Assembly (NCBI RefSeq): GCF_001578185.1
Contig: NZ_CP011008.1
Coordinates: forward strand, 462,001 to 526,000
DNA: 64,000 bases
Direction: 5' to 3'
Origin: Peribacillus simplex
Lineage (GTDB): Bacteria; Bacillota; Bacilli; Bacillales; DSM-1321
Every line of letters begins with the position of its first letter. Position 1 is the stretch's first letter. Shown piece after piece: positions 1 through 64,000 of this stretch. The notes beneath the pieces were generated by a model. The model worked only from the letters and a program-made list of their open reading frames with translations. It was not told the DNA's origin and made no database searches. The position numbers were made by a program, and so were the translations under genes.

Positions 1-506
1 TCTCCTTCGATTAATACATTGACTGATTTTTGGGCAACCTTGAAAGCCGTTTCAATCAAACTCTTCATTAAAGGACTTTCACCGACAATGAGTCCTGATT
101 CCTCGGCTAGCTTATGGATGAAGTGTTGATTCAAATATTCATTCTCATTCAATAGGTTGTCAATCTGCCTTTCCAATACTTCAATATCCACAAAGGGTTT
201 TTCCATAAAATCACTCGCGCCAAGTTTCATTGCATCAACAGCGGTCTTGACGGTGCTGTATCCGGTCATGATCAGTACCTTGCAACGCGGCTGTTGTTGT
301 TTTAGATGCTGCAGGAGGGAAAGGCCATCACAATCCGGAAGCTTCAGGTCTATCATTGCGACATCAAAACGCTGCTGATTCCAATCGATTTCATGAAAAT
401 CCTTCCCGCTGTTCACAACTTGTACGAGGTAACCTTTCATCGTAAAAAGGCGGGAAAGAAAAGTCCCAACTTCTTTCTCATCGTCTACCACAAGTAACTG
501 AATCAC
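1..506 (-). CDS. NtrC-family sigma-54-dependent response regulator (C-terminus cut by window edge)
   Basis: About 168 residues are visible from a GTG start at 506, five bases after the kinase stop codon, with AAAGGGGA as ribosome site. Residues 1-120 form a receiver domain: acidic pair in LVVDDEKE, phospho-acceptor Asp in MIDLKLPDCDG, Thr in LIMTGYS, Lys in FMEKPF. From about residue 145 the text IVGESPLMKSLIETAFKVA is the typical beginning of an AAA+ sigma-54-interaction domain, so the protein should activate RpoN/SigL promoters; the ATPase motifs and helix-turn-helix lie outside the window. It is the last visible gene of an operon with a kinase and an alcohol dehydrogenase and is probably phosphorylated by that kinase. 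I did not find a convincing -24/-12 promoter in front of the operon. Confidence 0.85.
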   Translation of the reverse strand, partial: MIQLLVVDDEKEVGTFLSRLFTMKGYLVQVVNSGKDFHEIDWNQQRFDVAMIDLKLPDCDGLSLLQHLKQQQPRCKVLIMTGYSTVKTAVDAMKLGASDFMEKPFVDIEVLERQIDNLLNENEYLNQHFIHKLAEESGLIVGESPLMKSLIETAFKVAQKSVNVLIEG

Positions 507-510
507 CTTA

Positions 511-2127
511 TCATCCCCTTTCCTTTTCTGCTTGTAAGGGAAGCCTCAGGAAAAAAGTGCTTCCTTTTCCTGGCGTGCTTAAAACGTCGATCTTGCCTCC
601 ATGGTCTTTGGCGATGCCAAGGCTTACAGACAGACCTAAACCTGTACCTTTTTCCCGATCTTTAGTCGTATGAAAGGGATGGAATATGAAGGGCAGGCGT
701 TCTTTTTCAATCCCTGTTCCGTTATCAGTCACCTGAATCACCATGAACTCGTCTTCTGAATAGGTAGTGATCGCAATCGATTTTTCAGTTAGAGCGGACT
801 CGTCCAATGCGTCCTTTGCATTCAATAGCAAGTTGATGATGATCTGTTCTATCTGCGGCTGGCTGCCCTTTATGAACGGAAGGTCTTCCTGAAGGGAAAG
901 ATGGAGGGAAATTTGTTTCTTCCCAAGTTGAAACTTCAAAAGGTTCAGAACCTGGTGAATTGCTTCGTTAACAGAGTAATAGTGGAATCTATACTCATCC
1001 TGCCTTGAAAAGGTAAGCAGGCTTTTCACTATTTGCCTGCATCGGTCACCGCAAATCTTAATATCGTTCAATAGCATATAGTCCAGATTGTCCTGTGGGG
1101 TTTTCCGTAATAAAATCTGCGAGTTACCAAGAATGGCCGTTAATGGGCTATTCAATTCATGGGCAATCCCTGCTGCCATTTCACCAATCGCCCCAAGTTT
1201 ACCGGCATGTAATAGCTGGACTTCCATCTGTCTTCTTTCAGTGACATTTTTATAATAAGCAATGACCCCATATACTTGATGCTCCTTATTCTGAATCGGG
1301 TAGGCATGCATTTCCAAGATGGTATCATGCTGAAGGAGAATTTCCTGGAATCCTGGCATATTAAATGAAAAGGTATCTTGAATAAGAGATTGGGATGCTT
1401 CAATTAAAGGAACCAGGTCGGAAAAGTCCCGGGCAGAATCATTGGATTGATAGACAGATCCTTTGTGATCAAAGACGATGATCATATCTTCAACTGCCTT
1501 GAACGTATCCTCCCACTCCTGTTTGGAATGAAGAACTTCCTTATAAAGCTGGGCATTCTCCAAAGTCAGTGCAAGCTGATTGGATAGTTGCTCAAGAAAA
1601 TCCAGTTCATCTTTATGCCATGTTTTCTTTTTCTTCCTGCCGAAAGTCCAGATTCCGATTTTTTTACTTTTTCCGTACAAAGGCACTAATAGAAGTGTTT
1701 CAATTTCAAGGGATATTAGACGTTCTTTTTCTGGGAAGTCCGGTAACCGTGTAACTTCCACCTGAATGGGCTGCTTGTCTTTCAAGACGGACGAGAAATC
1801 CTGAAAAGGGTGTAACAGGTTATTGGAATCCATTTCAAGTTCGCAGTGACCATTGGGGCAGATATGAAGCAGGGCAGGTTCTTCCTCATACAATATGACA
1901 AAATGACTGTCATCGAATGTAATGAGCTGCTTGAGTTTAGCAATGACATTTCGGAGAATTTCCTGGATGTCGATTTCAATATTCATATTTTTAGTGATGT
2001 CATTCATAATTTCAAGCTGCATATTTTTCTTCTTCAACTGATCCACGGTTTTCTTAAGTTCCGTGTAATACGTTTTTTTTGAAGATTTCACACCTGTCAT
2101 TAAATCTATCAATTCAAGTTTATTCAT
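511..2127 (-). CDS. Cytoplasmic sensor histidine kinase (GAF-PAS-HisKA-HATPase)
   Basis: A soluble two-component kinase with no membrane segment or signal peptide. The N-terminal helix is followed by a GAF domain (about 40-195), a PAS-like domain (about 205-300), a dimerisation/phospho-acceptor domain with His in GIAHELNSPL, and an ATPase domain with N box (INLLLNAKDAL), DNGTGI and GTGLGLSVS. The start at 2127 is preferred over an upstream in-frame GTG at 2136 because AAGAGGTG lies six bases before it; it follows the dehydrogenase stop closely. The downstream gene encodes the likely partner, an NtrC-type regulator. The pair is AtoSC-like in layout and probably senses a cytosolic small molecule, perhaps one related to the adjacent dehydrogenase; the ligand is unknown. 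Confidence 0.88.
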   Translation of the reverse strand: MNKLELIDLMTGVKSSKKTYYTELKKTVDQLKKKNMQLEIMNDITKNMNIEIDIQEILRNVIAKLKQLITFDDSHFVILYEEEPALLHICPNGHCELEMDSNNLLHPFQDFSSVLKDKQPIQVEVTRLPDFPEKERLISLEIETLLLVPLYGKSKKIGIWTFGRKKKKTWHKDELDFLEQLSNQLALTLENAQLYKEVLHSKQEWEDTFKAVEDMIIVFDHKGSVYQSNDSARDFSDLVPLIEASQSLIQDTFSFNMPGFQEILLQHDTILEMHAYPIQNKEHQVYGVIAYYKNVTERRQMEVQLLHAGKLGAIGEMAAGIAHELNSPLTAILGNSQILLRKTPQDNLDYMLLNDIKICGDRCRQIVKSLLTFSRQDEYRFHYYSVNEAIHQVLNLLKFQLGKKQISLHLSLQEDLPFIKGSQPQIEQIIINLLLNAKDALDESALTEKSIAITTYSEDEFMVIQVTDNGTGIEKERLPFIFHPFHTTKDREKGTGLGLSVSLGIAKDHGGKIDVLSTPGKGSTFFLRLPLQAEKERG

Positions 2128-2139
2128 GCCTTTCACCTC

Positions 2140-3288
2140 TTAAAGGGCTGTAAGAAGCAGCTGATTAATCTGTTCTAATGACATATCACGAGGATTTGTG
2201 ATCATGCAGGCATCCTCAAGAGCGGTCATCCCTATGGGTTCTATCATTTCTTTCGTAATGCCGACATCACTTAAACTCTTGGGAGCCCCTATATCCTGGG
2301 ATAATTCCCTTACGAAGTGAATGGCTGCCATTCCAGCTTGCTGCTCGGTCAATGCCCGTGTATCGATGCCCATGATGTCTGCCATCTCGCTGAATCGCCT
2401 TGGTGAGGCAATTCGATTGAAATCCATGACATGGGGAAGCAGTATGGCATTGATTTCACCATGCGGAAGAAGGTATTTTCCGCCAATTGCATGTGAAATG
2501 GCATGGGCCGCTCCCAAAATGGCATTGGAAAAAGCTAGTCCAGCTTGCAGACTTGCCATCGCCATCGCTTTTTTTGCTTCCTCATTATGCCTGGATGCTA
2601 CAGAGGGGCGTAAGTGACGGGAAACGATGGACAACGCGTTTTTAGCCTGTACATCGGTCAACGGTGTCGCAGCGATAGAAACGTAGGATTCAATGGCGTG
2701 GGTTAAAACATCCATTCCAGTAGCCGCGGTCAAATCCGGTCCCAAGGTGGTTAAGGTACCAGGATCGACTATTGCAATATCGGGGACGAGTGATTTTGAA
2801 ATGATCGTCATTTTTTTCTCGCGGAATGAATCGACGATCACCGAAAACTGAGAGACCTCTGATCCTGATCCTGCCGTAGTCATAATCATCACCATGGGTG
2901 GGAGGGGAGAGTGGACTTTATCAACACCTTCATAATCACTGATGATGCCACCATTCGTAGCTAAAAGGGCTACCCCTTTGGCGACATCCAAAGCACTGCC
3001 TCCTCCCAAACCAATGATGGCATCGCATTCTTGGTCATTAAATGCCAAACAGCCAGCTTCAATCTCCGTGTCTTTCGGGTTGGTCGTCATTTCAATGAAG
3101 GTAGCAAAGGCTAGACCCACTTCTTGGCAGGATCCAATGACTTTATCTAACCAGCCAGCATTGGAAACACCGGAGTCGCTGACTATCAACGCCTTTTTGG
3201 CACCCAACCGCAAGCAGGCCTCGCCAGCTTGTTCTATGGAACCTTTTCCAAAAATCACTTCCGGCATCACGAATTTAGTTATCGACAT
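2140..3288 (-). CDS. Iron-containing (group III) alcohol dehydrogenase
   Basis: 382 residues, the usual length of the Fe-ADH family, which interconverts alcohols and aldehydes or ketones with NAD(P). The N-terminal Rossmann-like half has the cofactor motif GLGGGSALD and the TTAGSGSE stretch. Metal ligands are visible in the helical half: Asp and His in GMDVLTHAIES, and two His in HAISHAIGGKYLLPHG. The start has a strong AGGGAGAAGG ribosome site. It is the first gene of a tightly spaced minus-strand operon with a sensor kinase and an NtrC-type regulator, which suggests that its substrate, or a related metabolite, is what the kinase senses (inference). The exact substrate cannot be read from sequence. 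Confidence 0.92.
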   Translation of the reverse strand: MSITKFVMPEVIFGKGSIEQAGEACLRLGAKKALIVSDSGVSNAGWLDKVIGSCQEVGLAFATFIEMTTNPKDTEIEAGCLAFNDQECDAIIGLGGGSALDVAKGVALLATNGGIISDYEGVDKVHSPLPPMVMIMTTAGSGSEVSQFSVIVDSFREKKMTIISKSLVPDIAIVDPGTLTTLGPDLTAATGMDVLTHAIESYVSIAATPLTDVQAKNALSIVSRHLRPSVASRHNEEAKKAMAMASLQAGLAFSNAILGAAHAISHAIGGKYLLPHGEINAILLPHVMDFNRIASPRRFSEMADIMGIDTRALTEQQAGMAAIHFVRELSQDIGAPKSLSDVGITKEMIEPIGMTALEDACMITNPRDMSLEQINQLLLTAL

Positions 3289-3563
3289 CTTTGCGCCTTC
3301 TCCCTATAAAATTCAATTTCTCTTGTATTATTTTCCCGAAAAAGAACGAAAATCCTGTTTGGATACCAGGTATTTTTATATAATATGACAAAATATCAAA
3401 TGATTGAGGACTTTTGTTGTGCGCTAAATCACCTAATCATTTCTTTTATTTGTAGATTCGTTACTTTAGACATGGATTAATAGGGATAAACCTACCTAGT
3501 TAGAATTTTCTGTATATTGTAAAATAATGGAGGGAATCTATTAAAATAGGAGGCAGGCAATCT

Positions 3564-4970
3564 ATGAAAAAACAATTTCTATCCGTATCATTAGTCGCGG
3601 TATTAACAATCGGAGCAGCCGGGACTACTACTACCGCTTTAGCAACACCGAGTTCTTCTCCAGTACATCATGCGCCATCCACAGACAAGCAAATCGTTAA
3701 AAGGATCGATGTCGACAAAATCTACAAGAATATTGAATACCTCTCACAAACACCCCGAGTTGCCGGTACTGATTCGGAGTATAAGGCCGTCCAATTCATC
3801 AAAAAGCAGTTCGAATCTTATGGCTATAAAGCCGATATTGACGAGTTCAGTTTTTTATCCTATACAGACCCAAATCTGGTCAAGCTGTCCGTTGACGGGT
3901 TTGATGGGGAAATCCAAGCGAACCATTTAAGTTATTCAGTAAATGGTGATCTATCCGGTGAAATGGTATATGCCGGCTTAGGAACGAAGGAAGAGCTTGA
4001 AAAAGCGGGTGTTACAGGGAAGATCGCCCTTATTCAAAGAGGCAGCTTCACTTTTGCAGAGAAAGTATTGAATGCAGCAGAAAAAGGGGCAGCAGGTGTC
4101 ATCCTATTCAATAATGCAGATGGGGAATTAAATGGGACCCTTGGAGGGGCTAATGATCAGTATATTCCATCTGTTACGATAACGAAAAAGGATGGAGAAG
4201 CACTGCTTGAAAAATTGAATGCCGGAGTTAAACTGACAGCATCATTAAAGATTGAAGGAGCTTATACCGGAGAGAAAACCTCTTATAACGTGGTGGCAAC
4301 AAAAAAAGCAACAAAGACCATTAAAGCTAAGAAGAGCGATATCATCTATATCACTGGACATCATGATTCCGTCGCTGGGGCACCTGGAGCGAATGATGAT
4401 GCATCAGGCACGTCCGTCACACTTGAACTTGCACGTGCACTGAAGAATCTTCCTACAGATACGGAACTTCGCTTCGTCACCTTTGGGGCCGAGGAAAATG
4501 GATTGCTTGGTTCACAGAATTATGTGGAGAACCTCTCTGATGATGAGATCAAGCGGACGATTGCAAACTTCAACCTGGATATGGTGGGAAGCAAGGACGC
4601 TGGAGATTTGGTCATTTTGACTAATGATGGAGAGTTGAATCTTGTGACCGAGCTGGCTCAGGCATCAAGTACAAGGCTGAATGGCGAGCCTACTCCATAT
4701 GGACAAGGCGGACGCAGTGACCATGTATCTTTCGCTGAGGCTGGGATTCCCGCTGCTTTATTCATCCACAGTCCATCAGAACCTTGGTATCATACCCCTG
4801 ATGATTCCATTGATAAAATCTCAAAAGAAAAGCTTCAAGATGTTGCTGGAATTGTCGGAACCGCTGTCTATGACCAAGCTAAAATCGAAGCTAAAGAGCC
4901 AAATCCAAATCATAAAAAAGGGGAAAAGGTGAAAGCTCCGCATTTATTTGACGAAAAGGAAATCAGATAA
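3564..4970 (+). CDS. Secreted M28 zinc aminopeptidase with PA domain (YwaD-like)
   Basis: 468 residues with a Sec signal peptide (Lys-rich start, hydrophobic core, cleavage near ALA at about 26). A PA insert domain lies at about 130-230, followed by the M28 peptidase domain. Zinc and catalytic residues are visible: His-Asp in ITGHHDS, Asp in GANDDASG, Glu-Glu in FGAEENG, Asp in NLDMVG and His in WYHTPDD. The family removes N-terminal amino acids from extracellular peptides; B. subtilis YwaD has the same layout. The tail after about 440 is Lys/Pro-rich. The ATG is preceded by AGGAGGCAGG. It is monocistronic, closed by the hairpin after 4990. Confidence 0.92.
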   Translation: MKKQFLSVSLVAVLTIGAAGTTTTALATPSSSPVHHAPSTDKQIVKRIDVDKIYKNIEYLSQTPRVAGTDSEYKAVQFIKKQFESYGYKADIDEFSFLSYTDPNLVKLSVDGFDGEIQANHLSYSVNGDLSGEMVYAGLGTKEELEKAGVTGKIALIQRGSFTFAEKVLNAAEKGAAGVILFNNADGELNGTLGGANDQYIPSVTITKKDGEALLEKLNAGVKLTASLKIEGAYTGEKTSYNVVATKKATKTIKAKKSDIIYITGHHDSVAGAPGANDDASGTSVTLELARALKNLPTDTELRFVTFGAEENGLLGSQNYVENLSDDEIKRTIANFNLDMVGSKDAGDLVILTNDGELNLVTELAQASSTRLNGEPTPYGQGGRSDHVSFAEAGIPAALFIHSPSEPWYHTPDDSIDKISKEKLQDVAGIVGTAVYDQAKIEAKEPNPNHKKGEKVKAPHLFDEKEIR

Positions 4971-4993
4971 TGCATTAAAAAAGTATGAATTTC

Positions 4994-5020
4994 AGAGGGT
5001 GCAGCTGCACTCTTTTTTTA
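4994..5020 (+). terminator. Intrinsic terminator of the M28 peptidase gene
   Basis: The palindromic GTGCAGCTGCAC, extended by AGAG/CTCT, is followed by seven T. It lies 24 bases after the stop codon. Confidence 0.85.
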
Positions 5021-5068
5021 TGTTAAAAAATGAAAAAACGGGGAAAGTCTAATTCATAATCCTTCCAA

Positions 5069-5329
5069 ATGGGATGGATTCCCTATGTAAATGAAGTTAA
5101 TGAATTATTTTCTATTAATCCCTATGCTGAATATAAGGGAGAGTTGTTTCCAGTATCAGAAGAAAGAACAACAGGAAAAGTATTATTGGATACAACCAAC
5201 ACTGAACTTGCTATAAAGATGGGGTTTGAACGAACAGATAAATATATATATCCAAATATGTGGAATAGGATTAAGTGGGAATTACCAAGGAGAGGAGGCC
5301 TTATTCAATTGATTAATTTTTTCATTTAA
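5069..5329 (+). CDS. Unrecognised 86-aa protein, possibly a gene fragment
   Basis: An 86-residue reading frame with aromatic, mixed-charge composition and no signal or membrane segment. I do not recognise the family. The ATG has no ribosome binding site, which suggests the 3' remnant of a longer gene. It is followed directly by a terminator-like hairpin (5327-5357), as a real gene 3' end would be. Treat as a possible pseudogene. Confidence 0.35.
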   Translation: MGWIPYVNEVNELFSINPYAEYKGELFPVSEERTTGKVLLDTTNTELAIKMGFERTDKYIYPNMWNRIKWELPRRGGLIQLINFFI

Positions 5330-5357
5330 ATAGCCTTTAAGGTTAAGGGCCTATTTT
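5327..5357 (+). terminator. Probable terminator
   Basis: AAATAGCCTT pairs imperfectly with AAGGGCCTATTT and runs into a T tract, immediately after the 86-aa frame. Confidence 0.6.
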
Positions 5358-5524
5358 TATACCCACTATTATACAAACTGGTTCACCAAGTTGTTTACAT
5401 AAAGTAAAAGAGGATTATTTTTTCCGGAATTGGGTAAAAAGTATTAAGCTGTCTTTCATTTAATATCTAGCACTAAGGTTTCTTTATTCTTTTGAATAAG
5501 GAGGGTTTGGTGGGAGGTGATTAA

Positions 5525-5713
5525 ATGAGAAAGGCCTATGGTATAAAAAGTTTAATAATTTACTTAGAATCGGTAAATTATCCAATTACCGAAAAGGAAA
5601 TCGATGATCTAATATTAAATAAGAAGATACCTCATCTAAGACCCATAAATAATTTACTGATTTTTAATTTAGATCATATTGATGGCTGGCTTAGTGATCA
5701 ATTAAAACCTTAG
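5525..5713 (+). CDS. Small excisionase/HTH-like protein (62 aa)
   Basis: A short protein with an excellent GGGAGGTGATTAA ribosome site. The stretch KKIPHLRPINNLLIFNLDHI followed by DGWL resembles the wing of MerR/excisionase-type HTH_17 DNA-binding proteins (pattern: basic K-I-P, hydrophobic strand, then DxIDxWL). I infer a small DNA-binding protein; no integrase, phage or plasmid gene is near. A GC hairpin follows at once. The family assignment rests on pattern only. Confidence 0.5.
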   Translation: MRKAYGIKSLIIYLESVNYPITEKEIDDLILNKKIPHLRPINNLLIFNLDHIDGWLSDQLKP

Positions 5714-5718
5714 TTAAT

Positions 5719-5746
5719 TGAAGCCCTGCTTTAAGCGGGGCTTTGA
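5719..5746 (+). terminator. Terminator of the small HTH-like gene
   Basis: AAGCCCTGC and GCGGGGCTT form a short GC hairpin just after the stop codon; the T run is short. Confidence 0.6.
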
Positions 5747-5801
5747 TCTGCTATCTAAGTCTATTTATAAAACCCCGTTAATATGAAAAGTAACCAGATG
5801 G

Positions 5802-5847
5802 AAAAAGGCGGCCAAGGTGTTCATGAAGACCTTGGCCGCCTTTTTGT
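5802..5847 (+). terminator. Strong bidirectional intrinsic terminator
   Basis: AAAAAGGCGGCCAAGGT pairs perfectly with ACCTTGGCCGCCTTTTT around a 10-base loop. It insulates the haem-stress operon from upstream transcription. Confidence 0.9.
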
Positions 5848-5861
5848 TTATCTTCTTTTTT

Positions 5862-5891
5862 TTGCCTATTAGTGGCAAACTAATTTATAAG
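5862..5891 (+). promoter_or_regulatory. Candidate SigA promoter of the hssRS unit
   Basis: TTGCCT and TATAAG with an 18-base spacer lie just upstream of the mini-ORF at 5906 and hssR. This is a pattern match only. Confidence 0.45.
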
Positions 5892-5905
5892 GAACTGGAG
5901 TTGGA

Positions 5906-5992
5906 ATGAGTATTTGTTGTTTTACAGGTTTAATTATTGCTATTGTATGTGTAGCTAGAGCTATAAAAGAAGTGGAGATGTGGTTTCTATGA
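5906..5992 (+). CDS. 28-aa hydrophobic mini-ORF coupled to hssR
   Basis: ATG at 5906 follows GGAACTGGAG. The product begins MSICCFTGLIIAIVCVA, a single potential membrane helix with two adjacent Cys, and ends in a short acidic/basic tail. Its stop codon overlaps the favoured hssR start in an ATGA arrangement (ATG 5989, TGA 5990-5992), the classic layout for translational coupling. The hssR start itself has only a distant ribosome site. It could be a small membrane protein or a leader peptide. I know of no such ORF described for hssRS, and coding is unproven. Confidence 0.4.
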   Translation: MSICCFTGLIIAIVCVARAIKEVEMWFL

Positions 5993-6666
5993 TACATATA
6001 TTAATTGCGGATGATGATCGGCATATTCGGGAATTGCTTAAATTTCATTTGGAAAAGGAAGGATACATGGTATCGGAAGCGAAGGACGGGAATGAAGCTT
6101 CCTTGAAACTGGAGAGGGAACGGATCCATCTGGCGGTTGTTGATATTATGATGCCGTTTAAAAACGGACTGGATCTTTGTAAGGAAATCCGGGATCAATA
6201 TGATCTGCCTGTCATTTTATTGACTGCCAAAGATCAACTTATCGATAAGGAAAAGGGATACTTTGCGGGTACGGATGATTACCTCGTCAAGCCATTTGAG
6301 CCACGGGAACTTCTATTTCGGATAAAAGCGCTATTGCGAAGGTACCGTATGGTGAATTCTGAATCCATATCATTGAATCAAACGATTATTGACCGGAAAA
6401 GTTATGAAGTGAGAATAAAGGGGAATACGTTGCTCCTGCCGCTTAAGGAATTTGAGCTGCTGGCTCAGCTGGGGAGTTTTCCTGATCAGGTCTTTACGCG
6501 TGAACAGCTTATTGAATTGGTGTGGGGTGCTGATTTTGAAGGGGATGATCGGACGGTTGATGTCCATATTAAACGGTTAAGGGAACGTTTTGCCGGGCGT
6601 ACGGATGATTTTGTTATAACGACTGTCCGTGGCTTAGGTTATAAACTGGAGGTCAATAGGAAGTGA
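5989..6666 (+). CDS. hssR: Haem-sensing response regulator HssR (OmpR family)
   Basis: A receiver plus winged-helix regulator of about 225 residues. Receiver landmarks: ADDDRH, phospho-Asp in VVDIMMPF, LTAKDQ, and Lys in YLVKPFEP. The C-terminal OmpR-type domain ends in TVDVHIKRLRERF and TTVRGLGYKL. Similarity to staphylococcal HssR (SGTDDYVTKPFE-type and RTVDVHIKRLRQ motifs, recalled) together with hssS and hrtBA downstream gives the name. Phosphorylated HssR should activate hrtBA under haem excess by binding the tandem box at 8049-8068. The start at 5989 is preferred over GTG 5980. The stop overlaps the hssS GTG start. Confidence 0.88.
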   Translation: MIHILIADDDRHIRELLKFHLEKEGYMVSEAKDGNEASLKLERERIHLAVVDIMMPFKNGLDLCKEIRDQYDLPVILLTAKDQLIDKEKGYFAGTDDYLVKPFEPRELLFRIKALLRRYRMVNSESISLNQTIIDRKSYEVRIKGNTLLLPLKEFELLAQLGSFPDQVFTREQLIELVWGADFEGDDRTVDVHIKRLRERFAGRTDDFVITTVRGLGYKLEVNRK

Positions 6667-8042
6667 AAACACTCTATTTCAGGATAGTTATTCAAACCAT
6701 TTTGATCATGGTGCTTGCCAGTGTCATCGCTTTTTTGATTTCCAATATCTATTATCATAAGGTTCAGAAACCTTACAATGGCGAGAAGATAAGCAAAGTG
6801 GCAAGTGAGATTGTCTCCTTATATGAGGAAAACCCAGATCAGGATATTGATGACTATTTAAATCATATAGCAGGATTGCACTATCAAATGTATCTTTTTA
6901 ATGAGCAGGGTGAAGGAACTTTATATGGGGAGCCGTTTCGGGAAACGGCTTTGGATCCAGACACGATTTCCGGAGTTTTGAACGGAAAAACGTATCAAGG
7001 GATCGCCAATTATAATAATGGGCTATTTATTACCGGTTTTTTTGAGGATGTATTAATCAATAGCATTGGCGTTCCCATGAACGTGAATGGGGAAAGGCAT
7101 GCATTGTTTGTAAGGCCGAATATAGAACTGCAGTTTGGAGAGTTCCGTTTTTACCTTTCTGTTTTGCTCGTACTTACGCTCCTACTCAGTTTTTTATTTG
7201 TTATTATTAACACGCGTTTCATCGTTAAGCCAATTACGAAATTAACAGAAGCTACAAAGAGAATCGCTGATGGGGATTATAGTAGTAAATTGAATGTTAC
7301 CCGGAGTGATGAAATTGGGGATTTGGCACAACATTTCGCGAAAATGACTCAAAGCATACAGCGGTTAGATGATATGAGACAGGAATTCGTTTCAAATGTT
7401 TCTCATGAAATTCAATCTCCGCTCGCATCTATACAAGGTTTTTCTCAGACCCTTCAATCGGAGGAATTAACAAAGGAACAAAGAAATAATTACTTGTCTA
7501 TTATTGAAAATGAGAGCCGGCGCATGTCCTTGTTGAGTAAACAGCTCCTAATGCTTGCTTCCTTGGATAAAGAGGATGACCCGCTGCAACGTTCCAATTT
7601 CGATTTAGCACAACAAATAAGGCAAGTGATGTTTATGCTGGAATGGAATTGGCGTGAAAAAAATATGGTGATTGAAATGGATTTACCATCAACCGTCGTT
7701 ACTGCAGATGAGAAACTTTTAAATCAAGTATGGACGAATTTGATAACCAACAGCATTAAATACTCCGAAAGCGGCAGTTCGATCGTTATTCGACTCAAAA
7801 AAATGGGTAACTTTGTTGAAGTGATGATTTCAGACACGGGTATGGGAATTCCAGAAGAAGACCTCCCTTATATTCTTGAGCGCTTTTATAAAGTCGATAA
7901 AGTGAGAAATCGCAGTGAAACAGGCAGTGGCTTAGGACTTTCGATAACGAAGAAGACCGTTGAACTACATGGCGGAACGATTGAGGTTCAAAGCGAACTT
8001 GGCAAAGGGACCACTTTTTATATCCGTTTGCCCCTTATGTAA
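6663..8042 (+). CDS. hssS: Haem sensor histidine kinase HssS
   Basis: 459 residues from a GTG that overlaps the hssR stop. Membrane helices lie at about 9-28 and 163-185, enclosing an extracytoplasmic sensor of about 130 residues that contains YGEPFRE, NGKTYQGI and FITGFFED, all close to recalled HssS text. A HAMP domain follows, then the phospho-acceptor His in SHEIQSPL, N box (NLITNSIKY), DTGMGI and GSGLGLSI. The usual basic residue after HEI is Gln here. The known role in Staphylococcus and Bacillus is sensing haem toxicity at the membrane and phosphorylating HssR. Confidence 0.87.
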   Translation: MKTLYFRIVIQTILIMVLASVIAFLISNIYYHKVQKPYNGEKISKVASEIVSLYEENPDQDIDDYLNHIAGLHYQMYLFNEQGEGTLYGEPFRETALDPDTISGVLNGKTYQGIANYNNGLFITGFFEDVLINSIGVPMNVNGERHALFVRPNIELQFGEFRFYLSVLLVLTLLLSFLFVIINTRFIVKPITKLTEATKRIADGDYSSKLNVTRSDEIGDLAQHFAKMTQSIQRLDDMRQEFVSNVSHEIQSPLASIQGFSQTLQSEELTKEQRNNYLSIIENESRRMSLLSKQLLMLASLDKEDDPLQRSNFDLAQQIRQVMFMLEWNWREKNMVIEMDLPSTVVTADEKLLNQVWTNLITNSIKYSESGSSIVIRLKKMGNFVEVMISDTGMGIPEEDLPYILERFYKVDKVRNRSETGSGLGLSITKKTVELHGGTIEVQSELGKGTTFYIRLPLM

Positions 8043-8048
8043 TCATTC

Positions 8049-8068
8049 GTTCATCTTCCATTCATATT
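8049..8068 (+). promoter_or_regulatory. HssR-binding tandem repeat upstream of hrtBA
   Basis: GTTCATCTTCCATTCATATT consists of two 9-mers separated by two bases. It differs from the described HssR direct repeat (GTTCATATT, N2, GTTCATATT) at only two positions. A -10-like TACAAT lies at 8076-8081, so the box occupies the -35 region, as expected for a class-II activator site. Confidence 0.8.
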
Positions 8069-8085
8069 GATTGATTACAATCAAT
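8066..8085. repeat. 8-bp inverted repeat across the hrtBA -10 region
   Basis: ATTGATTG and CAATCAAT are separated by four bases and enclose the TACAAT -10 candidate. It may be a second regulatory palindrome or chance. Confidence 0.4.
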
Positions 8086-8140
8086 TCATACCGGTTGAAG
8101 TACGTCTGGATCGGTAACAAAAGGAATGGGAGATGAAATA

Positions 8141-9247
8141 ATGTTTTTAGCAATACGTGAACTAAAGCATTCGAAGTTACGTTATCTGCTGATTGGACTG
8201 ATCATGGTATTGGTCGCTTTGCTTGTCTTTATCATTTCAGGATTAGCAAATGGACTTTCTTCAGATAATGCTTCATCCATACAAAATATGAAGGCCGACT
8301 ATTTTGTCATGAAGCATGACTCTAAAAATAAATTGAACCGATCGATCATATCCATGGAAAAACTAGATGAAATCCGTGCTTCCTCGGATGTTAAAGCAGC
8401 CGAGGGTCTTGGGCAAATGATGACCACATTGAATAAAATCGGGTCAACGGAAAAAACGGATGTCACGATTTTTGCGACCAATGCTAATGGTATTTTAGCA
8501 CCGAAGGTCATAGAAGGAAGGAACTATGACAATAAGAAACAAGGTGAAGTAGTTGCTGATCGTTCTTTAAAAGAGGTTGGCTATAAATTAGGTGATTCAC
8601 TCAAAGATGACCTATCAGGTAAGGTTTTCACCATTGTTGGTTTTACAGAAAAGCAGTCTTACAGCCATTCACCTGTTGTTTACATGAATGTTAAGGGATG
8701 GCAGGAGATTAATCCTGCATTGAAAAACCAAGGGGAAGATTCAATCAGCACCATAGCAGTGCAAATGGATTCGAAGGCAGAAGAGAATGTACGTGAATCA
8801 TTGCCTGAGGATGTAACGCTCATTTCTAAAGATGAATCCCTTCAGAGTATACCAGGGTTCAAAGAGGAACAGGGTACATTGACGATGATGATCGCTTTCT
8901 TGTTTGTCATAGCAGCATTCGTATTGGCTGTATTCTTTTATGTGATTACCTTGCAAAAAACGAATCAATTCGGAGTTCTTAAAGCACTCGGGGCCAATAC
9001 GGGCTACCTGGCAAAAAGTATTATTGGTCAAGTAATGCTGCTTGCAGTGACATGCATAGCCATCAGTGTTGCCCTGACATATGGCGTCACGTTAATCATG
9101 CCAGAGGGAATGCCATTCGTATTGAGTACCGATTTGGTCATTAAATATTCCGTGTTACTTTTGGTTGTATCCCTATTGGGTTCGCTGCTATCACTATACC
9201 GAGTAGCGAAGATAGACGCGATCGAAGCAATAGGGAGGGTATCATGA
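8141..9247 (+). CDS. hrtB: Haem efflux ABC permease HrtB (FtsX/MacB fold)
   Basis: About 368 residues from ATG 8141 (GGGAG ribosome site); an in-frame ATG at 8126 is less likely. One N-terminal membrane helix (RYLLIGLIMVLVALLVFIIS), an extracytoplasmic domain of about 200 residues, then three helices near 240-365: the MacB/FtsX-type topology. It sits between hssS and an ATPase gene behind an HssR box, which identifies it as the permease of the HrtBA system that removes toxic haem from the membrane. The order here is hrtB then hrtA. Its stop overlaps the ATPase start. Confidence 0.87.
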   Translation: MFLAIRELKHSKLRYLLIGLIMVLVALLVFIISGLANGLSSDNASSIQNMKADYFVMKHDSKNKLNRSIISMEKLDEIRASSDVKAAEGLGQMMTTLNKIGSTEKTDVTIFATNANGILAPKVIEGRNYDNKKQGEVVADRSLKEVGYKLGDSLKDDLSGKVFTIVGFTEKQSYSHSPVVYMNVKGWQEINPALKNQGEDSISTIAVQMDSKAEENVRESLPEDVTLISKDESLQSIPGFKEEQGTLTMMIAFLFVIAAFVLAVFFYVITLQKTNQFGVLKALGANTGYLAKSIIGQVMLLAVTCIAISVALTYGVTLIMPEGMPFVLSTDLVIKYSVLLLVVSLLGSLLSLYRVAKIDAIEAIGRVS

Positions 9248-9921
9248 TGAGGGATAAACTATTATTTGAAAACGTAAGTAAGATTTATGGGGAAGGCGTT
9301 AATAAGGTGACAGCCCTTGATAATATTTCCCTGAATGTGAAAGCGGGGGAATTCGTCGCGATCGTGGGTCCTTCAGGCTCAGGAAAAAGTACTTTTCTTT
9401 CAATAGCGGGTGCGTTACTATCTCCGAGCGAAGGTCGCTTACTGCTGAATGATGAGGATATTACATCACTATCCTCAAAGGAATTGACTCGGGTGCGCCT
9501 TGAAAAGATCGGGTTTGTATTCCAGTCATCGAATCTTGTTCCATATTTAACTGTACGAGATCAGCTGCTGCTCATTTCCGAACTGATTGGCAAGCGGGAT
9601 AAAAAAACTGTGAAAAAAGCGGACGAATTGCTTAGCCATCTTGGACTTGGAAATCGGGCAGATCACCTGCCTGAAGCACTGTCGGGCGGAGAGCGGCAGC
9701 GTGTAGCCATCGCCCGTTCGCTGATGAATGATCCTGAAATCATTTTAGCGGATGAACCAACGGCAAGTCTTGATTCCAAAAGAGGCAGGGATGTTGTTGA
9801 AATGCTTGCACATGAGGTGAAGTCAAGAAATAAAGCGGCCATCATGGTAACGCACGATGAAAGAATGCTAGATTTATGTGATCGAGTGGTCAATATTACA
9901 GATGGCAAGGTATTTGGATGA
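9244..9921 (+). CDS. hrtA: Haem efflux ABC transporter ATPase HrtA
   Basis: 225 residues with Walker A GPSGSGKS, Q-loop GFVFQSSNLVPYLT, signature LSGGERQR, Walker B IILADEPTASLD and H-loop VTHDERM. It belongs to the LolD/MacB-type ATPase group. The start overlaps the end of hrtB (ATGA), and GGGAGGG within hrtB supplies the ribosome site. It should power HrtB in haem export. Confidence 0.9.
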   Translation: MMRDKLLFENVSKIYGEGVNKVTALDNISLNVKAGEFVAIVGPSGSGKSTFLSIAGALLSPSEGRLLLNDEDITSLSSKELTRVRLEKIGFVFQSSNLVPYLTVRDQLLLISELIGKRDKKTVKKADELLSHLGLGNRADHLPEALSGGERQRVAIARSLMNDPEIILADEPTASLDSKRGRDVVEMLAHEVKSRNKAAIMVTHDERMLDLCDRVVNITDGKVFG

Positions 9922-9942
9922 GTTATACCTAAAACACACGCC

Positions 9943-9964
9943 CCCTTGAGTTGAATCAAGGGGT
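9943..9964 (+). terminator. Hairpin after hrtA
   Basis: CCCCTTGA and TCAAGGGG pair around GTTGAA, 20 bases after hrtA. There is no T run directly behind; a larger hairpin follows at 9969. Confidence 0.5.
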
Positions 9965-9968
9965 AACT

Positions 9969-10010
9969 AGGCCGCCGCCTCTCCAAAGGAATTAGGAGAG
10001 GCGGCGGCCT
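9969..10010. repeat. 16-bp perfect GC-rich inverted repeat
   Basis: AGGCCGCCGCCTCTCC is exactly complementary to GGAGAGGCGGCGGCCT across a 10-base loop. The stem is very GC-rich for this genome and lacks a T tract on either side, so it is not a standard terminator. It may stabilise the hrtBA 3' end or mark a mobile scar. Confidence 0.8.
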
Positions 10011-10055
10011 GAATTCTCTGAAATACTAGATGGAACCGTTAAAAATAATTTTATA

Positions 10056-10112
10056 GGAACGGGCTGCAAATATGTAAGCAAAGGCAAAGGCATATTTTAT
10101 ATACGGCTATAA
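10056..10112 (+). pseudogene. Possible remnant of a histidine-kinase C-terminus
   Basis: An 18-codon frame reads ...SKGKGIFYIRL and stop, close to how sensor kinases end (compare ELGKGTTFYIRLPLM in hssS here). No upstream kinase text survives. It is a weak, short similarity. Confidence 0.25.
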
Positions 10113-10154
10113 GAAAAGGATATTATGCTGGTATCCCAGACCGTTCTCTTCGGA

Positions 10155-10976
10155 TTAATTATGTTTTTTAATTTTAAAGAACAAACAGTGATAAGTTGCT
10201 TTCACACCTGGTTCTTCTCGGTATTCTGTGTCGTATATGTTGATTAACTCTCGAAAAAAAGCGGGGCGTTGGCAGTAGTTTTCTTTGTTGCTGTTAGCTG
10301 CACCAATCTTTTTGATTGAAGTGAAAAATTCACGTACTGTCTGAAAGTACTCTGGTTCAAGCGTTTCCATTTTTGTCATCTCTATTGGAAATGCTGATGA
10401 AAAAGGGATTGCTTCTTCACAAACTTGCGATAATTCTTCTAGAGTATAAAACATTTGGCCAGGTGAACTATCAATGGTAAGTTGAAGCTTTTCTTTCGCA
10501 TGTTCATATGACATATGAAGCTCTTGAAAGGTTTTAGTTCCGAACGTTGAAAATATCAGGCATCCTTCAGGCGTTAAACGCGCAGACAATTTTTCAAGGG
10601 TTGCAGGAAGGTTATTCAGCCATTGAAACGTTGCATTGGAAATAACTAAGTCATAGTCTTCATTAAGTTCCATTTCTTCGATGTCAGCACATAAAACAGT
10701 AACACGGTCTTCCTTTGTCAGTCCTTTCGCCACTTCAACCATTCCTGGTGCTAAATCAACAGCCGTAATAACAGCATTAGGAAATGTTTTAACGAGTAAC
10801 CTGGTCAAGTAACCAGTGCCGCAGCCAATTTCAAGAATATTAATTCTTTGACTGGGGTTTTTTTGAGGAAGTAGATCAACCAATTGTCTCGCCATATTTT
10901 TTTGAACATTTGCATACGCATCATATGTTTTCGCATGTTCACTGAACCGCTTACTTAACAATCGTTTATCAATCAT
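10155..10976 (-). CDS. bioC: Malonyl-ACP O-methyltransferase BioC
   Basis: About 273 residues from ATG 10976, which overlaps the bioH stop (ATGA) and has an AAGGAG ribosome site. The class-I methyltransferase motif ILEIGCGTGYLT binds S-adenosylmethionine. DLVISNATFQWL and the N-terminal KRLLSKRFSEHAKTYD are characteristic of BioC. It methylates the malonyl carboxyl group so that fatty-acid synthesis can elongate it to pimeloyl-ACP methyl ester, the first step of the BioC-BioH biotin route. It is the last gene of the bioFHC operon. Confidence 0.9.
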   Translation of the reverse strand: MIDKRLLSKRFSEHAKTYDAYANVQKNMARQLVDLLPQKNPSQRINILEIGCGTGYLTRLLVKTFPNAVITAVDLAPGMVEVAKGLTKEDRVTVLCADIEEMELNEDYDLVISNATFQWLNNLPATLEKLSARLTPEGCLIFSTFGTKTFQELHMSYEHAKEKLQLTIDSSPGQMFYTLEELSQVCEEAIPFSSAFPIEMTKMETLEPEYFQTVREFFTSIKKIGAANSNKENYCQRPAFFRELINIYDTEYREEPGVKATYHCLFFKIKKHN

Positions 10977-11716
10977 GAATGTACTCCTTTTTGAATGAAT
11001 GTTTTCATGAGCTGCACACATTCCTGTGGTTTTGTGAAAAATGGAATATGACCAGTTCCTTCCATAATGTGGAATTCAGTTTCCCCACCCAGATTTTCTT
11101 TAATGAAAGTTGAGGCTTCGAGTGGGCAAATTTTGTCTTCCATTCCATGAATCAATAAAAAGGGGGTTTTAACCTGAGCGAGCTTTACTCTTACGTCTTT
11201 CTGAAGTAAATAATCCAAACCTATAAGAAGCGAAAACACATCATCTCCATGAAACTCGCGTTGAATTGTCGCATTGAATTGATGATAAAAACCTTCTTTT
11301 TTTTCTGCTTCGGAAAACATTGCTTCATAAAATGAAATCAAAGTCTTCTCTTTATTACGCTGTAGTTGTTTCTTCATGCGCTCGACAATAAGTGGATTCC
11401 AACCAAATGAATAGTTTTCATCCGTGGTAAACCGACTCGTTGCACCAATTAGTATAAAACCTTTTATTTTTTCTCGATATGAGCTTATAAGTTCAAGTGA
11501 TACGAGTGCCCCTAATGACCAGCCAAGTAAAAAAATAGGACCATCGATGGAAGCGATTGTGTCGATGACTCGTTCTTCAAAGTCATTGAGTGTTTTCGTA
11601 TCTCTCCATTCTATAAATGAAAGGTTAAATGCTTCAGACAGCGGTTTGATTAACGGTTTAAATGCTCCTTCTTCCATTCCCCAGCCAGGAAGCATGATTA
11701 AATTCGGCTTTTTCAT
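10973..11716 (-). CDS. bioH: Pimeloyl-ACP methyl ester esterase BioH (alpha/beta hydrolase)
   Basis: 247 residues, alpha/beta-hydrolase fold. Nucleophile Ser in LLGWSLGAL, acid Asp in IHGMEDKICP, His in GTGHIPFF; N-terminal LPGWGMEEGAF holds the oxyanion region. Position between bioF and bioC supports the role: removing the methyl cap from pimeloyl-ACP methyl ester after elongation. Its start overlaps the end of bioF by four bases and its stop overlaps bioC, so the three genes are translationally coupled. Confidence 0.85.
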   Translation of the reverse strand: MKKPNLIMLPGWGMEEGAFKPLIKPLSEAFNLSFIEWRDTKTLNDFEERVIDTIASIDGPIFLLGWSLGALVSLELISSYREKIKGFILIGATSRFTTDENYSFGWNPLIVERMKKQLQRNKEKTLISFYEAMFSEAEKKEGFYHQFNATIQREFHGDDVFSLLIGLDYLLQKDVRVKLAQVKTPFLLIHGMEDKICPLEASTFIKENLGGETEFHIMEGTGHIPFFTKPQECVQLMKTFIQKGVHS

Positions 11717-12915
11717 TCAATAACACCCATTTCTTTTCCAATAATAGAAACCTTTTTAACTGCCCAATCAAGATCTTCTTTATTGTGGAGAGCTGTCACG
11801 GTAAACCGGATTCTCGCCTCATTTTCTGGAACGGTCGGCGGTCTGACAGCAATGGCCGCAACTCCTTCTTTCTGCAAACGTTTGGCAAATTTCATCGTTT
11901 TTTCGTTTTCTCCGATGACAATAGGAACAATCTGTGATTGACTCCCACAAATATTAAACCCGTAATATGTGAGTTCATTTCTAAAGTATTCCGAATGTGT
12001 TTGGAGCAGTGCACGGCGCTCTGGTTCTTCTTGCACAAGGTCAATCGCTGTTTTTATAGCACCGAGTATGGCAGGGGGAAGTGCAGTTGAATAAATGAAT
12101 CCGCGCATGCGATTCTTTAAATAGTCAATAAGCCATTTTTTTCCGACAACATAGGCTCCGAATGAACCAAGCGCTTTACTGAATGTTCCCATTTGGATAT
12201 CAATTTTATTTTGAAGATGGAGATGACAGGCATAACCTTCACCGTTTTTACCGTAGATGCCGCTTCCATGTGCATCATCTGTCATTAAAATTGCGTTATA
12301 ACGTTCTTTTAATCGAACAAGGTCTTCAAGATAAGCAAAGTCACCGTCCATGCTGAAGACCGTATCCGTCACGATTAATTTACGTGCTTCAATTGATGGT
12401 TTTTTCAATAATGCTTCTAAATGATCTAAATCATTATGTCGATATCGCATATGCTTCGCACGGCTCAAAAGAGCTCCGTCGACAATGCTTGCATGATTCA
12501 ATTTATCACTATAAATAAAATCGTTACGGGACAGCAGGGTGGAGATAATTCCTAGGTTTGCGTTATATCCACTGTTGATAATGAGACCTGCTTCTGCTTT
12601 CTTCCAATTGACAAGAGCTTGTTCTGCTTGATCGTAAAGAGGATGATTGCCAATGATTAAACGTGAAGCCGTTGCTCCTGCACCATATGTATGTACTGCA
12701 TCAACCATAGCCTTTTTCAACCGTTCATCTCCTGCATATCCTAAATAGTTATTGGAAGCAAGGTTTAGCATCCTATGGCCGTTAATCAAAAGCCATGGCT
12801 TCTCGGCAAATACAGTTGTGACGAGTTCACGTTTTTGCGATATCTCTTCTAAATAAGCCAGTTCTTTCTTTATTTTATCTTCCCAAGGTAATTGTTTTTC
12901 ACTGTGCATGGACAT
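11713..12915 (-). CDS. bioF: 8-amino-7-oxononanoate synthase BioF
   Basis: 400 residues of the PLP alpha-oxoamine synthase family, which condenses pimeloyl-ACP or -CoA with L-alanine to form KAPA. Visible family motifs: NNYLGYAGD near the N-terminus, GAGATASRLI, SDKLNHASI, MTDDAHGSG with the PLP-contacting Asp and His, and the Schiff-base Lys in GTFSKALGSFG. It is the first gene of the minus-strand bioFHC unit, behind a promoter and a BirA operator. bioA, bioD, bioB and bioW are absent nearby, so the rest of the pathway must lie elsewhere. Confidence 0.92.
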   Translation of the reverse strand: MSMHSEKQLPWEDKIKKELAYLEEISQKRELVTTVFAEKPWLLINGHRMLNLASNNYLGYAGDERLKKAMVDAVHTYGAGATASRLIIGNHPLYDQAEQALVNWKKAEAGLIINSGYNANLGIISTLLSRNDFIYSDKLNHASIVDGALLSRAKHMRYRHNDLDHLEALLKKPSIEARKLIVTDTVFSMDGDFAYLEDLVRLKERYNAILMTDDAHGSGIYGKNGEGYACHLHLQNKIDIQMGTFSKALGSFGAYVVGKKWLIDYLKNRMRGFIYSTALPPAILGAIKTAIDLVQEEPERRALLQTHSEYFRNELTYYGFNICGSQSQIVPIVIGENEKTMKFAKRLQKEGVAAIAVRPPTVPENEARIRFTVTALHNKEDLDWAVKKVSIIGKEMGVIE

Positions 12916-12925
12916 TCTCCTTTTG

Positions 12926-12963
12926 TTATATGTTAACTTAAATTTATTTCAGTTAACATATAA
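12926..12963 (-). promoter_or_regulatory. BirA (biotin) operator of bioFHC
   Basis: TTATATGTTAAC and GTTAACATATAA form a perfect 12-bp inverted repeat with a 14-base spacer, matching the Bacillota biotin operator pattern (GTTAAC half-sites about 14-15 apart). It overlaps the predicted transcription start, so biotinyl-AMP-loaded BirA would block initiation. Confidence 0.9.
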
Positions 12964-12966
12964 GAC

Positions 12967-12996
12967 ATTCTAATCATGACTCTATAAAACTGTCAA
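12967..12996 (-). promoter_or_regulatory. SigA promoter of bioFHC
   Basis: On the minus strand, consensus TTGACA (12991-12996) and TAGAAT (12967-12972) with an 18-base spacer lie directly upstream of the biotin operator. Confidence 0.8.
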
Positions 12997-13403
12997 GCTT
13001 TGAAAAGGAACCCGATTATAAAATAATTATCCATAAATCAGGGAGATAACGAGGGGCGAAAGAGGAGAACTATTATCAGCATTCTGATTAGAATTTGTCC
13101 TTTGAACCATGTAGTGGAGCAGTAGAGTTTGACCATAACAATAAGTTGAAAGGGGGATTATGATGGCTGCTGTTTTCCATGGGCAGCAGCTTTGTTAAGC
13201 TAATGTCTAAAAGAGCTTAGAAAAAATTAGTGCCCTTATACGTATTAAGCTTATTCATTGAAGATAATCTAACTACCAAGGTAGTCTTTTTGTTAAACCT
13301 TCAAATCTTTGAAGGATTAAATGGAATTCCATGTTACTATAGAGCAGTGAAATTAAGCTATTTCTTTTCACATTAACAATTACATAAAGGAAGGTAATTA
13401 AAT
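12997..13403. other. Intergenic region between bioF and the yitT-type gene
   Basis: No convincing gene. A CAGCAGC/GCTGCTG hairpin followed by TTTGTT (13166-13196) and an ACTACC/GGTAGT hairpin followed by CTTTTTGTT (about 13270-13295) look like weak terminators. The first hairpin contains a possible ORF of eleven codons (13163-13198) behind AGGGGGATT, which I do not regard as proven. Confidence 0.5.
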
Positions 13404-14243
13404 ATGAAAAAGATTTCTTTAGATGTTTTATTTATATTAATAGGAGCTTTTATTTTCGCTTTGGCAATAAATCTTTTCGTTATTCCCAATGAACTTGGTG
13501 AGGGAGGAGTCACGGGGATAACCATCATTTTATTTTATCTTTTTGAGTGGTCACCAGGGCTGTTAAGTTTGATCATTAATGCTTTCCTGCTCATTGTCGG
13601 TTATAAATATCTGTCGAAAATGACAACGATTTATACCATCATCGCCGTTGCATTCAACTCGCTTTTCCTTCATTTAACCGAAAGTTGGAATATATCTTCC
13701 GATGAAATTGTCATCAATGCGATATTTGGCGGGGTTTTTGCCGGAGCAGGGATTGGAATAATCATTCGAGTTGGAGGTACGACTGCCGGTACAACGATCC
13801 TAGCCCGAATTACGAATAAATATTTGGGATGGAGCTTAAGTTATGGACTTCTGTTTTTCGATTTAATCGTTGCGTTCTCATCTTATTTCATCATTGGCGC
13901 AGAAGGTCTGATGCTTACTATCCTAATGCTTTATATTGGAACAAAAACGATGGAATTCATCATTGAGGGATTGAACCCGAAAAAAGCGATTACCATCATA
14001 TCAAATGAAGCGGACCAGATTGCAAAACAAGTGACGGTATTGATGGACCGAGGGGTAACCGTTTTTAGCGGTCATGGATACTATACAAAAGCATCCAAGG
14101 ATATTTTATATATCGTTATAAGTAAGCAAGAGGTGCTCAAGTTAAAGAGAATTGTGCAGTCAACGGATAGCAATGCTTTTATAGCCATACATGACGTTCG
14201 GGATGTATTTGGTGAAGGATTCTTGGATATCTCGAAGTCCTGA
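13404..14243 (+). CDS. YitT-family membrane protein (DUF161 plus C-terminal DUF2179)
   Basis: 279 residues with five or six membrane segments in the first 180 (GGVTGITI and RVGGTTAGTTILA are family hallmarks), then a soluble domain of about 90 residues (DUF2179, ending HDVRDVFGEGF). The family is widespread in Bacillus (YitT, YqfU, YvjA and others) and its transport role is unresolved. Single gene with an AAGGAAGGTAATTAA ribosome site, closed by a hairpin at 14266-14290. Confidence 0.85.
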   Translation: MKKISLDVLFILIGAFIFALAINLFVIPNELGEGGVTGITIILFYLFEWSPGLLSLIINAFLLIVGYKYLSKMTTIYTIIAVAFNSLFLHLTESWNISSDEIVINAIFGGVFAGAGIGIIIRVGGTTAGTTILARITNKYLGWSLSYGLLFFDLIVAFSSYFIIGAEGLMLTILMLYIGTKTMEFIIEGLNPKKAITIISNEADQIAKQVTVLMDRGVTVFSGHGYYTKASKDILYIVISKQEVLKLKRIVQSTDSNAFIAIHDVRDVFGEGFLDISKS

Positions 14244-14265
14244 AGCGATTGGTTAGTTCGAAATG

Positions 14266-14290
14266 AAAAGGCCTAATAGGCTTTTTTATT
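14266..14290 (+). terminator. Terminator of the yitT-type gene
   Basis: AAAAGGCCTA and TAGGCTTTTTTA form a short stem directly followed by T residues. Confidence 0.7.
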
Positions 14291-14395
14291 TTGCAATGTA
14301 AAAAAATCTGTAAATTCCGAATAATTTGTTATATTATGTAAGTAAGAAACCACACACCCTGAGGAATGCAGCCATTAAATATGGAGGTGTCTAAG

Positions 14396-14581
14396 ATGAT
14401 CCTTTTAAAAGTGGATGACAGAAAGTTTGGGAAAAGCAATATCAAGTACAGTGTAGTTGATAAGGAAACGAATGAATTGATCATTAGTGGTGTGTTTAAA
14501 GAATTTGGACAGGCAAGCGATAAATATTATGAACTGAAAGATGAATATGGTTCATCCAATGTACAGATGGTATTGAAGTGA
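14396..14581 (+). CDS. Unrecognised 61-aa protein
   Basis: The start at 14396 is chosen because GGAGGTG lies six bases upstream; an upstream in-frame ATG at 14366 has no such site. The product (MILLKVDDRKFGKSNIKYSV...) looks like a small alternating strand/helix fold, charged, without membrane segments. I do not recognise the family. It stands alone between the yitT-type gene and the sugar locus. Confidence 0.55.
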   Translation: MILLKVDDRKFGKSNIKYSVVDKETNELIISGVFKEFGQASDKYYELKDEYGSSNVQMVLK

Positions 14582-14755
14582 AAAGAGGGGGACCGTTGGG
14601 TTTCCCTTTTTGGGTACTAATGTCAGAGGTGAAAATGGCCCGTACAAAAAAATAGTTTTTATAATCGTTTAAAGGAATAATCAATGGTTTCTGAATCATA
14701 TAATTAGATTGAGAAGGTTTTAAACATCCTTTTTTTACAATATACTACAATTTAA

Positions 14756-14784
14756 TTGTAAAGTATGGAATTTGGTGGTAATAT
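14756..14784 (+). promoter_or_regulatory. Candidate promoter of the CUT1 importer operon
   Basis: TTGTAA (14756-14761) and TAATAT (14779-14784) are separated by 17 bases. The operator at 14797 begins 13 bases after the -10, where a LacI-type repressor would block the start. Confidence 0.6.
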
Positions 14785-14796
14785 AAAGCGCATAAA

Positions 14797-14810
14797 TGTA
14801 AACGTTTGCA
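14797..14810 (+). promoter_or_regulatory. LacI/CcpA-type operator O1
   Basis: TGTAAACGTTTGCA, a near-palindrome with AAACGTTT core, just downstream of the predicted promoter. It also fits the CcpA cre consensus except at one position, so local repressor and CcpA are both candidates. Confidence 0.75.
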
Positions 14811-14894
14811 AAAAAGTTTGTGAGGAGGTGATGTAAAAGAAGTACGATAGACTATTCATATCGTAGAACGAAAGGTTTTTATTTTACTATTTTA

Positions 14895-14908
14895 TGCAAA
14901 CGTTTTCT
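14895..14908 (+). promoter_or_regulatory. LacI/CcpA-type operator O2
   Basis: TGCAAACGTTTTCT shares the AAACGTTT core with O1 and lies 44 bases before the binding-protein gene. O1 and O2 are about 98 bases apart, compatible with looping. Confidence 0.6.
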
Positions 14909-14951
14909 TAAAATTGCATGAATATTATGAAAAAAGGGAGAGTCGGTAGGC

Positions 14952-16241
14952 ATGAATCGTAAAAAATGGTACGGGGGAATCTTTTCTGTTTTATTAATTT
15001 TTAGTGTAATTTTGGCTGGATGCTCTTCTTCTACTGGTGGAAACAGCGACTCTAAGGATAAAGTGACTCTGGATATTTTTCAATTCAAGGTAGAATTCAA
15101 GTCGCAATTCGAGGCATTGGTGAAACAATATGAAAAAGAAAATCCAGATGTGAAGATCAAGATATCGACAGTTGGCGGTGGAAATGATTATAAATCAGCC
15201 ATTACGGCAAAGTTCGCTTCAGGTGAGGAGCCAGCGGTTTTTAACATTGGCGGACCGGTAGATGTCAAACAATATAAAGATAGATTATTAGATTTAAAGG
15301 ACACGAAGGCAGCGGCAGCAGCACTTGATGGCACTTTGGATGGCGTGGAAGAGGACGGGCAAGTTCTTGGACTTCCATTTAACCAGGAAGGATATGGCTT
15401 GATTTATAACAAACGGATATTTAAGGAAGCCGGAATCAATCCTGAAGAAATTACAAGTTATGCAGCACTAGAGGCGGCAGTTAAGAAAATGGATTCACAG
15501 AAAGACAAATTGAAAATCGATGCAGTTTTCGCTTACCCGGTTAAAGAGAAGTGGGTGACAGGAAACCATTTATCCAATGTATTCTTAGCGCCGGAGTTTG
15601 ATGGGAATGTGTTAAAAGCAAGCAAGTCTCCAACTGTTAAATTCACGGATGGTGACAAGTTTAAACAAATGGTCGATATCCAAAATAAATATTCCGTCCA
15701 GCCGACAACAAGTCTTGATTACTCCCAACAAGTGGAAGAGTTGTTCTCACTTGAAAAGGTTGCAATCATTCAGCAAGGTAACTGGGTGTATAACACAGTA
15801 TATGATATGGACCCGGAATTAGCGGAAAAAGGCATTGGTATCATTCCGATTCCTAATGGAGACAAAGCAGGAATGCCGGTCGGCGTACCGAACTATTGGG
15901 CAGTGAACAAGAAATCGGATGAAAAGGTACAGGAAGAAGCGAAGAAGTTCCTCGACTGGATGTATACATCTGAAGAAGGGAAAAAAGCCGTTTTGGAAGA
16001 TTTTAAATTCATTCCTGCTTATGAAGGATATGATGTAGAAAAAATAGCCGATCCAATTTCAAAAGAAATTTATAAATACTCCCAAGATGGAAACACGATT
16101 GGGTGGGTGTTTAATGGATATCCGGTTGGTTGGAATGATGACCTTGGTGCAAGTGTCCAAAAGTACGTAACTGGTAAATTGACGTGGGATGAACTTGTCC
16201 AACAGAACATTGAAAATTGGGAGAAGATTCATAGCAAGTAA
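14952..16241 (+). CDS. Carbohydrate ABC transporter substrate-binding lipoprotein (family 1)
   Basis: 429 residues with a lipoprotein signal: basic start, hydrophobic core and lipobox VILAGC (Cys24). The mature part has the two-lobe type-1 solute-binding layout (early KVTLDIFQFKVEFKSQFE; aromatic-rich WVFNGYPVGWNDD near the end). It should bind an oligosaccharide or glycoside outside the cell and deliver it to the two permeases encoded downstream. No ATPase gene is in the locus; CUT1 importers in Bacillus often share the common ATPase MsmX (known), so that is expected here. Confidence 0.9.
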   Translation: MNRKKWYGGIFSVLLIFSVILAGCSSSTGGNSDSKDKVTLDIFQFKVEFKSQFEALVKQYEKENPDVKIKISTVGGGNDYKSAITAKFASGEEPAVFNIGGPVDVKQYKDRLLDLKDTKAAAAALDGTLDGVEEDGQVLGLPFNQEGYGLIYNKRIFKEAGINPEEITSYAALEAAVKKMDSQKDKLKIDAVFAYPVKEKWVTGNHLSNVFLAPEFDGNVLKASKSPTVKFTDGDKFKQMVDIQNKYSVQPTTSLDYSQQVEELFSLEKVAIIQQGNWVYNTVYDMDPELAEKGIGIIPIPNGDKAGMPVGVPNYWAVNKKSDEKVQEEAKKFLDWMYTSEEGKKAVLEDFKFIPAYEGYDVEKIADPISKEIYKYSQDGNTIGWVFNGYPVGWNDDLGASVQKYVTGKLTWDELVQQNIENWEKIHSK

Positions 16242-16429
16242 GTGTTCGGAATGGCAAATGACCAATCGGCATGAAAAGGGTGTCGATTGGTTGTTCCTGT
16301 TACAAGAAAGTAGCTAAGGGAAATTGCGTAAATAAGGTATACATCATTTACTAACTAGTCATGATCGATGATTTTTAATATTTTTTGAAATCCGTTATCT
16401 ATTAAATCATTTCAAGGAGGTCGGTTTCG

Positions 16430-17290
16430 TTGAGGAATCGGGATGCCGCATATTGGCTGTTTTTGACACCTGTTCTTGCTGCACTCATTTTGGTGGTGAT
16501 CGTGCCACTCATCTACGGATTTTATTATTCCTTTACGAATTGGAACGGTCTAGGGACGCCAGCTTTCATCGGTCTTAAGAATTATATGGATTTGTTTACG
16601 GATAGAGGGTTTCTGGATACATTTTGGTTCACCATTAAATTTTCCGTAGCGGCAATTGTTGTAATCAATGTCATCGGTTTAAGTTTGGCTCTTATCGTGA
16701 CATCGAAAATCAAATCAAGCAACATACTGCGGACAGTTTTCTTTATGCCCAATTTAATTGGCGGCTTGATCCTAGGCTTTATTTGGCAGTTCATTTTCAT
16801 TAAGGTCTTTGGCGCGATTGGTGACTTGACTGGGATCGAGGCATTTAATGGATGGTTATCAACGACAGAAACAGGTTTTTGGGGATTGATCATATTAACG
16901 TCTTGGCAAATGGCCGGGTATATCATGATCATTTATATTGCATATCTGCAGGCTGTTCCTGAAGACTTGATCGAAGCGGCAAAAATTGATGGGGCTAACA
17001 GCTTCCAGCGTTTTCGCCATATCACCTTCCCGCTTGTGGCACCTGCTTTTACCGTCAGTTTGTTTTTGACGCTGTCCCACTCGTTCAAGATTTATGATCA
17101 AAATCTTTCTTTGACGAACGGAGCTCCCTATAATTCAACCGAAATGGTCGCGATGAACATTGTAAAATCCGCTTTCACCGAAAATGATATGGCATATGCA
17201 CAGGCAAAAGCCGTAATCTTTTTCGTAATTGTGGCAGCAGTTTCTTTAACACAAGTTTATATCAATAAGAAAAGGGAGGTTGAGCTGTAA
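16430..17290 (+). CDS. Sugar ABC permease, MalF/UgpA type
   Basis: 286 residues, TTG start behind AAGGAGG. Six membrane helices and the EAA loop DLIEAAKIDGANSFQRFRHI that docks the ATPase. It pairs with the MalG-type permease whose ATG overlaps its stop (TAATG). With the binding protein it forms a CUT1 importer. Confidence 0.9.
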   Translation: MRNRDAAYWLFLTPVLAALILVVIVPLIYGFYYSFTNWNGLGTPAFIGLKNYMDLFTDRGFLDTFWFTIKFSVAAIVVINVIGLSLALIVTSKIKSSNILRTVFFMPNLIGGLILGFIWQFIFIKVFGAIGDLTGIEAFNGWLSTTETGFWGLIILTSWQMAGYIMIIYIAYLQAVPEDLIEAAKIDGANSFQRFRHITFPLVAPAFTVSLFLTLSHSFKIYDQNLSLTNGAPYNSTEMVAMNIVKSAFTENDMAYAQAKAVIFFVIVAAVSLTQVYINKKREVEL

Positions 17291-18108
17291 TGAGAAAAAA
17301 ATGGAAGCTATGGCTGGTTGGATTCATCGGTTTCATTTTAGCCGTAATATGGCTCACTCCGTTTTATTTAATGATTGTCAATGCTTTTAAAATGAAGCGG
17401 GATATATTTGCCGATACACTGGGACTGCCTGAAACCTGGACATTCGAAAACTTCATTCAAGCTTTCGAGCAATTGGATTTCCTTCGGACTTTATTCAATT
17501 CTTTATTGATATCGGGCGTCAGTGTAGTCATTATTATCATCTTTTCTGCGATGGCCGCATATGCACTTTCCCGAAACAAAAGTAAAATAAGTTCCTTGCT
17601 TTTCTTTGTGTTTGTAGCAGCCATGTTGATTCCGTTTCAGTCTGTGATGATACCGCTTGTTGCCCAATTTGGTCAGCTGGGGATGTTGAATAAGGCCGGA
17701 CTGATTTTCATGTATTTAGGTTTTGGCTGCAGTCTTTCCATATTCCTATACCATGGTACATTAAAAGGGATTCCCATCTCTCTTGATGAAGCAGCTAAAA
17801 TTGATGGTGCTAACCGGTTTCAAGTATTTTGGCATATCATCTTTCCATTATTAAAACCGATGTCCATTACAGTTGGGATCTTAAATGTCATTTGGATATG
17901 GAATGACTATTTGTTGCCATCCCTTGTTATTGGTGGCGAGGGATCGGAGACCATTCCGCTTAAATTGTTCTTCTTTTTCGGGCAATATACGAAACAATGG
18001 CATCTTGCCTTGGCTGGACTTACTTTATCCATCATTCCAGTCATCATTGCGTATTTTTTTGCTCAAAGGCAAATTATCAAAGGAATTGCAGATGGAGCCG
18101 TTAAATAA
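17290..18108 (+). CDS. Sugar ABC permease, MalG type
   Basis: 272 residues, six membrane helices, EAA motif SLDEAAKIDGANRFQVFWHI and the WNDYLLPSLV region typical of MalG-like proteins. The start overlaps the preceding permease stop by one base. It is the second membrane subunit of the CUT1 importer. Confidence 0.9.
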   Translation: MRKKWKLWLVGFIGFILAVIWLTPFYLMIVNAFKMKRDIFADTLGLPETWTFENFIQAFEQLDFLRTLFNSLLISGVSVVIIIIFSAMAAYALSRNKSKISSLLFFVFVAAMLIPFQSVMIPLVAQFGQLGMLNKAGLIFMYLGFGCSLSIFLYHGTLKGIPISLDEAAKIDGANRFQVFWHIIFPLLKPMSITVGILNVIWIWNDYLLPSLVIGGEGSETIPLKLFFFFGQYTKQWHLALAGLTLSIIPVIIAYFFAQRQIIKGIADGAVK

Positions 18109-18159
18109 CTATTTAAATATAGGGAATATTAAACCATATGCGGTGAACGGGGAGTGGTG

Positions 18160-19200
18160 ATGAATATGTCTGTTACAATAAAGGACGTTGCCAAAAAAGC
18201 GAATGTCGCTCCATCAACGGTATCGCGTGTAATTCATAACAGCCCGACAATAAGTGAAAAGACAAAGCGTAAGGTACGCAAGGTATTAAAAGAAATGGGC
18301 TATCATATGAATGAAAATGCCCGCAACTTAGTCACGAAGTCCACAAAAGCCATTGGAATCGTCATGAAAAGTTCCGCAAGGGAATCACTTTATAATCCCT
18401 TTTTTCCAGAAGTGATCCGAGGCATCGGGGATTTCTGCAATAAAGAGGGGTACAGCCTTTCTCTGACAACCGGCGAGACGGAGGATGCCATCTTTGAGGA
18501 TGTCGTGAAAATGGTTCAGGGCAGAAGAGTGGATGGCATGATTGTTTTATACTCTAAAAAGGACGATAAAGTAGTGCCGTATTTAATAAAGCAAGGCTTT
18601 CCATTTGTTTTGATAGGGAAGCCAAGTACGAACTTCGGCGGCATCACATTCATTGATAACGATAATGTTCAAGCGGCCAGGGAAGTTTCGGAGTTTGTAA
18701 TCAGCCTTGGACATGAGCGAATCGCCTTTTTAGGAGGCAGTCCAGAGTTTGAAGTGATTCAAGCCCGCTTGACAGGGTTTCAACAAGCGATGGAGCAGGC
18801 TGGATTAGATGTGCCACAGGAATATATCAAATTGATCCCTTTAAATCGAACAGATGGAATAAAGGCGATTGATGAATTGCTGGAATTAAGTAAGGCTCCA
18901 ACCGCTTTTTTGGTTATGGATCTTTTATTGGGAGTTCTTTTGCTTGGAGTTTTAGCTGAAAAGAACTTGAAAGTGCCAGAGCAAATTAGTGTCGTCTGTT
19001 TTAATCACTCAGAATTCATAGAATTTTTAAGTACGCCGCTTACAACGGTTGATATCCATACGTATCAGTTAGGGTATGAGGCGGCAAAATGCGTGTTCGA
19101 TCTCATTGCAAATCCTGAAATGATGGAAAAAAGTATAAGGATCCCTACCAAAATCATAAAGCGGGAGTCGCATTTTGTTGCCAAAAAGGAAATTAAATGA
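18160..19200 (+). CDS. LacI-family transcriptional regulator
   Basis: About 346 residues. N-terminal helix-turn-helix TIKDVAKKANVAPSTVSRVI with the hinge helix NENARNLVTKST, then a periplasmic-binding-protein-like effector domain (SLGHERIAFLGGSPE, SVVCFNHSE, TTVDIHTYQLG). The start at 18160 is chosen for GGGGAG five bases upstream; ATG 18166 is possible. It lies between the transporter and catabolic parts of the locus and probably binds the three AAACGTTT-core operators (14797, 14895, 19344), with the transported sugar or its derivative as inducer (inference). Confidence 0.9.
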   Translation: MNMSVTIKDVAKKANVAPSTVSRVIHNSPTISEKTKRKVRKVLKEMGYHMNENARNLVTKSTKAIGIVMKSSARESLYNPFFPEVIRGIGDFCNKEGYSLSLTTGETEDAIFEDVVKMVQGRRVDGMIVLYSKKDDKVVPYLIKQGFPFVLIGKPSTNFGGITFIDNDNVQAAREVSEFVISLGHERIAFLGGSPEFEVIQARLTGFQQAMEQAGLDVPQEYIKLIPLNRTDGIKAIDELLELSKAPTAFLVMDLLLGVLLLGVLAEKNLKVPEQISVVCFNHSEFIEFLSTPLTTVDIHTYQLGYEAAKCVFDLIANPEMMEKSIRIPTKIIKRESHFVAKKEIK

Positions 19201-19343
19201 AAAATGTAGAAATGTTTTACTAATTAAAGCTTGATTTTTGCTAACATAAATTTACAATATAGATTATCACTATTATTTTTGAAAATTCAACTTTCTATAA
19301 GCCAATAAGTATGATCTGATAATCGACTAAGGTTTGATCACAT

Positions 19344-19365
19344 TTAACGCAAACGTTTGCGTTAA
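19344..19365. promoter_or_regulatory. Perfect 22-bp palindromic operator O3 of the catabolic operon
   Basis: Half-site TTAACGCAAAC is followed directly by its exact complement GTTTGCGTTAA. It is centred on the AAACGTTT core shared with O1 and O2, about 80 bases before the ThuA-type gene. This is the most symmetrical, hence probably strongest, site of the local LacI regulator. Confidence 0.85.
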
Positions 19366-19436
19366 GAATAAAGAGGTAATAGTTAACATACGAGCAAGAG
19401 CTAGATGCCGACAAATTGATATGGAGGAGATTGTTC

Positions 19437-20159
19437 ATGAGAGTCCTAGTATGGAATGAGTTTCGCCACGAGAAAACAAAGCCTGAAGTAGCCGAAGTAT
19501 ATCCAGATGGAATCCATGGGGCAATTTCCGGCTTTTTACAAAGTGAGCAGGTCGAAGTGAGGACGGCCACTCTCGATGAAGAAGAGCATGGATTAACCGA
19601 AGAAGCACTGAAACGAACGGATGTACTTCTATGGTGGGGACATGTAGCACATGATGAAGTTCAGGATGAAATCGTTATGAGGGTTCAGAAGCGGGTTCTC
19701 GAGGGAATGGGTCTCATCGTCCTTCATTCCGGTCATTTCTCTAAAATCTTCAAACAGTTAATGGGCACGACTTGCGATTTGAAATGGCGGGTGGCGGATG
19801 AGAGGGAAAGGCTCTGGGTTGTCGATCCCAGTCATCCGATCGTTAATGGAATCGGAGAATATATAGAGCTTGAGAAGGAAGAGATGTATGGGGAACATTT
19901 TGATATTCCTGCACCAGATCAATTAATATTCGTCAGTTGGTTTGAAGGCGGGGAGATCTTCAGAAGCGGTTGCACGTATCAGCGGGGAAAAGGAAGGATT
20001 TTCTATTTCCGTCCAGGTCATGAAACATATCCGACTTACCATAATCCAGAGATTCAACGGGTAATTAAGAATGCCGTTGATTGGGTCAAGCCAGAATTTG
20101 GAATGGTAACGAATTATGGGAAAGCCGAACCGTTGGAATCCATATCAACAAAGAGCTGA
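19437..20159 (+). CDS. ThuA-like glutamine-amidotransferase-fold protein
   Basis: About 240 residues from ATG 19437 (GGAGGAG seven bases upstream). ThuA hallmarks: LVWNEFRHE near the start, [45 protein letters not shown] near the end. ThuA proteins occur with Gfo/Idh/MocA dehydrogenases in disaccharide (trehalose/maltitol) utilisation in rhizobia (known); the biochemical activity is poorly defined. It is the first gene of a four-gene catabolic operon behind operator O3. Confidence 0.85.
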
Positions 20160-20177
20160 AGTGAAGGAGAGAACAGA

Positions 20178-21200
20178 ATGGGCAAAGTGAAGGTAGGAGT
20201 CATTGGATGCGGGAGTATCGCAAAAAATAGGCATTTTCCGGAGTATGATGCACATAAGGAAACTGAAATCATTGCCGTTTGTGATATTGTGCCAGACCGG
20301 GCGAATGCAGCAGCACAAAGGTATGGCGCCCAAGCATATACTGATTATATAGAACTTTTGAAAAATGAGGAGATTGAAGCGATCAGTGTATGTACACCGA
20401 ATTACCTGCATGCAGGCATCACAGTTGCGGCCTTGGAAGCAGGTAAGCATGTCCTTTGTGAAAAACCAATGGCCACTTCTTTAGATGAAGCTGAAAAAAT
20501 GAATGAAGCATCAGCGAAAAGCGGAAAAATACTAATGATTGGTCATAATCAGCGTTTTGTTCCTTCGCATCAAAAAGCGAAACAGCTTATTGAGAGTGGG
20601 GAGCTAGGAAAAGTCTATAGCTTCCGGACGGCCTTTGGACATTCCGGGCCAGAAACCTGGAGCGTGGACGGACGGGAAAGCTGGTTTTTTAAAAAGGATC
20701 AGGCAGTCATTGGTGCAATGGGCGACTTAGGCGTCCATAAAGCTGATTTATTAAGGTATCTCCTTGGAGAGGAATTTGTTGAAGTGGGAGCCTTTGTGGA
20801 AACGACTGCCAAGAAGAACACAGACGTTGATGACAGTGCGGCCTGTATTCTCCGGACGGAGAGCGGTATCATCGGTACTCTTACCGCCAGCTGGTCTTAT
20901 GCAAAAGAAGACAATGCGACGGTCATTTATACGGAAAAAGCGGTATTGCGCCTTGAAGACGATCCGAAATACTCACTGATCATCCATCATGATGATGGAA
21001 AGACAGAAACCATCCAATTAGGAAGCATCCAGACAAATGATTCTGATGGACAGCATGATTCCGAAGTGATCAGCCACTTTGTAAAATGTGTGGTGTACAA
21101 TGAGGAGCCTCTTGTCTCCGGAGTTGAAGGGTTAAAATCATTAAAAGTCATTCTTGGCGCGATGGAATCAAATGCATCCCGAAAAATCATCCGCTTATAA
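20178..21200 (+). CDS. Gfo/Idh/MocA-family oxidoreductase (first copy)
   Basis: 340 residues. Rossmann motif VGVIGCGSIAKNRH at the N-terminus, the signature CEKPMA (Lys in EKP), and GAMGDLGVHKADLLRYL in the substrate domain with the usual Asp and His. The family oxidises or reduces sugar hydroxyls with NAD(P). It has a good ribosome site (GAAGGAGAG) and lies 18 bases after the ThuA gene. A second, diverged member follows, so the two probably catalyse successive or opposite redox steps. Confidence 0.9.
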   Translation: MGKVKVGVIGCGSIAKNRHFPEYDAHKETEIIAVCDIVPDRANAAAQRYGAQAYTDYIELLKNEEIEAISVCTPNYLHAGITVAALEAGKHVLCEKPMATSLDEAEKMNEASAKSGKILMIGHNQRFVPSHQKAKQLIESGELGKVYSFRTAFGHSGPETWSVDGRESWFFKKDQAVIGAMGDLGVHKADLLRYLLGEEFVEVGAFVETTAKKNTDVDDSAACILRTESGIIGTLTASWSYAKEDNATVIYTEKAVLRLEDDPKYSLIIHHDDGKTETIQLGSIQTNDSDGQHDSEVISHFVKCVVYNEEPLVSGVEGLKSLKVILGAMESNASRKIIRL

Positions 21201-21217
21201 AGGGGTTTATAGTCATC

Positions 21218-22258
21218 ATGTACAAATTAAAAATGGGTATTATCGGTGCTGGCGGAATTGCCCAAAAAAGGCATATCCCAGCTTTTCAAAAATTTCAAGA
21301 TAAGGTAGTTTTATACGCCATCCATGATATAGATGAAATGAAGGCGCGAGAAGTGGCACGTGAATTTCATATCGAGAAGGTTTTCACCAATTATGAAGAA
21401 ATGTTTGCTGAAGTGGATGCTGTTACGATTGCAACGCCAAATAAGTTCCATGCGGAGATTTCAATTGCTGCCCTGCAAGCGGGTGTACATGTGTTATGCG
21501 AAAAGCCGATGGCCATTACAACTGAGGAATGTAAGGCAATAACCGAGGCTGCAAACATATCGGGTAAAGTGTTATCGACTGCTTATCATTACCGCTTCAT
21601 GAAGGAAGCCCAGGCTGCAAAGAAAATGATTCAGGCCGGTGAAATCGGTGAGCCATATGTAGCGCGTGTACAGGCAATCAGACGCCGAAAAGTCCCTGGG
21701 TGGGGAGTATTTACAAGCAAAGAATTGCAAGGCGGGGGAAGCGTAATCGACTATGGCTGCCATTTGCTTGATTTGGCTTTATGGCTGATGGATGACCCAG
21801 AACCGATTGAAATCGTAGGTTCGACATATAATTATGTCAGTAAGGGTGTCGATCAGGTCAATCTATGGGGGAATTTCGATGCATCGGTATTTGAAGTGGA
21901 TGACCATGCCACGGCTTATATCAAATTTGCCAACGGAGCATCTTTATTATTCGAAACTTCTTGGGCCGCGAATATCCGTGAAGAAGCAACTGTTTTGAGC
22001 TTATCCGGAACACAGGGCGGACTTGATGTGTTCCCATTAGTCTTGAATCAGGCTAAGCACGGCATGCTATTAAATAGTGAGGCAGTATGGATGCCAGGGG
22101 AGGATACACCAGACCTGCAGCAGGCAGAGAACTTTATTGACAGCTGCCTAGGATTGGTGGAACCATTGGTAAAACCATCGGAAGCCATGAAAGTTTCAAA
22201 AATAATCGAAGCCATTTATCAAAGCTCGGCAAGTGGGAAGGTCATGAGCATAAACTAA
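21218..22258 (+). CDS. Gfo/Idh/MocA-family oxidoreductase (second copy)
   Basis: 346 residues with MGIIGAGGIAQKRH, CEKPMAITTEE and GSVIDYGCHLLDLALWLM, the full set of family motifs. It is clearly diverged from the neighbouring copy, so it is not a recent duplication. A sugar or keto-sugar substrate is expected from the operon context. Confidence 0.9.
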   Translation: MYKLKMGIIGAGGIAQKRHIPAFQKFQDKVVLYAIHDIDEMKAREVAREFHIEKVFTNYEEMFAEVDAVTIATPNKFHAEISIAALQAGVHVLCEKPMAITTEECKAITEAANISGKVLSTAYHYRFMKEAQAAKKMIQAGEIGEPYVARVQAIRRRKVPGWGVFTSKELQGGGSVIDYGCHLLDLALWLMDDPEPIEIVGSTYNYVSKGVDQVNLWGNFDASVFEVDDHATAYIKFANGASLLFETSWAANIREEATVLSLSGTQGGLDVFPLVLNQAKHGMLLNSEAVWMPGEDTPDLQQAENFIDSCLGLVEPLVKPSEAMKVSKIIEAIYQSSASGKVMSIN

Positions 22259-22279
22259 AGAAAAGGTGAGGTGGGGCTT

Positions 22280-23248
22280 GTGAAATTAGGGGTTTTTACC
22301 GTGCTATTTGCTCAAAAATCATTCGAGGATATGCTTGATTATGTTGCGGATTCCGGATTAAAAACAGTTGAAATCGGTACAGGCGGGTATCCAGGCAATA
22401 TCCATTGTCCACTCGATGAACTGCTGGATAGTGAAGAAAAGCGCCAAAAATACCTGGAATCCGTTCAAACAAGAGGATTAACGATCAGTGCATTCAGCTG
22501 CCACGGCAATCCGATCTCTCCAGATAAAGCGTTCGCCAAAGAAAGTGATGAAACACTGATTAAAACAATCAAGCTTGCATCCTTACTAAATGTCCCGGTC
22601 GTCAATACCTTTTCTGGTACAGCTGGTGATCACGAAGGAGCTAAATATCCAAACTGGCCTGTCGCCCCATGGCCCAATGAGTATACAGATGTGCTGAAAT
22701 GGCAATGGGAAGAAAAATTGATCCCCTATTGGAAAAAAGTAGCCGCCATTGCCGATGAACACAATATAAAAATTGGACTTGAACTGCACGGTGGTTTTCT
22801 CGTTCACACACCCTACACCTTGTTAAAACTGCGGGAAGCTACATCGGATGCAATAGGAGCCAACCTTGATCCAAGCCATCTTTGGTGGCAGGGCATCGAG
22901 CCAGTCGGAGCCATCAAAATTCTAGGGAAAGCGGGGGCAATCTACCACTTCCACGCAAAAGACACATACTTGGATCAGGATAATATCAATATGTATGGAT
23001 TAACCGACATGCAGCCATATGGAAATGTCCAAAGCCGCGCCTGGAACTTTCGCTCAGTAGGATGCGGACACAGCCTGCAAGATTGGTCCGACATCATGAG
23101 CGCCCTTCGCACATACGGTTACGATTACGTCGTCAGCATCGAACACGAAGATCCGCTGATGTCAGTCGAAGAAGGATTTCAACGGGCGGTAACCAATTTA
23201 AAAACTGTCCTCATCAACGAAAGTCCAACTGATTTATGGTGGGTATAA
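22280..23248 (+). CDS. Sugar phosphate isomerase/epimerase-like TIM-barrel protein (AP-endonuclease 2 superfamily)
   Basis: About 322 residues. GTG 22280 is preferred over GTG 22271 because GAGGTG is then six bases upstream. Xylose-isomerase-like metal-site residues are visible: Glu in TVEIGTG, Glu and His in GLELHGG, Asp and His in NLDPSHLWWQG, His in FHAKDTY, Glu in SIEHEDP. Relatives include IolE, hydroxypyruvate isomerase and metal-dependent 3-keto-glycoside lyases. Together with two dehydrogenases and ThuA, a role on an oxidised glycoside is plausible (inference). It is the last gene of the operon. Confidence 0.85.
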   Translation: MKLGVFTVLFAQKSFEDMLDYVADSGLKTVEIGTGGYPGNIHCPLDELLDSEEKRQKYLESVQTRGLTISAFSCHGNPISPDKAFAKESDETLIKTIKLASLLNVPVVNTFSGTAGDHEGAKYPNWPVAPWPNEYTDVLKWQWEEKLIPYWKKVAAIADEHNIKIGLELHGGFLVHTPYTLLKLREATSDAIGANLDPSHLWWQGIEPVGAIKILGKAGAIYHFHAKDTYLDQDNINMYGLTDMQPYGNVQSRAWNFRSVGCGHSLQDWSDIMSALRTYGYDYVVSIEHEDPLMSVEEGFQRAVTNLKTVLINESPTDLWWV

Positions 23249-23262
23249 TTTTATAGCCGATT

Positions 23263-23290
23263 ACGAGCAGCCTATTAGAGGTTGCTTTTT
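23263..23290 (+). terminator. Terminator of the ThuA/Gfo operon
   Basis: GAGCAGCCT and AGGTTGCTTTTT form a stem around ATTAG followed by a T tract. Confidence 0.75.
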
Positions 23291-23308
23291 ATTGTGGCCA
23301 TTAAAAGT

Positions 23309-23371
23309 GGAATTCACGAATAAAATTGCGGAATTCACGAGTAAAAGTGCGAAATTCACGAGTAAAAGTAC
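23309..23371. repeat. Three tandem 21-bp repeats
   Basis: Three consecutive 21-mers, all matching GRAATTCACGARTAAAAKT plus two bases, at 23309-23329, 23330-23350 and 23351-23371; a partial unit (ATTAAAAGT) precedes them. They lie between two convergent terminators. Confidence 0.85.
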
Positions 23372-23424
23372 CCAAAAAGAACAAAATAGCAATTTTATTG
23401 CTGAAAAATCTTCTGAAATTAAAA

Positions 23425-23455
23425 AACGATGCCCCCTGAATTCTGGGACATCTCA
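23425..23455 (-). terminator. Terminator of rluF
   Basis: On the minus strand, GATGTCCC and GGGGGCATC flank AGAATTCA and run into GTTTTTT, just after the rluF stop. Confidence 0.75.
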
Positions 23456-23459
23456 ATAG

Positions 23460-24167
23460 TTATCTCTGCCTAGGGGTATAATCCAACTCCTTGAATAGTT
23501 CCGATAATTCATCTTTGGTCAGGTCACGCCATTGTCCGAGCGCCAGTCCGTCCAAATGGATATTCATGATTCGGATTCGATGTAAATCACGGACCTCATA
23601 ACCGAGTGCTGAGCACATACGGCGGATTTGTCTGTTCAATCCTTGCATCAAGGTGATGTTGAATGTATATTTGGTCAATTGCTTAACCTTACATGGAAGT
23701 GTTTTCGTATCCAAAATCTCCACGCCGGATGACATATCTTGAATGAAGGAAGCGGTAAGTGGCTTATCCACGGTTACGATATATTCCTTTTCATGTTTGT
23801 TTTCTGCACGAAGGATTTCATTTACGATATCTCCATCATTCGTAAGCAGGATCAGTCCACTAGAGTCTTTGTCCAGCCGTCCGATATGAAAAATGCGAAG
23901 CGGATGATTTACAAAATCAACAATATTTCCTTTAATGTGTTTTTCCGTCGTACTTGTAATCCCTATCGGTTTATTCAGTGCAATATAGACATTTTGCTGT
24001 TCCACTTTTATTGGCTTGCCATCTACACGAACATCATCCCCGGGTTCAGCTTGACTGCCAAGCTCAGCAACTGTGCCATTAATCGTCACACGGCCATCGG
24101 CTATCCATTTATCTGCGCCTCGTCTCGAGGTAATTCCGGATTCACTGATATATTTATTGATCCTCAA
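23460..24167 (-). CDS. rluF: 23S rRNA pseudouridine synthase RluF-type
   Basis: 235 residues. The N-terminal S4 RNA-binding domain ([20 protein letters not shown]) is followed by a pseudouridine-synthase domain of the RsuA/RluB/RluE/RluF group with catalytic Asp in [11 protein letters not shown] and the [16 protein letters not shown] motif. The S4 text and short N-terminus match RluF, which modifies U2604/U2605 of 23S rRNA in E. coli; the exact site here is inferred. Single gene with its own terminator. Confidence 0.82.
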
Positions 24168-24282
24168 CTAAAGCACACCTTTGCATTCAGATTTTCTTCT
24201 TTAAAGGATAACGTAAATCATGCTGGGTAGACAAGGGGAAAAGACAAGAAAGCGTTAGGAGGTTTGAAATTCTGTGCATTTT

Positions 24283-24842
24283 TTACAAGTTCTTCATGAC
24301 GGCAGCCGGGTATTCTTTTTTCTTTTTACTTGTCAGATAGACACCAATGAAGGCAAGGAGACCGTCCAGGAGTTGGACCAAAGTAATCGGTTGACCTAAA
24401 AGTAGGTTAAGAATGGCGGTAAAAACAGCAATCAGATTTAGATAAATTCCAGCCTGGCTTGCATTGATATGACGAAGGGAAATATTCCAGAAAATAAAGG
24501 GGCCAACAGACGGGAAGATTCAAATGTATATGAGTCCTGTGCTTGTTTTACTGGGTTAAATCAAGATTCAATCCCGAGCCAATGGCAAATGGAGCGACGA
24601 GAATCAATCCAAGAAATACGGAAAGTGGCTGAGGCGAGCTGGAAAATATCCAGAAGGTGTCAATAAAGAAATGATAAGGCCGAGTGCATGGTGGGATGAA
24701 ATTTTCTCCTTTAACAGCAATCTCCATTCTTTCCATACACTCCTCCAATATGGCTTTTGAATCCATTGCCGAAAATGTAATTACCAGCCCAGAACAGATT
24801 GGCCAAGATGAGAAAAAATAAAATAACAATAGATTTTTTCAT
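24283..24842 (-). pseudogene. Decayed EamA/DMT-family transporter
   Basis: Starting at ATG 24842 (minus) the text reads MKKSIVILFFLILANLFWAG, a typical DMT transporter N-terminus, but the frame soon breaks. The C-terminal part is readable in another frame: QAGIYLNLIAVFTAILNLLL, then GQPITLVQLLDGLLAFIGVY, then LTSKKKK, ending at 24283. The whole spans about 560 bases instead of the usual 900, so it carries internal deletion and frameshifts. An intact EamA gene elsewhere in the window (47951-48787) is not closely similar. Confidence 0.85.
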
Positions 24843-25024
24843 CAGGCTGCCTCTTCCTTAATTGGTGTAATATTCACTAAATATGGCGAAATAGAAGATC
24901 CTAATCATCTAGTAATGTAAGACGTTCAATTAATAGGGAGCTTGGAACCACAGGTTAGGAATGAAGATGGGATAAATCAAGAAAAGTCTGCTCAACAGTG
25001 CTGAACAGCCTTACCTTCTATATA

Positions 25025-25957
25025 CTAAGCGAAAATGGCACTGATTTCGGCGATTTCATCCATGGTTAGATTGACATCCAATGCTTTTAAATTGCGTGTG
25101 ACCTGTTCTGGCTTTTTCGCTCCGGGAATCAGGACATCTACCGAGTGCCGAGTTAAATACCAAGCTAGTACCACATCGGCGACATCGGCATGCTTCCTGT
25201 TGGCGATCGCCCGTATCTCTTCCACTTTTTGCAGGTTGCTTACAAAGGCTTGTCCTTGGAAAAGCGGACTTTTTGCCCGGCCGTCCTCGAATGTTGATTC
25301 TTGATTATATTTGCCGCCGAGAAGACCGGAAGCAAGGGGGAAATAAGGAATGAAGGAGATATTATTTTCGGCTGTATATGGCAGTAGGTCTTGTTCTGCC
25401 TCCCGTTTGAATAGATTGTACTCGGATTGCAGGACATCGACATAGCCGTCTTTATTCGCTTCCTTCAATTGTTCGAACGAAAAGTTCGAGACTCCGATTG
25501 ACTTGATTTTGCCTTCATCCTTCAATTCCTTTAAGGCACCTACTGCTTCATCTTTAGGAGTACCCTCATCAGGGAAATGGATATAGAATAAGTCGATGTA
25601 GTCTGTTTGGAGCCTTTTTAGACTCGAATCCACGGCATTTTTCAGAAAAGCCGGAGAGTTATCAAAGACGATATTGCCATCGGAAAATTTATGTGCCCCT
25701 TTAGTGGCAAGTACGATATCCTCGCGTTTGCGACTCTCTTTAAGGATTTCACCGATAAGTTCTTCTGAGCGCTCCGGACCGTAAATGTAAGCTGTATCCC
25801 AAAAGTTAATTCCTTCATCAAGCGCCGTTCTCAAGACGTCCCTTCCTGTATCCTCGCTTAGATTAGGGAATAGGTTATGTCCGCCAATGGCATTCGTTCC
25901 AAGGCCAATCGGATTTACATACAAATCTGTTTTACCAATACGGGTTTGTTTAGACAT
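25025..25957 (-). CDS. Aldo/keto reductase (YccK/IolS-like)
   Basis: About 310 residues from ATG 25957; upstream in-frame ATGs give a non-homologous extension. TIM-barrel AKR landmarks: GLGTNAIGG, Asp-Thr-Ala-Tyr in FWDTAYIYG (catalytic Asp and Tyr), Lys in LATKGAHKF, His in FYIHFPD, and [11 protein letters not shown]. It reduces aldehydes or ketones with NADPH; the physiological substrate is unknown. Closest in style to B. subtilis YccK. Monocistronic. Confidence 0.88.
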
Positions 25958-26033
25958 ATTACTTATCATCTCCTTTAACCCCATCATAACAAAAAGTGGA
26001 TGGTGTTTTCCAAAATAAAGCAATGCAGGCCGT

Positions 26034-26071
26034 CCAAAAAATAAGCAGATGATCTATAAAATCATCTGCTT
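26034..26071 (-). terminator. Terminator of brnQ
   Basis: On the minus strand AAGCAGATGAT and ATCATCTGCTT pair around a seven-base loop and run into ATTTTTT, seven bases after the brnQ stop. Confidence 0.88.
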
Positions 26072-26077
26072 CCCTCA

Positions 26078-27412
26078 TTATAATAATGTTTTGATTTCCA
26101 ACTCCTCAGCTGGAGCTGTTTGTCCGATTTGACTGAGCAGAATGCCAAGTGCTGTACCGACGAGAGCAGGGATGACCCACTCCATGCCGTAAGCGGAAAG
26201 GGGAAGGACATCAGTCAAGGTTTGCACGGGTCCTAATTGTAAGCCGAAAGCATTCAGCCCATCCATCAAGGCGAAAACTCCTGTGAAAGTCATTGCACTG
26301 CGATAAACCTTCTTCGGGTTTTTAAAATGACGGCTGAAGAATGTCAGGACAATCAGGACGATCGTTAACGGATAAGCCATCACAAGGAATGGTACCGATA
26401 CTTTCAGAATTTGATTCAGACCCATATTTGAAAGGATGAAACCGACGATTGTTACAATCAGAATGACGCTTTTGTAGTTCAGCTTGGGAAAAAGTTTCGA
26501 GAAGTACTGTCCGCAAGCGGTCGTCAATCCGACGACGGTGGTGAAACATGCTAAAGTGAAAATGATGCCGAGAAGGGCCTTCCCGCCAGTTCCAAGTAAA
26601 AGGGTGGATGCGACTGTGAGGATATCCGTTCCGTTTTCGAATGACCCATCGGCTGCCATGCGTGCTCCCATTATACCTAAGGAGATATAGACTAATGAAA
26701 GCAATACACCAGCGATGAGACCCGCTTTTACTGTATATCTCGTCAATTGTTTTCGATCGGAAATCCCTCTTTGCTGGATTGAAGTAAGGATGACGATCCC
26801 AAATGCCAGGGCAGCTAAAGCATCCATAGTGTTGTACCCTTCAATGAACCCTTTCGAAAATGCTCCTGCTGCATATGCGTCTGTTGGAGCTTTGAATGGA
26901 GCATCAAGCTTTACGAATCCGACAACACAGAGAATGACCATGGACAAAAGCAGAATAGGTGTAATCCAGCGTCCCATGAAGGTTTCCATTTTTTTTGGAT
27001 TCAATGAAATGGCATAAACGATGATGAAAAATATGGTTGTGAATATGAATAGGAATAGGGATTGATTCATTGAGTCACCAAGATATGGCTTGAAGCCCAT
27101 TTCATAGGCGACATTCGCATTCCGTGGAATGGCTAGAAAAGGTCCGATGCTTAAATAAATGACAACCATGAACAACGTGCTGAATAGAGGATGTACACGT
27201 GCCCCGATAGTTTGTGCCCCGCCTTTAACTAGTGAGACGGCGAGAAGCACTAAAATTGGCAGGCCGACTCCAGTGGCGATAAAACCGGTAATGGCTGGCC
27301 AAAAAGAAGTTCCCGAAGACGCCCCTAAAAATGGGGGGAATATAAGATTCCCGGCTCCGAAGAACATTGAGAAAAGCATTAGGCCGATAAATAATGTGTC
27401 TGTTTTTTTCAT
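26078..27412 (-). CDS. brnQ: Branched-chain amino acid carrier BrnQ
   Basis: 444 residues, about twelve membrane helices, N-terminal FIGLMLFSMFFGAGNLIFPP and FWPAITGFIATGVGLPIL, hallmarks of the LIVCS family of Na+-coupled Ile/Leu/Val transporters. The T-box leader upstream supports this assignment independently, since it senses an uncharged branched-chain tRNA. Monocistronic, ending in a strong terminator. Confidence 0.93.
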   Translation of the reverse strand: MKKTDTLFIGLMLFSMFFGAGNLIFPPFLGASSGTSFWPAITGFIATGVGLPILVLLAVSLVKGGAQTIGARVHPLFSTLFMVVIYLSIGPFLAIPRNANVAYEMGFKPYLGDSMNQSLFLFIFTTIFFIIVYAISLNPKKMETFMGRWITPILLLSMVILCVVGFVKLDAPFKAPTDAYAAGAFSKGFIEGYNTMDALAALAFGIVILTSIQQRGISDRKQLTRYTVKAGLIAGVLLSLVYISLGIMGARMAADGSFENGTDILTVASTLLLGTGGKALLGIIFTLACFTTVVGLTTACGQYFSKLFPKLNYKSVILIVTIVGFILSNMGLNQILKVSVPFLVMAYPLTIVLIVLTFFSRHFKNPKKVYRSAMTFTGVFALMDGLNAFGLQLGPVQTLTDVLPLSAYGMEWVIPALVGTALGILLSQIGQTAPAEELEIKTLL

Positions 27413-27485
27413 GGTGATTCTCCTTTTTTAAAAATGATAACTCCCGCCGACTGGCCTGAAAAAGGCTATTTTAAGTGTTTTGTGC

Positions 27486-27760
27486 AAATAAAAAACTCGC
27501 CCCTGAAAATCAGGGACGAGTTTGTGCTCGCGTTACCACCCATATTCCGCACTTCATAAGAAGCTGCGGCACTCAGTCAACGTACGAATTCATACGTGAT
27601 CCATTGTAACGGCGGAAACCCGTCAAAGCCTACTGCATTTTCAGCTTTGCATCTCAGAGATGATTTTCGGATAGGCCTTGGACATCGACTTCCACCAAAT
27701 GTCGACTCTCTGTGGAACAGGGTACTAATCTTACTCTTTCTCTTCATAGATTTTATAATA
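27486..27760 (-). promoter_or_regulatory. T-box riboswitch leader of brnQ, probably isoleucine-specific
   Basis: On the minus strand the leader has the stem I landmarks, the conserved T-box GGGTGGTAACGCG (about 27529-27541) and a terminator AACTCGTCCCTG/CAGGGGCGAGTT followed by T residues (27487-27523). The specifier loop appears to be GAAAATCATCTCTGA, giving codon ATC (Ile) followed by A. Uncharged tRNA-Ile would favour antitermination and brnQ expression. Confidence 0.88.
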
Positions 27761-27767
27761 TAAAGAT

Positions 27768-27796
27768 AATTTAGCAAATTCTGATTATGAAGTCAA
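27768..27796 (-). promoter_or_regulatory. Promoter of the brnQ T-box transcript
   Basis: On the minus strand TTGACT (27791-27796) and TAAATT (27768-27773) have a 17-base spacer, placing the start just before the T-box stem I. Confidence 0.65.
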
Positions 27797-27837
27797 CATA
27801 ATTTATCATTTCATTATTCCTTTTAAGCAGGGAATTA

Positions 27838-27879
27838 GTCCTCCGTTGGCGAAACTTCCTTTATCGAGGGGGATTTTTT
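27838..27879 (+). terminator. Terminator-like hairpin
   Basis: TCCTCC pairs with GGGGGA across a long loop and ends in TTTTTT. There is no plus-strand gene before it; it may end an unannotated short transcript. Confidence 0.35.
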
Positions 27880-27966
27880 GCAAAAAGAATCGGATATAAC
27901 TCCCTATTATCTTTCTAACCGCAACTATATTATAATAGAAGGCAGAACACTAAAGGAGACAACATT

Positions 27967-28140
27967 ATGTCTGAAAATAAAAAGTTAAGCCTGGCGGATG
28001 CAGTCAAACAAAAACTGGCTCAAAAGCAAGCAGGGTCAAGTAAAGATAAACTGGAAACCGGGGTAGTGAAGAAAACGAAACAGCTTAAAAGCCAGTTGAC
28101 CAAAAAGCCGAATAACCAACGTAAGCGTACAGGGGTATAA
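27967..28140 (+). CDS. Small basic protein (57 aa), unrecognised
   Basis: ATG 27967 is preceded by AAAGGAGACAACATT, a strong ribosome site. The product starts MSENKKLSLADAVKQKLAQK and is rich in Lys, Gln and Ser, strongly basic (ends NNQRKRTGV), without membrane segments, probably helical at the start and disordered after. A promoter-like TATATTATAAT lies about 30 bases upstream. I do not recognise a named family; the layout is that of a genuine small conserved Bacillus protein. Confidence 0.65.
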   Translation: MSENKKLSLADAVKQKLAQKQAGSSKDKLETGVVKKTKQLKSQLTKKPNNQRKRTGV

Positions 28141-28184
28141 TCCTAATTTGTCAAAGGACAATGACTGTTCGGAGCTTATCAGAG

Positions 28185-28222
28185 AGCAGTTACCTTTCAC
28201 GAATGAGGGTGCTGCTTTTTTA
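28185..28222 (+). terminator. Probable terminator of the 57-aa gene
   Basis: AGCAGTTACCT and AGGGTGCTGCT pair imperfectly and run into TTTTTT. Confidence 0.55.
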
Positions 28223-28639
28223 TATGAACGATAAAATGGGATATTAGTAATGAGTGGGGTAGAGGATTTGTCTTATTACCGTTTTTAGTTTTAGGTAGTT
28301 AAAGGGCTGGACTTCTGGTAATTTAGATGTATAAAGAATGGTTCACTAAACTTTTCAGAGACCGGTTAAACTAGAAAAAACATAATTTCTCGAATATGGA
28401 AATGACATCTCTGTATCGGTTCATTAAAATCATTACAGTTCCATTCGTTTCTGTTTTAAAATTGTAAGAGTGGTGACATGTTGTTACCATATTGTTTTGT
28501 TAAAATAATATTTTAAGGTTTAACAAATGATTTTCTTAACTAAAGGAACCTATTAATTGCATGTTAGGGCTTCTTGACTGCTTTTCAAATTAGTGATTAT
28601 CCTTTAATTGAAAATATGAAATATATCGGGGGAATAAAG
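28223..28639. other. AT-rich intergenic region before the TPR-GTPase gene
   Basis: No gene or RNA element recognised. It is AT-rich with several TATAAT-like stretches; near 28496-28515 GTTTTGTTAAAATAATATTT may hold a promoter. An in-frame ATG at 28574 exists but lacks a ribosome site and gives an N-terminus unlike the rest of the protein. Confidence 0.4.
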
Positions 28640-31381
28640 ATGGACGAACGGCTGATCGGGAAAAAATATTATGAAACGATGATTGAGGATACAAGGAAAC
28701 ACCCCATTCAAGCTTTGGGTGAAATGTTTCTCGTGGAACAAAAAAAAGAAAGAGCGGATTTAACGGCAGTTCGATTCGCTCAAGGTGAAGTATACTTTCA
28801 GCACCATGACTTTGAAGCAGCCATTTTTAAATGGGAAAACATAGAAGGTGAACTTGGTTCATGGGCGAAGAAAAACATCGCTGATGCTTATTTTGAACTG
28901 GAAATGTATTCAACTGCAGAGGATATTTATAAATCCGTCGATACGAATGAAGCGGTTTTGAAAACGGAGGTTCTTTTGCAACTGTTTTCCCTGTACATAG
29001 TTGAATCTAGAAATGATTTGGCTTCCAAAGTCGTGAAAGAAGCAGTAGAGTTTCAACCTGACTATCCGAATGTCACGGAAATCGCACGAGCCTTTTTTGA
29101 AGAACAAAAGGATTGGAACAGTGCGGTGGTATTAGCGGCGAATGAAAGTATCCGTACAGAATCAATGGGCTGGTTCGATGTGCTGAAAACGTATATCCAG
29201 CAGGGGGTTGCCCAATCGATGGATCCGGACTACTTTTCAACTGTCCTTGGTTCGCTATACACACTTGACCAGGGGCGTTTCGAAAAGGTGACGGTTGCCC
29301 TCTGGAAAAATTATAAATATACCGATTCTTATTTTGAATGGCTAAGAGTGATTAATAACTTGATAGATACCATCGAATTAAACCAAGGGGATGTATGGGA
29401 TGAGCTTTCCGTCTATTACAGGGATGCATATGCAGGTCTGTTGGAAGGAACGCACCTAATCAAAGATTTAAGCCCTGTCGTGCCAAGGTTGCTGGAAAAC
29501 TGGCTGAAAATCGCAGATGGGGAGCTTTCGCTGTTTGCGGCGGCATCCGCGCTGTCCTGGAATGAAATCTTCCCGGATACGATTAATGCGCTGGTCATTC
29601 AGGATGCAGAAAGCCTACTTTCGAAATCGCCTAAATTGGGAGGCGGACTGGAAGCGGGAGAGAAACTGTTCAATTCTATCATCCAATGGGCTGAGGAGAA
29701 TGATTTAAGGGTTGGCAATAAGCTTAAATGGATGGTCGAGGGGCTTAAGGATACCGGAAATTTCAATCTTCTTCTTGTGGGAAGTACAGGAAATGGCAAG
29801 ACATCCTTTATACAGTCAATAGTTGGCGAGAGCATCGCTGCCGAAGATCATTCTTCACTAGTCAGCGTCAAAGACGGGGATGATTTGGAAATCCTTGAAA
29901 TTACCGATACAGATAGCAAGGTTGTCATGGAGCTAACTGAATTGGATGAAACACGCCGCCAGCGCGGGACTATTGTCGATGTGACGCTTATTAGTGACTA
30001 TCTTAGAAATAATCGTCTGCGATTATTGGATACACCGGGGTTCAATGGGGAAAAAAGCGTGGAATCGGATTTCCAAGGCTATTTACATGGCAGTGATGGC
30101 CTGATGTTCGTTCTTGATGCCCGGGCGCCTTTCACCGGTAGTGAACGGGACCTGTTATTGGAAATTCAAATGATGGCTCCGAAACTGCCGATTCATTTCT
30201 TATTAAATAAAATGGATACGATATACAGTGATCAAGTCGCGGTCCGGATGGAAGACGAAACATGGGATAAAGTGAATGCATATTTCCCGAATGCGAAAGT
30301 GTTCGCTTTCTCTAAACTTTATGACAGCAAGCAGCAGTTGAATGACCTTTCTGCATTCCTTCAATCGAATTATCAAGATGATAATTGGAAAGAAAGAAGA
30401 TCTGAAAAAATCCTTGCTTTCATTCGTAAAACTTTATCTTATCTGTTAGAAAAACGGACAGCCAATGAACGGAAATGCGAGCATTCCATCTCTTGGAATG
30501 AACAGATGGAAGTCAAATTGAATGGTGCGGTCAATCAACTGGCTGATTTAGAAAAAGAAAAAAGTGAAAATATCATAAGGTCGTACCGTGTGCTTAAGGA
30601 TGAAGTGAAAAGTCAGCTTTCTTCTAAAATTCCTGAATTACTGAGAGATTGCTCTAAATCGTTAACGGAAAGCAGTGATTTCAGTCAGGTCCATATACAG
30701 TTGAACCATGAAATGAATGAGCGGATTCAAGCCTTCATTTCTGACAAGATCATGCCTCAATATTACCGTTCTCTTCAAGATTGGATTGCTAGTTCCCAAA
30801 TGGAGTTCTCACAAAGCCAACAGTTTATGGATGAGATGAGTGCCGGATTCAATGAATTATACAAAGAAGAACGGATTATGCTGGCAGGTGACTTCAGGGT
30901 ATTGGATGACTGGCGCCGTGATGCCGACCGGATGACAAGCAGTATCCGCATCGATGACGTTAATATCCTTTTGCGAAGGACTCCATCACAATTGCTGCTT
31001 AAAGGAGCAGGAAAGCTGTTTGGGGCAATACCGCAAAATAAAGCCAATATGTACAATCGTTATAAGAAATACTTGGAAAGTGAAGATTACCAGGATGTTG
31101 CAGAAATGATCACTGAACGCTTCCTTACCCAATTTGGATTGTTTGAAAAATCTTTAGATCGGGACATCTCACTTTTCTATCGCAGCTCATTTGCCTTACT
31201 TCAAAAAACAATAGAGCAAACGCAGACAGAAATTAAAGACTACCAGGCTGCATTGGAGCATATGAAAGAAAATCCGGAAGTTTACCGTGATCCGATCACT
31301 GTGTTCGAAGTGAAACTACGTCAGTTGGAGAGACTTGAAAAAATTGAGAAAAAGCGTCTAGCCCAGCTTCAAAGAAAATAA
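28640..31381 (+). CDS. TPR-containing dynamin-like GTPase
   Basis: 913 residues from ATG 28640 (CGGGGGAATAAAG ribosome site). Residues 1-350 are helical TPR-like repeats (FAQGEVYFQHHDFEAAIFKW, IADAYFELEMYSTAEDIYKS). A GTPase domain follows at about 375-590: P-loop GSTGNGKTS, a Thr in switch I (RQRGTIVD), DTPG (G3) and LNKMD (G4). The last 320 residues are coiled-coil and helical, with KLFGAIPQNKANMYNRYKKY near 800. No membrane helix, but a basic-hydrophobic stretch (LLLKGAGKLFG) could be a paddle. Bacterial dynamin-like proteins remodel membranes; this TPR fusion is not one I can name. Monocistronic. Confidence 0.8.
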   Translation: MDERLIGKKYYETMIEDTRKHPIQALGEMFLVEQKKERADLTAVRFAQGEVYFQHHDFEAAIFKWENIEGELGSWAKKNIADAYFELEMYSTAEDIYKSVDTNEAVLKTEVLLQLFSLYIVESRNDLASKVVKEAVEFQPDYPNVTEIARAFFEEQKDWNSAVVLAANESIRTESMGWFDVLKTYIQQGVAQSMDPDYFSTVLGSLYTLDQGRFEKVTVALWKNYKYTDSYFEWLRVINNLIDTIELNQGDVWDELSVYYRDAYAGLLEGTHLIKDLSPVVPRLLENWLKIADGELSLFAAASALSWNEIFPDTINALVIQDAESLLSKSPKLGGGLEAGEKLFNSIIQWAEENDLRVGNKLKWMVEGLKDTGNFNLLLVGSTGNGKTSFIQSIVGESIAAEDHSSLVSVKDGDDLEILEITDTDSKVVMELTELDETRRQRGTIVDVTLISDYLRNNRLRLLDTPGFNGEKSVESDFQGYLHGSDGLMFVLDARAPFTGSERDLLLEIQMMAPKLPIHFLLNKMDTIYSDQVAVRMEDETWDKVNAYFPNAKVFAFSKLYDSKQQLNDLSAFLQSNYQDDNWKERRSEKILAFIRKTLSYLLEKRTANERKCEHSISWNEQMEVKLNGAVNQLADLEKEKSENIIRSYRVLKDEVKSQLSSKIPELLRDCSKSLTESSDFSQVHIQLNHEMNERIQAFISDKIMPQYYRSLQDWIASSQMEFSQSQQFMDEMSAGFNELYKEERIMLAGDFRVLDDWRRDADRMTSSIRIDDVNILLRRTPSQLLLKGAGKLFGAIPQNKANMYNRYKKYLESEDYQDVAEMITERFLTQFGLFEKSLDRDISLFYRSSFALLQKTIEQTQTEIKDYQAALEHMKENPEVYRDPITVFEVKLRQLERLEKIEKKRLAQLQRK

Positions 31382-31417
31382 AAGTAACAGAGAACATTTC
31401 AAATATTCGAAAAACTA

Positions 31418-31446
31418 TTGACTTTACGACTATATCCCTATAAAGT
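31418..31446 (+). promoter_or_regulatory. Promoter of the SAM-riboswitch transcript
   Basis: TTGACT (31418-31423) and TAAAGT (31441-31446) are 17 bases apart, 30 bases before the riboswitch. Confidence 0.65.
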
Positions 31447-31474
31447 GATAATTACGAAAAACGTAACATGATAT

Positions 31475-31586
31475 ATTCTCTTATCAAGAGTGGCGGAGGG
31501 ACTGGCCCTAAGATGCCCAGCAACCGTTCCATTAGGAATTGGTGCTAAATCCTGCAAAACAGAAATGTTTTGACAGATAAGAGAGG
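31475..31586 (+). promoter_or_regulatory. SAM-I riboswitch (S-box) aptamer
   Basis: P1 is formed by CTCTTATC (31478-31485) and GATAAGAG (31576-31583). Between them are the conserved S-box elements AAGAGTGGCGGAGGGACTGG, CCCTAAGATGCCCAGCAACC and GGTGCTAAATCCTGCA. SAM binding would favour the terminator at 31611-31644, switching off the downstream importer when SAM is plentiful. Confidence 0.96.
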
Positions 31587-31610
31587 GATAAGTCTGCAAT
31601 ACAGCTGATT

Positions 31611-31644
31611 AAACCTCTCTATTACTAGAGAGGTTTTTATTTTA
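31611..31644 (+). terminator. SAM-riboswitch expression-platform terminator
   Basis: AAACCTCTCT and AGAGAGGTTT form a perfect 10-bp stem with loop ATTACT, then TTATTTT. AGAGAGGGATAAG at the aptamer's 3' end can pair with its left arm as the antiterminator. Confidence 0.9.
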
Positions 31645-31699
31645 TGATTTACACCAACTTAACAGATAAGAATAATAAGAGAATGTGGAGGGAAACAAG

Positions 31700-32812
31700 A
31701 TGGGAAGATCTATTAAAGGGATATTCGTTTCAGCCATCGCTTCGGCGTTGCTTTTAACGGGTTGTTCTACAGGACAGAGTTCCACAGAATCGAAGAAAGA
31801 AGAAAAAGTATCATTTGAAAATGTACCGGAAAGATTTGCTGATGGGGAAGGGGCCAAAATCAAAGTGATCCGTAAAATTGGCGGTGATGATCATACGGCC
31901 CAATACCTTGCTGGAGCGAAGGAAGAAGGAGAAGCAATGGGCTTTCAAGTGGATACGTATACAGCCAATGGGGATACGGCTAAATTCCATGATGCGATCG
32001 CGCAGGCTTTGCAGGAAGATTATGACGGCTATATCATCTCCCATGGTGATGATGCAGCAACAGTGAATGACGTTCAAAAGTTGGTTGATGCAGGTAAAAG
32101 CGTTGTCACATTCGATTCAATTAGCGATTTATCTAAAATAGAAGGTGTGACATTAACTTCACAGGATGATGAAGCGTTGGCAACACTGGCTTTTGATAAA
32201 CTGATAGAAGAACAGAAAGGTGAAGCGGCGATTGCTTACCTTTGGGTGGATGGTTTTCCTCCAATGGTGAGAAGAAATTCAGTTTATCAGGAAAAATTAA
32301 AAGAAAACCCTGGAATTAGGGAAGTCGAAAGATTCGGAGTGGCATCTGCAGATACTTCGGTTCAAACACAAAATGCAGTAGCCGCAATGCTGAATAAATA
32401 CCCAAAAGGTAAATTGGATGCCATTTTCGCAACATGGGATGCCTTCGCTATCGGTGCCGCCCGGGCGATTAAAGAAGCGGGCCGCGATGAAGTGAAGATA
32501 TACGGAATTGATGTATCGAATGCAGATCTTCAGGTAATTCAATCGGCCGCTAGCTCATGGTCCTACACGGCAGCCGTCGATCCCAAGTTGATTGGTGCAG
32601 TGAATATGAGGATATTGGCAAAAAAATTAGCGGGCGAAAAAACACCGCAAACCTATGACTTAGAGGCTTCACTTATTTCACAAAAGCAAATCCAAGCCTC
32701 AAAAGAAGCCGTAAACATGGCAAATCTGTCTGGTATTGTCGAAGGATGGGGTGTATCAACGGAATTTGAAGAAGATTGGATGAAAGTTTTGAAAGCTCAT
32801 TATAAAAAGTAA
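31700..32812 (+). CDS. CUT2-type (RbsB-like) substrate-binding lipoprotein under SAM control
   Basis: About 370 residues from ATG 31700 (GGAGGG ribosome site). Lipoprotein signal with LLLTGC (Cys22), then a periplasmic-binding-protein domain of the ribose/galactose type (KIKVIRKIGGDDHTAQYLAG, DYDGYIISHGDDAATVNDVQ, AIFATWDAFAIGAARAI, KIYGIDVSNADLQVIQ). Such proteins bind pentoses, hexoses, AI-2 or nucleoside-like sugars. Control by a SAM-I riboswitch points to a sulfur or methionine-salvage ligand, for example methylthioribose (inference). A hairpin follows before the ATPase gene. Confidence 0.88.
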   Translation: MGRSIKGIFVSAIASALLLTGCSTGQSSTESKKEEKVSFENVPERFADGEGAKIKVIRKIGGDDHTAQYLAGAKEEGEAMGFQVDTYTANGDTAKFHDAIAQALQEDYDGYIISHGDDAATVNDVQKLVDAGKSVVTFDSISDLSKIEGVTLTSQDDEALATLAFDKLIEEQKGEAAIAYLWVDGFPPMVRRNSVYQEKLKENPGIREVERFGVASADTSVQTQNAVAAMLNKYPKGKLDAIFATWDAFAIGAARAIKEAGRDEVKIYGIDVSNADLQVIQSAASSWSYTAAVDPKLIGAVNMRILAKKLAGEKTPQTYDLEASLISQKQIQASKEAVNMANLSGIVEGWGVSTEFEEDWMKVLKAHYKK

Positions 32813-32818
32813 AAGGGG

Positions 32819-32849
32819 ACACTCTCTTTCAAGTGAAGGGAGTGTCTGT
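32819..32849 (+). repeat. Intercistronic hairpin between binding protein and ATPase
   Basis: GACACTCTCTTTC and GAAGGGAGTGTC pair around AAGT without a strong T run. Such stems after binding-protein genes usually reduce expression of, or protect the transcript ahead of, the downstream genes. Confidence 0.65.
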
Positions 32850-32868
32850 TCAATAAGGGGGAATGGAC

Positions 32869-34371
32869 ATGGGCACGCAACTAGAAATGAAGAAAATCTC
32901 GATTGAATTTCCAGGAGTGAAGGCGCTTAGTGAAGTTGACTTTTCTATACAATCAGGGGCAACCCACGCATTGGTCGGTGCAAACGGAGCAGGGAAATCG
33001 ACGTTAATGAAGGTTTTATCGGGAGCCCATGTTCATTATTCAGGTGACATTCTTATTGATGGGATAAAGCAGGATATCCGCTCGCCCAAAGCGGCGCAGG
33101 AACAGGGTATTCAAATAGTTTATCAGGAAGTAGATACGGCCCTCATCCCTTATTTAACCGTTGGGGAAAATATAATGTTGAATGATATGGTCCAAAACAT
33201 GGGAAAAAAACAGATAGTTCAATGGAAAGAGCTACACAACCAAGCCTCTTTAATTCTTGAAGATATGAAAATTCGTGTCCCTTCGAAAAAGCTGGTAAGA
33301 GACCTTACTTTGGCTGAAAAACAGATGGTCCTGATAGCAAGAGCCGTTTCGACAGAATGCAAATTCCTGATTCTCGACGAACCAACTGCTCCGTTAAGTC
33401 ATACAGAAACGACAGAACTTTTTCGGATTGTAAATGAATTAAAGCAAAAAGGTGTTGGAGTCATTTTCATTTCACATCGTCTGCCTGAGATTTTTGAAAT
33501 CTGTGAGGAAATTACGATCATGAGGAATGGGGAGCTTGTCACTTGTCGAAAGATGGAAGACATCACCCGTAACGAAGTGATAGAGAATATGCTAGGGAAA
33601 ACCATGGATGAACAGTTCCCTGAAGTGAATTCTTCGATTGGCGACGTTATTCTGGAAGTGAAGGGATTGTCAGATACAAAGAAAGTTAAAAATGTCAGTC
33701 TGCATATTAAAGCAGGGGAGATAATCGGCTTGGCAGGGTTGGTCGGGTCTGGGAAAACGGAGTTGTGTAAAAGCCTTTTCGGTCATACTTCGATTACAGC
33801 AGGTGAAATCATCCTAAATGGCCGAAAGCTTTCTTTGAAATCACCGCACCAAGCAGTAAAAAGCGGTCTGGCACTTATACCTGAGGAACGCAGGAAAGAA
33901 GGGGTCCTTGTTCAGGAATCAGTATCTGCGAACTTGACTGCAGCCAGTATCGGCAAATTCTGCAAGACATTCAGTTTTGTGGATCGTAAGGCGGAAATGG
34001 AAAAAGCGAAGGAAATGATCGCAAGTCTCGGCATTAAAACTCCTTCCGGGGAGATGAAAGTCGAAAACCTTTCAGGTGGTAACCAGCAAAAGGTTGCCAT
34101 TGGAAAATGGCTTATAGCCGATGCGGATGTATACATATTCGATGAACCAACGAAAGGTGTCGATGTTGGAGCCAAGAAGGATATATTCGAAATGATTGCA
34201 AAGCTTGCGAGGGATGGGAAAGCGATCATTTATGCATCATCCGAGCTCTCCGAAATCATTGGCATTACTAACCGGACATACGTGTTATATGACGGGAGCA
34301 CTGTCATCGAACTAGAAACAAGCAAAACGAATGAAGAAGAACTACTATTCTATTCAACAGGAGGAAATTAG
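32869..34371 (+). CDS. CUT2-type (RbsA-like) double ATPase
   Basis: About 500 residues, two ABC domains in tandem as in RbsA/MglA. Domain 1: GANGAGKST, signature-like DLTLAEKQM (diverged from LSGGQ, as usual in domain 1), Walker B FLILDEPTAPLS. Domain 2: GLVGSGKTE, NLSGGNQQK, VYIFDEPTKGVD. ATG 32869 is preferred to 32863 because GGGGGA then has proper spacing. Energises import by the neighbouring permease; same transcript as the SAM-controlled binding protein. Confidence 0.92.
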   Translation: MGTQLEMKKISIEFPGVKALSEVDFSIQSGATHALVGANGAGKSTLMKVLSGAHVHYSGDILIDGIKQDIRSPKAAQEQGIQIVYQEVDTALIPYLTVGENIMLNDMVQNMGKKQIVQWKELHNQASLILEDMKIRVPSKKLVRDLTLAEKQMVLIARAVSTECKFLILDEPTAPLSHTETTELFRIVNELKQKGVGVIFISHRLPEIFEICEEITIMRNGELVTCRKMEDITRNEVIENMLGKTMDEQFPEVNSSIGDVILEVKGLSDTKKVKNVSLHIKAGEIIGLAGLVGSGKTELCKSLFGHTSITAGEIILNGRKLSLKSPHQAVKSGLALIPEERRKEGVLVQESVSANLTAASIGKFCKTFSFVDRKAEMEKAKEMIASLGIKTPSGEMKVENLSGGNQQKVAIGKWLIADADVYIFDEPTKGVDVGAKKDIFEMIAKLARDGKAIIYASSELSEIIGITNRTYVLYDGSTVIELETSKTNEEELLFYSTGGN

Positions 34372-34372
34372 G

Positions 34373-35377
34373 ATGAGTACACCCATTTCTGTTACACAGA
34401 CAGCGAAAGCGAAGAAAAAGGTGGACCTGTTCGAATTTTTCTATAAATACGGCACAATATTAACGATTGTCATTCTAATTGGAATTTTTGCCGTGTCCAA
34501 TCCATCTTTCATTCAAACTACTAATCTGATCAACATCCTGCGTTCCATCTCAATCGTGACCATCATTGCGATCGGCATAACGATATCCTTGACAGTGAAT
34601 GGGTTCGACCTTTCCGTCGGCTCCGTCGCATCATTGGCTAATGCCATCGTCATATCAATGTTTGTCTGGTTTTCACAGGATACATTGATTGCCATATTAG
34701 CTGCAATCGGTGCCTCACTTGTCGTAGGGGCATTGAATTCATTCATGATCGTTAACTTAAGAATTCCCGACATGCTGATGACATTGGCTACGATGTTCAT
34801 TATCCAGGGAATTGCCCTTACCTATACAAAAGGGGCCACGGTTTCGCAAAATATGGTCATGCCCGACGGGACATTCGCAACAGGACAAATCAGCCAGCTT
34901 TTCGCAAAGGTTGGCCAGGTACCATGGATAATCCTGATCATGGCAGTCATTGTGATTGCGACCCATATCTTTTTGACTTATACGAAGCACGGCCGTTATA
35001 TGTACATGATTGGGGGAAATAAGGAAGCGGCGAGACTTTCCGGGATTTCGGTCAATAAATACAAAGTCCTTGCCTATCTGCTTTCGGCTCTATTTGCTGC
35101 AATCGGGGGGATTGTCCTAGCTTCAAGGGTCATGACATCGGAAATCAATTCAGGGTCCCCTTATTTAATGGATGCCGTTGCAGCAGCCTTCATTGGTTCC
35201 TCCGTTTTAGGAGCGGGAAAACCGAATGCCTTTGGAACCTTCGTCGGTGCAATCTTGATCGGAATCCTTCAAAATGGGCTGATCATGATGGCTGTTCCAT
35301 ATTATGCAATGGATATCGTCAAAGGAACAGTGCTGGCCCTTGCGCTCGCGGTAACTTATTATAAACAAAAACATTAA
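34373..35377 (+). CDS. CUT2-type (RbsC-like) permease
   Basis: About 334 residues from ATG 34373 (AGGAGGAAATTAGG), one base after the ATPase stop. Around nine or ten membrane helices; family motifs GFDLSVGSVASLAN, IPDMLMTLATMFIIQG, GGNKEAARLSGI and PYLMDAVAAAFIGSSVLG. It completes the SAM-riboswitch-controlled importer. Confidence 0.92.
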   Translation: MSTPISVTQTAKAKKKVDLFEFFYKYGTILTIVILIGIFAVSNPSFIQTTNLINILRSISIVTIIAIGITISLTVNGFDLSVGSVASLANAIVISMFVWFSQDTLIAILAAIGASLVVGALNSFMIVNLRIPDMLMTLATMFIIQGIALTYTKGATVSQNMVMPDGTFATGQISQLFAKVGQVPWIILIMAVIVIATHIFLTYTKHGRYMYMIGGNKEAARLSGISVNKYKVLAYLLSALFAAIGGIVLASRVMTSEINSGSPYLMDAVAAAFIGSSVLGAGKPNAFGTFVGAILIGILQNGLIMMAVPYYAMDIVKGTVLALALAVTYYKQKH

Positions 35378-35916
35378 AATGAATCTAACACCTTAAATTA
35401 TTAAGAGGCCGTTTCCCATTTAGGGTAAGGGGTAGACATTGTCCTTATTAGATTCTTCTTGCAAGAATCCTGTCATTATTAATTTTGAATAAAGATTGAT
35501 AAAAATCCTGTTGGATATGAACAGGATTTTTCGTTGGCACCTAAAGGGCGGGGTAATCGAGATAAGAATTTCGTTTATGTATCGTCTTCATTTTACTCTA
35601 TCACCTCTTATAATAAAGTCACCAAAAGCAATTATAAAAGAAGGCGGAGCTAGTTCGATAACCGCAAATGACGCTAGTTGCTGAGGGTTGAGAATTTGGG
35701 TGCAGCGGCTCCCCAGCTGATGGTCAGAAGGCTTCTTTTAGAAAAGGCAGAAATAAAACGTCCAGAAAAATGCTAAGCAAAGATACTCGCCCCAAATAAA
35801 AACTTATATGATAGACCTCCTGATTTTTATTCAGAACACCATAATATTGTTAAGGGATAACACCAACTTATTTTCAAAAAACAGAACCTTTGAGTTTCAG
35901 GTTCTGTTCATATTTT
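35378..35916. other. Intergenic region after the SAM-controlled importer
   Basis: A palindrome GATTCTTCTTGCAAGAATC (about 35451-35469) and a terminator, AAAAATCCTGT/ACAGGATTTTT (35501-35532), lie in the first third. The rest shows no gene I can support; a 62-codon frame at 35496-35684 runs through the terminator and has no ribosome site. Confidence 0.5.
35501..35532 (+). terminator. Probable terminator of the importer operon
   Basis: AAAAATCCTGT and ACAGGATTTTT pair perfectly around TGGATATGA, with T residues on the 3' side and A residues on the 5' side, so it can act in both directions. Confidence 0.75.
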
Positions 35917-36333
35917 CTATTTGAACTTTTGTACCTCTTCTTGTCCCTCGAATTTGTTGTCTTTCAATATACCGATTTCTTCGATATGGTTTCGGGCCGT
36001 TTCATCGCCAAATTTATATATGAGGGCATAAAGCTTTTTCATGGCTGCATCGTATTTATCATTTGCCCGGTCATGATGATAGAGAAGATAGGGCACATGT
36101 GAACGGGCATATGCCTCCAGGTCATCTGTCCGGTGTTCCTCCAAGCATTGTTTCAATTCTGCCAGTTCCTCATCAGTTACGTGTACAGTGAAACTCGGGT
36201 TCTCTTCAAGTTTTTGTCCGAGTACGTCGCCGCTGACCAAATCGACATGATAGGTCTGTTTGTCCTGCCTCATTCTGCTCATCATCCCTTCATCGTTTAT
36301 CCTTCTGACCACTTTTTGTAAAAAGGTAATCAT
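35917..36333 (-). CDS. Conserved-looking acidic protein of about 139 aa, unrecognised
   Basis: The C-terminal 110 residues look like a genuine soluble, helical, acidic protein: TVHVTDEELAELKQCLEEH, ARSHVPYLLYHHDRANDKYD, KFGDETARNHIEEIGIL. No catalytic motif is recognised. The start is uncertain: ATG 36333 (weak AAGGA) gives MITFLQKVVRRINDEG; ATG 36273 has GAAGGG 12 bases upstream. It diverges from the lipoprotein gene at 36459. A hairpin-like sequence at 35880-35915 (AGAACCTTTGAGTTTCAGGTTCT) may terminate it. Confidence 0.6.
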   Translation of the reverse strand: MITFLQKVVRRINDEGMMSRMRQDKQTYHVDLVSGDVLGQKLEENPSFTVHVTDEELAELKQCLEEHRTDDLEAYARSHVPYLLYHHDRANDKYDAAMKKLYALIYKFGDETARNHIEEIGILKDNKFEGQEEVQKFK

Positions 36334-36458
36334 AAAAGTCAACATTTCCTTAATGAAAATGATAGGAAATAGAGGTATCGGTTTTCTTATCAAAGGGTTT
36401 AAGATGGATGTATAGAATAATATGGGAGAGTATCTTTGGAAAAGTGAGGAGTGATGTA

Positions 36459-37178
36459 GTGAAGAGAACATTCATGGTTATTTTTTTGATGTTGATTGCT
36501 TCAGGCTGCGTAACAAGGAATTATGATTCCAATATGGATTTGGGGAAAAGTCAGTTGAATGAGGAAAATTATTTAGAAGCCCACGAGGCATTTGAATTAG
36601 CTTATATAGAAGCAAAAACACCGGAAGTAAGAGAATTAATGGATCTTTCAGGTTTTCTGGCGAGTGGAATGAAGAAATACGACGAACAGGATTTTGATTC
36701 GGCCCAAAGAGATTTTGAAGAAGCAGCCGCATATAAGGCAAAATACCAGGAAGGTAAACTAATGGTTTTAAAGGCGGCGGAAATGCATCCGGTATCAGGC
36801 CCAGCCACTATAGAAACCGTAGAGGGGAATGACGAAGTGGAACCGATGGAGGAAGCAAGTAAAGAAGGGACCATTGGATCCGAATTAGAAGATAAGGCGG
36901 AAACGGATACAAAAGCTGAGACGGTAAAAGGAAAAGAAGAGAGTAAGGATTCGGTTAGTACCTTAAGTAAATCTCAGGCGGAGAAGCTTGTGAAGGATTA
37001 CGTGGACATGGAAAAGTTCCCGCATTTGCAAATAGAATATGATCATGATGCCGAAAAGGGAGATTACATTTTTCAAGTGTTCGAAGTGGATGAAGGCAGT
37101 CAGAAAAATGGCCATGCAGCTACTTGGGGCTGGTATGGCGTGAATAAGGAGACAAAAGAAGTGTATGAAGTCATGTAA
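36459..37178 (+). CDS. Small lipoprotein with TPR-like N-terminal half
   Basis: About 239 residues. GTG 36459 has GAGGAG seven bases upstream and produces a perfect lipoprotein signal MKRTFMVIFLMLIASGC (Cys17). Two TPR-like helices follow (GKSQLNEENYLEAHEAFELA and QDFDSAQRDFEEAAAYKAKY), then a Glu/Lys/Thr-rich linker (about 110-170) and a C-terminal domain with FQVFEVDEGSQKNGHAATWG then WYGVNKETKEVYE. The end resembles PepSY-like or YpeB-like strand patterns but is not assigned. Function unknown; outer face of the membrane. Confidence 0.75.
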   Translation: MKRTFMVIFLMLIASGCVTRNYDSNMDLGKSQLNEENYLEAHEAFELAYIEAKTPEVRELMDLSGFLASGMKKYDEQDFDSAQRDFEEAAAYKAKYQEGKLMVLKAAEMHPVSGPATIETVEGNDEVEPMEEASKEGTIGSELEDKAETDTKAETVKGKEESKDSVSTLSKSQAEKLVKDYVDMEKFPHLQIEYDHDAEKGDYIFQVFEVDEGSQKNGHAATWGWYGVNKETKEVYEVM

Positions 37179-37379
37179 AGATATATAACGGTCGAATTGA
37201 AAAGGGGCCCATGTTGAGGCCTTTTTGTTTTCTAGCATGCAAAATATCACATAGCAGGATTTGATAAAATTTTATATTTTTTATAAAAAAGGTGACTTAT
37301 TTCTTTATTTCTTAAGAATTTTTTAATAATTACTGTATATGATTGAGCCAAGTAAAGGACAATCATAGGAGGGATAAAG

Positions 37380-38615
37380 ATGGAGAATTATAATGGTGAT
37401 GAGCAAGCCAGAGTGAAGACAGAAAGGAAGAAGGGTAAGTCCCTTTTGCTAACTGGCCTTGTTTCCGGAACAGTTGCTTCTATTGTTACATCTTCTGTAT
37501 TTGTATTTGGCGGGGATTTTATAGATCAAGGGAAAGGTTCCGTGAATGAGTCAACCCAAAAGGCGGGTGTAGAGCAAACGGAAAACGTTGAAAAGGATAG
37601 AAGTGTAACGGCAGAAAAGTTATCGACAAGTACGGATTCAAATGATAGGGCAAAGATGGTGGAATCAGCGTCCAAATCGATTGTAGGGGTCGTGAATTTA
37701 CAAGAGATGCAAAACCAGGACCCGTTCCAGCAGCAAAGCACGAAAAGCGAAACGGTTGCGAGCGGCACTGGTTCAGGGGTCATTTTTAAAAAGGCAAATG
37801 GGAAGGCCTATATCATTACGAACAATCATGTTATTGAGGGAGCAAAGAAAGTCGAAATTTCATTATATGATGGACAAAAGGCAACTGCAGTGGTTGTCGG
37901 TGCGGATGCTTTAACGGACTTAGCAGTTTTGACAATTGATGCCTCGAAAGCACCTGATGGAATTAAATTCGGGAATTCTGATAGCATGCGTCCAGGTGAA
38001 GAAGTATTGGCGATTGGTAACCCTCTTGGACTTGATTTTTCACGTTCGGTTACACAAGGGATCGTCAGTGCGACCGGACGCTCCATTTCAGTCGATACAT
38101 CGGATGGTGAGTGGGAACTTGATGTCCTTCAAACAGATGCAGCGATCAACCCTGGCAATAGCGGCGGGGCATTGATCAATACAGCTGGGGAAGTGATAGG
38201 CATAAACAGCTTGAAGATTTCCGAAAATGGTGTGGAGGGCCTAGGTTTTGCCATACCAAGTAATGATGTGATTCCGATTGTTACGGAACTGATTGAAAAC
38301 GGAAAAATCACGCGCCCGTATTTAGGAGTAAGCTTGGCCAGTATAGAAGAACTGCCACAGTATTACCTACAAAATGTTCCTGAAGCTGCAAAGTCGGGTG
38401 TCATGGTTACAAGTATTGATCCGGGATCGGCAGCAGCGAATGGAGGGCTTAAGCAACAGGATATCATCGCGGAGATTGATGGAACGAAAATAAATACGGC
38501 AGCAGAATTAAGGAAAGTCTTATACACGGATAAGAAAATCGGAGATAAAGTGAAGGTTAAAGTGTATCGGGGTGCTGAAAAGAAAACGTTAACGATAACC
38601 TTGCAGAAATCATAG
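37380..38615 (+). CDS. htrA: Membrane-anchored HtrA/DegP-family serine protease
   Basis: 411 residues. Short cytoplasmic tail, one membrane helix (LLLTGLVSGTVASIVTSSVF), a low-complexity linker, a trypsin-like domain (about 95-295) with the triad His in NNHVIEGA, Asp in LTDLAVL and Ser in NPGNSGGAL, and a C-terminal PDZ domain (about 310-405). Bacillus has HtrA, HtrB and YyxA of this layout; which one this is cannot be told. It degrades or refolds damaged exported proteins. The AGGAGGGATAAAG ribosome site is excellent. Confidence 0.88.
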   Translation: MENYNGDEQARVKTERKKGKSLLLTGLVSGTVASIVTSSVFVFGGDFIDQGKGSVNESTQKAGVEQTENVEKDRSVTAEKLSTSTDSNDRAKMVESASKSIVGVVNLQEMQNQDPFQQQSTKSETVASGTGSGVIFKKANGKAYIITNNHVIEGAKKVEISLYDGQKATAVVVGADALTDLAVLTIDASKAPDGIKFGNSDSMRPGEEVLAIGNPLGLDFSRSVTQGIVSATGRSISVDTSDGEWELDVLQTDAAINPGNSGGALINTAGEVIGINSLKISENGVEGLGFAIPSNDVIPIVTELIENGKITRPYLGVSLASIEELPQYYLQNVPEAAKSGVMVTSIDPGSAAANGGLKQQDIIAEIDGTKINTAAELRKVLYTDKKIGDKVKVKVYRGAEKKTLTITLQKS

Positions 38616-38622
38616 AAAGATG

Positions 38623-38660
38623 AATGGCCCCTGATAAATTCATCAGGGGTCATTTATTTG
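38623..38660 (+). terminator. Terminator of htrA
   Basis: GCCCCTGAT and ATCAGGGGTCAT form a strong stem around AAATTC and run into TTATTTG. Confidence 0.8.
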
Positions 38661-38884
38661 ATATTGAAGTCAAAAAGTTTTTAAAAGTATGGAAAAGGAT
38701 AGTATTGGAAAAAATGATAGTGTATTTATACTGTTTTACAGATTTTTCATATAGTCTTGAATACCTAAAAGTAAATTGTGGCGTCTTCTATTTGTCAAGG
38801 TTTACATTGTGGATATGTTAAAAAATAGAAAAGAATTGACAAATTTGTGAAATGTCATAAAATAGAAAGAAAGGGGATGAAATA

Positions 38885-39199
38885 ATGGAAACTAATCAGA
38901 AGATGATGGATGCAGTGAAGTGGGTATCAGGCACAGGTTGTGTAATCGGAATTTTAATTTTTAGTTTAAGTTTTTTTGTAAGCGATTACAATAAGGATTA
39001 TTTATTAACCGCTGTTGGGATGGCCATTACACTAAGCGCAGCTGCCATTTTTCTAGTTGGTATATTTTTTGTCCTGACAGAAGAAATGGTGATGAACACA
39101 AAAAAGGGTGAAAGAGTTGTACCGGATACAACTAAAGTTATAAAATTAAAATCAAAAGCTATTCCTAAAACAAAAAGGAGTACCGAATACAGTAACTAA
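38885..39199 (+). CDS. Small membrane protein (104 aa, two helices), unrecognised
   Basis: AAAGGGGATGAAATA gives a good ribosome site. Two membrane helices (about 14-34 and 40-64) and a Lys-rich cytoplasmic tail ending KTKRSTEYSN. No family recognised. Its stop lies at the edge of the quinol-oxidase relic on the other strand. Confidence 0.55.
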   Translation: METNQKMMDAVKWVSGTGCVIGILIFSLSFFVSDYNKDYLLTAVGMAITLSAAAIFLVGIFFVLTEEMVMNTKKGERVVPDTTKVIKLKSKAIPKTKRSTEYSN

Positions 39200-39645
39200 A
39201 AAAGGACAATCATTCCTGTTCTGAAAGAAAGGCCACACGACAACACCAAGAGCAACGGCTGTAAGAACATGGAGAATAGGAACCCCATTGTATATCCACG
39301 TAGAAATAATTGTTTCATACTCGTATTACATCATTCCTTACAGGTAGATGAGGCTAGAACCCGGAATGCTTGTGAAGAATCAGCTGTCGGTACGGTAGCG
39401 AAGTTGTATTCGGGAACTTTGGAATTGGGAGTAGGCCAATACTCTGAATTTTAAAGGGTCGCTTGAAATATTTCTTGGTGCATAACGAGTGCTGCAGAAA
39501 ATTGTAACACGATTAAAATGTAACCAAACGATAACCCAAGTGCACTAACGAATGAAAGCGTATTCAATAACCCGGATCCAGTTGACTTAGAATATGTGTA
39601 CATTCGACGTGCTTGGCCATCCAAACCAAACTTGCCCACATTCCT
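39200..39645 (-). pseudogene. Relic of a second qox (aa3 quinol oxidase) operon: qoxB'-'qoxC-qoxD'
   Basis: Read on the minus strand, [20 protein letters not shown] then LLNTLSFVSALGLSFGYILI (39640-39490) aligns with the intact QoxB of this window ([20 protein letters not shown]). VPEYNFATVPTADSSQAF (about 39440-39385) aligns with [17 protein letters not shown]. Then the bases TACCTGTAAGGAATGATGTA match the end of qoxC, and MKQLFLRGYTMGFLFSM plus LTAVALGVVVW (shifted frame) match QoxD. Thus qoxB tail, qoxC tail and qoxD head remain, with deletions and frameshifts. The divergence shows an old paralogous operon, not a recent copy. Confidence 0.88.
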
Positions 39646-39743
39646 AAATGAAAAGTTCTCACTCTACATCATGAACTATACCCACGAAAAAAAATGGACA
39701 CCTTAAAATGAGGGCACTGGAAAAGTCCCTTCGGGCCAATAGA

Positions 39744-39789
39744 GGTAGATTTTCTCAGTTTATTCTGAGGAAATCTACCTTTTTTTGTT
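39744..39789 (+). terminator. Terminator-like hairpin in the IS left end
   Basis: AGGTAGATTTTCTCAG and CTGAGGAAATCTACCT form a stem followed by seven T; it would stop read-in from outside promoters. Confidence 0.75.
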
Positions 39790-39827
39790 TTATAATCAAA
39801 GGTAATAAATTTATGTGGGTGAGTACG

Positions 39828-41279
39828 ATGATTCAAAAACAAACGTCCATGGTTTTTAGTCCATATATGGCCATTTATGATGTAGTGGTTCCAAAGGATA
39901 ACATGTTACGCAAGATCAATGAACTTATTGACTTTTCTTTTGTGTTGGAAGAATTGAGGGACAACTACTGTCTTCATAACGCTAGGAATGCTGTCAATCC
40001 AATACGTATGTTTAAATATTTGCTGCTCAAGACCATTCATTACCTATCAGATGTGGATATAGTTGAGCGCTCCAGGTATGACATGTCCTTTAAATATTTC
40101 CTCGGCATGGCTCCAGAAGATCCAGTCCCATTGACCCTAGCTCCTTAACGAAATTTCGAAAGCTCCGTTTAAAAGACATAAACCTTTTTGATATGCTCAT
40201 TCATAAAACGGTTGAGATTGCGATTGAAAAGGAAATCATTAAAAACAAAACGATTATTGTGGATGCCACCCACACGAAAGCCAGATACAATCATAAGACT
40301 CCAAAAGAAATATTGATGGACCAATCTAAAAGATTAAGAAAAGTAATCTATTCGATAGATGAAGAGATGAAAAATAAATTCCATCCAAAACCACTACTGA
40401 TGTATTGCAGGGTGAAATACTTATTGCCAGAAGCTCATCGAGGTAGTGGAAACAGAAGAGCGTATCACCCAATATCCAAAGGTAAAAGAGCAGTTAAATC
40501 TATTAAAGGAAACGGTATCCGATGATATCGAATAGTTAAGGATCTCCAAAGACCAAGATGTCAAGATTGGCCACAAGAGTGCTGACTCTTCTTTCTTTGG
40601 ATACAAAACACATATTGCGATGAGTGAGGAACGAATCATTACAGCTGCGACTATCACTACAGGTGAAAAAATGGACGGTAAAGAATTAAAGGCATTAATT
40701 GAAAAGAGCAAGGCTGCCGGTAGGGTGATTGAGACCGTGATTGGCGATACAGCTTACTCAGAGAAGGGAAATATTGAATACAGTGAAGAAAATAACATTA
40801 AACTAGTCGCAAAATTGAATCCTTCTGTTACACAGGGATTCCGGAAGAAGGAAGAGGAACTTCAATTTAATAAGGATGCAGGAATGTACGTTTGTAAGGC
40901 TGGGCATTTGGCTATCAGGAAAGCTCGCCAGGGCAAAAAAGATGTAGCGACGAATCAAACAGATACCTATTACTTCGATATAGAAAAGTGTAAGATTTGT
41001 CCCTTAAAAGAGGGCTGTTATAAAGAAGGAGCGAAAAGCAAGACCTATTCTGTCAGTATTAAATCCAATGAACATACAGAACAGGCTACATTCCAGGAAA
41101 GTGAGTATTTTAAAGAAAAATCAAAAGAGCGATATAAAATAGAAGCGGAAAACAGTGAATTGAAACATAGACACGGGCATGATGTTGCAAAATCCTCGGG
41201 TCTACTTGGCATGGAATTACAAGGAGCAATGGCTATTTTCACCGTTAACTTGAAAAGAATATTGAAATTAATTGCCTAA
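39828..41279 (+). pseudogene. IS1182-family transposase, inactivated
   Basis: The frame begins MIQKQTSMVFSPYMAIYDVV and reads to about 40130. A frameshift follows (the other frame continues IDPSSLTKFRKLRLKDINLF), then IIVDATHTKARYNHKTPKEI. A second frameshift lies near 40385-40440 (restored frame CQKLIEVVETEERITQYPKV). An in-frame TAG is at 40533-40535, and the last part is open: GHKSADSSFFGYKTHIAMSE to LQGAMAIFTVNLKRILKLIA. At least three lesions mean it is dead unless rescued in trans. Confidence 0.9.
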
Positions 41280-41422
41280 AAAAGTGACACACAGAAGCAA
41301 AAAAAGACGATTTCCATTCAAGTATCGAATGAGAATTTGTCTTTTTTAAGTTTGATTTACCGTACTAGTTAGAAAAACGTGAGTTTTTCAGCAGCCCCCC
41401 TTAAAATGTCCATTTTTTTTCG

Positions 41423-42255
41423 TTTTTTTTGTGCGTTTACTAAAAGAAATGCAGTTATCTAATGAGTTTCTTTTATGCTAGGCACCAAAATGCAGTTTTA
41501 CTAAAAAGGACAACTGAGGTGAAGTGGTTTTTGCAATAGCATATTGGGATAATTATTGGATTAATGTCCTAAACTGCTGTTGGGAAATACTGACAGGGCA
41601 GTAAGTGTTTATTGGGGAAGTAACCCAATTAGCAATCAAAGTGGGAAGGCAATCAAGTAATTATCATAAGGATCGGAATGTTCATTTCAGACTCTTTGCT
41701 TCCATATATAGTGACCAGTGTTGGACCGTAAGGGTATTGAAGCAGAAAAAACGACATGGTGTGCACAATGCCGTTACCCACGTCCGTGGTCGAGTTAGAA
41801 AAATTCGTTATTAAATCCTGGCTAACATCGTCATCATTCACGATCCCATCGATAGTTACCTAATTAACATGATAGGTAATGGAATTCGTAGTGTTAAGAA
41901 AATTCAGATTTGTTCTTGAGGTTATGTACGCGGCGAATATATTGTAAAAATTATATTTCATTATATTAAAGTAACATTAAATGGAAAATGGAGCAGAGCT
42001 ACTTTTTAATCCTAAACTCCATATGTAAGGAATTAAACACTTATTATATTTCATTTCCTTAAGATTTTCGAACATTTCAGTTCATTTACCAACTTCTTAC
42101 TGTATTTTAATGAACTTTATGTGACAGATGTCACTTTGTATTGTCTTTTTTTTAACTTGGGATTAATATTGTTATGTCGGGGTTTGTGAACATGGTAACA
42201 CTTTGTCCGAATAATTACCAATAGGAATTTTATTATGTAAGAAAGGGGTAGTACT
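41423..42255. other. Long intergenic region upstream of qoxA
   Basis: About 830 bases. Two overlapping frames (41605-41814 plus, 41653-41841 minus) have no ribosome site and no family I recognise; they may be debris of a lost gene next to the IS. The last 200 bases are AT-rich and presumably carry the qox promoter; TGTGACAGATGTCACTT (42120-42136) contains an interrupted palindrome, GTGACA/TGTCAC, that could be a regulator site. Confidence 0.45.
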
Positions 42256-43200
42256 ATGAAAATAAAATGGGCTTTATTAACTATACTTTTTACCATCGCC
42301 ACTATGCTAACGGGTTGCGATAACCCATTAATGGTCTTGGACCCTAAAGGGCCAGTAGCTGCAACACAAGCAGATGTCATTATGATATCGATATGGACAA
42401 TGGCCTTTGTCGTTCTTGTCGTAATCGTACTGTATGTCTTCATGATAATGAAATATCGTGCTTCCAAACAGCGTGATGATTATGAACCACCTCATATTGA
42501 AGGAAGTAAGGTTCTAGAAATAATTTGGGTTGCAATCCCAATCATAATCGTCGCTTTCCTTGCCGTTGTTACTGTTAAAACAACAAATGAAGTCGAGGCA
42601 ACACCTAAAGGATACGAAAAGCAGAAACCATTAGTTATCTACGCTGCATCTTCTAACTGGAAGTGGCACTTTAGTTATCCGGAAGAAAATATCGAAACAG
42701 TTAACTATCTGTTTTTACCGACTAACCGACCAATTGAATTTAAACTTTATTCATACGGACCAATTGCTAGTTTCTGGATTCCGCAACTTGGAGGACAAAA
42801 ATATGCGATGTCTGATATGGTTACCACGTTGCACTTAGCAGCTGAAGTACCAGGTGAGTATATGGGCCGAAATTCAAACTTCAGTGGTTCAGGTTTTGCT
42901 CAGCAAACGTTCAACGTAAATGTATTGCCTAAAAAAGAATATGATAAATGGGTAAAAGAAATTAAAGCAACTGCTAAACCGATTACTAAGGATAAATTCA
43001 ATAAATTACTAGAACCTGGTCATGTGGGACAATCCACGTATACTGGAACTCACTTAAAGTTTTCTCCAGCTCCAGAAGGTGAAAATTCAGGTCATCACCA
43101 CGGATCATCTGATACTGAAAAAAAATCAGATGAATCTACCAAAGGTTCACACGAGGAACATTCAGAACACAACAACATGAACATGAACATGAATCAATAA
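42256..43200 (+). CDS. qoxA: Cytochrome aa3 quinol oxidase subunit II QoxA
   Basis: 314 residues. Lipoprotein signal ATMLTGC (Cys21), two membrane helices (about 40-65 and 88-108), then the cupredoxin-like extracellular domain (SSNWKWHFSYPE, PIASFWIPQLGGQKYAMSDM). The Cys/His ligands of a CuA centre are missing, as expected for a quinol rather than cytochrome c oxidase. The C-terminus is unusually His/Glu/Asn/Met-rich (HHHGSSD, HEEHSEHNNMNMNMNQ), suggesting metal binding. First gene of qoxABCD. Confidence 0.93.
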   Translation: MKIKWALLTILFTIATMLTGCDNPLMVLDPKGPVAATQADVIMISIWTMAFVVLVVIVLYVFMIMKYRASKQRDDYEPPHIEGSKVLEIIWVAIPIIIVAFLAVVTVKTTNEVEATPKGYEKQKPLVIYAASSNWKWHFSYPEENIETVNYLFLPTNRPIEFKLYSYGPIASFWIPQLGGQKYAMSDMVTTLHLAAEVPGEYMGRNSNFSGSGFAQQTFNVNVLPKKEYDKWVKEIKATAKPITKDKFNKLLEPGHVGQSTYTGTHLKFSPAPEGENSGHHHGSSDTEKKSDESTKGSHEEHSEHNNMNMNMNQ

Positions 43201-43273
43201 GGGTTTAACTCACATTCTACTAAACAATTAGTTTTACGATAAGGAATATTTTCCTGAAAGGAGTCACAAAAGT

Positions 43274-45220
43274 ATGGATTACTTTGATCGATTTGCCGTA
43301 CCTCATCCAAGTCCTGCGATATATGCATCCATGGTTGCCATTGGCCTAACTATGATTGCGCTTGTTGCCGGAATTACCTATTTTAAAAAATGGGGTTACT
43401 TATGGCGTGAGTGGTTAACAACGGTTGACCATAAACGTATTGGTATCATGTACATCTTGTCAGCACTACTTATGCTTTTCCGTGGTGGCGCCGATGCTCT
43501 CTTGATGCGTGCCCAAACGGCTATTCCAAATAACGGCTTGTTGGATGGACAGCATTATAATGAAATTTTTACAACACACGGGGTTGTCATGATCCTGTTT
43601 ATGGCGATGCCATTTATCATTGGGTTAATGAACATTGTTACACCATTACAAATAGGGGCACGTGACGTAGCATTCCCACGTCTAAACGCAGTAAGCTTCT
43701 GGTTATTCTTTATGGGGGCAATGCTATTTAACATCTCTTTCGTAGTCGGTGGTTCTCCTGATGCAGGCTGGACATCTTACTTCCCGCTGGCAAGTAACGA
43801 TTTCAGTGAATCAGTAGGTTCGAACTATTACGCGATTGCAATTCAAATAGCTGGTATCGGTACATTACTGACTGGTATCAACTTTATCGTAACCATCTTG
43901 AAAATGAGAGCACCTGGCATGAACTTAATGAAAATGCCAATGTTCACATGGTCTATCTTGATCACAAACTTTATTATCGTTTTCGCTTTCCCTGTATTGA
44001 CAGTGGCACTTGCGTTAATGACAATGGATCGACTATTCGGAACTCAGTTCTTTACGATGGCTAATGGCGGTAGCGATATGCTTTGGGCAAACTTGTTCTG
44101 GGTTTGGGGACATCCTGAAGTTTATATAGTTATTCTTCCGGCTTTCGGTATTTACAGTGAAATCATTTCGACTTTTGCACGTCGTAACCTGTACGGGTAT
44201 AATTCGATGGTTATCTCTATGGTAGCTATTTCTACACTATCCTTCGTTGTATGGGCTCACCATTTTTATACAATGGGTCACGGTGCAATGGTTAACGGTA
44301 TCTTCTCGGTTACCACAATGGCAATTGCTGTTCCGACCGGTGTTAAGATTTTCAACTGGTTGTTCACACTTTGGAAAGGTAAAATCGTTTTTACCGTCCC
44401 AATGTTATACTCTTTAGCTTTCATTCCGATTTTCACTCTCGGTGGGGTAACTGGGGTTATGCTTGCCATGGCAAGTGCTGACTACCAATACCATAATACA
44501 ATGTTCTTAGTAGCTCACTTCCACTACGTTTTGATCCCTGGTACTGTATTTGCCGTACTTGCTGGTTTTACGTACTGGTGGCCAAAAATGTTTGGTTTCA
44601 TGTTGAGCGAAAAGATAGGGAAATGGTCGTTCTGGTTCATTACAATCAGCTTTAATGTTACATTCTTCCCGATGTTCATAACTGGTTTAGATGGGCAAGC
44701 ACGTCGTATGTATACGTACTCTGAATCAACGGGCTATGGTCCATTGAATTTGCTCTCTTTCGTTGGAGCAATTGGCATGGCAATAGGTTTTGCGCTTATT
44801 GTGTACAATATCTATTGGAGTACTCGTTATGCATCAAGAAATATTTCAAAAGATCCATGGGATGCACGTTCTCTAGAATGGGCTACACATACACCAATTC
44901 CAGAATACAATTTTGCAATTGTACCTACAGTTGATTCTACAGAAGCATTCTGGGATTCTAAGAAAAAGGGCTTTAAATTATTTGGTGGTAAAGTAGAAAA
45001 GATTCATATGCCAAATAACAGTGGCGTGCCGTTTATCTTGAGCTGTATCTTCTTCGTTTGGGGCTTTGCAATGGTATTCAGCATGTGGATCATTGCAATC
45101 ATTGCCACACTTGGTATCTTTGCTTGTATGGCTCACCGTTCATTCGAAAAAGACCACGGACGTTATATCTCCGTTGAAGAGATTGAAGAAACTGAAAATA
45201 AATTGCGAGGTGCTAAGTAA
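43274..45220 (+). CDS. qoxB: Cytochrome aa3 quinol oxidase subunit I QoxB
   Basis: 648 residues, about 14 membrane helices. Haem a ligand His in [10 protein letters not shown] and the second in [11 protein letters not shown]; CuB ligands in WGHPEVYI (with the cross-linked Tyr) and WAHHFYTMG; haem a3 His also in [18 protein letters not shown] near the N-terminus is a family hallmark. It catalyses reduction of O2 to water by menaquinol with proton pumping. The stop overlaps the qoxC start (TAATG). Confidence 0.96.
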
Positions 45221-45816
45221 TGAAAATAGATAACTCGCTGCCACTAGAATATAGCACGGAAGAAAATCGCTTAAAGATTTTTGGATTTTGGATTTTCCTG
45301 GGGGCAGAAATAGCTCTTTTCGCTACACTGTTCGCCACTTATTTTGTATTAGTTCATGGTACTGGAAATGGTCCTACAGGGGACGAACTCTTTAAAGTAC
45401 CAACCCTAATGCTTCAAACAATTTTTCTTTTAACCAGTAGTTTTACCATTGGTCTTGGAATCAATGCAATGAGACTTGGTAGACAGAAAGCAATGCTTGG
45501 TTTCTTCATTATCACCCTTATTCTTGGTTTAGGCTTTTTGGGAGTCGAAATCTATGAATTCGTGGAGTATGTACATGAAGGAGCAACCATTCAAACAAGT
45601 GGTTTCTTATCTAGTTTGTTTGCGTTACTAGGTACGCATGGAGCTCACGTTACACTTGGTTTATTCTGGGGAACCTTCATCATTCTGCAGATTAAAAAAC
45701 GCGGTATGACTCCAGAAACTACAAACAAAGCTTTCATCTTTTCTCTTTACTGGCATTTCTTAGACGTTGTCTGGATTTTCATCTTCAGTTTCGTCTACCT
45801 GAAAGGAATGATGTAA
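45220..45816 (+). CDS. qoxC: Cytochrome aa3 quinol oxidase subunit III QoxC
   Basis: 198 residues, five membrane helices; KIFGFWIFLGAEIALFATLF at the N-terminus and LGTHGAHVTLGLFWG are subunit III motifs. One-base overlap with qoxB and one base before qoxD. Stabilises subunit I. Confidence 0.95.
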   Translation: MKIDNSLPLEYSTEENRLKIFGFWIFLGAEIALFATLFATYFVLVHGTGNGPTGDELFKVPTLMLQTIFLLTSSFTIGLGINAMRLGRQKAMLGFFIITLILGLGFLGVEIYEFVEYVHEGATIQTSGFLSSLFALLGTHGAHVTLGLFWGTFIILQIKKRGMTPETTNKAFIFSLYWHFLDVVWIFIFSFVYLKGMM

Positions 45817-45817
45817 T

Positions 45818-46102
45818 ATGAAAGAATTATTCCCACGGGGCCAAGTTATGGGATTTGCTTTTTCACTAGTCCTGACTTTGGTTGCACTATCAGTTATAGT
45901 GTATGATCTCTCACTTAAAATGGCTTTAATCATCCTACTTGTTACAGCCTTCATGCAAGCTGCACTTCAATTTGTTATGTTCATGCATGCAGGAGAGTCT
46001 GAAGATAAAGCATCGATTTACACAAACGTTTACTACGGATTGTTTGTTGCATTGGTTACAATTTTCGGTACAATGCTAACAATGATTTGGGGATATCAAT
46101 AA
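45818..46102 (+). CDS. qoxD: Cytochrome aa3 quinol oxidase subunit IV QoxD
   Basis: 94 residues, three membrane helices (GFAFSLVLTLVALSVIVYDL; ALIILLVTAFMQAALQFVMF; YGLFVALVTIFGTMLTMIWG). Typical subunit IV size and place at the end of the operon, followed by a strong terminator. Confidence 0.94.
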   Translation: MKELFPRGQVMGFAFSLVLTLVALSVIVYDLSLKMALIILLVTAFMQAALQFVMFMHAGESEDKASIYTNVYYGLFVALVTIFGTMLTMIWGYQ

Positions 46103-46115
46103 TCCATTCCTGCAA

Positions 46116-46147
46116 AACTGGGCGTCTTGATGACGCCCAGTTTTTTT
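46116..46147 (+). terminator. Terminator of qoxABCD
   Basis: AACTGGGCGTC and GACGCCCAGTT form a perfect 11-bp stem around TTGAT with seven T behind. Confidence 0.93.
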
Positions 46148-46565
46148 GTATTCAAATTATGGTGAGCGTAAAATTACATACATTCAATTCACTGCATTAT
46201 AGAAGTTTGTATTGATAAGAAAGAAGAGGGGGTAGGAGAGGCAAATACTGTGATGGAAAATAATTAAGTATCTCCTTAATTTATTGTGTATCCTGTATTA
46301 TATTGGGGTACGGTGGACTTTTTGCATTTAGATATATTGAAAATGAGACTCAAATTCAAACGTGATATTGGATATATCTATAAAAAATACAAAAAGATCC
46401 ATTTTTGAAATTAGATGATCAAGATGATTAAGTTAGTATAAAGTTTTTATATTCACCAATAGTTAAACGTTAATAGAACGGACACATTTCCTAATAAAAG
46501 CTTTCCGCTCTTTTGATATAATAAGTGATATAGTAGTTAACTATGCCTTAGCGGAGATGATGAAT
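46148..46565. other. Intergenic region between qox and yfmQ-like gene
   Basis: Mostly AT-rich. A short, frameshifted stretch at about 46277-46409 could encode ILGYGGLFAFRYIENETQ followed in another frame by KFKRDIGYIYKKYKKIHF, perhaps a broken small membrane-protein gene; this is speculative. TTGATATAATAAG near 46513 may hold a promoter for the next gene. Confidence 0.35.
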
Positions 46566-47015
46566 ATGACATTGCCGGTTTTGATTTTGACAATTCTCAT
46601 AAGTTTGATTAAATTATTAGTTACCTGTCTTCCAACAGATGCAGTGAATTGGATTCTCAGCAAATTTGAAATGCATTCAGAACTTAGTGACGCGAATGCC
46701 ATCGTAACCTTTGACGGAAAACGGTTTGAAGGTGAAGAAAAAATTCAAGTTATTAATTATTTCAACAAAGCTAAATTTTTGAAAAAGAATCATATATTTC
46801 CGGGTAACGAACAATTATTTTTACATCCAGAGAACAGTGGGGCTCCATTAGTCATTGATACTAAAAAAGGCAAGAAGGATGTTAGGTTATTTTTGTACAT
46901 TTACAACGACCACGTGGATGTAGTTAAACAGTACAAGAAGAAAGTAGTTGCGTATAGTCTGTTCTCCAATAGCCTTCAAGAACGTTCAATGCCATTAATT
47001 AGGGATGTAGTTTAA
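46566..47015 (+). CDS. yfmQ: YfmQ-like protein
   Basis: About 149 residues. The start at 46566 is chosen because GCGGAG lies nine bases upstream; ATGs at 46557/46560 are too close to it. One N-terminal membrane helix (MTLPVLILTILISLIKLLVT), then a soluble domain with FDGKRFEGEEKIQVINYFNK, FPGNEQLFLHPENSGAPLVI and DTKKGKKDVRLFLYIYNDHV. This matches my recollection of B. subtilis YfmQ (uncharacterised). Single gene. Confidence 0.7.
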   Translation: MTLPVLILTILISLIKLLVTCLPTDAVNWILSKFEMHSELSDANAIVTFDGKRFEGEEKIQVINYFNKAKFLKKNHIFPGNEQLFLHPENSGAPLVIDTKKGKKDVRLFLYIYNDHVDVVKQYKKKVVAYSLFSNSLQERSMPLIRDVV

Positions 47016-47254
47016 AAGGAACATAAACAAAGTCGCTCTTTTTTTCTGATTCAGATTGAGAGTTGAATGTTCACAAACTGACACATTCAAATTGGTATTA
47101 TGTGGGGAAATTTATTAAAAGTGGATTTAGGGAAAAATCGTTATCGAGGAGTTCTTTGAATAGAAAAAATTCATTAGAATACTATAAATGAAATACAATA
47201 AATCTGGATTGAAATGCGAAAAGTAATTTTGATGATTATGTCTAAAAGGGTAAT

Positions 47255-47293
47255 AAAAAAAGCAGGTATCTAAAGCGATGCCTGCTTTTTTAA
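47255..47293. terminator. Bidirectional terminator
   Basis: AAAAAAGCAGGTATC and GATGCCTGCTTTTTT pair around TAAAGC with one mismatch. It serves the 44-aa gene on the minus strand and can also stop plus-strand readthrough. Confidence 0.8.
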
Positions 47294-47424
47294 GCTTTCC
47301 ATTGTTTTTCCACTTGATTAAAGGCTTGTTGTAAAATTTCTTCTTGATTAGTACCTGGTTTAGTAAGGACGTTAGTTTGATAAGATTTTCCTTGGAAATC
47401 AACTGTTACTGTAACTTTTACCAT
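47290..47424 (-). CDS. BA3454-family small stress-response protein (44 aa)
   Basis: On the minus strand ATG 47424, behind AAAGGAAAGATGCATA, begins MVKVTVTVDFQGKSYQTNVL, and the product ends EEILQQAFNQVEKQWKA. Length, the VDFQGKSY strand motif and the KQWKA end fit the BA3454 family of tiny Bacillus proteins named for stress response in B. anthracis. It is shorter than usual gene-caller limits. The terminator begins at its stop codon. Confidence 0.75.
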   Translation of the reverse strand: MVKVTVTVDFQGKSYQTNVLTKPGTNQEEILQQAFNQVEKQWKA

Positions 47425-47657
47425 TATGCATCTTTCCTTTCTTTGTTCAGTAATGAGGTGGTTGTACCTACTTCTTTTATACCCATGGGGGAAGACTTTT
47501 CAAACATTGCGAAGTAGCAAGTGTGGGGATTTAATATTCAAAATTATCTGATATTTTGAAGGGGATGTCAACACTTTTTTTTGACAGACTCCATTTCCTT
47601 ATTTATTTTTAGGCTGTTTTCACATACTTTGTTTTTATTTACCAGGTAGTGAGTTGT
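47425..47657. other. Intergenic stretch before the dispersed repeat
   Basis: I see nothing coding. A PF-like promoter for the 44-aa gene may lie near 47440-47480 on the minus strand. Confidence 0.3.
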
Positions 47658-47785
47658 GGTTGATTTCCCCTCCAGAAGCTCGCTTTCCGCGGGGCGGGCG
47701 GTGAGCCTCCTCGGCGTAAACGCCTGTGGGGTCTCACCTGTCCCGCTGCTCCCGCAGGAGTCTCGCACTTCCGCTCCAATCAACC
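47658..47785. repeat. Dispersed GC-rich Bacillus intergenic repeat (about 128 bp)
   Basis: Bounded by GGTTGATT and AATCAACC. The inside is far more GC-rich than its surroundings and contains nested complementary blocks: GCGGGCGGTGAGCCTCCTCG, GGGGTCTCACCTGTCCCGC and CTCCCGCAGGAGTC. I recognise this as a high-copy element of Bacillus/Peribacillus genomes usually seen between genes. The reading frame through it (47568-47813, minus) is accidental. Confidence 0.8.
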
Positions 47786-47899
47786 TTAAATAGTTTCGTT
47801 TTAAAAACAACAATCTTTACGAAAAGAGCCTATTTTTATGTGTACAAGGCTTGTGTATTGGGGTCAGACCATACCCTTTTTTGCGGCTATATAAAGAAG

Positions 47900-47938
47900 A
47901 CCTGGCTTGTGTGCGCATAACAGCCAGGTTGTTTTTGT
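47900..47938. terminator. Hairpin terminator between repeat and EamA gene
   Basis: ACCTGGCT and AGCCAGGT pair around TGTGTGCGCATAAC and run into TGTTTTTG on the plus strand; it can also form downstream of the minus-strand EamA gene. Confidence 0.65.
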
Positions 47939-47950
47939 AAAATTAACTAT

Positions 47951-48787
47951 TCATATTTTAGTTAAGATAATTCCGATTAATGCTGCAAGTACGCCGGCAA
48001 TTTGATAGGATTTAAGTTTTTCTTTGAATAAATAACAACCAGCGAATACGACAACTAAACAGTTCAGGCTGACGACAGGGAAGATGATGCTGGCGATTCC
48101 AGTATTTAATGCAAAGAAATAACATCCATAGGCTATGATGCTTAATAATCCTACGAGTGATCCAATTTTCACTTCCATTAACTTAATCTTCTCATTCTTG
48201 ATGGCTAATGCCGAAATGAGATAAAGTGTTCCGCCACCATACATTGATACTAGGATATCAAGGGAGTTTAAATGAAGACGGGTTGATGTCGTCATTAAGA
48301 TACCTAGCACACCAAATGAGAAAATCGCGAATAATGTGTGCATCATCCAAGGTAAATATTGATGATTGCCCTTAGCATTAGGTGTATACTGAATGACAAG
48401 GGTAGCGAGCAGCATGCAGACAATTCCGCTCCACTGCAGTGAAGAAATATGCTCATGAAAAATTAATGCAGCACAGAGGATGGGAAAAATTGCATTTGCC
48501 GCAATCAGTGGTGATGTCAAACTTGCCGGTCCTTTTTCAAAGGCACTTGCCATCTGGATATTACCGTTAGCGTTCAGTACACCAATGGCTCCACCAAGCA
48601 AGATGGATGGCAAGTTAGTAGTCAAGCCATCTACAAATCCGCTATATAAAAGTGCCATGATGAAGGCGGTAAAATAAAAGAAAAATTGGATATGTACCTT
48701 TGAGTAACCCTTTCCGTTACTCCATTTAAAAATGCTGTTATTGATTCCGAAACATAAACTAGTGATAAGAGCCGCAAAAATCCACAT
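47951..48787 (-). CDS. EamA/DMT-superfamily transporter
   Basis: About 278 residues with ten membrane helices in two EamA repeats (ALITSLCFGINNSIFKWSNG at the start; VSLNCLVVVFAGCYLFKEKL in the second). ATG 48787 is preferred because AAGGAAGAG is nine bases upstream. It exports or imports an unknown small metabolite. It diverges from queF but is unlikely to share the preQ1 switch. Confidence 0.85.
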   Translation of the reverse strand: MWIFAALITSLCFGINNSIFKWSNGKGYSKVHIQFFFYFTAFIMALLYSGFVDGLTTNLPSILLGGAIGVLNANGNIQMASAFEKGPASLTSPLIAANAIFPILCAALIFHEHISSLQWSGIVCMLLATLVIQYTPNAKGNHQYLPWMMHTLFAIFSFGVLGILMTTSTRLHLNSLDILVSMYGGGTLYLISALAIKNEKIKLMEVKIGSLVGLLSIIAYGCYFFALNTGIASIIFPVVSLNCLVVVFAGCYLFKEKLKSYQIAGVLAALIGIILTKI

Positions 48788-48875
48788 TGCTTTAATCTCT
48801 TCCTTCATGTAGGATAAACTTCTTCTACATTTTAAGCCGAATACGTGTAGGAATCAAACTAAAATAAAAAGTAGA

Positions 48876-48904
48876 TTGACAGATTAGATTTTTTTTTCTA
48901 TATT
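48876..48904 (+). promoter_or_regulatory. Promoter of queF
   Basis: Consensus TTGACA and TATATT with an exact 17-base spacer, about 34 bases before the preQ1 aptamer. Confidence 0.8.
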
Positions 48905-48937
48905 TACTATGACAATTTTAAATATTTCCCGATAAAC

Positions 48938-48977
48938 GGGAGAGGTTCATAGCTTCACCCTCTTAAAAAAACTATGG
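48938..48977 (+). promoter_or_regulatory. PreQ1-I riboswitch aptamer
   Basis: GGGAGAGGTTCATAGCTTCA followed by CCCTCTTAAAAAAACTA matches the class I preQ1 aptamer: P1 stem AGAGG/CCTCT, C-rich loop and A-rich tail ending in AACTA, which forms the pseudoknot. It precedes queF, a preQ1-synthesis gene. Confidence 0.93.
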
Positions 48978-49000
48978 CTTTGATTATTTTTTTGCGAATC

Positions 49001-49029
49001 AACCATATCTTTGAGGAGATATGGTTTTT
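49001..49029 (+). terminator. PreQ1 riboswitch terminator
   Basis: AACCATATCT and AGATATGGTT form a perfect stem around TTGAGG with T run. AACTATGG from the aptamer tail can compete with its left arm. Confidence 0.88.
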
Positions 49030-49089
49030 GTTATATAGAGGCCCATTTTATGAATCTCCCCTGACAAACGTGGATGAGGAGGACTTTTT

Positions 49090-49590
49090 ATGTCTGGAAG
49101 AAAAGAAGAAGAATTAAAAAAAGATATCACACTGCTTGGGAATCAAGGGACAAAATATACATTTGACTATGCGCCTGAAATTCTGGAATCATTCGATAAC
49201 AAGCATCCGAACCGGGACTATTTCGTCAAATTCAATTGCCCGGAATTCACTAGCTTATGTCCAATAACGGGCCAGCCGGACTTTGCAACCATTTACATCA
49301 GCTATATTCCAAGTGTGAAGATGGTGGAAAGCAAGTCATTGAAACTTTATTTATTCAGCTTCCGTAATCATGGTGATTTCCATGAAGACTGCATGAACAT
49401 CATCATGAATGATTTAATCGAGTTGATGGATCCCAAATATATTGAAGTCTGGGGCAAGTTTACACCTAGAGGCGGAATCTCCATCGATCCTTACACAAAT
49501 TATGGTAAACCAGGTACGAAGTATGAGGAAATGGCGGATTACCGCTTGATGAATCATGACTTATACCCGGAAACGGTGGATAATCGCTAA
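49090..49590 (+). CDS. queF: NADPH-dependent preQ0 reductase QueF
   Basis: 166 residues, the short (unimodular) QueF. It reduces the nitrile of 7-cyano-7-deazaguanine to preQ1 for queuosine tRNA modification. Active-site Cys57 in [10 protein letters not shown] forms the thioimide; Asp64 in QPDFATIY assists; the QueF motif [15 protein letters not shown] binds [14 protein letters not shown] near the end is conserved. It is monocistronic, controlled by the preQ1-I riboswitch (product feedback), and followed by a strong terminator. Confidence 0.96.
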
Positions 49591-49598
49591 AGATTAGA

Positions 49599-49632
49599 AA
49601 AAGACAACTGGCTTATGCCGTTGTCTTTTTCT
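49599..49632 (+). terminator. Terminator of queF
   Basis: AAAAAGACAAC and GTTGTCTTTTT pair around a short loop (TGGCTTATGCC, itself GGC/GCC paired). Confidence 0.9.
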
Positions 49633-49793
49633 GGTTTTTTGCTATTCTCATTCAGTAAACTCACTATTTTGTATTCTTTAAAAACACAAATGTCCTCCTG
49701 TAACGGAATTAACACTTGATTGTTTCGTGGAAAAACGTAATAATAGGAAGAGTTAATTTTGACAGAATATTTTCAAAAATAGGGGATGTCGTG

Positions 49794-51140
49794 ATGAAAG
49801 TTGCAAAGTTTGGCGGAAGTTCACTTGCGTCAGGTGAACAGGTGAAAAAGGTATTCGAAATTGTAGTTGCTGATCCAGAGAGGAAGATTGTAGTCGTTTC
49901 GGCTCCAGGGAAACGCAATTCAAATGATATAAAGGTGACGGATCTATTGATTGAGGCTGCGGAACAGCAGCTGCGCGGGGATAACGGAGAGCATTTGATA
50001 GAAGATGTGGTATCCCGCTATGCGAGCATTGCTGAAGAGCTGGATATATCCGAGGAGGTCATCACTGGGATTCATGGAAATCTAAAAGCACTGTTGCATG
50101 GAGACCAATCTAACCCGAAGCGCTATTTGGATGCTTTAATGGCCAGTGGCGAGGATAATAATGCGAAGCTGGTTGCAGGTTATTTTCAAAGCCGTGGTGT
50201 AGAGGCTCAGTATATAAATCCAAAGAAGGCTGGCTTGATCGTAACGGATGAAGATGGATTTACCCAGGTGATGCCAGAATCGTATGATCGGTTATATGCT
50301 CTACGTGATGAGCCAGGAATCATAGTATTCCCAGGGTTCTTCGGATACACGTTAGATGGTGAGGTTTTAACATTCTCAAGAAGCGGTTCCGATATTACGG
50401 GTTCGATTCTTGCGAATGGGGTCAAAGCCGATTTGTATGAGAACTTTACGGATGTGGATGCAGTTTATGCGGTGAATCCAAATGTGGTTTCCAATCCGAA
50501 GGGAATCAGGGAATTGACCTATCGTGAAATGCGGGAGCTTTCTTATGCCGGTTTCTCGGTATTTCATGATGAGGCGCTGATTCCTGCATTCCGTGCGGGA
50601 ATACCAGTCCATATACAAAATACAAACAATCCGGCTGCACAAGGGACCCGCATTGTAAGTTCACGGGATAATACGAATGGGCCGGTTATTGGAATTGCAA
50701 GTGATAAAGGATTTTGCAGTATTTACATTAGCAAATATTTGATGAACCGGGAAGTTGGTTTTGGCCGGAAACTGCTGCATATCCTTGAAGATTACGGAGT
50801 TTCGTATGAGCATATTCCATCAGGCATCGATGATGTGACACTTATTCTAAGGCAGGACCAGATGGAGGGTGAAACCGAGAAGAAAATCATTTCACGAATT
50901 AAGAAAGAGCTACATGCCGATGAGGTGAATGTGGAGCATGATCTTGCTTTGATCATGATTGTAGGTGAAGGAATGCGTCATAATGTCGGTACAACGGCAA
51001 GGGCGTCAAAAGCGCTGGCCGAAGCAAAGGTGAACATTGAAATGATCAACCAAGGCTCTTCGGAAGTAAGCATGATGTTCGGTGTGAAAGGGAACAGTGA
51101 AGAGACGGCCATTCAGGCCTTATATCACGAGTTTTTTTGA
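49794..51140 (+). CDS. thrD: Aspartokinase (YclM/ThrD-type)
   Basis: About 448 residues from ATG 49794 (GGGGATGTCGTG). It phosphorylates aspartate, the first step to Lys, Thr, Met and diaminopimelate. Motifs: KFGGSSLASGEQVKK, SGSDITGSILANGVK, ENFTDVDAVYAVNPN; two ACT-type regulatory segments follow after about 300 (KGFCSIYISKYLMN and ALIMIVGEGMRHNVGTTARA). The length and the SAPGKRNSNDIKVTDLLI text match B. subtilis YclM, the Lys+Thr-sensitive isoenzyme. Monocistronic. Confidence 0.87.
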   Translation: MKVAKFGGSSLASGEQVKKVFEIVVADPERKIVVVSAPGKRNSNDIKVTDLLIEAAEQQLRGDNGEHLIEDVVSRYASIAEELDISEEVITGIHGNLKALLHGDQSNPKRYLDALMASGEDNNAKLVAGYFQSRGVEAQYINPKKAGLIVTDEDGFTQVMPESYDRLYALRDEPGIIVFPGFFGYTLDGEVLTFSRSGSDITGSILANGVKADLYENFTDVDAVYAVNPNVVSNPKGIRELTYREMRELSYAGFSVFHDEALIPAFRAGIPVHIQNTNNPAAQGTRIVSSRDNTNGPVIGIASDKGFCSIYISKYLMNREVGFGRKLLHILEDYGVSYEHIPSGIDDVTLILRQDQMEGETEKKIISRIKKELHADEVNVEHDLALIMIVGEGMRHNVGTTARASKALAEAKVNIEMINQGSSEVSMMFGVKGNSEETAIQALYHEFF

Positions 51141-51154
51141 GTAAGAGCGTTTAG

Positions 51155-51183
51155 GGACCTCCTTGAAAAGGGAGGTTTTTTGG
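51155..51183 (+). terminator. Terminator of the aspartokinase gene
   Basis: ACCTCC and GGGAGGT flank TTGAAAA and precede TTTTTTGG. Confidence 0.85.
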
Positions 51184-51329
51184 ATATGAATTGTCCCCGC
51201 TAAGTTCAAATGAATAAAAGACGCGCCGAGGGTCTTTAAGGGAGTATTATAAGTGAAAAACAACATTTGCCTGCGTTTTGCTCTTAAATATAAAAGGAAA
51301 GCCTCCAAATAGAAGATTGTCCTTTTATA

Positions 51330-51890
51330 TCAGTCCATAATTGTCAGCAGTTGATCGATCGCGTTCCTTGGACGCGGGGCAGGGATCATATCGGGATAGC
51401 CGACGTGAAGGCTGCCGACGATCTTCTCTCCGGGTTTCACGCCTAAAGCTTCACGAAACTCGATGCTGTGTATCATGCCGTATGTTTCCCATATCAACCC
51501 GATTCCTTGTTCCCAGGCAAGCAGGCTGAAATTCTGGATCAAGGCACTTGTAGCCGCATAATCTTCTTCACGTGTCATAGGATTCGGATTCTCTTCCATG
51601 ATCACCGCGACAAACATCGGAACAGCTATAAGTTTATTATATCCTCGCTGTCCGGCTGCTTCTTTCTTTTCCGGGTCCTTCTCTTTGCCTGCCATGAAAG
51701 CACGGGTTGCCTCTGCGAGTTTTAATCGGCTATCACCATGCACCACGACAAAGCGCCATGGTTGGGTAAGTTTATGGTTCGGTGCCCATGTCGAAGTTTC
51801 CAATAGTGATCGGATGGTATCAATAGGAACAGGAATGTCCTTAAATCGTTTGATGCTGCGCCGTTCTTTAATGATATCTTCAAGTTTCAT
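51330..51890 (-). CDS. Nitroreductase-family FMN protein (YdjA/RutE-like)
   Basis: About 186 residues, short-form nitroreductase. FMN-phosphate contacts in ERRSIKRFKD, then TSTWAPNHKLTQPWRFVVV, the ITAT-like YAATSALIQNFSLLAWEQGI helix and the LHVGYPDMIPAPRPRN end. ATG 51890 (AAAGGAG ten bases upstream) is preferred over ATG 51896. Reduces nitro, quinone or enone compounds with NAD(P)H; physiological substrate unknown. Confidence 0.87.
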   Translation of the reverse strand: MKLEDIIKERRSIKRFKDIPVPIDTIRSLLETSTWAPNHKLTQPWRFVVVHGDSRLKLAEATRAFMAGKEKDPEKKEAAGQRGYNKLIAVPMFVAVIMEENPNPMTREEDYAATSALIQNFSLLAWEQGIGLIWETYGMIHSIEFREALGVKPGEKIVGSLHVGYPDMIPAPRPRNAIDQLLTIMD

Positions 51891-52337
51891 GATCATCCTG
51901 CTCCTTTATATAAGTAAGTTTGTTAGTTTTTTTAAAAAAATAATCCCCGGCTGCCTAATATGCTTCCAACGTGAATGAATACTTGAATAAAGAGGGGGCA
52001 ATATTCCAGTGAACTGCATTCGCTAATGAGCATATAATTTTTACTAGGCACAGAGGAGCCGGGGCGACATTGTATCTATGTACAATATCAAAAAGGTACG
52101 ATATGAGATTATCGTAATTGTTTATCAAATTTCAGAGATTGATGATGAAATTGAAAATCATTATCAATTAGAATTTTCGCCTATTTCCTGTTATTTGTCA
52201 AGGGTATTTATTAAAAAAAATCAAGTTATTTACCAATCCTTTAAATCAGTTAAAATCTTTTAAATAATCTGTATAAAAATGTATAATGAGAGATGAAAAG
52301 ATGCTATCTACATATGAAGAATTGAAGGGTGTCATAG
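51891..52337. other. Intergenic region before the ABC exporter
   Basis: No gene supported; a 61-codon frame at 52078-52263 lacks a ribosome site and looks random. A TATAAT (52282-52287) with TTTAAA 17 bases upstream (52259-52264) is the probable exporter promoter. Confidence 0.5.
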
Positions 52338-54086
52338 ATGAAAAAACTGGCCTCATTTCTTAAGCCATACTGGCTCTTGATCATTCTTGCTTTATTCTTG
52401 ATGATTGTCGAGCTCGGTGTAGAACTGTTACAACCTCTATTTATTGCTAAAATAATTGATGATGGCATTCTACAGAAAGATTTATCGGTAGTGATTAAAT
52501 GGGGAAGTGTCATGGTTGGACTTTCCATTTTTTCATTTCTTGGCGGGATCGTTAATTCCTTTACAGCATCACATGTAAGTCAGAGCTTTGGACATGATGT
52601 AAGAAAAAGCCTTTTTGGTAAGATACAGGCGTTTTCTTTTGCGAATTTGAATAATATCCCGACTTCATCGTTGATTACAAGGATGACGAATGATGTGACC
52701 CAGCTTCAAAATACGGTTTTCATGGGCCTTCGTATCATGGCAAGGGCGCCTTTGATAGTAATCGGGGGGGCGATAATGGCGATTGCGGTGGATTTGAAAC
52801 TCTCCCTTGTTTTGGTCATTTCGATTCCGGTTCTTGTTTTCTTCCTGGGATGGGTTATGAAACGGGCTGCTAAGCTGTTTAAGCTCGTACAGAAAAAGCT
52901 CGATAATGTCAATGGGGTCATGAGGGAAAACCTGACAGGCATGCGCTTGATCAAGGCCTTTCTTCGTAAGGAGCATGAAATCGGACGGTTTGACGATGCG
53001 AATGACGAGTTGAAAAGAAAGACTGTGACTTCCCTTCGTTTAATTGAAACGACAATGCCTGTTCTGATGCTGGTCATGAATGTGGCGATTCTGATCATTC
53101 TTTGGCTTGGAAGCGAATTTATTACAACGGGAGATATACAGGTAGGGGAAGTTGTGGCGATTGTCAACTATGCCACAAGGATTGCGGCATCACTTTCCGT
53201 TTTTTCATGGCTGATCACGGTCATTTCCCGTGCAAAGGCTTCAGCGGAACGTGTGACGGAAATATTTGAAACCCCGATAGATATTGATGAAGGCAAAATT
53301 GAAAGCAAGAGTGATACCGTCAAAGGGGGAGGCATCAAGTTTCTAGATGTATCTTTCCGCTATCCTGGAACAGATGCACCGGTATTGAAAAACTTGAACT
53401 TCTCTATCGATCCGGGAGAATCGCTTGCCATCATAGGAGCAACAGGATCAGGGAAAACATCCTTGTTTCAGCTGATTCCGAGATTGTACGAAGTTGAGAG
53501 CGGATCCATTCTAATAGATGACCAGAATGTGAAAGATATTCCCTTGAATTCGCTGCGGAAAAGGATCGGCTATGTACCGCAAGAAGCCTTGCTTTTTTCA
53601 GGAACCATAAAAAATAATGTTGCTTGGGGAAAAGAAGGGGCCTCGATGGGGGAAATCATGGCAGCTGCCATGGATGCTCAGGTTCATGAGACCGTAATGA
53701 AACTCCCAAAACAATATGAGACGCAGTTAGGGCAAAAAGGGGTGAATCTGTCCGGAGGTCAAAAACAACGGTTATCGATTGCGAGGGCATTAGTGCGCAG
53801 ACCGAAGATTCTCCTTCTGGATGACAGTACGAGTGCGCTGGATTTGAAAACGGAAAGTAAATTGCTCGCCGCTTTAAAGACCTATACATGTACAACACTC
53901 ATCATTACACAAAAAATCAGTACAGCCATTGAGGCGGACAAGATCCTGTTGCTGGAAAATGGCCAAGTGCTTGCGCTGGGGAAACATCAGGATTTGATTC
54001 AAACAAGTGATCTTTATCGAAAAATCGTTCACTCACAGTTTGGGGAGGAGGGGATTTCTCTTGAGTCGAAGAATATCTCCCGATAA
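52338..54086 (+). CDS. Heterodimeric ABC exporter, subunit with degenerate ATPase residues (YfiB-like)
   Basis: 582 residues: six membrane helices (1-300) and one nucleotide-binding domain. Walker A GATGSGKTS, signature LSGGQKQRLS. Walker B reads ILLLDDSTSALD, with Asp in place of the catalytic Glu, and the switch region is ITQKIS, with Gln in place of His. That is the pattern of the non-canonical half in TM287/288 or BmrCD-type heterodimers. It overlaps the second subunit gene by 26 bases, so the two are coupled. Likely drug or lipid exporter, similar to B. subtilis YfiBC. Confidence 0.9.
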   Translation: MKKLASFLKPYWLLIILALFLMIVELGVELLQPLFIAKIIDDGILQKDLSVVIKWGSVMVGLSIFSFLGGIVNSFTASHVSQSFGHDVRKSLFGKIQAFSFANLNNIPTSSLITRMTNDVTQLQNTVFMGLRIMARAPLIVIGGAIMAIAVDLKLSLVLVISIPVLVFFLGWVMKRAAKLFKLVQKKLDNVNGVMRENLTGMRLIKAFLRKEHEIGRFDDANDELKRKTVTSLRLIETTMPVLMLVMNVAILIILWLGSEFITTGDIQVGEVVAIVNYATRIAASLSVFSWLITVISRAKASAERVTEIFETPIDIDEGKIESKSDTVKGGGIKFLDVSFRYPGTDAPVLKNLNFSIDPGESLAIIGATGSGKTSLFQLIPRLYEVESGSILIDDQNVKDIPLNSLRKRIGYVPQEALLFSGTIKNNVAWGKEGASMGEIMAAAMDAQVHETVMKLPKQYETQLGQKGVNLSGGQKQRLSIARALVRRPKILLLDDSTSALDLKTESKLLAALKTYTCTTLIITQKISTAIEADKILLLENGQVLALGKHQDLIQTSDLYRKIVHSQFGEEGISLESKNISR

Positions 54087-55851
54087 GAAAAAGGCAAAAC
54101 CAGTCAACTCATGGAATACGATAAAAAGGATCACCCCCTACTTAGCAACGAATAAAAGCCTGCTGTTTTTTGTCCTTTTCATGGTACTGGTAAGCTCGGT
54201 TTTAGGGTTGCTTGGCCCATTTCTTGTAGGGATGGCCATCGATGACTATATTGTAACAAAGGATAGCGGGGGGCTGATTAGCCTTCTTATCGGGCTTCTC
54301 GGAGTCTATATATTCTATTCACTATCCATGTGGCTTCAGAATTATTGGATGATCGGAATCGCACAGGATACAGTTTATGCGATGCGCAATCAACTGTTCA
54401 AAAAGCTTCACCAATTGTCCATTCCCTTTTTTGACCGGCGTCAGCATGGGGAATTGATGAGCCGGGTCACGAATGATATAGAAAATGTCAGTTCCACTTT
54501 GAATAGTTCCGTCATCCAGATTTTCTCAAGTGTGCTGACACTGGTCGGGACGATCGGAGTGATGCTGTATTTAAGCCCGTTATTAACTGTTTTAACCTTA
54601 TTCATCGTTCCTCTTATGTTTTTTGGGCTGAAGTGGATAACGAACAGGACGGGCAAGCTTTTTAAGGAACAGCAGAAGAACCTTGGAGACTTGAATGGGT
54701 TTATAGAAGAAACGATTTCGGGGCAACGGATCGTAAAGGCATTTTCGCAGGAAGATAAAGTGATCCGTGATTTTATCACCCGGAGTGAAAACTTAAAGAA
54801 AGCCGGATTCTTATCACAATCATACTCTGGGCTGATTCCAAAACTGATGAATTTACTGAACAACTTAAGTTTTACTGTAATAGCAGCTGTCGGGGGTTTT
54901 TTGGCGATGAGTGGCATAGGAACGGTTTCCATCGGGGTCATTGTCATTTTCACCGAGTATTCAAGGCAATTCACCCGTCCGCTCAATGACCTGGCTAATC
55001 AATTCAATACACTCCTCTCGGCTGTTGCTGGTGCGGAGCGGGTTTTCGCCATACTTGATGAAAAAGAAGAAGAAGTGGATGAGAAACAGGCCTCTGAACT
55101 TCGGGATGTATGTGGTGAGGTGGACTTTGAGGATGTTTCCTTTTCGTACAATGATGAGGGCCAAACGATATATGATGTTAGTTTCCATGCAGAAAAAGGG
55201 GAGACCATCGCGCTTGTAGGTCCCACTGGGGCCGGTAAGACTACGGTCATTAATCTGCTTGCACGTTTTTACGAGCCGAACAGCGGCCGGATCTTGATCG
55301 ATGGCCAGAATATCCAGCAGGTGACGAGGTCCAGTCTCCGCAAGCATATGGGCTTTGTTTTACAGGATTCCTTTTTGTTTCAAGGTACGATTCGTGAAAA
55401 TATTCGCTACGGTCGGCTGGAGGCGGGCGATGTAGAAGTGGTGGATGCAGCCAAGCTTGCCAATGCCCATTCCTTTATCATGAAACTGCCAGACCGCTAT
55501 GATACCATCTTGAATCAGGATGGCAGTGGAATCAGTCAGGGACAGCGCCAGCTTTTATCGATTGCCAGGGCTATTTTAGCCGATCCCGTTCTATTGATTT
55601 TGGATGAGGCGACAAGCAGTATAGATACGATTACCGAGCTAAAAATCCAGGAAGCATTACATCGTTTGATGAAGGGGAGGACAAGTTTTGTTATTGCCCA
55701 TCGATTGAATACGATTCAGCAAAGTGATCAGATCTTGGTGCTTGATGAAGGAAGGATCATTGAAAAGGGATCACATGATGAATTATTGCGGCGAAGGGGT
55801 TTTTATTACGAACTCTATCGCAGCTCATTAAAGGAAAATCAGACCGGATGA
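54061..55851 (+). CDS. Heterodimeric ABC exporter, catalytic subunit (YfiC-like)
   Basis: About 596 residues. TTG 54061 is the best start: GGAGGAGGGG lies seven bases upstream. Six membrane helices, then Walker A GPTGAGKTT, Walker B LLILDEATSSID with the catalytic Glu, and H-loop VIAHRLNT. Its signature is the atypical ISQGQRQLLS, which would pair with the partner's Walker A/B to form the degenerate site. The partner's LSGGQ completes the active site. Ends at a strong terminator. Confidence 0.9.
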   Translation: MSRRISPDKKKAKPVNSWNTIKRITPYLATNKSLLFFVLFMVLVSSVLGLLGPFLVGMAIDDYIVTKDSGGLISLLIGLLGVYIFYSLSMWLQNYWMIGIAQDTVYAMRNQLFKKLHQLSIPFFDRRQHGELMSRVTNDIENVSSTLNSSVIQIFSSVLTLVGTIGVMLYLSPLLTVLTLFIVPLMFFGLKWITNRTGKLFKEQQKNLGDLNGFIEETISGQRIVKAFSQEDKVIRDFITRSENLKKAGFLSQSYSGLIPKLMNLLNNLSFTVIAAVGGFLAMSGIGTVSIGVIVIFTEYSRQFTRPLNDLANQFNTLLSAVAGAERVFAILDEKEEEVDEKQASELRDVCGEVDFEDVSFSYNDEGQTIYDVSFHAEKGETIALVGPTGAGKTTVINLLARFYEPNSGRILIDGQNIQQVTRSSLRKHMGFVLQDSFLFQGTIRENIRYGRLEAGDVEVVDAAKLANAHSFIMKLPDRYDTILNQDGSGISQGQRQLLSIARAILADPVLLILDEATSSIDTITELKIQEALHRLMKGRTSFVIAHRLNTIQQSDQILVLDEGRIIEKGSHDELLRRRGFYYELYRSSLKENQTG

Positions 55852-55853
55852 TG

Positions 55854-55886
55854 AAAAAATGTGTGCCGTTAGGCGCACATTTTTTG
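55854..55886 (+). terminator. Terminator of the ABC exporter operon
   Basis: AAAAAATGTGTGCC and GGCGCACATTTTTT pair around GTTA directly after the stop codon. Confidence 0.88.
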
Positions 55887-55927
55887 TTTTGGTCACAAAA
55901 CCTTATACTTTGAACTTGCAATCCATT

Positions 55928-56450
55928 TCATTTAAAGAGGCGACTGCCTCCTCTAAAAATAAGGATTTCTTCCTTACCGGATGAACCTGCCGAGTAAGAG
56001 TCAGCTGCGGATTTACGAACTTCCCAGAATTTCTCCTCTAAATCTTTGTTTCCTTCGAAAATCAATTCGGATAAAAGCAGGCAATCTTCAGCGATCAGCC
56101 TGCCTTCCTCGGATTCGGCAGGAAATCCTATTTTGATGGTTAATTCTATACGTTTTATTAGGTTGATCCATTGTTTCGATATTATCTTTTTCCATCTTAG
56201 GTAGTTTGTCCAAGGTTTTCCGTTCTTCTTTGCTGAAGGATTGATCACGATTATGTTCTTTTCTTTTCATTGGCGGCAGCAGCAGCTCCCAATCGAGATC
56301 TCCTTCGACTTCTATGCTATTTAACAAGGTTTGGATGTTCTTAAGGGTTTTTTTCGCTTCCCTTATGCTTGATATCGTCTGTTGTTGTTGAAGAAGGAGC
56401 AATTCTTTGAAGGCCTTTTTATCCAACACGGTCTTTAAATCAGGAATTAA
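55928..56450 (-). pseudogene. Relic of a MerR-family regulator (linker and effector part only)
   Basis: On the minus strand two frames join into one protein: LKTVLDKKAFKELLLLQQQQ, SSIREAKKTLKNIQTLLNSI and FSKEERKTLDKLPKMEKDNI, then after a shift near 56180 WINLIKRIELTIKIGFPAES and LEEKFWEVRKSAADSY. This is the coiled-coil linker plus TipAS-like effector domain of Mta-type MerR regulators. The DNA-binding N-terminus is missing; the CPBP gene on the other strand begins exactly where it should be. Frameshift plus 5' truncation make it nonfunctional. Confidence 0.7.
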
Positions 56451-56463
56451 GGAAGGAGTATGG

Positions 56464-57111
56464 ATGTTGGGGTTATCATGCTTCATTGTGCCTGTTTTCA
56501 TTGAATTCTTGCTGAGAGAGCAGATAGACTCATTTTTTCGGAATGGTTTATATGCAGGAACGACCATGGGCTTCATTATGGCCATCGTTTTTATGACGGG
56601 TGTTTATTTCGTATGCTTAAGACCGTGTAGCTTATCTTGGAAGGAAGTGGGGGTTCGCCGATTTACGGCGTCTTACTGGGGGCCGATAGCAGGTTGGACC
56701 ATTGTATTGATAATTAGCAGTATTATGGTGCTTGCCCTGATCATGGCGGTAGGAGGAACGTATAAAAATGAAAAAACGGAAAGTTTAAAACAGAAAGTTA
56801 CAGTCTTTAATTTCTTCATAGGCTTCATTTCTGCCGCCATCATTTCTCCCGTTTATGAGGAGATCCTTTATCGGGGATTCATATACCGTTGGGTCAGAGT
56901 CCGAACGGGAAAGAGCTGGGGAATGTTCATCAGCTCCTTCCTTTTCATGGTCGTTCATATCCCTGCTTATAATACACTGATGGTCAATTTTATAAGCGGT
57001 TTGGTATTTGCTTGGGCATACGAAAAAACAGGGTCCATCTGGCCATCTGTTTTGATTCATGGATTATTTAACGGACTTGGCGGTGATATTGACGTTCTTA
57101 GAGTGAAATAA
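56464..57111 (+). CDS. CPBP-family intramembrane protease-like protein (Abi/CAAX)
   Basis: About 215 residues from ATG 56464, chosen for AAGGAAGGAG five bases upstream. Six to seven membrane helices with the family motifs: Glu-Glu in SPVYEEILYRGFIY (motif 1), FLFMVVHIP with His (motif 2) and SVLIHGLFNGLG with His/Asn (motif 4). Rce1-like glutamic proteases; Bacillus members act in protein or bacteriocin-immunity roles. The upstream in-frame ATG at 56407 would run over the MerR relic. Confidence 0.82.
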   Translation: MLGLSCFIVPVFIEFLLREQIDSFFRNGLYAGTTMGFIMAIVFMTGVYFVCLRPCSLSWKEVGVRRFTASYWGPIAGWTIVLIISSIMVLALIMAVGGTYKNEKTESLKQKVTVFNFFIGFISAAIISPVYEEILYRGFIYRWVRVRTGKSWGMFISSFLFMVVHIPAYNTLMVNFISGLVFAWAYEKTGSIWPSVLIHGLFNGLGGDIDVLRVK

Positions 57112-57307
57112 CCAATACAGGAAAAGGAAAATATCGACAAAATAATGGGAAATACTTTACAAATCGTCTGTTTTGCTATTGCTAAAAAACATTATAATAA
57201 CATATAATTCTGAATATACGTAAAATTCTTTAAATTAAAATGGATCATAGCCTAACTCCATATGATATGAAGATTTTTTAAGTAAACCATTGAGAGGAGA
57301 TGGAAAA

Positions 57308-59362
57308 ATGAAGGCGCTTAAGTCGGTTATTCTTTGGGGAATCATATCTGCATTGGGTGCGGTGAGTTTTGGTTTCGTCGCGCTAAACCGGGGGGAAAGC
57401 ATCAATGCCATGTGGATTGTCACTGCAGCACTCTGTGTTTATTCGATTGCATACCGCTTTTATAGTAAATTCATTGCACAGAAAGTGTTTGAGCTAGATG
57501 ATAATCGCCAGACTCCATCGGAAGCGAACAATGATGGGAAGGACTACGTGCCTACAAATAAGTGGGTGTTGTTTGGCCACCATTTCGCAGCAATTGCCGG
57601 AGCAGGCCCTCTTGTTGGACCCATCCTTGCAGCACAGATGGGGTATTTGCCAGGGACACTGTGGCTTGTAGTCGGAGTTGTATTAGCTGGTGCCGTGCAG
57701 GATTTCATCATTCTCTTCGGTTCGATGCGCCGTAACGGCAAATCATTGGGAGAGATGATCAAAGAGGAAATTGGACCGATTACAGGTTTGATAGCCATGA
57801 TCGGTATTCTGGGTATCATGATTATTTTATTGGCGGTACTTGCCCTTGTTGTCGTAAAAGCGTTGGTGGGCAGTCCATGGGGCATGTTCACGATTGCCTC
57901 GACCATACCGATTGCAGTCCTCATGGGCATCTATATGCGCTACATAAGGCCGGGACGGGTTGGTGAAGGATCGATTATTGGAATCATACTATTGATGCTT
58001 GCATTATATTTCGGCCGCTTTGTATCTGAAAGCGCAACATTGGCACCGCTGTTCACTTTCAGTGGGGAAACGATCGCCATCATGCTGATTGTATATGGTT
58101 TCGTTGCCTCCGTTTTGCCGGTATGGATGTTATTGGCACCTCGTGATTACTTAAGCACATTCTTGAAAATCGGCACGATCATCGGACTTGCGCTTGGTAT
58201 TTTCATTGTCATGCCGAGCCTTGAAATGCCTGCCGTCACTCAATTCATTGATGGAACAGGACCCGTTTTTTCAGGGAATTTATTCCCATTCTTATTCATA
58301 ACGATCGCTTGTGGAGCGGTGTCGGGGTTCCATGCTCTCGTTTCATCGGGAACGACTCCGAAAATGATTGAACGTGAATCACATTCACGTCCAATCGGAT
58401 ACGGGGCGATGTTGACTGAGTCCTTTGTAGCCATCATGGCTATGATAGCAGCCTGTGTACTGACGCCAGGGATTTATTTTGCCATTAACAGCCCGGGCGC
58501 CGTTGTGGGAACGGAGCCGGCTCAAGTGGCGGCTACGATATCCGATTGGGGTTTCATTTTGACACCTGAAATGATTACCGGCCTTGCAGATGATGTTGGG
58601 GAAGAGACCATTTTATCCCGCACTGGCGGAGCGCCAACCTTTGCAATCGGTATGGCCCATATCTTCTCACAAGTGATTGGTGGAGCGTCCCTGATGGCGT
58701 TCTGGTATCATTTCGCGATCCTATTCGAGGCATTGTTCATATTGACCACCATTGATGCGGGAACCAGGGTAGGGCGTTTTATGATACAGGATATTATCGG
58801 CACCTTTTACAAGCCATTTGCCGAAACGAATAAATGGCTACCTAATATTATTGCGACTGCCATTTGTGTAATCGGTTGGGGGTATTTCCTATATCAAGGG
58901 GTCATTGATCCTCTTGGCGGAATCAATACCCTTTGGCCATTGTTTGGAATTGCGAACCAGATGCTTTCCGCCATTGCGTTGCTGCTTGGGACGACAGTCC
59001 TTTTCAAAATGGGCAAAAAAGCGTATACATGGGTCACTCTTGTGCCAACTACATTCTTATTGATAGTGACCATGACGGCTGGATGGCAAAAGCTTTTCCA
59101 CGAAAACCCGGCGATTGGCTTTTTGGCACATAAGGATAAATTTAAAGCGGCCTATGATAACGGGGAAATTCTCGCTCCGGCAGCAAATCTATCTGAGATG
59201 AAACGGGTTATCGTCAATGATTATGTGGATGCTGCCCTATGTGCCATCTTCATGATCGTTGTGATCACTGTCCTGATTTCCGCCATTAAGTTATGGATAA
59301 AGGTCTTGAAGAACGAGAAAATAGATTTACATGAATCACCTTATGTATCGAGGTCATCATAA
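57308..59362 (+). CDS. cstA: Carbon starvation protein CstA (pyruvate/peptide transporter family)
   Basis: About 684 residues, 16-18 membrane helices. ATG 57308 has AGAGGAGATGG upstream. Hallmarks: FGHHFAAIAGAGPLVGPILA, AGAVQDFIILFGSMRRNGKS, SGFHALVSSGTTPKMIERES, GANQ-like LFGIANQMLSAIAL. CstA/BtsT proteins take up pyruvate (E. coli, known) or peptides. It is followed 13 bases later by the YbdD-type partner, the standard pair. Confidence 0.93.
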   Translation: MKALKSVILWGIISALGAVSFGFVALNRGESINAMWIVTAALCVYSIAYRFYSKFIAQKVFELDDNRQTPSEANNDGKDYVPTNKWVLFGHHFAAIAGAGPLVGPILAAQMGYLPGTLWLVVGVVLAGAVQDFIILFGSMRRNGKSLGEMIKEEIGPITGLIAMIGILGIMIILLAVLALVVVKALVGSPWGMFTIASTIPIAVLMGIYMRYIRPGRVGEGSIIGIILLMLALYFGRFVSESATLAPLFTFSGETIAIMLIVYGFVASVLPVWMLLAPRDYLSTFLKIGTIIGLALGIFIVMPSLEMPAVTQFIDGTGPVFSGNLFPFLFITIACGAVSGFHALVSSGTTPKMIERESHSRPIGYGAMLTESFVAIMAMIAACVLTPGIYFAINSPGAVVGTEPAQVAATISDWGFILTPEMITGLADDVGEETILSRTGGAPTFAIGMAHIFSQVIGGASLMAFWYHFAILFEALFILTTIDAGTRVGRFMIQDIIGTFYKPFAETNKWLPNIIATAICVIGWGYFLYQGVIDPLGGINTLWPLFGIANQMLSAIALLLGTTVLFKMGKKAYTWVTLVPTTFLLIVTMTAGWQKLFHENPAIGFLAHKDKFKAAYDNGEILAPAANLSEMKRVIVNDYVDAALCAIFMIVVITVLISAIKLWIKVLKNEKIDLHESPYVSRSS

Positions 59363-59375
59363 GGGAGGGAAGAAA

Positions 59376-59579
59376 ATGTTGAAAAGATTAGTTAAGATTC
59401 TCAGCTACAGAAAGCAGTTCGTCAGTTTGCTTGTCGGCGTTCCGAGTTATGATACTTATGTGGCACATATGAGAGTGCACCATCCTGAAGATCCCGTGAA
59501 AACCAGGAAAGAATTTTTCTGCGAAGCCCAGGATGAACGCTATAACGCAAGGGGTGGGAAAGTGTCTCGTTGCTGTTAA
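59376..59579 (+). CDS. YbdD/YjiX-family CstA partner protein
   Basis: 67 residues from ATG 59376 (GGGAGGGAAGAAA). VGVPSYDTYVAHMRVHHPED and RKEFFCEAQDERYNARG are the family signature (DUF466); it ends in SRCC. Small soluble partner always found next to CstA/BtsT and needed for its transport activity in E. coli (known). Confidence 0.9.
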   Translation: MLKRLVKILSYRKQFVSLLVGVPSYDTYVAHMRVHHPEDPVKTRKEFFCEAQDERYNARGGKVSRCC

Positions 59580-59593
59580 CTGAATATTTTTTT

Positions 59594-59622
59594 GAAGGGC
59601 CCTCAATAGGAGGGCCTTTTTT
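59594..59622 (+). terminator. Terminator of cstA-ybdD
   Basis: AAGGGCCCTC and GAGGGCCTTTTTT pair around AATAG. Confidence 0.88.
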
Positions 59623-59738
59623 ATTTGAATCTATGAACCCGGACATGAGTAGAGGGAGAAATATAACGACGATAGAATAAAAAAACTTTTAAAAAATTTT
59701 TAGGGCACGTTTCCTGGTTCTTTATTCAAAGCTAATGA

Positions 59739-59755
59739 TGTTATTTAACCTAACA
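59739..59755 (+). promoter_or_regulatory. GlnR/TnrA box 1 upstream of amtB
   Basis: TGTTATTTAACCTAACA matches TGTNA-N7-TNACA exactly. Its centre lies about 72 bases before the predicted transcription start. Confidence 0.82.
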
Positions 59756-59783
59756 TTATTAGTATGAAACATTAAAAAATAAG

Positions 59784-59812
59784 TTGAATTATTAGAAAAT
59801 TAAGTTTATGAT
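59784..59812 (+). promoter_or_regulatory. SigA promoter of amtB-glnK
   Basis: TTGAAT and TATGAT with an exact 17-base spacer lie between the two GlnR/TnrA boxes. Confidence 0.7.
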
Positions 59813-59830
59813 AAAAAATATAACATTTAA

Positions 59831-59847
59831 TGTTAATAAACATAACA
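59831..59847 (+). promoter_or_regulatory. GlnR/TnrA box 2 upstream of amtB
   Basis: TGTTAATAAACATAACA also matches TGTNA-N7-TNACA exactly. It is centred about 20 bases downstream of the predicted start, a position suited to repression by GlnR. Confidence 0.8.
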
Positions 59848-59874
59848 TATACAAAAGCAAGGGGGAAAAACAGT

Positions 59875-61089
59875 ATGCAAATGGCAGATTCAGTATTCAT
59901 GTTTTTGGCGACGATGATGGTTTGGTTAATGACACCAGGGATTGCCCTATTTTATGGAGGGATGGTAAAAAGTAAAAATGTCCTGAATACGGCAATGCAT
60001 AGTTACATGCCACTTGCTGTCATTTCGATTCTTTGGGTGCTGATTGGATATTCTTTATCATTTTCACCTGGTAATACATTTCTGGGCGGTCTGGACTGGG
60101 TTGGCTTAAATGATGTAGGCTTTGCACCTGGACCATACAGCGAAACAATTCCTCATAGTTTGTTCATGTTATTCCAAATGACATTTGCCGTTTTAACAGT
60201 ATCGATCATTGCAGGTGGCATTGCTGAGCGGATGAAGTTTTCAGCATTCTTGATTTTTACGATCCTTTGGTCTTTATTCGTATACGCTCCTGTTGCTCAC
60301 TGGGTATGGGGAGGCGGCTGGTTAGCAGAGCTTGGTACTCTTGATTTTGCAGGTGGCAACGTTGTTCATATTTCTTCGGGGGTTGCCGGTCTGGTTTTAG
60401 CGATTATGTTAGGTAAAAGGAAAGAGTCGGGGGACACTGCACCACATAATCTTCCTTTAACATTCCTAGGCGGATCATTAATATGGTTCGGTTGGTACGG
60501 CTTCAACGTCGGAAGCGCTCTGACAATCAATGAAGTGGCGATGAACGTATTCGTTAATACTGCTGTTGCAGCAGCAGCTGGTATCGTTGGCTGGCTGATC
60601 GTTGAGTATATGGCTAATAAAAAGGCGACATTGCTGGGGGCAGTATCCGGAGCTATTTCTGGGTTGGTTGCCATTACACCGGCTTGCGGATTTGTAACGC
60701 CTGCATCATCCATCATCATCGGGGTCATAGGCGGCGCCGTTTGTTTTTGGGGCGTATTCTTCTTGAAGAATAAACTGGGCTACGACGATGCTCTTGATGC
60801 TTTCGGATTACATGGGATCGGTGGAACTTGGGGTGGCATCGCTACAGGTTTATTCGCGACCACTTCCGTCAATAAAAGCGGGGCAAACGGTTTATTCTAT
60901 GGAGATTTCAACCTATTGTGGAAGCAGCTCATAGCGATCGTTGTAACTTATATTTTCGTTGCCGTGGTCACATATATCATCGCTAAAGCCATTAACCTTT
61001 TCGTTCCGTTACGTGTCAGTGAAGAAGATGAGTACATGGGGCTTGACCTTACACTTCATGGAGAAAAAGCCTATCATGAATCAATTTAA
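59875..61089 (+). CDS. amtB: Ammonium transporter AmtB (NrgA)
   Basis: About 404 residues from ATG 59875 (AAGGGGGAAAAACAGT); the longer frame from 59830 would run through the operator. Eleven membrane helices. Motifs: PGIALFYGGMVKSKNVLN, AGGIAERMKFSAFLIF, FAGGNVVHISSGVAGLVLAI, DAFGLHGIGGTWGGIATGLF with the pore His residues. It brings ammonium into the cell under nitrogen limitation; glnK follows, and PII protein docks on its cytoplasmic face. Confidence 0.95.
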   Translation: MQMADSVFMFLATMMVWLMTPGIALFYGGMVKSKNVLNTAMHSYMPLAVISILWVLIGYSLSFSPGNTFLGGLDWVGLNDVGFAPGPYSETIPHSLFMLFQMTFAVLTVSIIAGGIAERMKFSAFLIFTILWSLFVYAPVAHWVWGGGWLAELGTLDFAGGNVVHISSGVAGLVLAIMLGKRKESGDTAPHNLPLTFLGGSLIWFGWYGFNVGSALTINEVAMNVFVNTAVAAAAGIVGWLIVEYMANKKATLLGAVSGAISGLVAITPACGFVTPASSIIIGVIGGAVCFWGVFFLKNKLGYDDALDAFGLHGIGGTWGGIATGLFATTSVNKSGANGLFYGDFNLLWKQLIAIVVTYIFVAVVTYIIAKAINLFVPLRVSEEDEYMGLDLTLHGEKAYHESI

Positions 61090-61104
61090 AAGGGGGTTGA
61101 TCAT

Positions 61105-61467
61105 ATGTCCGAGGTTTTAACGAAAATAGAAATCATTACACGTCCCATTAAATTTGAACAATTCAAAACGGAACTAGCAAAAATAGGGGTAAGCGGAATG
61201 ACTGTTTCGGAAGTAAAAGGAACGGGTCTTCAGAAAAGTTATGTGGAAACATATAGAGGCAGAAATCGTGAAATGTCATTACATGACCGAATGAAGATTG
61301 AAATCGTCGTGTGTGAAGTTCCAGTTCAGGATGTTGTGGATGTAGCAAGGAAATTCTTGAGTACCGGTAAACCAGGTGACGGAAAAATCTTCATTTATGA
61401 ATTGGCGAATGTTGTGAATATACGTACCGGAAAAGAAGGCCATGATGCGTTAAAGAATGAGATTTGA
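61105..61467 (+). CDS. glnK: Nitrogen regulatory PII-family protein GlnK (NrgB)
   Basis: 120 residues. T-loop text GTGLQKSYVETYRGRNREMS carries Tyr50, aligned with the classical Tyr51 modification site; STGKPGDGKIFIYEL is the C-loop/ATP-site signature. AAAGGGGGTTGATC gives the ribosome site, 15 bases after amtB. It senses ATP/ADP and 2-oxoglutarate, and gates AmtB; in B. subtilis NrgB also affects TnrA (known). Confidence 0.94.
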   Translation: MSEVLTKIEIITRPIKFEQFKTELAKIGVSGMTVSEVKGTGLQKSYVETYRGRNREMSLHDRMKIEIVVCEVPVQDVVDVARKFLSTGKPGDGKIFIYELANVVNIRTGKEGHDALKNEI

Positions 61468-61527
61468 TGCAGTGACTCAATCGACCAAATGTGCCGGATC
61501 CAATAAATAAAAGAAAGGGAGCTGAAA

Positions 61528-61710
61528 ATGGGGAGACTGGTCCGAATTGTTAATGCAAAAAAACAGAAGATCGTTAATACGCTCATTTCAGAGGATGTAT
61601 ATCAACCTGATGACCGACCCTTTTTATTGGAATTACCATTAAAAAATTTAGAAGAAATTTTATCACTTCGAATAAAGTCCTCGTTTCAGGATCCCCGATT
61701 TAAAAAATAA
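61528..61710 (+). CDS. Small protein resembling Fur-regulated basic protein FbpA (60 aa)
   Basis: AAAGGGAGCTGAAA ribosome site. MGRLVRIVNAKKQKIVNTLI followed by SEDVYQPDDRPFLLELPLKN and LEE resembles the FbpA family pattern (basic helix, then hVY-xxxDR-xLhELPLxxLEE). FbpA is an Fur-controlled RNA-silencing helper in B. subtilis. No Fur box was seen here, so this is a family guess only. Confidence 0.5.
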   Translation: MGRLVRIVNAKKQKIVNTLISEDVYQPDDRPFLLELPLKNLEEILSLRIKSSFQDPRFKK

Positions 61711-61717
61711 CCTTTTA

Positions 61718-61751
61718 GCCGTTTCCTTATGAAGGAGAACGGCTTTTTTAT
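61718..61751 (+). terminator. Terminator after the FbpA-like gene
   Basis: AGCCGTTTCCTT and AAGGAGAACGGCT pair around ATG with six T following. Confidence 0.85.
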
Positions 61752-61980
61752 GCATCCCCATGGAAATCGAGGAGCTTTCCAACTATAATAGATAAAAGGA
61801 CATAAATTTAAATCCAATTTTTTTGCCTTTTTTGATACTTTTCGCTTAGTTAATTCGTTTTTTCTTTAATTTGCGAAAAGTGAATTCGAAAAAATGTAAG
61901 TCCTCAAAAAAAAATATTCGCGAATGCCCTGTTTATGATGGGGGAAATTATTAATTTGTTCTTTTAAGAGGTGAAGGGAA

Positions 61981-62631
61981 ATGGATCAATTTACGGTCGA
62001 ATCCGTTTTAAATATCATCAGGGAGTTTGTTCCGAAGGATGCTTCAATTTCTGTGGCTGATTCCAAAAAATACATTTATTATCAACCGAGCAAACAAGTT
62101 GACCTAAGAATAAAACCGGGTGATTTAATTAGTGAAAACACGGCGACATATAAAGCTCTGAGTGTCCGTAAAAAAATAGGGGTGCAAGTTGAAAGTAATG
62201 TTTTTGGCGTACCCTACTATGGGCTGAGTGTACCTATTATGGACGAGGGCAATCCTTTAGGGGCGGTAACAGCCATTTTGCCTTCAAAGCCATTAATTTT
62301 ACCGACATCATTCTTGACCATTAAAACAGATGAACGCTGGATACCGCTTCCTTATGATGAAATTATGTATTTGGAAGCTCAAAATAGGAAAACTAAAATT
62401 CAGTCCGAACGTGTGAGTGGATTTCATAAAATGAACTTAAGTGAATTGGAATACATTTTACCTAGTGAATTATTCATTCGTGTGCATCGTTCGTACATCG
62501 TCAATATTAACTATATACAGGAAATCCTTCCTGATTTTCATTCTACATTTTTACTAATAATGAAGGACAATTCCAAAATCCAAGTAAGTCAAACATATGC
62601 AAGTCAATTCAGAAGGGCTTTAGGATTTTAG
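61981..62631 (+). CDS. LytTR-type transcriptional regulator with N-terminal sensor domain
   Basis: 216 residues. The C-terminal 105 residues are a LytTR DNA-binding domain: DERWIPLPYDEIMYLEAQNR, then FIRVHRSYIVNINYIQEI near the end. The first 110 residues (DASISVADSKKYIYYQPSKQ, GVPYYGLSVPIMDEGNPLGA) look like a PAS/GAF-type ligand-sensing domain rather than a phospho-receiver, so this is a one-component regulator. It lies 130 bases upstream of a CoA-transferase gene and probably controls it (inference). Ribosome site AGAGGTGAAGGGAA. Confidence 0.85.
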   Translation: MDQFTVESVLNIIREFVPKDASISVADSKKYIYYQPSKQVDLRIKPGDLISENTATYKALSVRKKIGVQVESNVFGVPYYGLSVPIMDEGNPLGAVTAILPSKPLILPTSFLTIKTDERWIPLPYDEIMYLEAQNRKTKIQSERVSGFHKMNLSELEYILPSELFIRVHRSYIVNINYIQEILPDFHSTFLLIMKDNSKIQVSQTYASQFRRALGF

Positions 62632-62762
62632 TGTTACTCCTTTGTGTGAAATAAATGCTGGTTTATGCTCCATTTAAGGCTTTTCATTCAGAAATGAATG
62701 TAACTATTACACTGGCTTGGTAAAATTAAGTGTAAGAAAAGCGAAAAATGGGGGTCTTTTGT

Positions 62763-64000
62763 ATGAACGAAAGCGTTTTCAAAAAAATTCGCAACGAACA
62801 ATTTAAGGGGAAAGTAGTTACAGCGGAAGAAGCAGCTTCATGGATTAAAGATGGGATGAAACTCGGTATGAGTGGATTTACCCGTGCTGGTGATGCTAAA
62901 GTTATTCCAATGGCTCTGGTTGAAAGAGCTAAAACTGAAAAATTCAAAGTTGATGTTTATACTGGTGCTTCTTTAGGACCTGAAGTCGACCAACATATGG
63001 CGGAAGCTGGTATCATTAACAAACGCTTACCGTTCCAAGCGGACAAAGGCATTCGTAATAAAATCAATGCTGATGAAGTCACATATGTGGATCAGCATTT
63101 ATCTCATACAGCTGAACAAGTCCGTCAAGGCATTGTCGGACCTATAGATTTTGCAATCATCGAAGCACTGGCGATTACAGAAGAAGGGTTAATCATCCCG
63201 ACAACTTCTGTAGGTAACTCAGCCATATTCGTTCAAGAAGCTAAACATGTAATCATTGAATTGAACGTATCCCATCCAGAAGGATTGGAAGGGTTGCATG
63301 ATATATATACACCAGCTAAACAAGGGGAACGCGAACCGATTCCTATGACTAGCGTAAGCGATCGTCTAGGTTCGATCGGTATTCAGGTTGACCCTGAAAA
63401 GGTAATGGGGGTCGTCGTTTCTACAGATCTTGATGCACCTTCTACAATCGTGCCGCCGGATGAAGAAACTGCAACCATCGCAAACCACCTTATTAACTTC
63501 CTTCGTGAAGAAATCAAGGCTGGTCGTTTAACTGAAAGCCTGGCTCCGCTTCAATCAGGTGTAGGATCAGTGGCAAATGCAGTATTCGCGGGCTTCCTTG
63601 ATTCTGAATTTAAAGATTTGGAAGTGTATTCAGAAGTGCTGCAAGATGCGGTATTCGATTTAATCGATGCTGGAAAAGTTAAATTCGCTTCAGGTTGTTC
63701 GATTACATTAGCTGAAGAAAAAGGAAAACAGGTTTACGGTGAACTTGAGAAGTACCGTGATAAACTTGTTCTTCGTCCACAAGAAATATCTAACCACCCT
63801 GAGATCATCCGCCGTCTTGGTTTGATTTCAATCAATACAGCGTTAGAGTGTGATATCTACGGTAATGTAAACTCAACACATGTTTCTGGGACAAGAATGA
63901 TGAATGGAATTGGTGGATCGGGAGATTTTGCCCGCAACTCACGCTTAGGTATTTTCGTAACGAAATCATATGCAAAAGGCGGCAATATTTCCAGTATCGT
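62763..64000 (+). CDS. Succinyl-CoA:acetate CoA-transferase / acetyl-CoA hydrolase family (3' end outside window)
   Basis: About 412 residues visible of an expected 500 or so. ATG 62763 has GGGGG upstream. Motifs: GMSGFTRAGDAKVIP, ASLGPEVDQHMAEAG, GPIDFAIIEALAITEEG, GVGSVANAVFAGF and, with the candidate catalytic Glu, NTALECDIYGNVNSTH then GSGDFARNSR. Family members move CoA between succinate and acetate (AarC/ScpC type), allowing acetate activation or overflow. No terminator seen as the window ends first. The gene behind a LytTR regulator suggests inducible control. Confidence 0.9.
   Translation, partial: MNESVFKKIRNEQFKGKVVTAEEAASWIKDGMKLGMSGFTRAGDAKVIPMALVERAKTEKFKVDVYTGASLGPEVDQHMAEAGIINKRLPFQADKGIRNKINADEVTYVDQHLSHTAEQVRQGIVGPIDFAIIEALAITEEGLIIPTTSVGNSAIFVQEAKHVIIELNVSHPEGLEGLHDIYTPAKQGEREPIPMTSVSDRLGSIGIQVDPEKVMGVVVSTDLDAPSTIVPPDEETATIANHLINFLREEIKAGRLTESLAPLQSGVGSVANAVFAGFLDSEFKDLEVYSEVLQDAVFDLIDAGKVKFASGCSITLAEEKGKQVYGELEKYRDKLVLRPQEISNHPEIIRRLGLISINTALECDIYGNVNSTHVSGTRMMNGIGGSGDFARNSRLGIFVTKSYAKGGNISSI

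Follow-up and report, generated by a model that had tools for sequence, protein, structure and literature searches.

MtnABC/MtrACB was reportedly predicted by Rodionov in 2004 as a probable methylthioribose importer, and, to our knowledge, the MtrA (YfnA) carrier of B. subtilis is not an ABC importer. For B. cereus, PMC3228920 describes a probable methylthioribose ABC importer that has an S-box, with reference to Rodionov 2004; it assigns the enterobacterial 5-methylthioribose (MTR) genes to control by MetJ rather than by an S-box. B. subtilis itself takes up MTR by another carrier, MtrA/YfnA, according to PMC5743806. The pairing of an S-box with an MTR importer is thus not new, having been predicted earlier for a related species, B. 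cereus; because it was already in print, the present locus is less of a surprise than it first seemed.

The locus lies in a 64,000-nucleotide stretch of Peribacillus simplex DNA (NZ_CP011008.1, positions 462,001 to 526,000), hereafter the window. It very probably encodes an S-box-controlled importer of the MtnABC/MtrACB kind, with MTR as the predicted ligand and the cell interior as the predicted destination. Its features are as follows:

31478..31583, + strand: SAM-I (S-box) riboswitch aptamer (Rfam RF00162, 96.5 bits, model positions 1-108 of 108)
31580..31586, + strand: antiterminator 5′ half (AGAGAGG), overlapping the 3′ strand of P1
31611..31636, + strand: intrinsic terminator hairpin, 11 pairs of which 4 are GC, with a T-rich tail to about 31644
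31614..31620, + strand: antiterminator 3′ half (CCTCTCT), inside the 5′ arm of the terminator and complementary over 7 bp to 31580-31586
31700..32812, + strand: solute-binding lipoprotein, MtrB-like, with predicted MTR binding (Peripla_BP_4, E 4.9e-31; lipobox-like LLLTGC near the N terminus)
32869..34371, + strand: CUT2 ATP-binding protein with two ABC domains (ABC_tran, 2e-52, two stretches); the frame also opens at 32863
34373..35377, + strand: CUT2 permease (BPD_transp_2, 6.6e-39)

The S-box leader and the importer genes

The aptamer matches its Rfam covariance model over the full length, well above the gathering threshold of 44.4 bits (E 5.3e-22), and is also recovered by S-box model R1, which was built from 12 of the genome's 15 S-boxes, the window's own included. 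The leader folds better than 200 of 200 shuffles (z -3.8). The terminator scan as a whole returned two hits against a shuffle mean of 4.1, which is no excess. Chance alone produces a 7-bp antiterminator match in 2% of trials on random stretches of the window and in 10% on shuffles, and a 6-bp match in 10% to 33%; the pairing is therefore weak taken alone. Among 69 related leaders, which are mutually non-independent and in one of which (L154) the chosen terminator sits 152 bases further on, the pairing spans at least 7 bp in 65 and 6 bp in four. Terminator and competing antiterminator, read from the sequence with a chance control, together give the leader the expression platform of a SAM-I riboswitch, and the operon is probably switched off when S-adenosylmethionine (SAM) is plentiful, presumably through binding of SAM itself. 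When SAM is low, the leader would form the antiterminator and the three genes would be transcribed; when it is high, the aptamer would close P1, the terminator would form, and expression would stop. The promoter scan found 10 sites against a shuffle mean of 9.4, and since such sites are no commoner than in shuffles, no promoter is claimed.

The genes follow in the order binding protein, ATPase, and permease, and their composition is that of a CUT2 ABC importer: a Peripla_BP_4 lipoprotein, a double-ABC ATPase, and a single BPD_transp_2 permease. The ATPase matches the AraG, RbsA, and xylose models, all under cut-off. The locus falls outside RbsABC, with the RbsB, RbsA, and RbsC models scoring 41.6, 486.6, and 195.3 bits against cut-offs of 337, 745, and 398, and likewise outside LsrACDB, with LsrA, LsrC, and LsrD at 370.3, 108.9, and 93.5 bits against 586, 388, and 500. 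Only one other permease homologue is present in the genome at E 1e-10, and it has no S-box nearby. A sequence-only reading had described a SAM-I riboswitch and terminator before a complete RbsB/RbsA/RbsC-like importer at 31475-35377, and this description is borne out, its start lying 3 bases before the aptamer and its end being exact.

Methionine salvage genes and the ligand of the binding protein

The other S-boxes of the genome precede genes for MetQ-like, two MetN-like, methionine-biosynthesis PLP enzyme, and homocysteine methyltransferase/MTHF reductase proteins; for O-acetylhomoserine sulfhydrylase, a cysH-type reductase, an S-methylmethionine permease, and a methionine-synthase-type protein; and for MetK, MtnK, MtnW, and an NhaC-like permease, with one S-box having no long frame after it. 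The salvage cluster of the same genome comprises mtnK, mtnA, mtnW, mtnX, and mtnB, all above cut-offs, in addition to an ARD-family mtnD, a transaminase, and a nitrilase-like gene. MTR is a sulfur-bearing sugar that remains after SAM has been used. Captured outside the cell by the lipoprotein, it would be brought in by the ATPase-permease pair and would then be recycled to methionine by S-box-controlled MtnK and MtnA, followed by MtnW-X-B-D and the aminotransferase.

Within the order, the binding protein occurs in 63 of 199 sampled genomes, and MtnK scores over its cut-off in all 63 of these, as against 38 of the 136 genomes that lack the binding protein; put the other way, 38 of 101 mtnK genomes are without this importer at E 1e-30. 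The co-occurrence has a p of 1.7e-25, a statistic that ignores kinship. The relatives' loci tell the same story: 55 of 63 lie behind an S-box (counted where each gap up to it was at most 1200 bases, the genes seen being those matching 11 queries) and six more lie directly before mtnK-mtnA, giving 61 of 63 associated with mtn genes or methionine regulation. Of the remaining two, L074 has neither an S-box nor an mtn neighbour, and the L093 locus begins at a contig end. Among 80 named loci, an S-box is present in 72 (directly upstream in 69) and mtnK-mtnA lie downstream in seven of the eight without one; these are the best 80 of at least 480 relatives listed, and the set therefore leans to close kin.

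By sequence, the binding protein matches PDB entries 5ulb (E 1.2e-96) and 4ry8 (E 7.4e-44). Its structure was modelled with a pLDDT of 88.2 from alignment A3 (56 sequences, 55 of them drawn from the same best 80 of at least 480 relatives listed); an alignment-free model (pLDDT 48.1) was discarded. Foldseek placed 5ulb at rank 1 and 4ry8 at ranks 2-4, the latter at E ~1e-29 versus ~1e-20 for the next structures and thus second only to 5ulb. 5ULB, a sugar ABC transporter protein of Yersinia enterocolitica, is the best match overall at 47% identity; its title names no ligand, and it has Q where the window protein has H115. Among the structural matches whose titles name a ligand, the best is 4RY8, that is, TLET_1677 of Thermotoga lettingae, a "5-methylthioribose transporter solute binding protein", for which MTR is taken as the entry title names it. 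The two proteins agree in fold (TM-score 0.93 by target length) and have in common H115, G116, D139, Q155, D157, R192, W246, D247, and D271, although they are 30% identical and differ in the residues of loop 58-68. Uptake of a SAM-derived sugar, methylthioribose being named first, had been proposed from the sequence alone, with a search for homologues after S-boxes or near mtnK/mtnA as a check and their never being so tied as the refuting outcome; the 61 tied loci contradict that outcome and, together with the presence of MtnK in every one of the 63 genomes and the match to 4RY8, support the proposal.

Ribose and AI-2 are both disfavoured as ligands. An ordinary RbsBAC ribose importer that had acquired an S-box would share the fold and component types seen here, and among NCBIfam names RbsB fits the binding protein best; however, the RbsB score is far under its cut-off, no sugar kinase or LacI-type regulator is present among four scanned neighbours, and W246, S140, and V293 align with, and replace, the N, R, and Q of ribose-binding protein 2ioy, positions that we take to be its ribose contacts. 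This origin is thus highly improbable. Uptake of AI-2 or of another product of the SAM cycle (S-ribosylhomocysteine, methylthioadenosine) is equally improbable: such compounds are also SAM-derived, and S-box control would suit them, but the kinase and isomerase that adjoin the importer in relatives are homologous to MtnK and MtnA and, for AI-2 in particular, LsrB (6dsp) matches the binding protein only at E 5.2e-5, the LsrA, LsrC, and LsrD models score far below cut-off, and there is a single permease gene rather than two.

Related importers in dihydroxyacetone-phosphate-shunt operons

Near-identical importers occur in dihydroxyacetone-phosphate (DHAP)-shunt operons, four of which carry microcompartment shell genes. 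In seven relatives' loci (six that lack an S-box, and L050, which has one), importer, mtnK, and mtnA stand without mtnW nearby, and six of these loci go on to a class II aldolase. The six rows without an S-box are not clustered in the tree, which has long branches (5 changes against a shuffled mean of 5.8, with 96 of 500 shuffles as low).

These loci would fit an importer that takes 5-deoxyribose, or 5-deoxypentoses generally with MTR included, for the DHAP shunt or for disposal of radical-SAM by-products; according to PMC6079011, clusters with sugar transporters may salvage exogenous 5-deoxyribose. For the window's own importer this is unlikely, as it is S-box-controlled in the manner of methionine genes and its genome has a methionine salvage cluster, no BMC shell protein, and no match to the DHAP-shunt aldolase at E 1e-5; that search, run without a positive control, also missed the distantly related MtnB and therefore excludes a close relative alone. 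Among 49 positions compared in the close group, none discriminated between S-box and DHAP-shunt binding proteins by ligand: four DHAP rows have the same residues as 25 others (L050 and L074 among them, neither a plain S-box case) save for minor variants at 187, 245, 272, and 289. In the distant group, whose 33 rows include L093, DHAP rows L075 and L076 differ from S-box rows at many positions, but these differences are uninformative on ligand because the tree sets both nearer the window's group. Since the four close-group importers match the S-box ones yet serve mtnK-mtnA operons without mtnW, a wider 5-deoxypentose range fits too, and with it 5-deoxyribose, also named by the sequence-only reading, as a second ligand beside MTR.

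Tentatively, a single importer family may serve two pathways by swapped control: behind an S-box, it would supply MTR as a sulfur source; in a DHAP-shunt operon, it would supply MTR and/or 5-deoxyribose as carbon, degraded in several Bacillales inside a microcompartment. These Bacillales microcompartment loci encode the aldolase, a CoA-acylating-type aldehyde dehydrogenase, shell proteins, and a PduL-type enzyme, and a literature search for such a compartment type found no description. This side observation is a fresher lead than the importer itself, and reuse of the same importer in these operons offers a way to test its preference for MTR or 5-deoxyribose.

Comparison with described MTR uptake systems

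The older prediction is strengthened, in that S-box, salvage kinase, and MTR-type binding protein go together across the order sample; ribose-transporter-like importers can therefore be named with more confidence. The locus also allows a clean experiment on whether soil Bacillales use MTR from the environment as a source of sulfur. MtrA (YfnA), described in PMC5743806 as the MTR influx carrier of B. subtilis, shares the proposed substrate of the window importer. As described in PMC3228920, MtnABC/MtrACB is likewise a sugar-type ABC importer tied to mtn genes, its control lying with an S-box in B. cereus and with MetJ boxes in gammaproteobacteria, whereas the binding protein-ATPase-permease set of the window has an S-box to itself and is separated from the mtn cluster by ~2.6 Mb.

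Riboswitch leader and importer genes

The sequence-only reading had placed an S-box (SAM-I riboswitch, RF00162) and a terminator ahead of a complete RbsB/RbsA/RbsC-like importer, and each of these elements was recovered. The Rfam SAM model matches over its full length with 96.5 bits (gathering score 44.4), the terminator is an 11-pair hairpin, and gene calls together with domain matches identify all three importer components. These features, and three others elsewhere in the window, are as follows:

31478–31583 (+): S-box
31611–31636: terminator hairpin
31700–32812: binding lipoprotein (Peripla_BP_4)
32869–34371: ATPase with two ABC domains
34373–35377: permease (BPD_transp_2 family)
27509–27756 (−): T-box leader scoring 132 bits, which precedes a branched-chain amino acid carrier (26078–27412)
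39708–41279 (+): transposase in separate pieces, with DUF772 and DDE_Tnp_1_6 domains
48936–48981 (+): PreQ1 riboswitch, scoring 39.4 and thus barely above its cut-off of 39, ahead of queF (49090–49590)

The leader fold is more stable than 200 of 200 dinucleotide shuffles. Positions 31580–31586 are complementary to the 5′ arm of the terminator (31614–31620) and overlap the 3′ strand of the aptamer P1 helix; hence, the terminator and this alternative (antiterminator) pairing are mutually exclusive. The chance rate of a 7-bp match is approximately 2% for random window stretches and 10% for shuffles; for a match of 6 bp, the rates are 10% and 33%, respectively. A terminator-like hairpin is present in all 69 related leaders with an S-box directly upstream, and the complementary match spans at least 7 bp in 65 and 6 bp in 4, these leaders being kin to one another and the hairpin chosen at one of them (L154) sitting 152 bases farther on. 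A promoter scan returned sites no more numerous than in shuffles, and therefore, no promoter is claimed.

None of the importer proteins reaches a sugar-importer equivalog cut-off (for the ATPase, among the best 25 of 193 families). The RbsB model scores 41.6 bits against a cut-off of 337 and the ribose permease model 195.3 against 398; on the ATPase, and within those best 25 families, RbsA scores 486.6 bits against 745 and LsrA 370.3 against 586.

S-boxes and methionine salvage in the genome and its relatives

The 5.5-Mb genome (G000, with the window at G000:C1:462001-526000) contains 15 S-boxes above the cut-off. For the S-boxes other than that of the importer, NCBIfam assigns the downstream genes to a MetQ-like and two MetN-like proteins, a methionine-biosynthesis PLP enzyme, a homocysteine methyltransferase/methylenetetrahydrofolate reductase, an O-acetylhomoserine sulfhydrylase, a cysH-type reductase, an S-methylmethionine permease, a methionine-synthase-type protein, MetK, MtnK, and MtnW, with MetQ and both MetN scoring under their cut-offs. 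Another S-box (L004) precedes an NhaC-like permease, also under its cut-off. At L006, a full S-box of 88.9 bits (1501–1605; G000:C1:1369042-1369146) with a terminator-like hairpin, seen by eye, has no reading frame of 80 codons downstream, and short frames only on the same strand.

The methionine salvage cluster comprises mtnK-mtnA, mtnW-X-B-D, a transaminase, and a nitrilase-like gene, with two divergent S-boxes. MtnK, MtnA, MtnW, MtnX, and MtnB all exceed their cut-offs; mtnD has a Pfam ARD match and matched no NCBIfam model. The only other permease homologue in the genome at E 1e-10 adjoins a GH32 hydrolase and a fructokinase-like gene, and no S-box lies across its 12-kb stretch.

Among 199 genomes sampled from the order, the binding protein (E 1e-30 or better) occurs in 63, G000 included (64 matches), and MtnK above its cut-off in 101. 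MtnK is present in all 63 genomes with the binding protein (Fisher p 1.7e-25, kinship ignored), and 38 genomes have MtnK without the importer at E 1e-30. Four sampled genomes of the window's own genus (G104, G133, G159, G185) are without the importer at this threshold, two of which (G133 and G185) have mtnK, and thus, importer presence is patchy within the genus.

Association of homologues with S-boxes or mtnK-mtnA, put forward earlier as a check, was found at 61 of the 63 relatives' loci (window's own left out; 6 kb each side where the contig permitted; scanned with a model of the S-boxes of G000; gaps up to 1200 bases accepted; genes limited to the query list). The S-box lies directly upstream of the importer in 29, and in 26 it stands first in a series of co-oriented genes that includes mtnK-mtnA or mtnW-X-B-D; in 6 more, mtnK-mtnA follows the importer with no S-box. 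Neither was found at L074 or at L093, which begins 90 bases from a contig end. Among named loci (the best 80 of at least 480 relatives), 72 have an S-box, directly upstream in 69 and ahead of mtnW-X-B in 3. Within the 8 lacking one, mtnK-mtnA adjoins the importer in 7, and the remaining locus, L147, is a 5.6-kb contig. Named loci at 92%–96% identity belong, among the matches listed, to Peribacillus and Bacillus strains.

Six loci from Neobacillus niacini and kin (L129, L137, L138, L140, L145, L149) have the S-box and binding protein with no ATPase or permease in the stretch examined (1.7 kb downstream only for L140); L129 has a ThrE-type exporter gene in their place. Two tandem binding-protein copies precede one ATPase at L147 (2477–5075) and L172 (4461–7053).

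Loci without mtnW and microcompartment genes

Seven loci (L047, L050, L058, L067, L073, L075, L076) carry the importer and mtnK-mtnA with no mtnW nearby; the six of them without an S-box are termed DHAP-type (dihydroxyacetone-phosphate shunt). A class II aldolase follows in six of the seven; at L047, none lies within the next 8 kb. In four genomes, several bacterial microcompartment (BMC) shell domains lie within approximately 11 kb of the importer, with importer-mtnK-mtnA followed by a class II aldolase, an aldehyde dehydrogenase, and BMC shell genes at L192 (G152), L194 (G137), L195 (G103), and L196 (G016). By Pfam, all four carry the aldehyde dehydrogenase, and G103, G137, and G152 also have a PTAC (PduL-type) gene; the G103 dehydrogenase reaches the PRK15398 cut-off. 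Judging from gene content, these four loci may encode a microcompartment for 5-deoxypentose breakdown. A general link between importer and shell is weakened, however, because G154 and G167 have importer-mtnK-mtnA-aldolase yet no shell genes nearby, those of G029 lie approximately 50 kb off, and in 27 of 31 shell-gene genomes the shell genes are not beside the importer (G028 is one of these 27, with its shell genes approximately 5 kb from an mtnK). At L050 (G016), an S-box (5551–5658, binding-protein orientation) directly precedes the importer of the DHAP-shunt/microcompartment operon, where predicted sulfur control is mixed with a carbon pathway.

The aldehyde dehydrogenase recurs at 67%–76% identity in 8 of 11 named genomes, which were hand-chosen and carry little independent weight, several being the same species as sampled genomes. 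All 8 carriers have importer-mtnK-mtnA with no mtnW at that locus, and the other 3 genomes are S-box or salvage-operon carriers.

Both kinds of importer occur, one copy of each, in G137 (L073, L102) and in Bacillus dakarensis (L170, L186). In the tree, the DHAP-type binding proteins do not cluster together (5 changes versus a shuffled mean of 5.8, with long-branch warnings), and no compared residue sets them apart in the close group; we read this pattern as a single binding specificity, for 5-methylthioribose (MTR) or 5-deoxypentoses, that serves two pathways. Among the papers searched, there was no description of a microcompartment tied to methylthioribose, 5-deoxyribose, or the DHAP shunt. 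In Acetobacterium woodii, an MTR kinase adjoins the pdu cluster and is termed, in a passage of PMC7593272, unrelated to BMC function.

Predicted ligand and known transporters

The suggestion that the importer takes up a SAM-derived sugar such as MTR gains support from kinship to 4ry8, co-occurrence with mtnK, and the S-box/mtn loci, the ligand being predicted. This interpretation is already in published papers and is thus not new. A probable MTR importer with an S-box in B. cereus appears in part of PMC3228920, where Rodionov 2004 is cited as reference 26; the name '5-methylthioribose ABC transporter' is applied in B. cereus in a passage of PMC9502454, and mtrB is used in like manner in one of PMC7843439. 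For B. subtilis, a passage of PMC5743806 gives MTR influx via MtrA/YfnA. The locus is real, well explained, and known as a kind.

A binding-protein model built from 56 aligned sequences (mean pLDDT 88.2) has as its first-ranked Foldseek match 5ulb, which is a sugar ABC transporter protein from Yersinia enterocolitica with 47% identity, followed by three chains of 4ry8 from Thermotoga lettingae, the title of which begins 'Crystal structure of 5-methylthioribose transporter solute binding protein TLET_1677'. Both are far in front by sequence search too. Residue W246 of the window's protein is likewise W in 5ulb and 4ry8, whereas the ribose-binding protein 2ioy has N opposite this residue, R opposite S140, and Q opposite V293, positions that we take to be ribose contacts in the E. 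coli ribose-binding protein.
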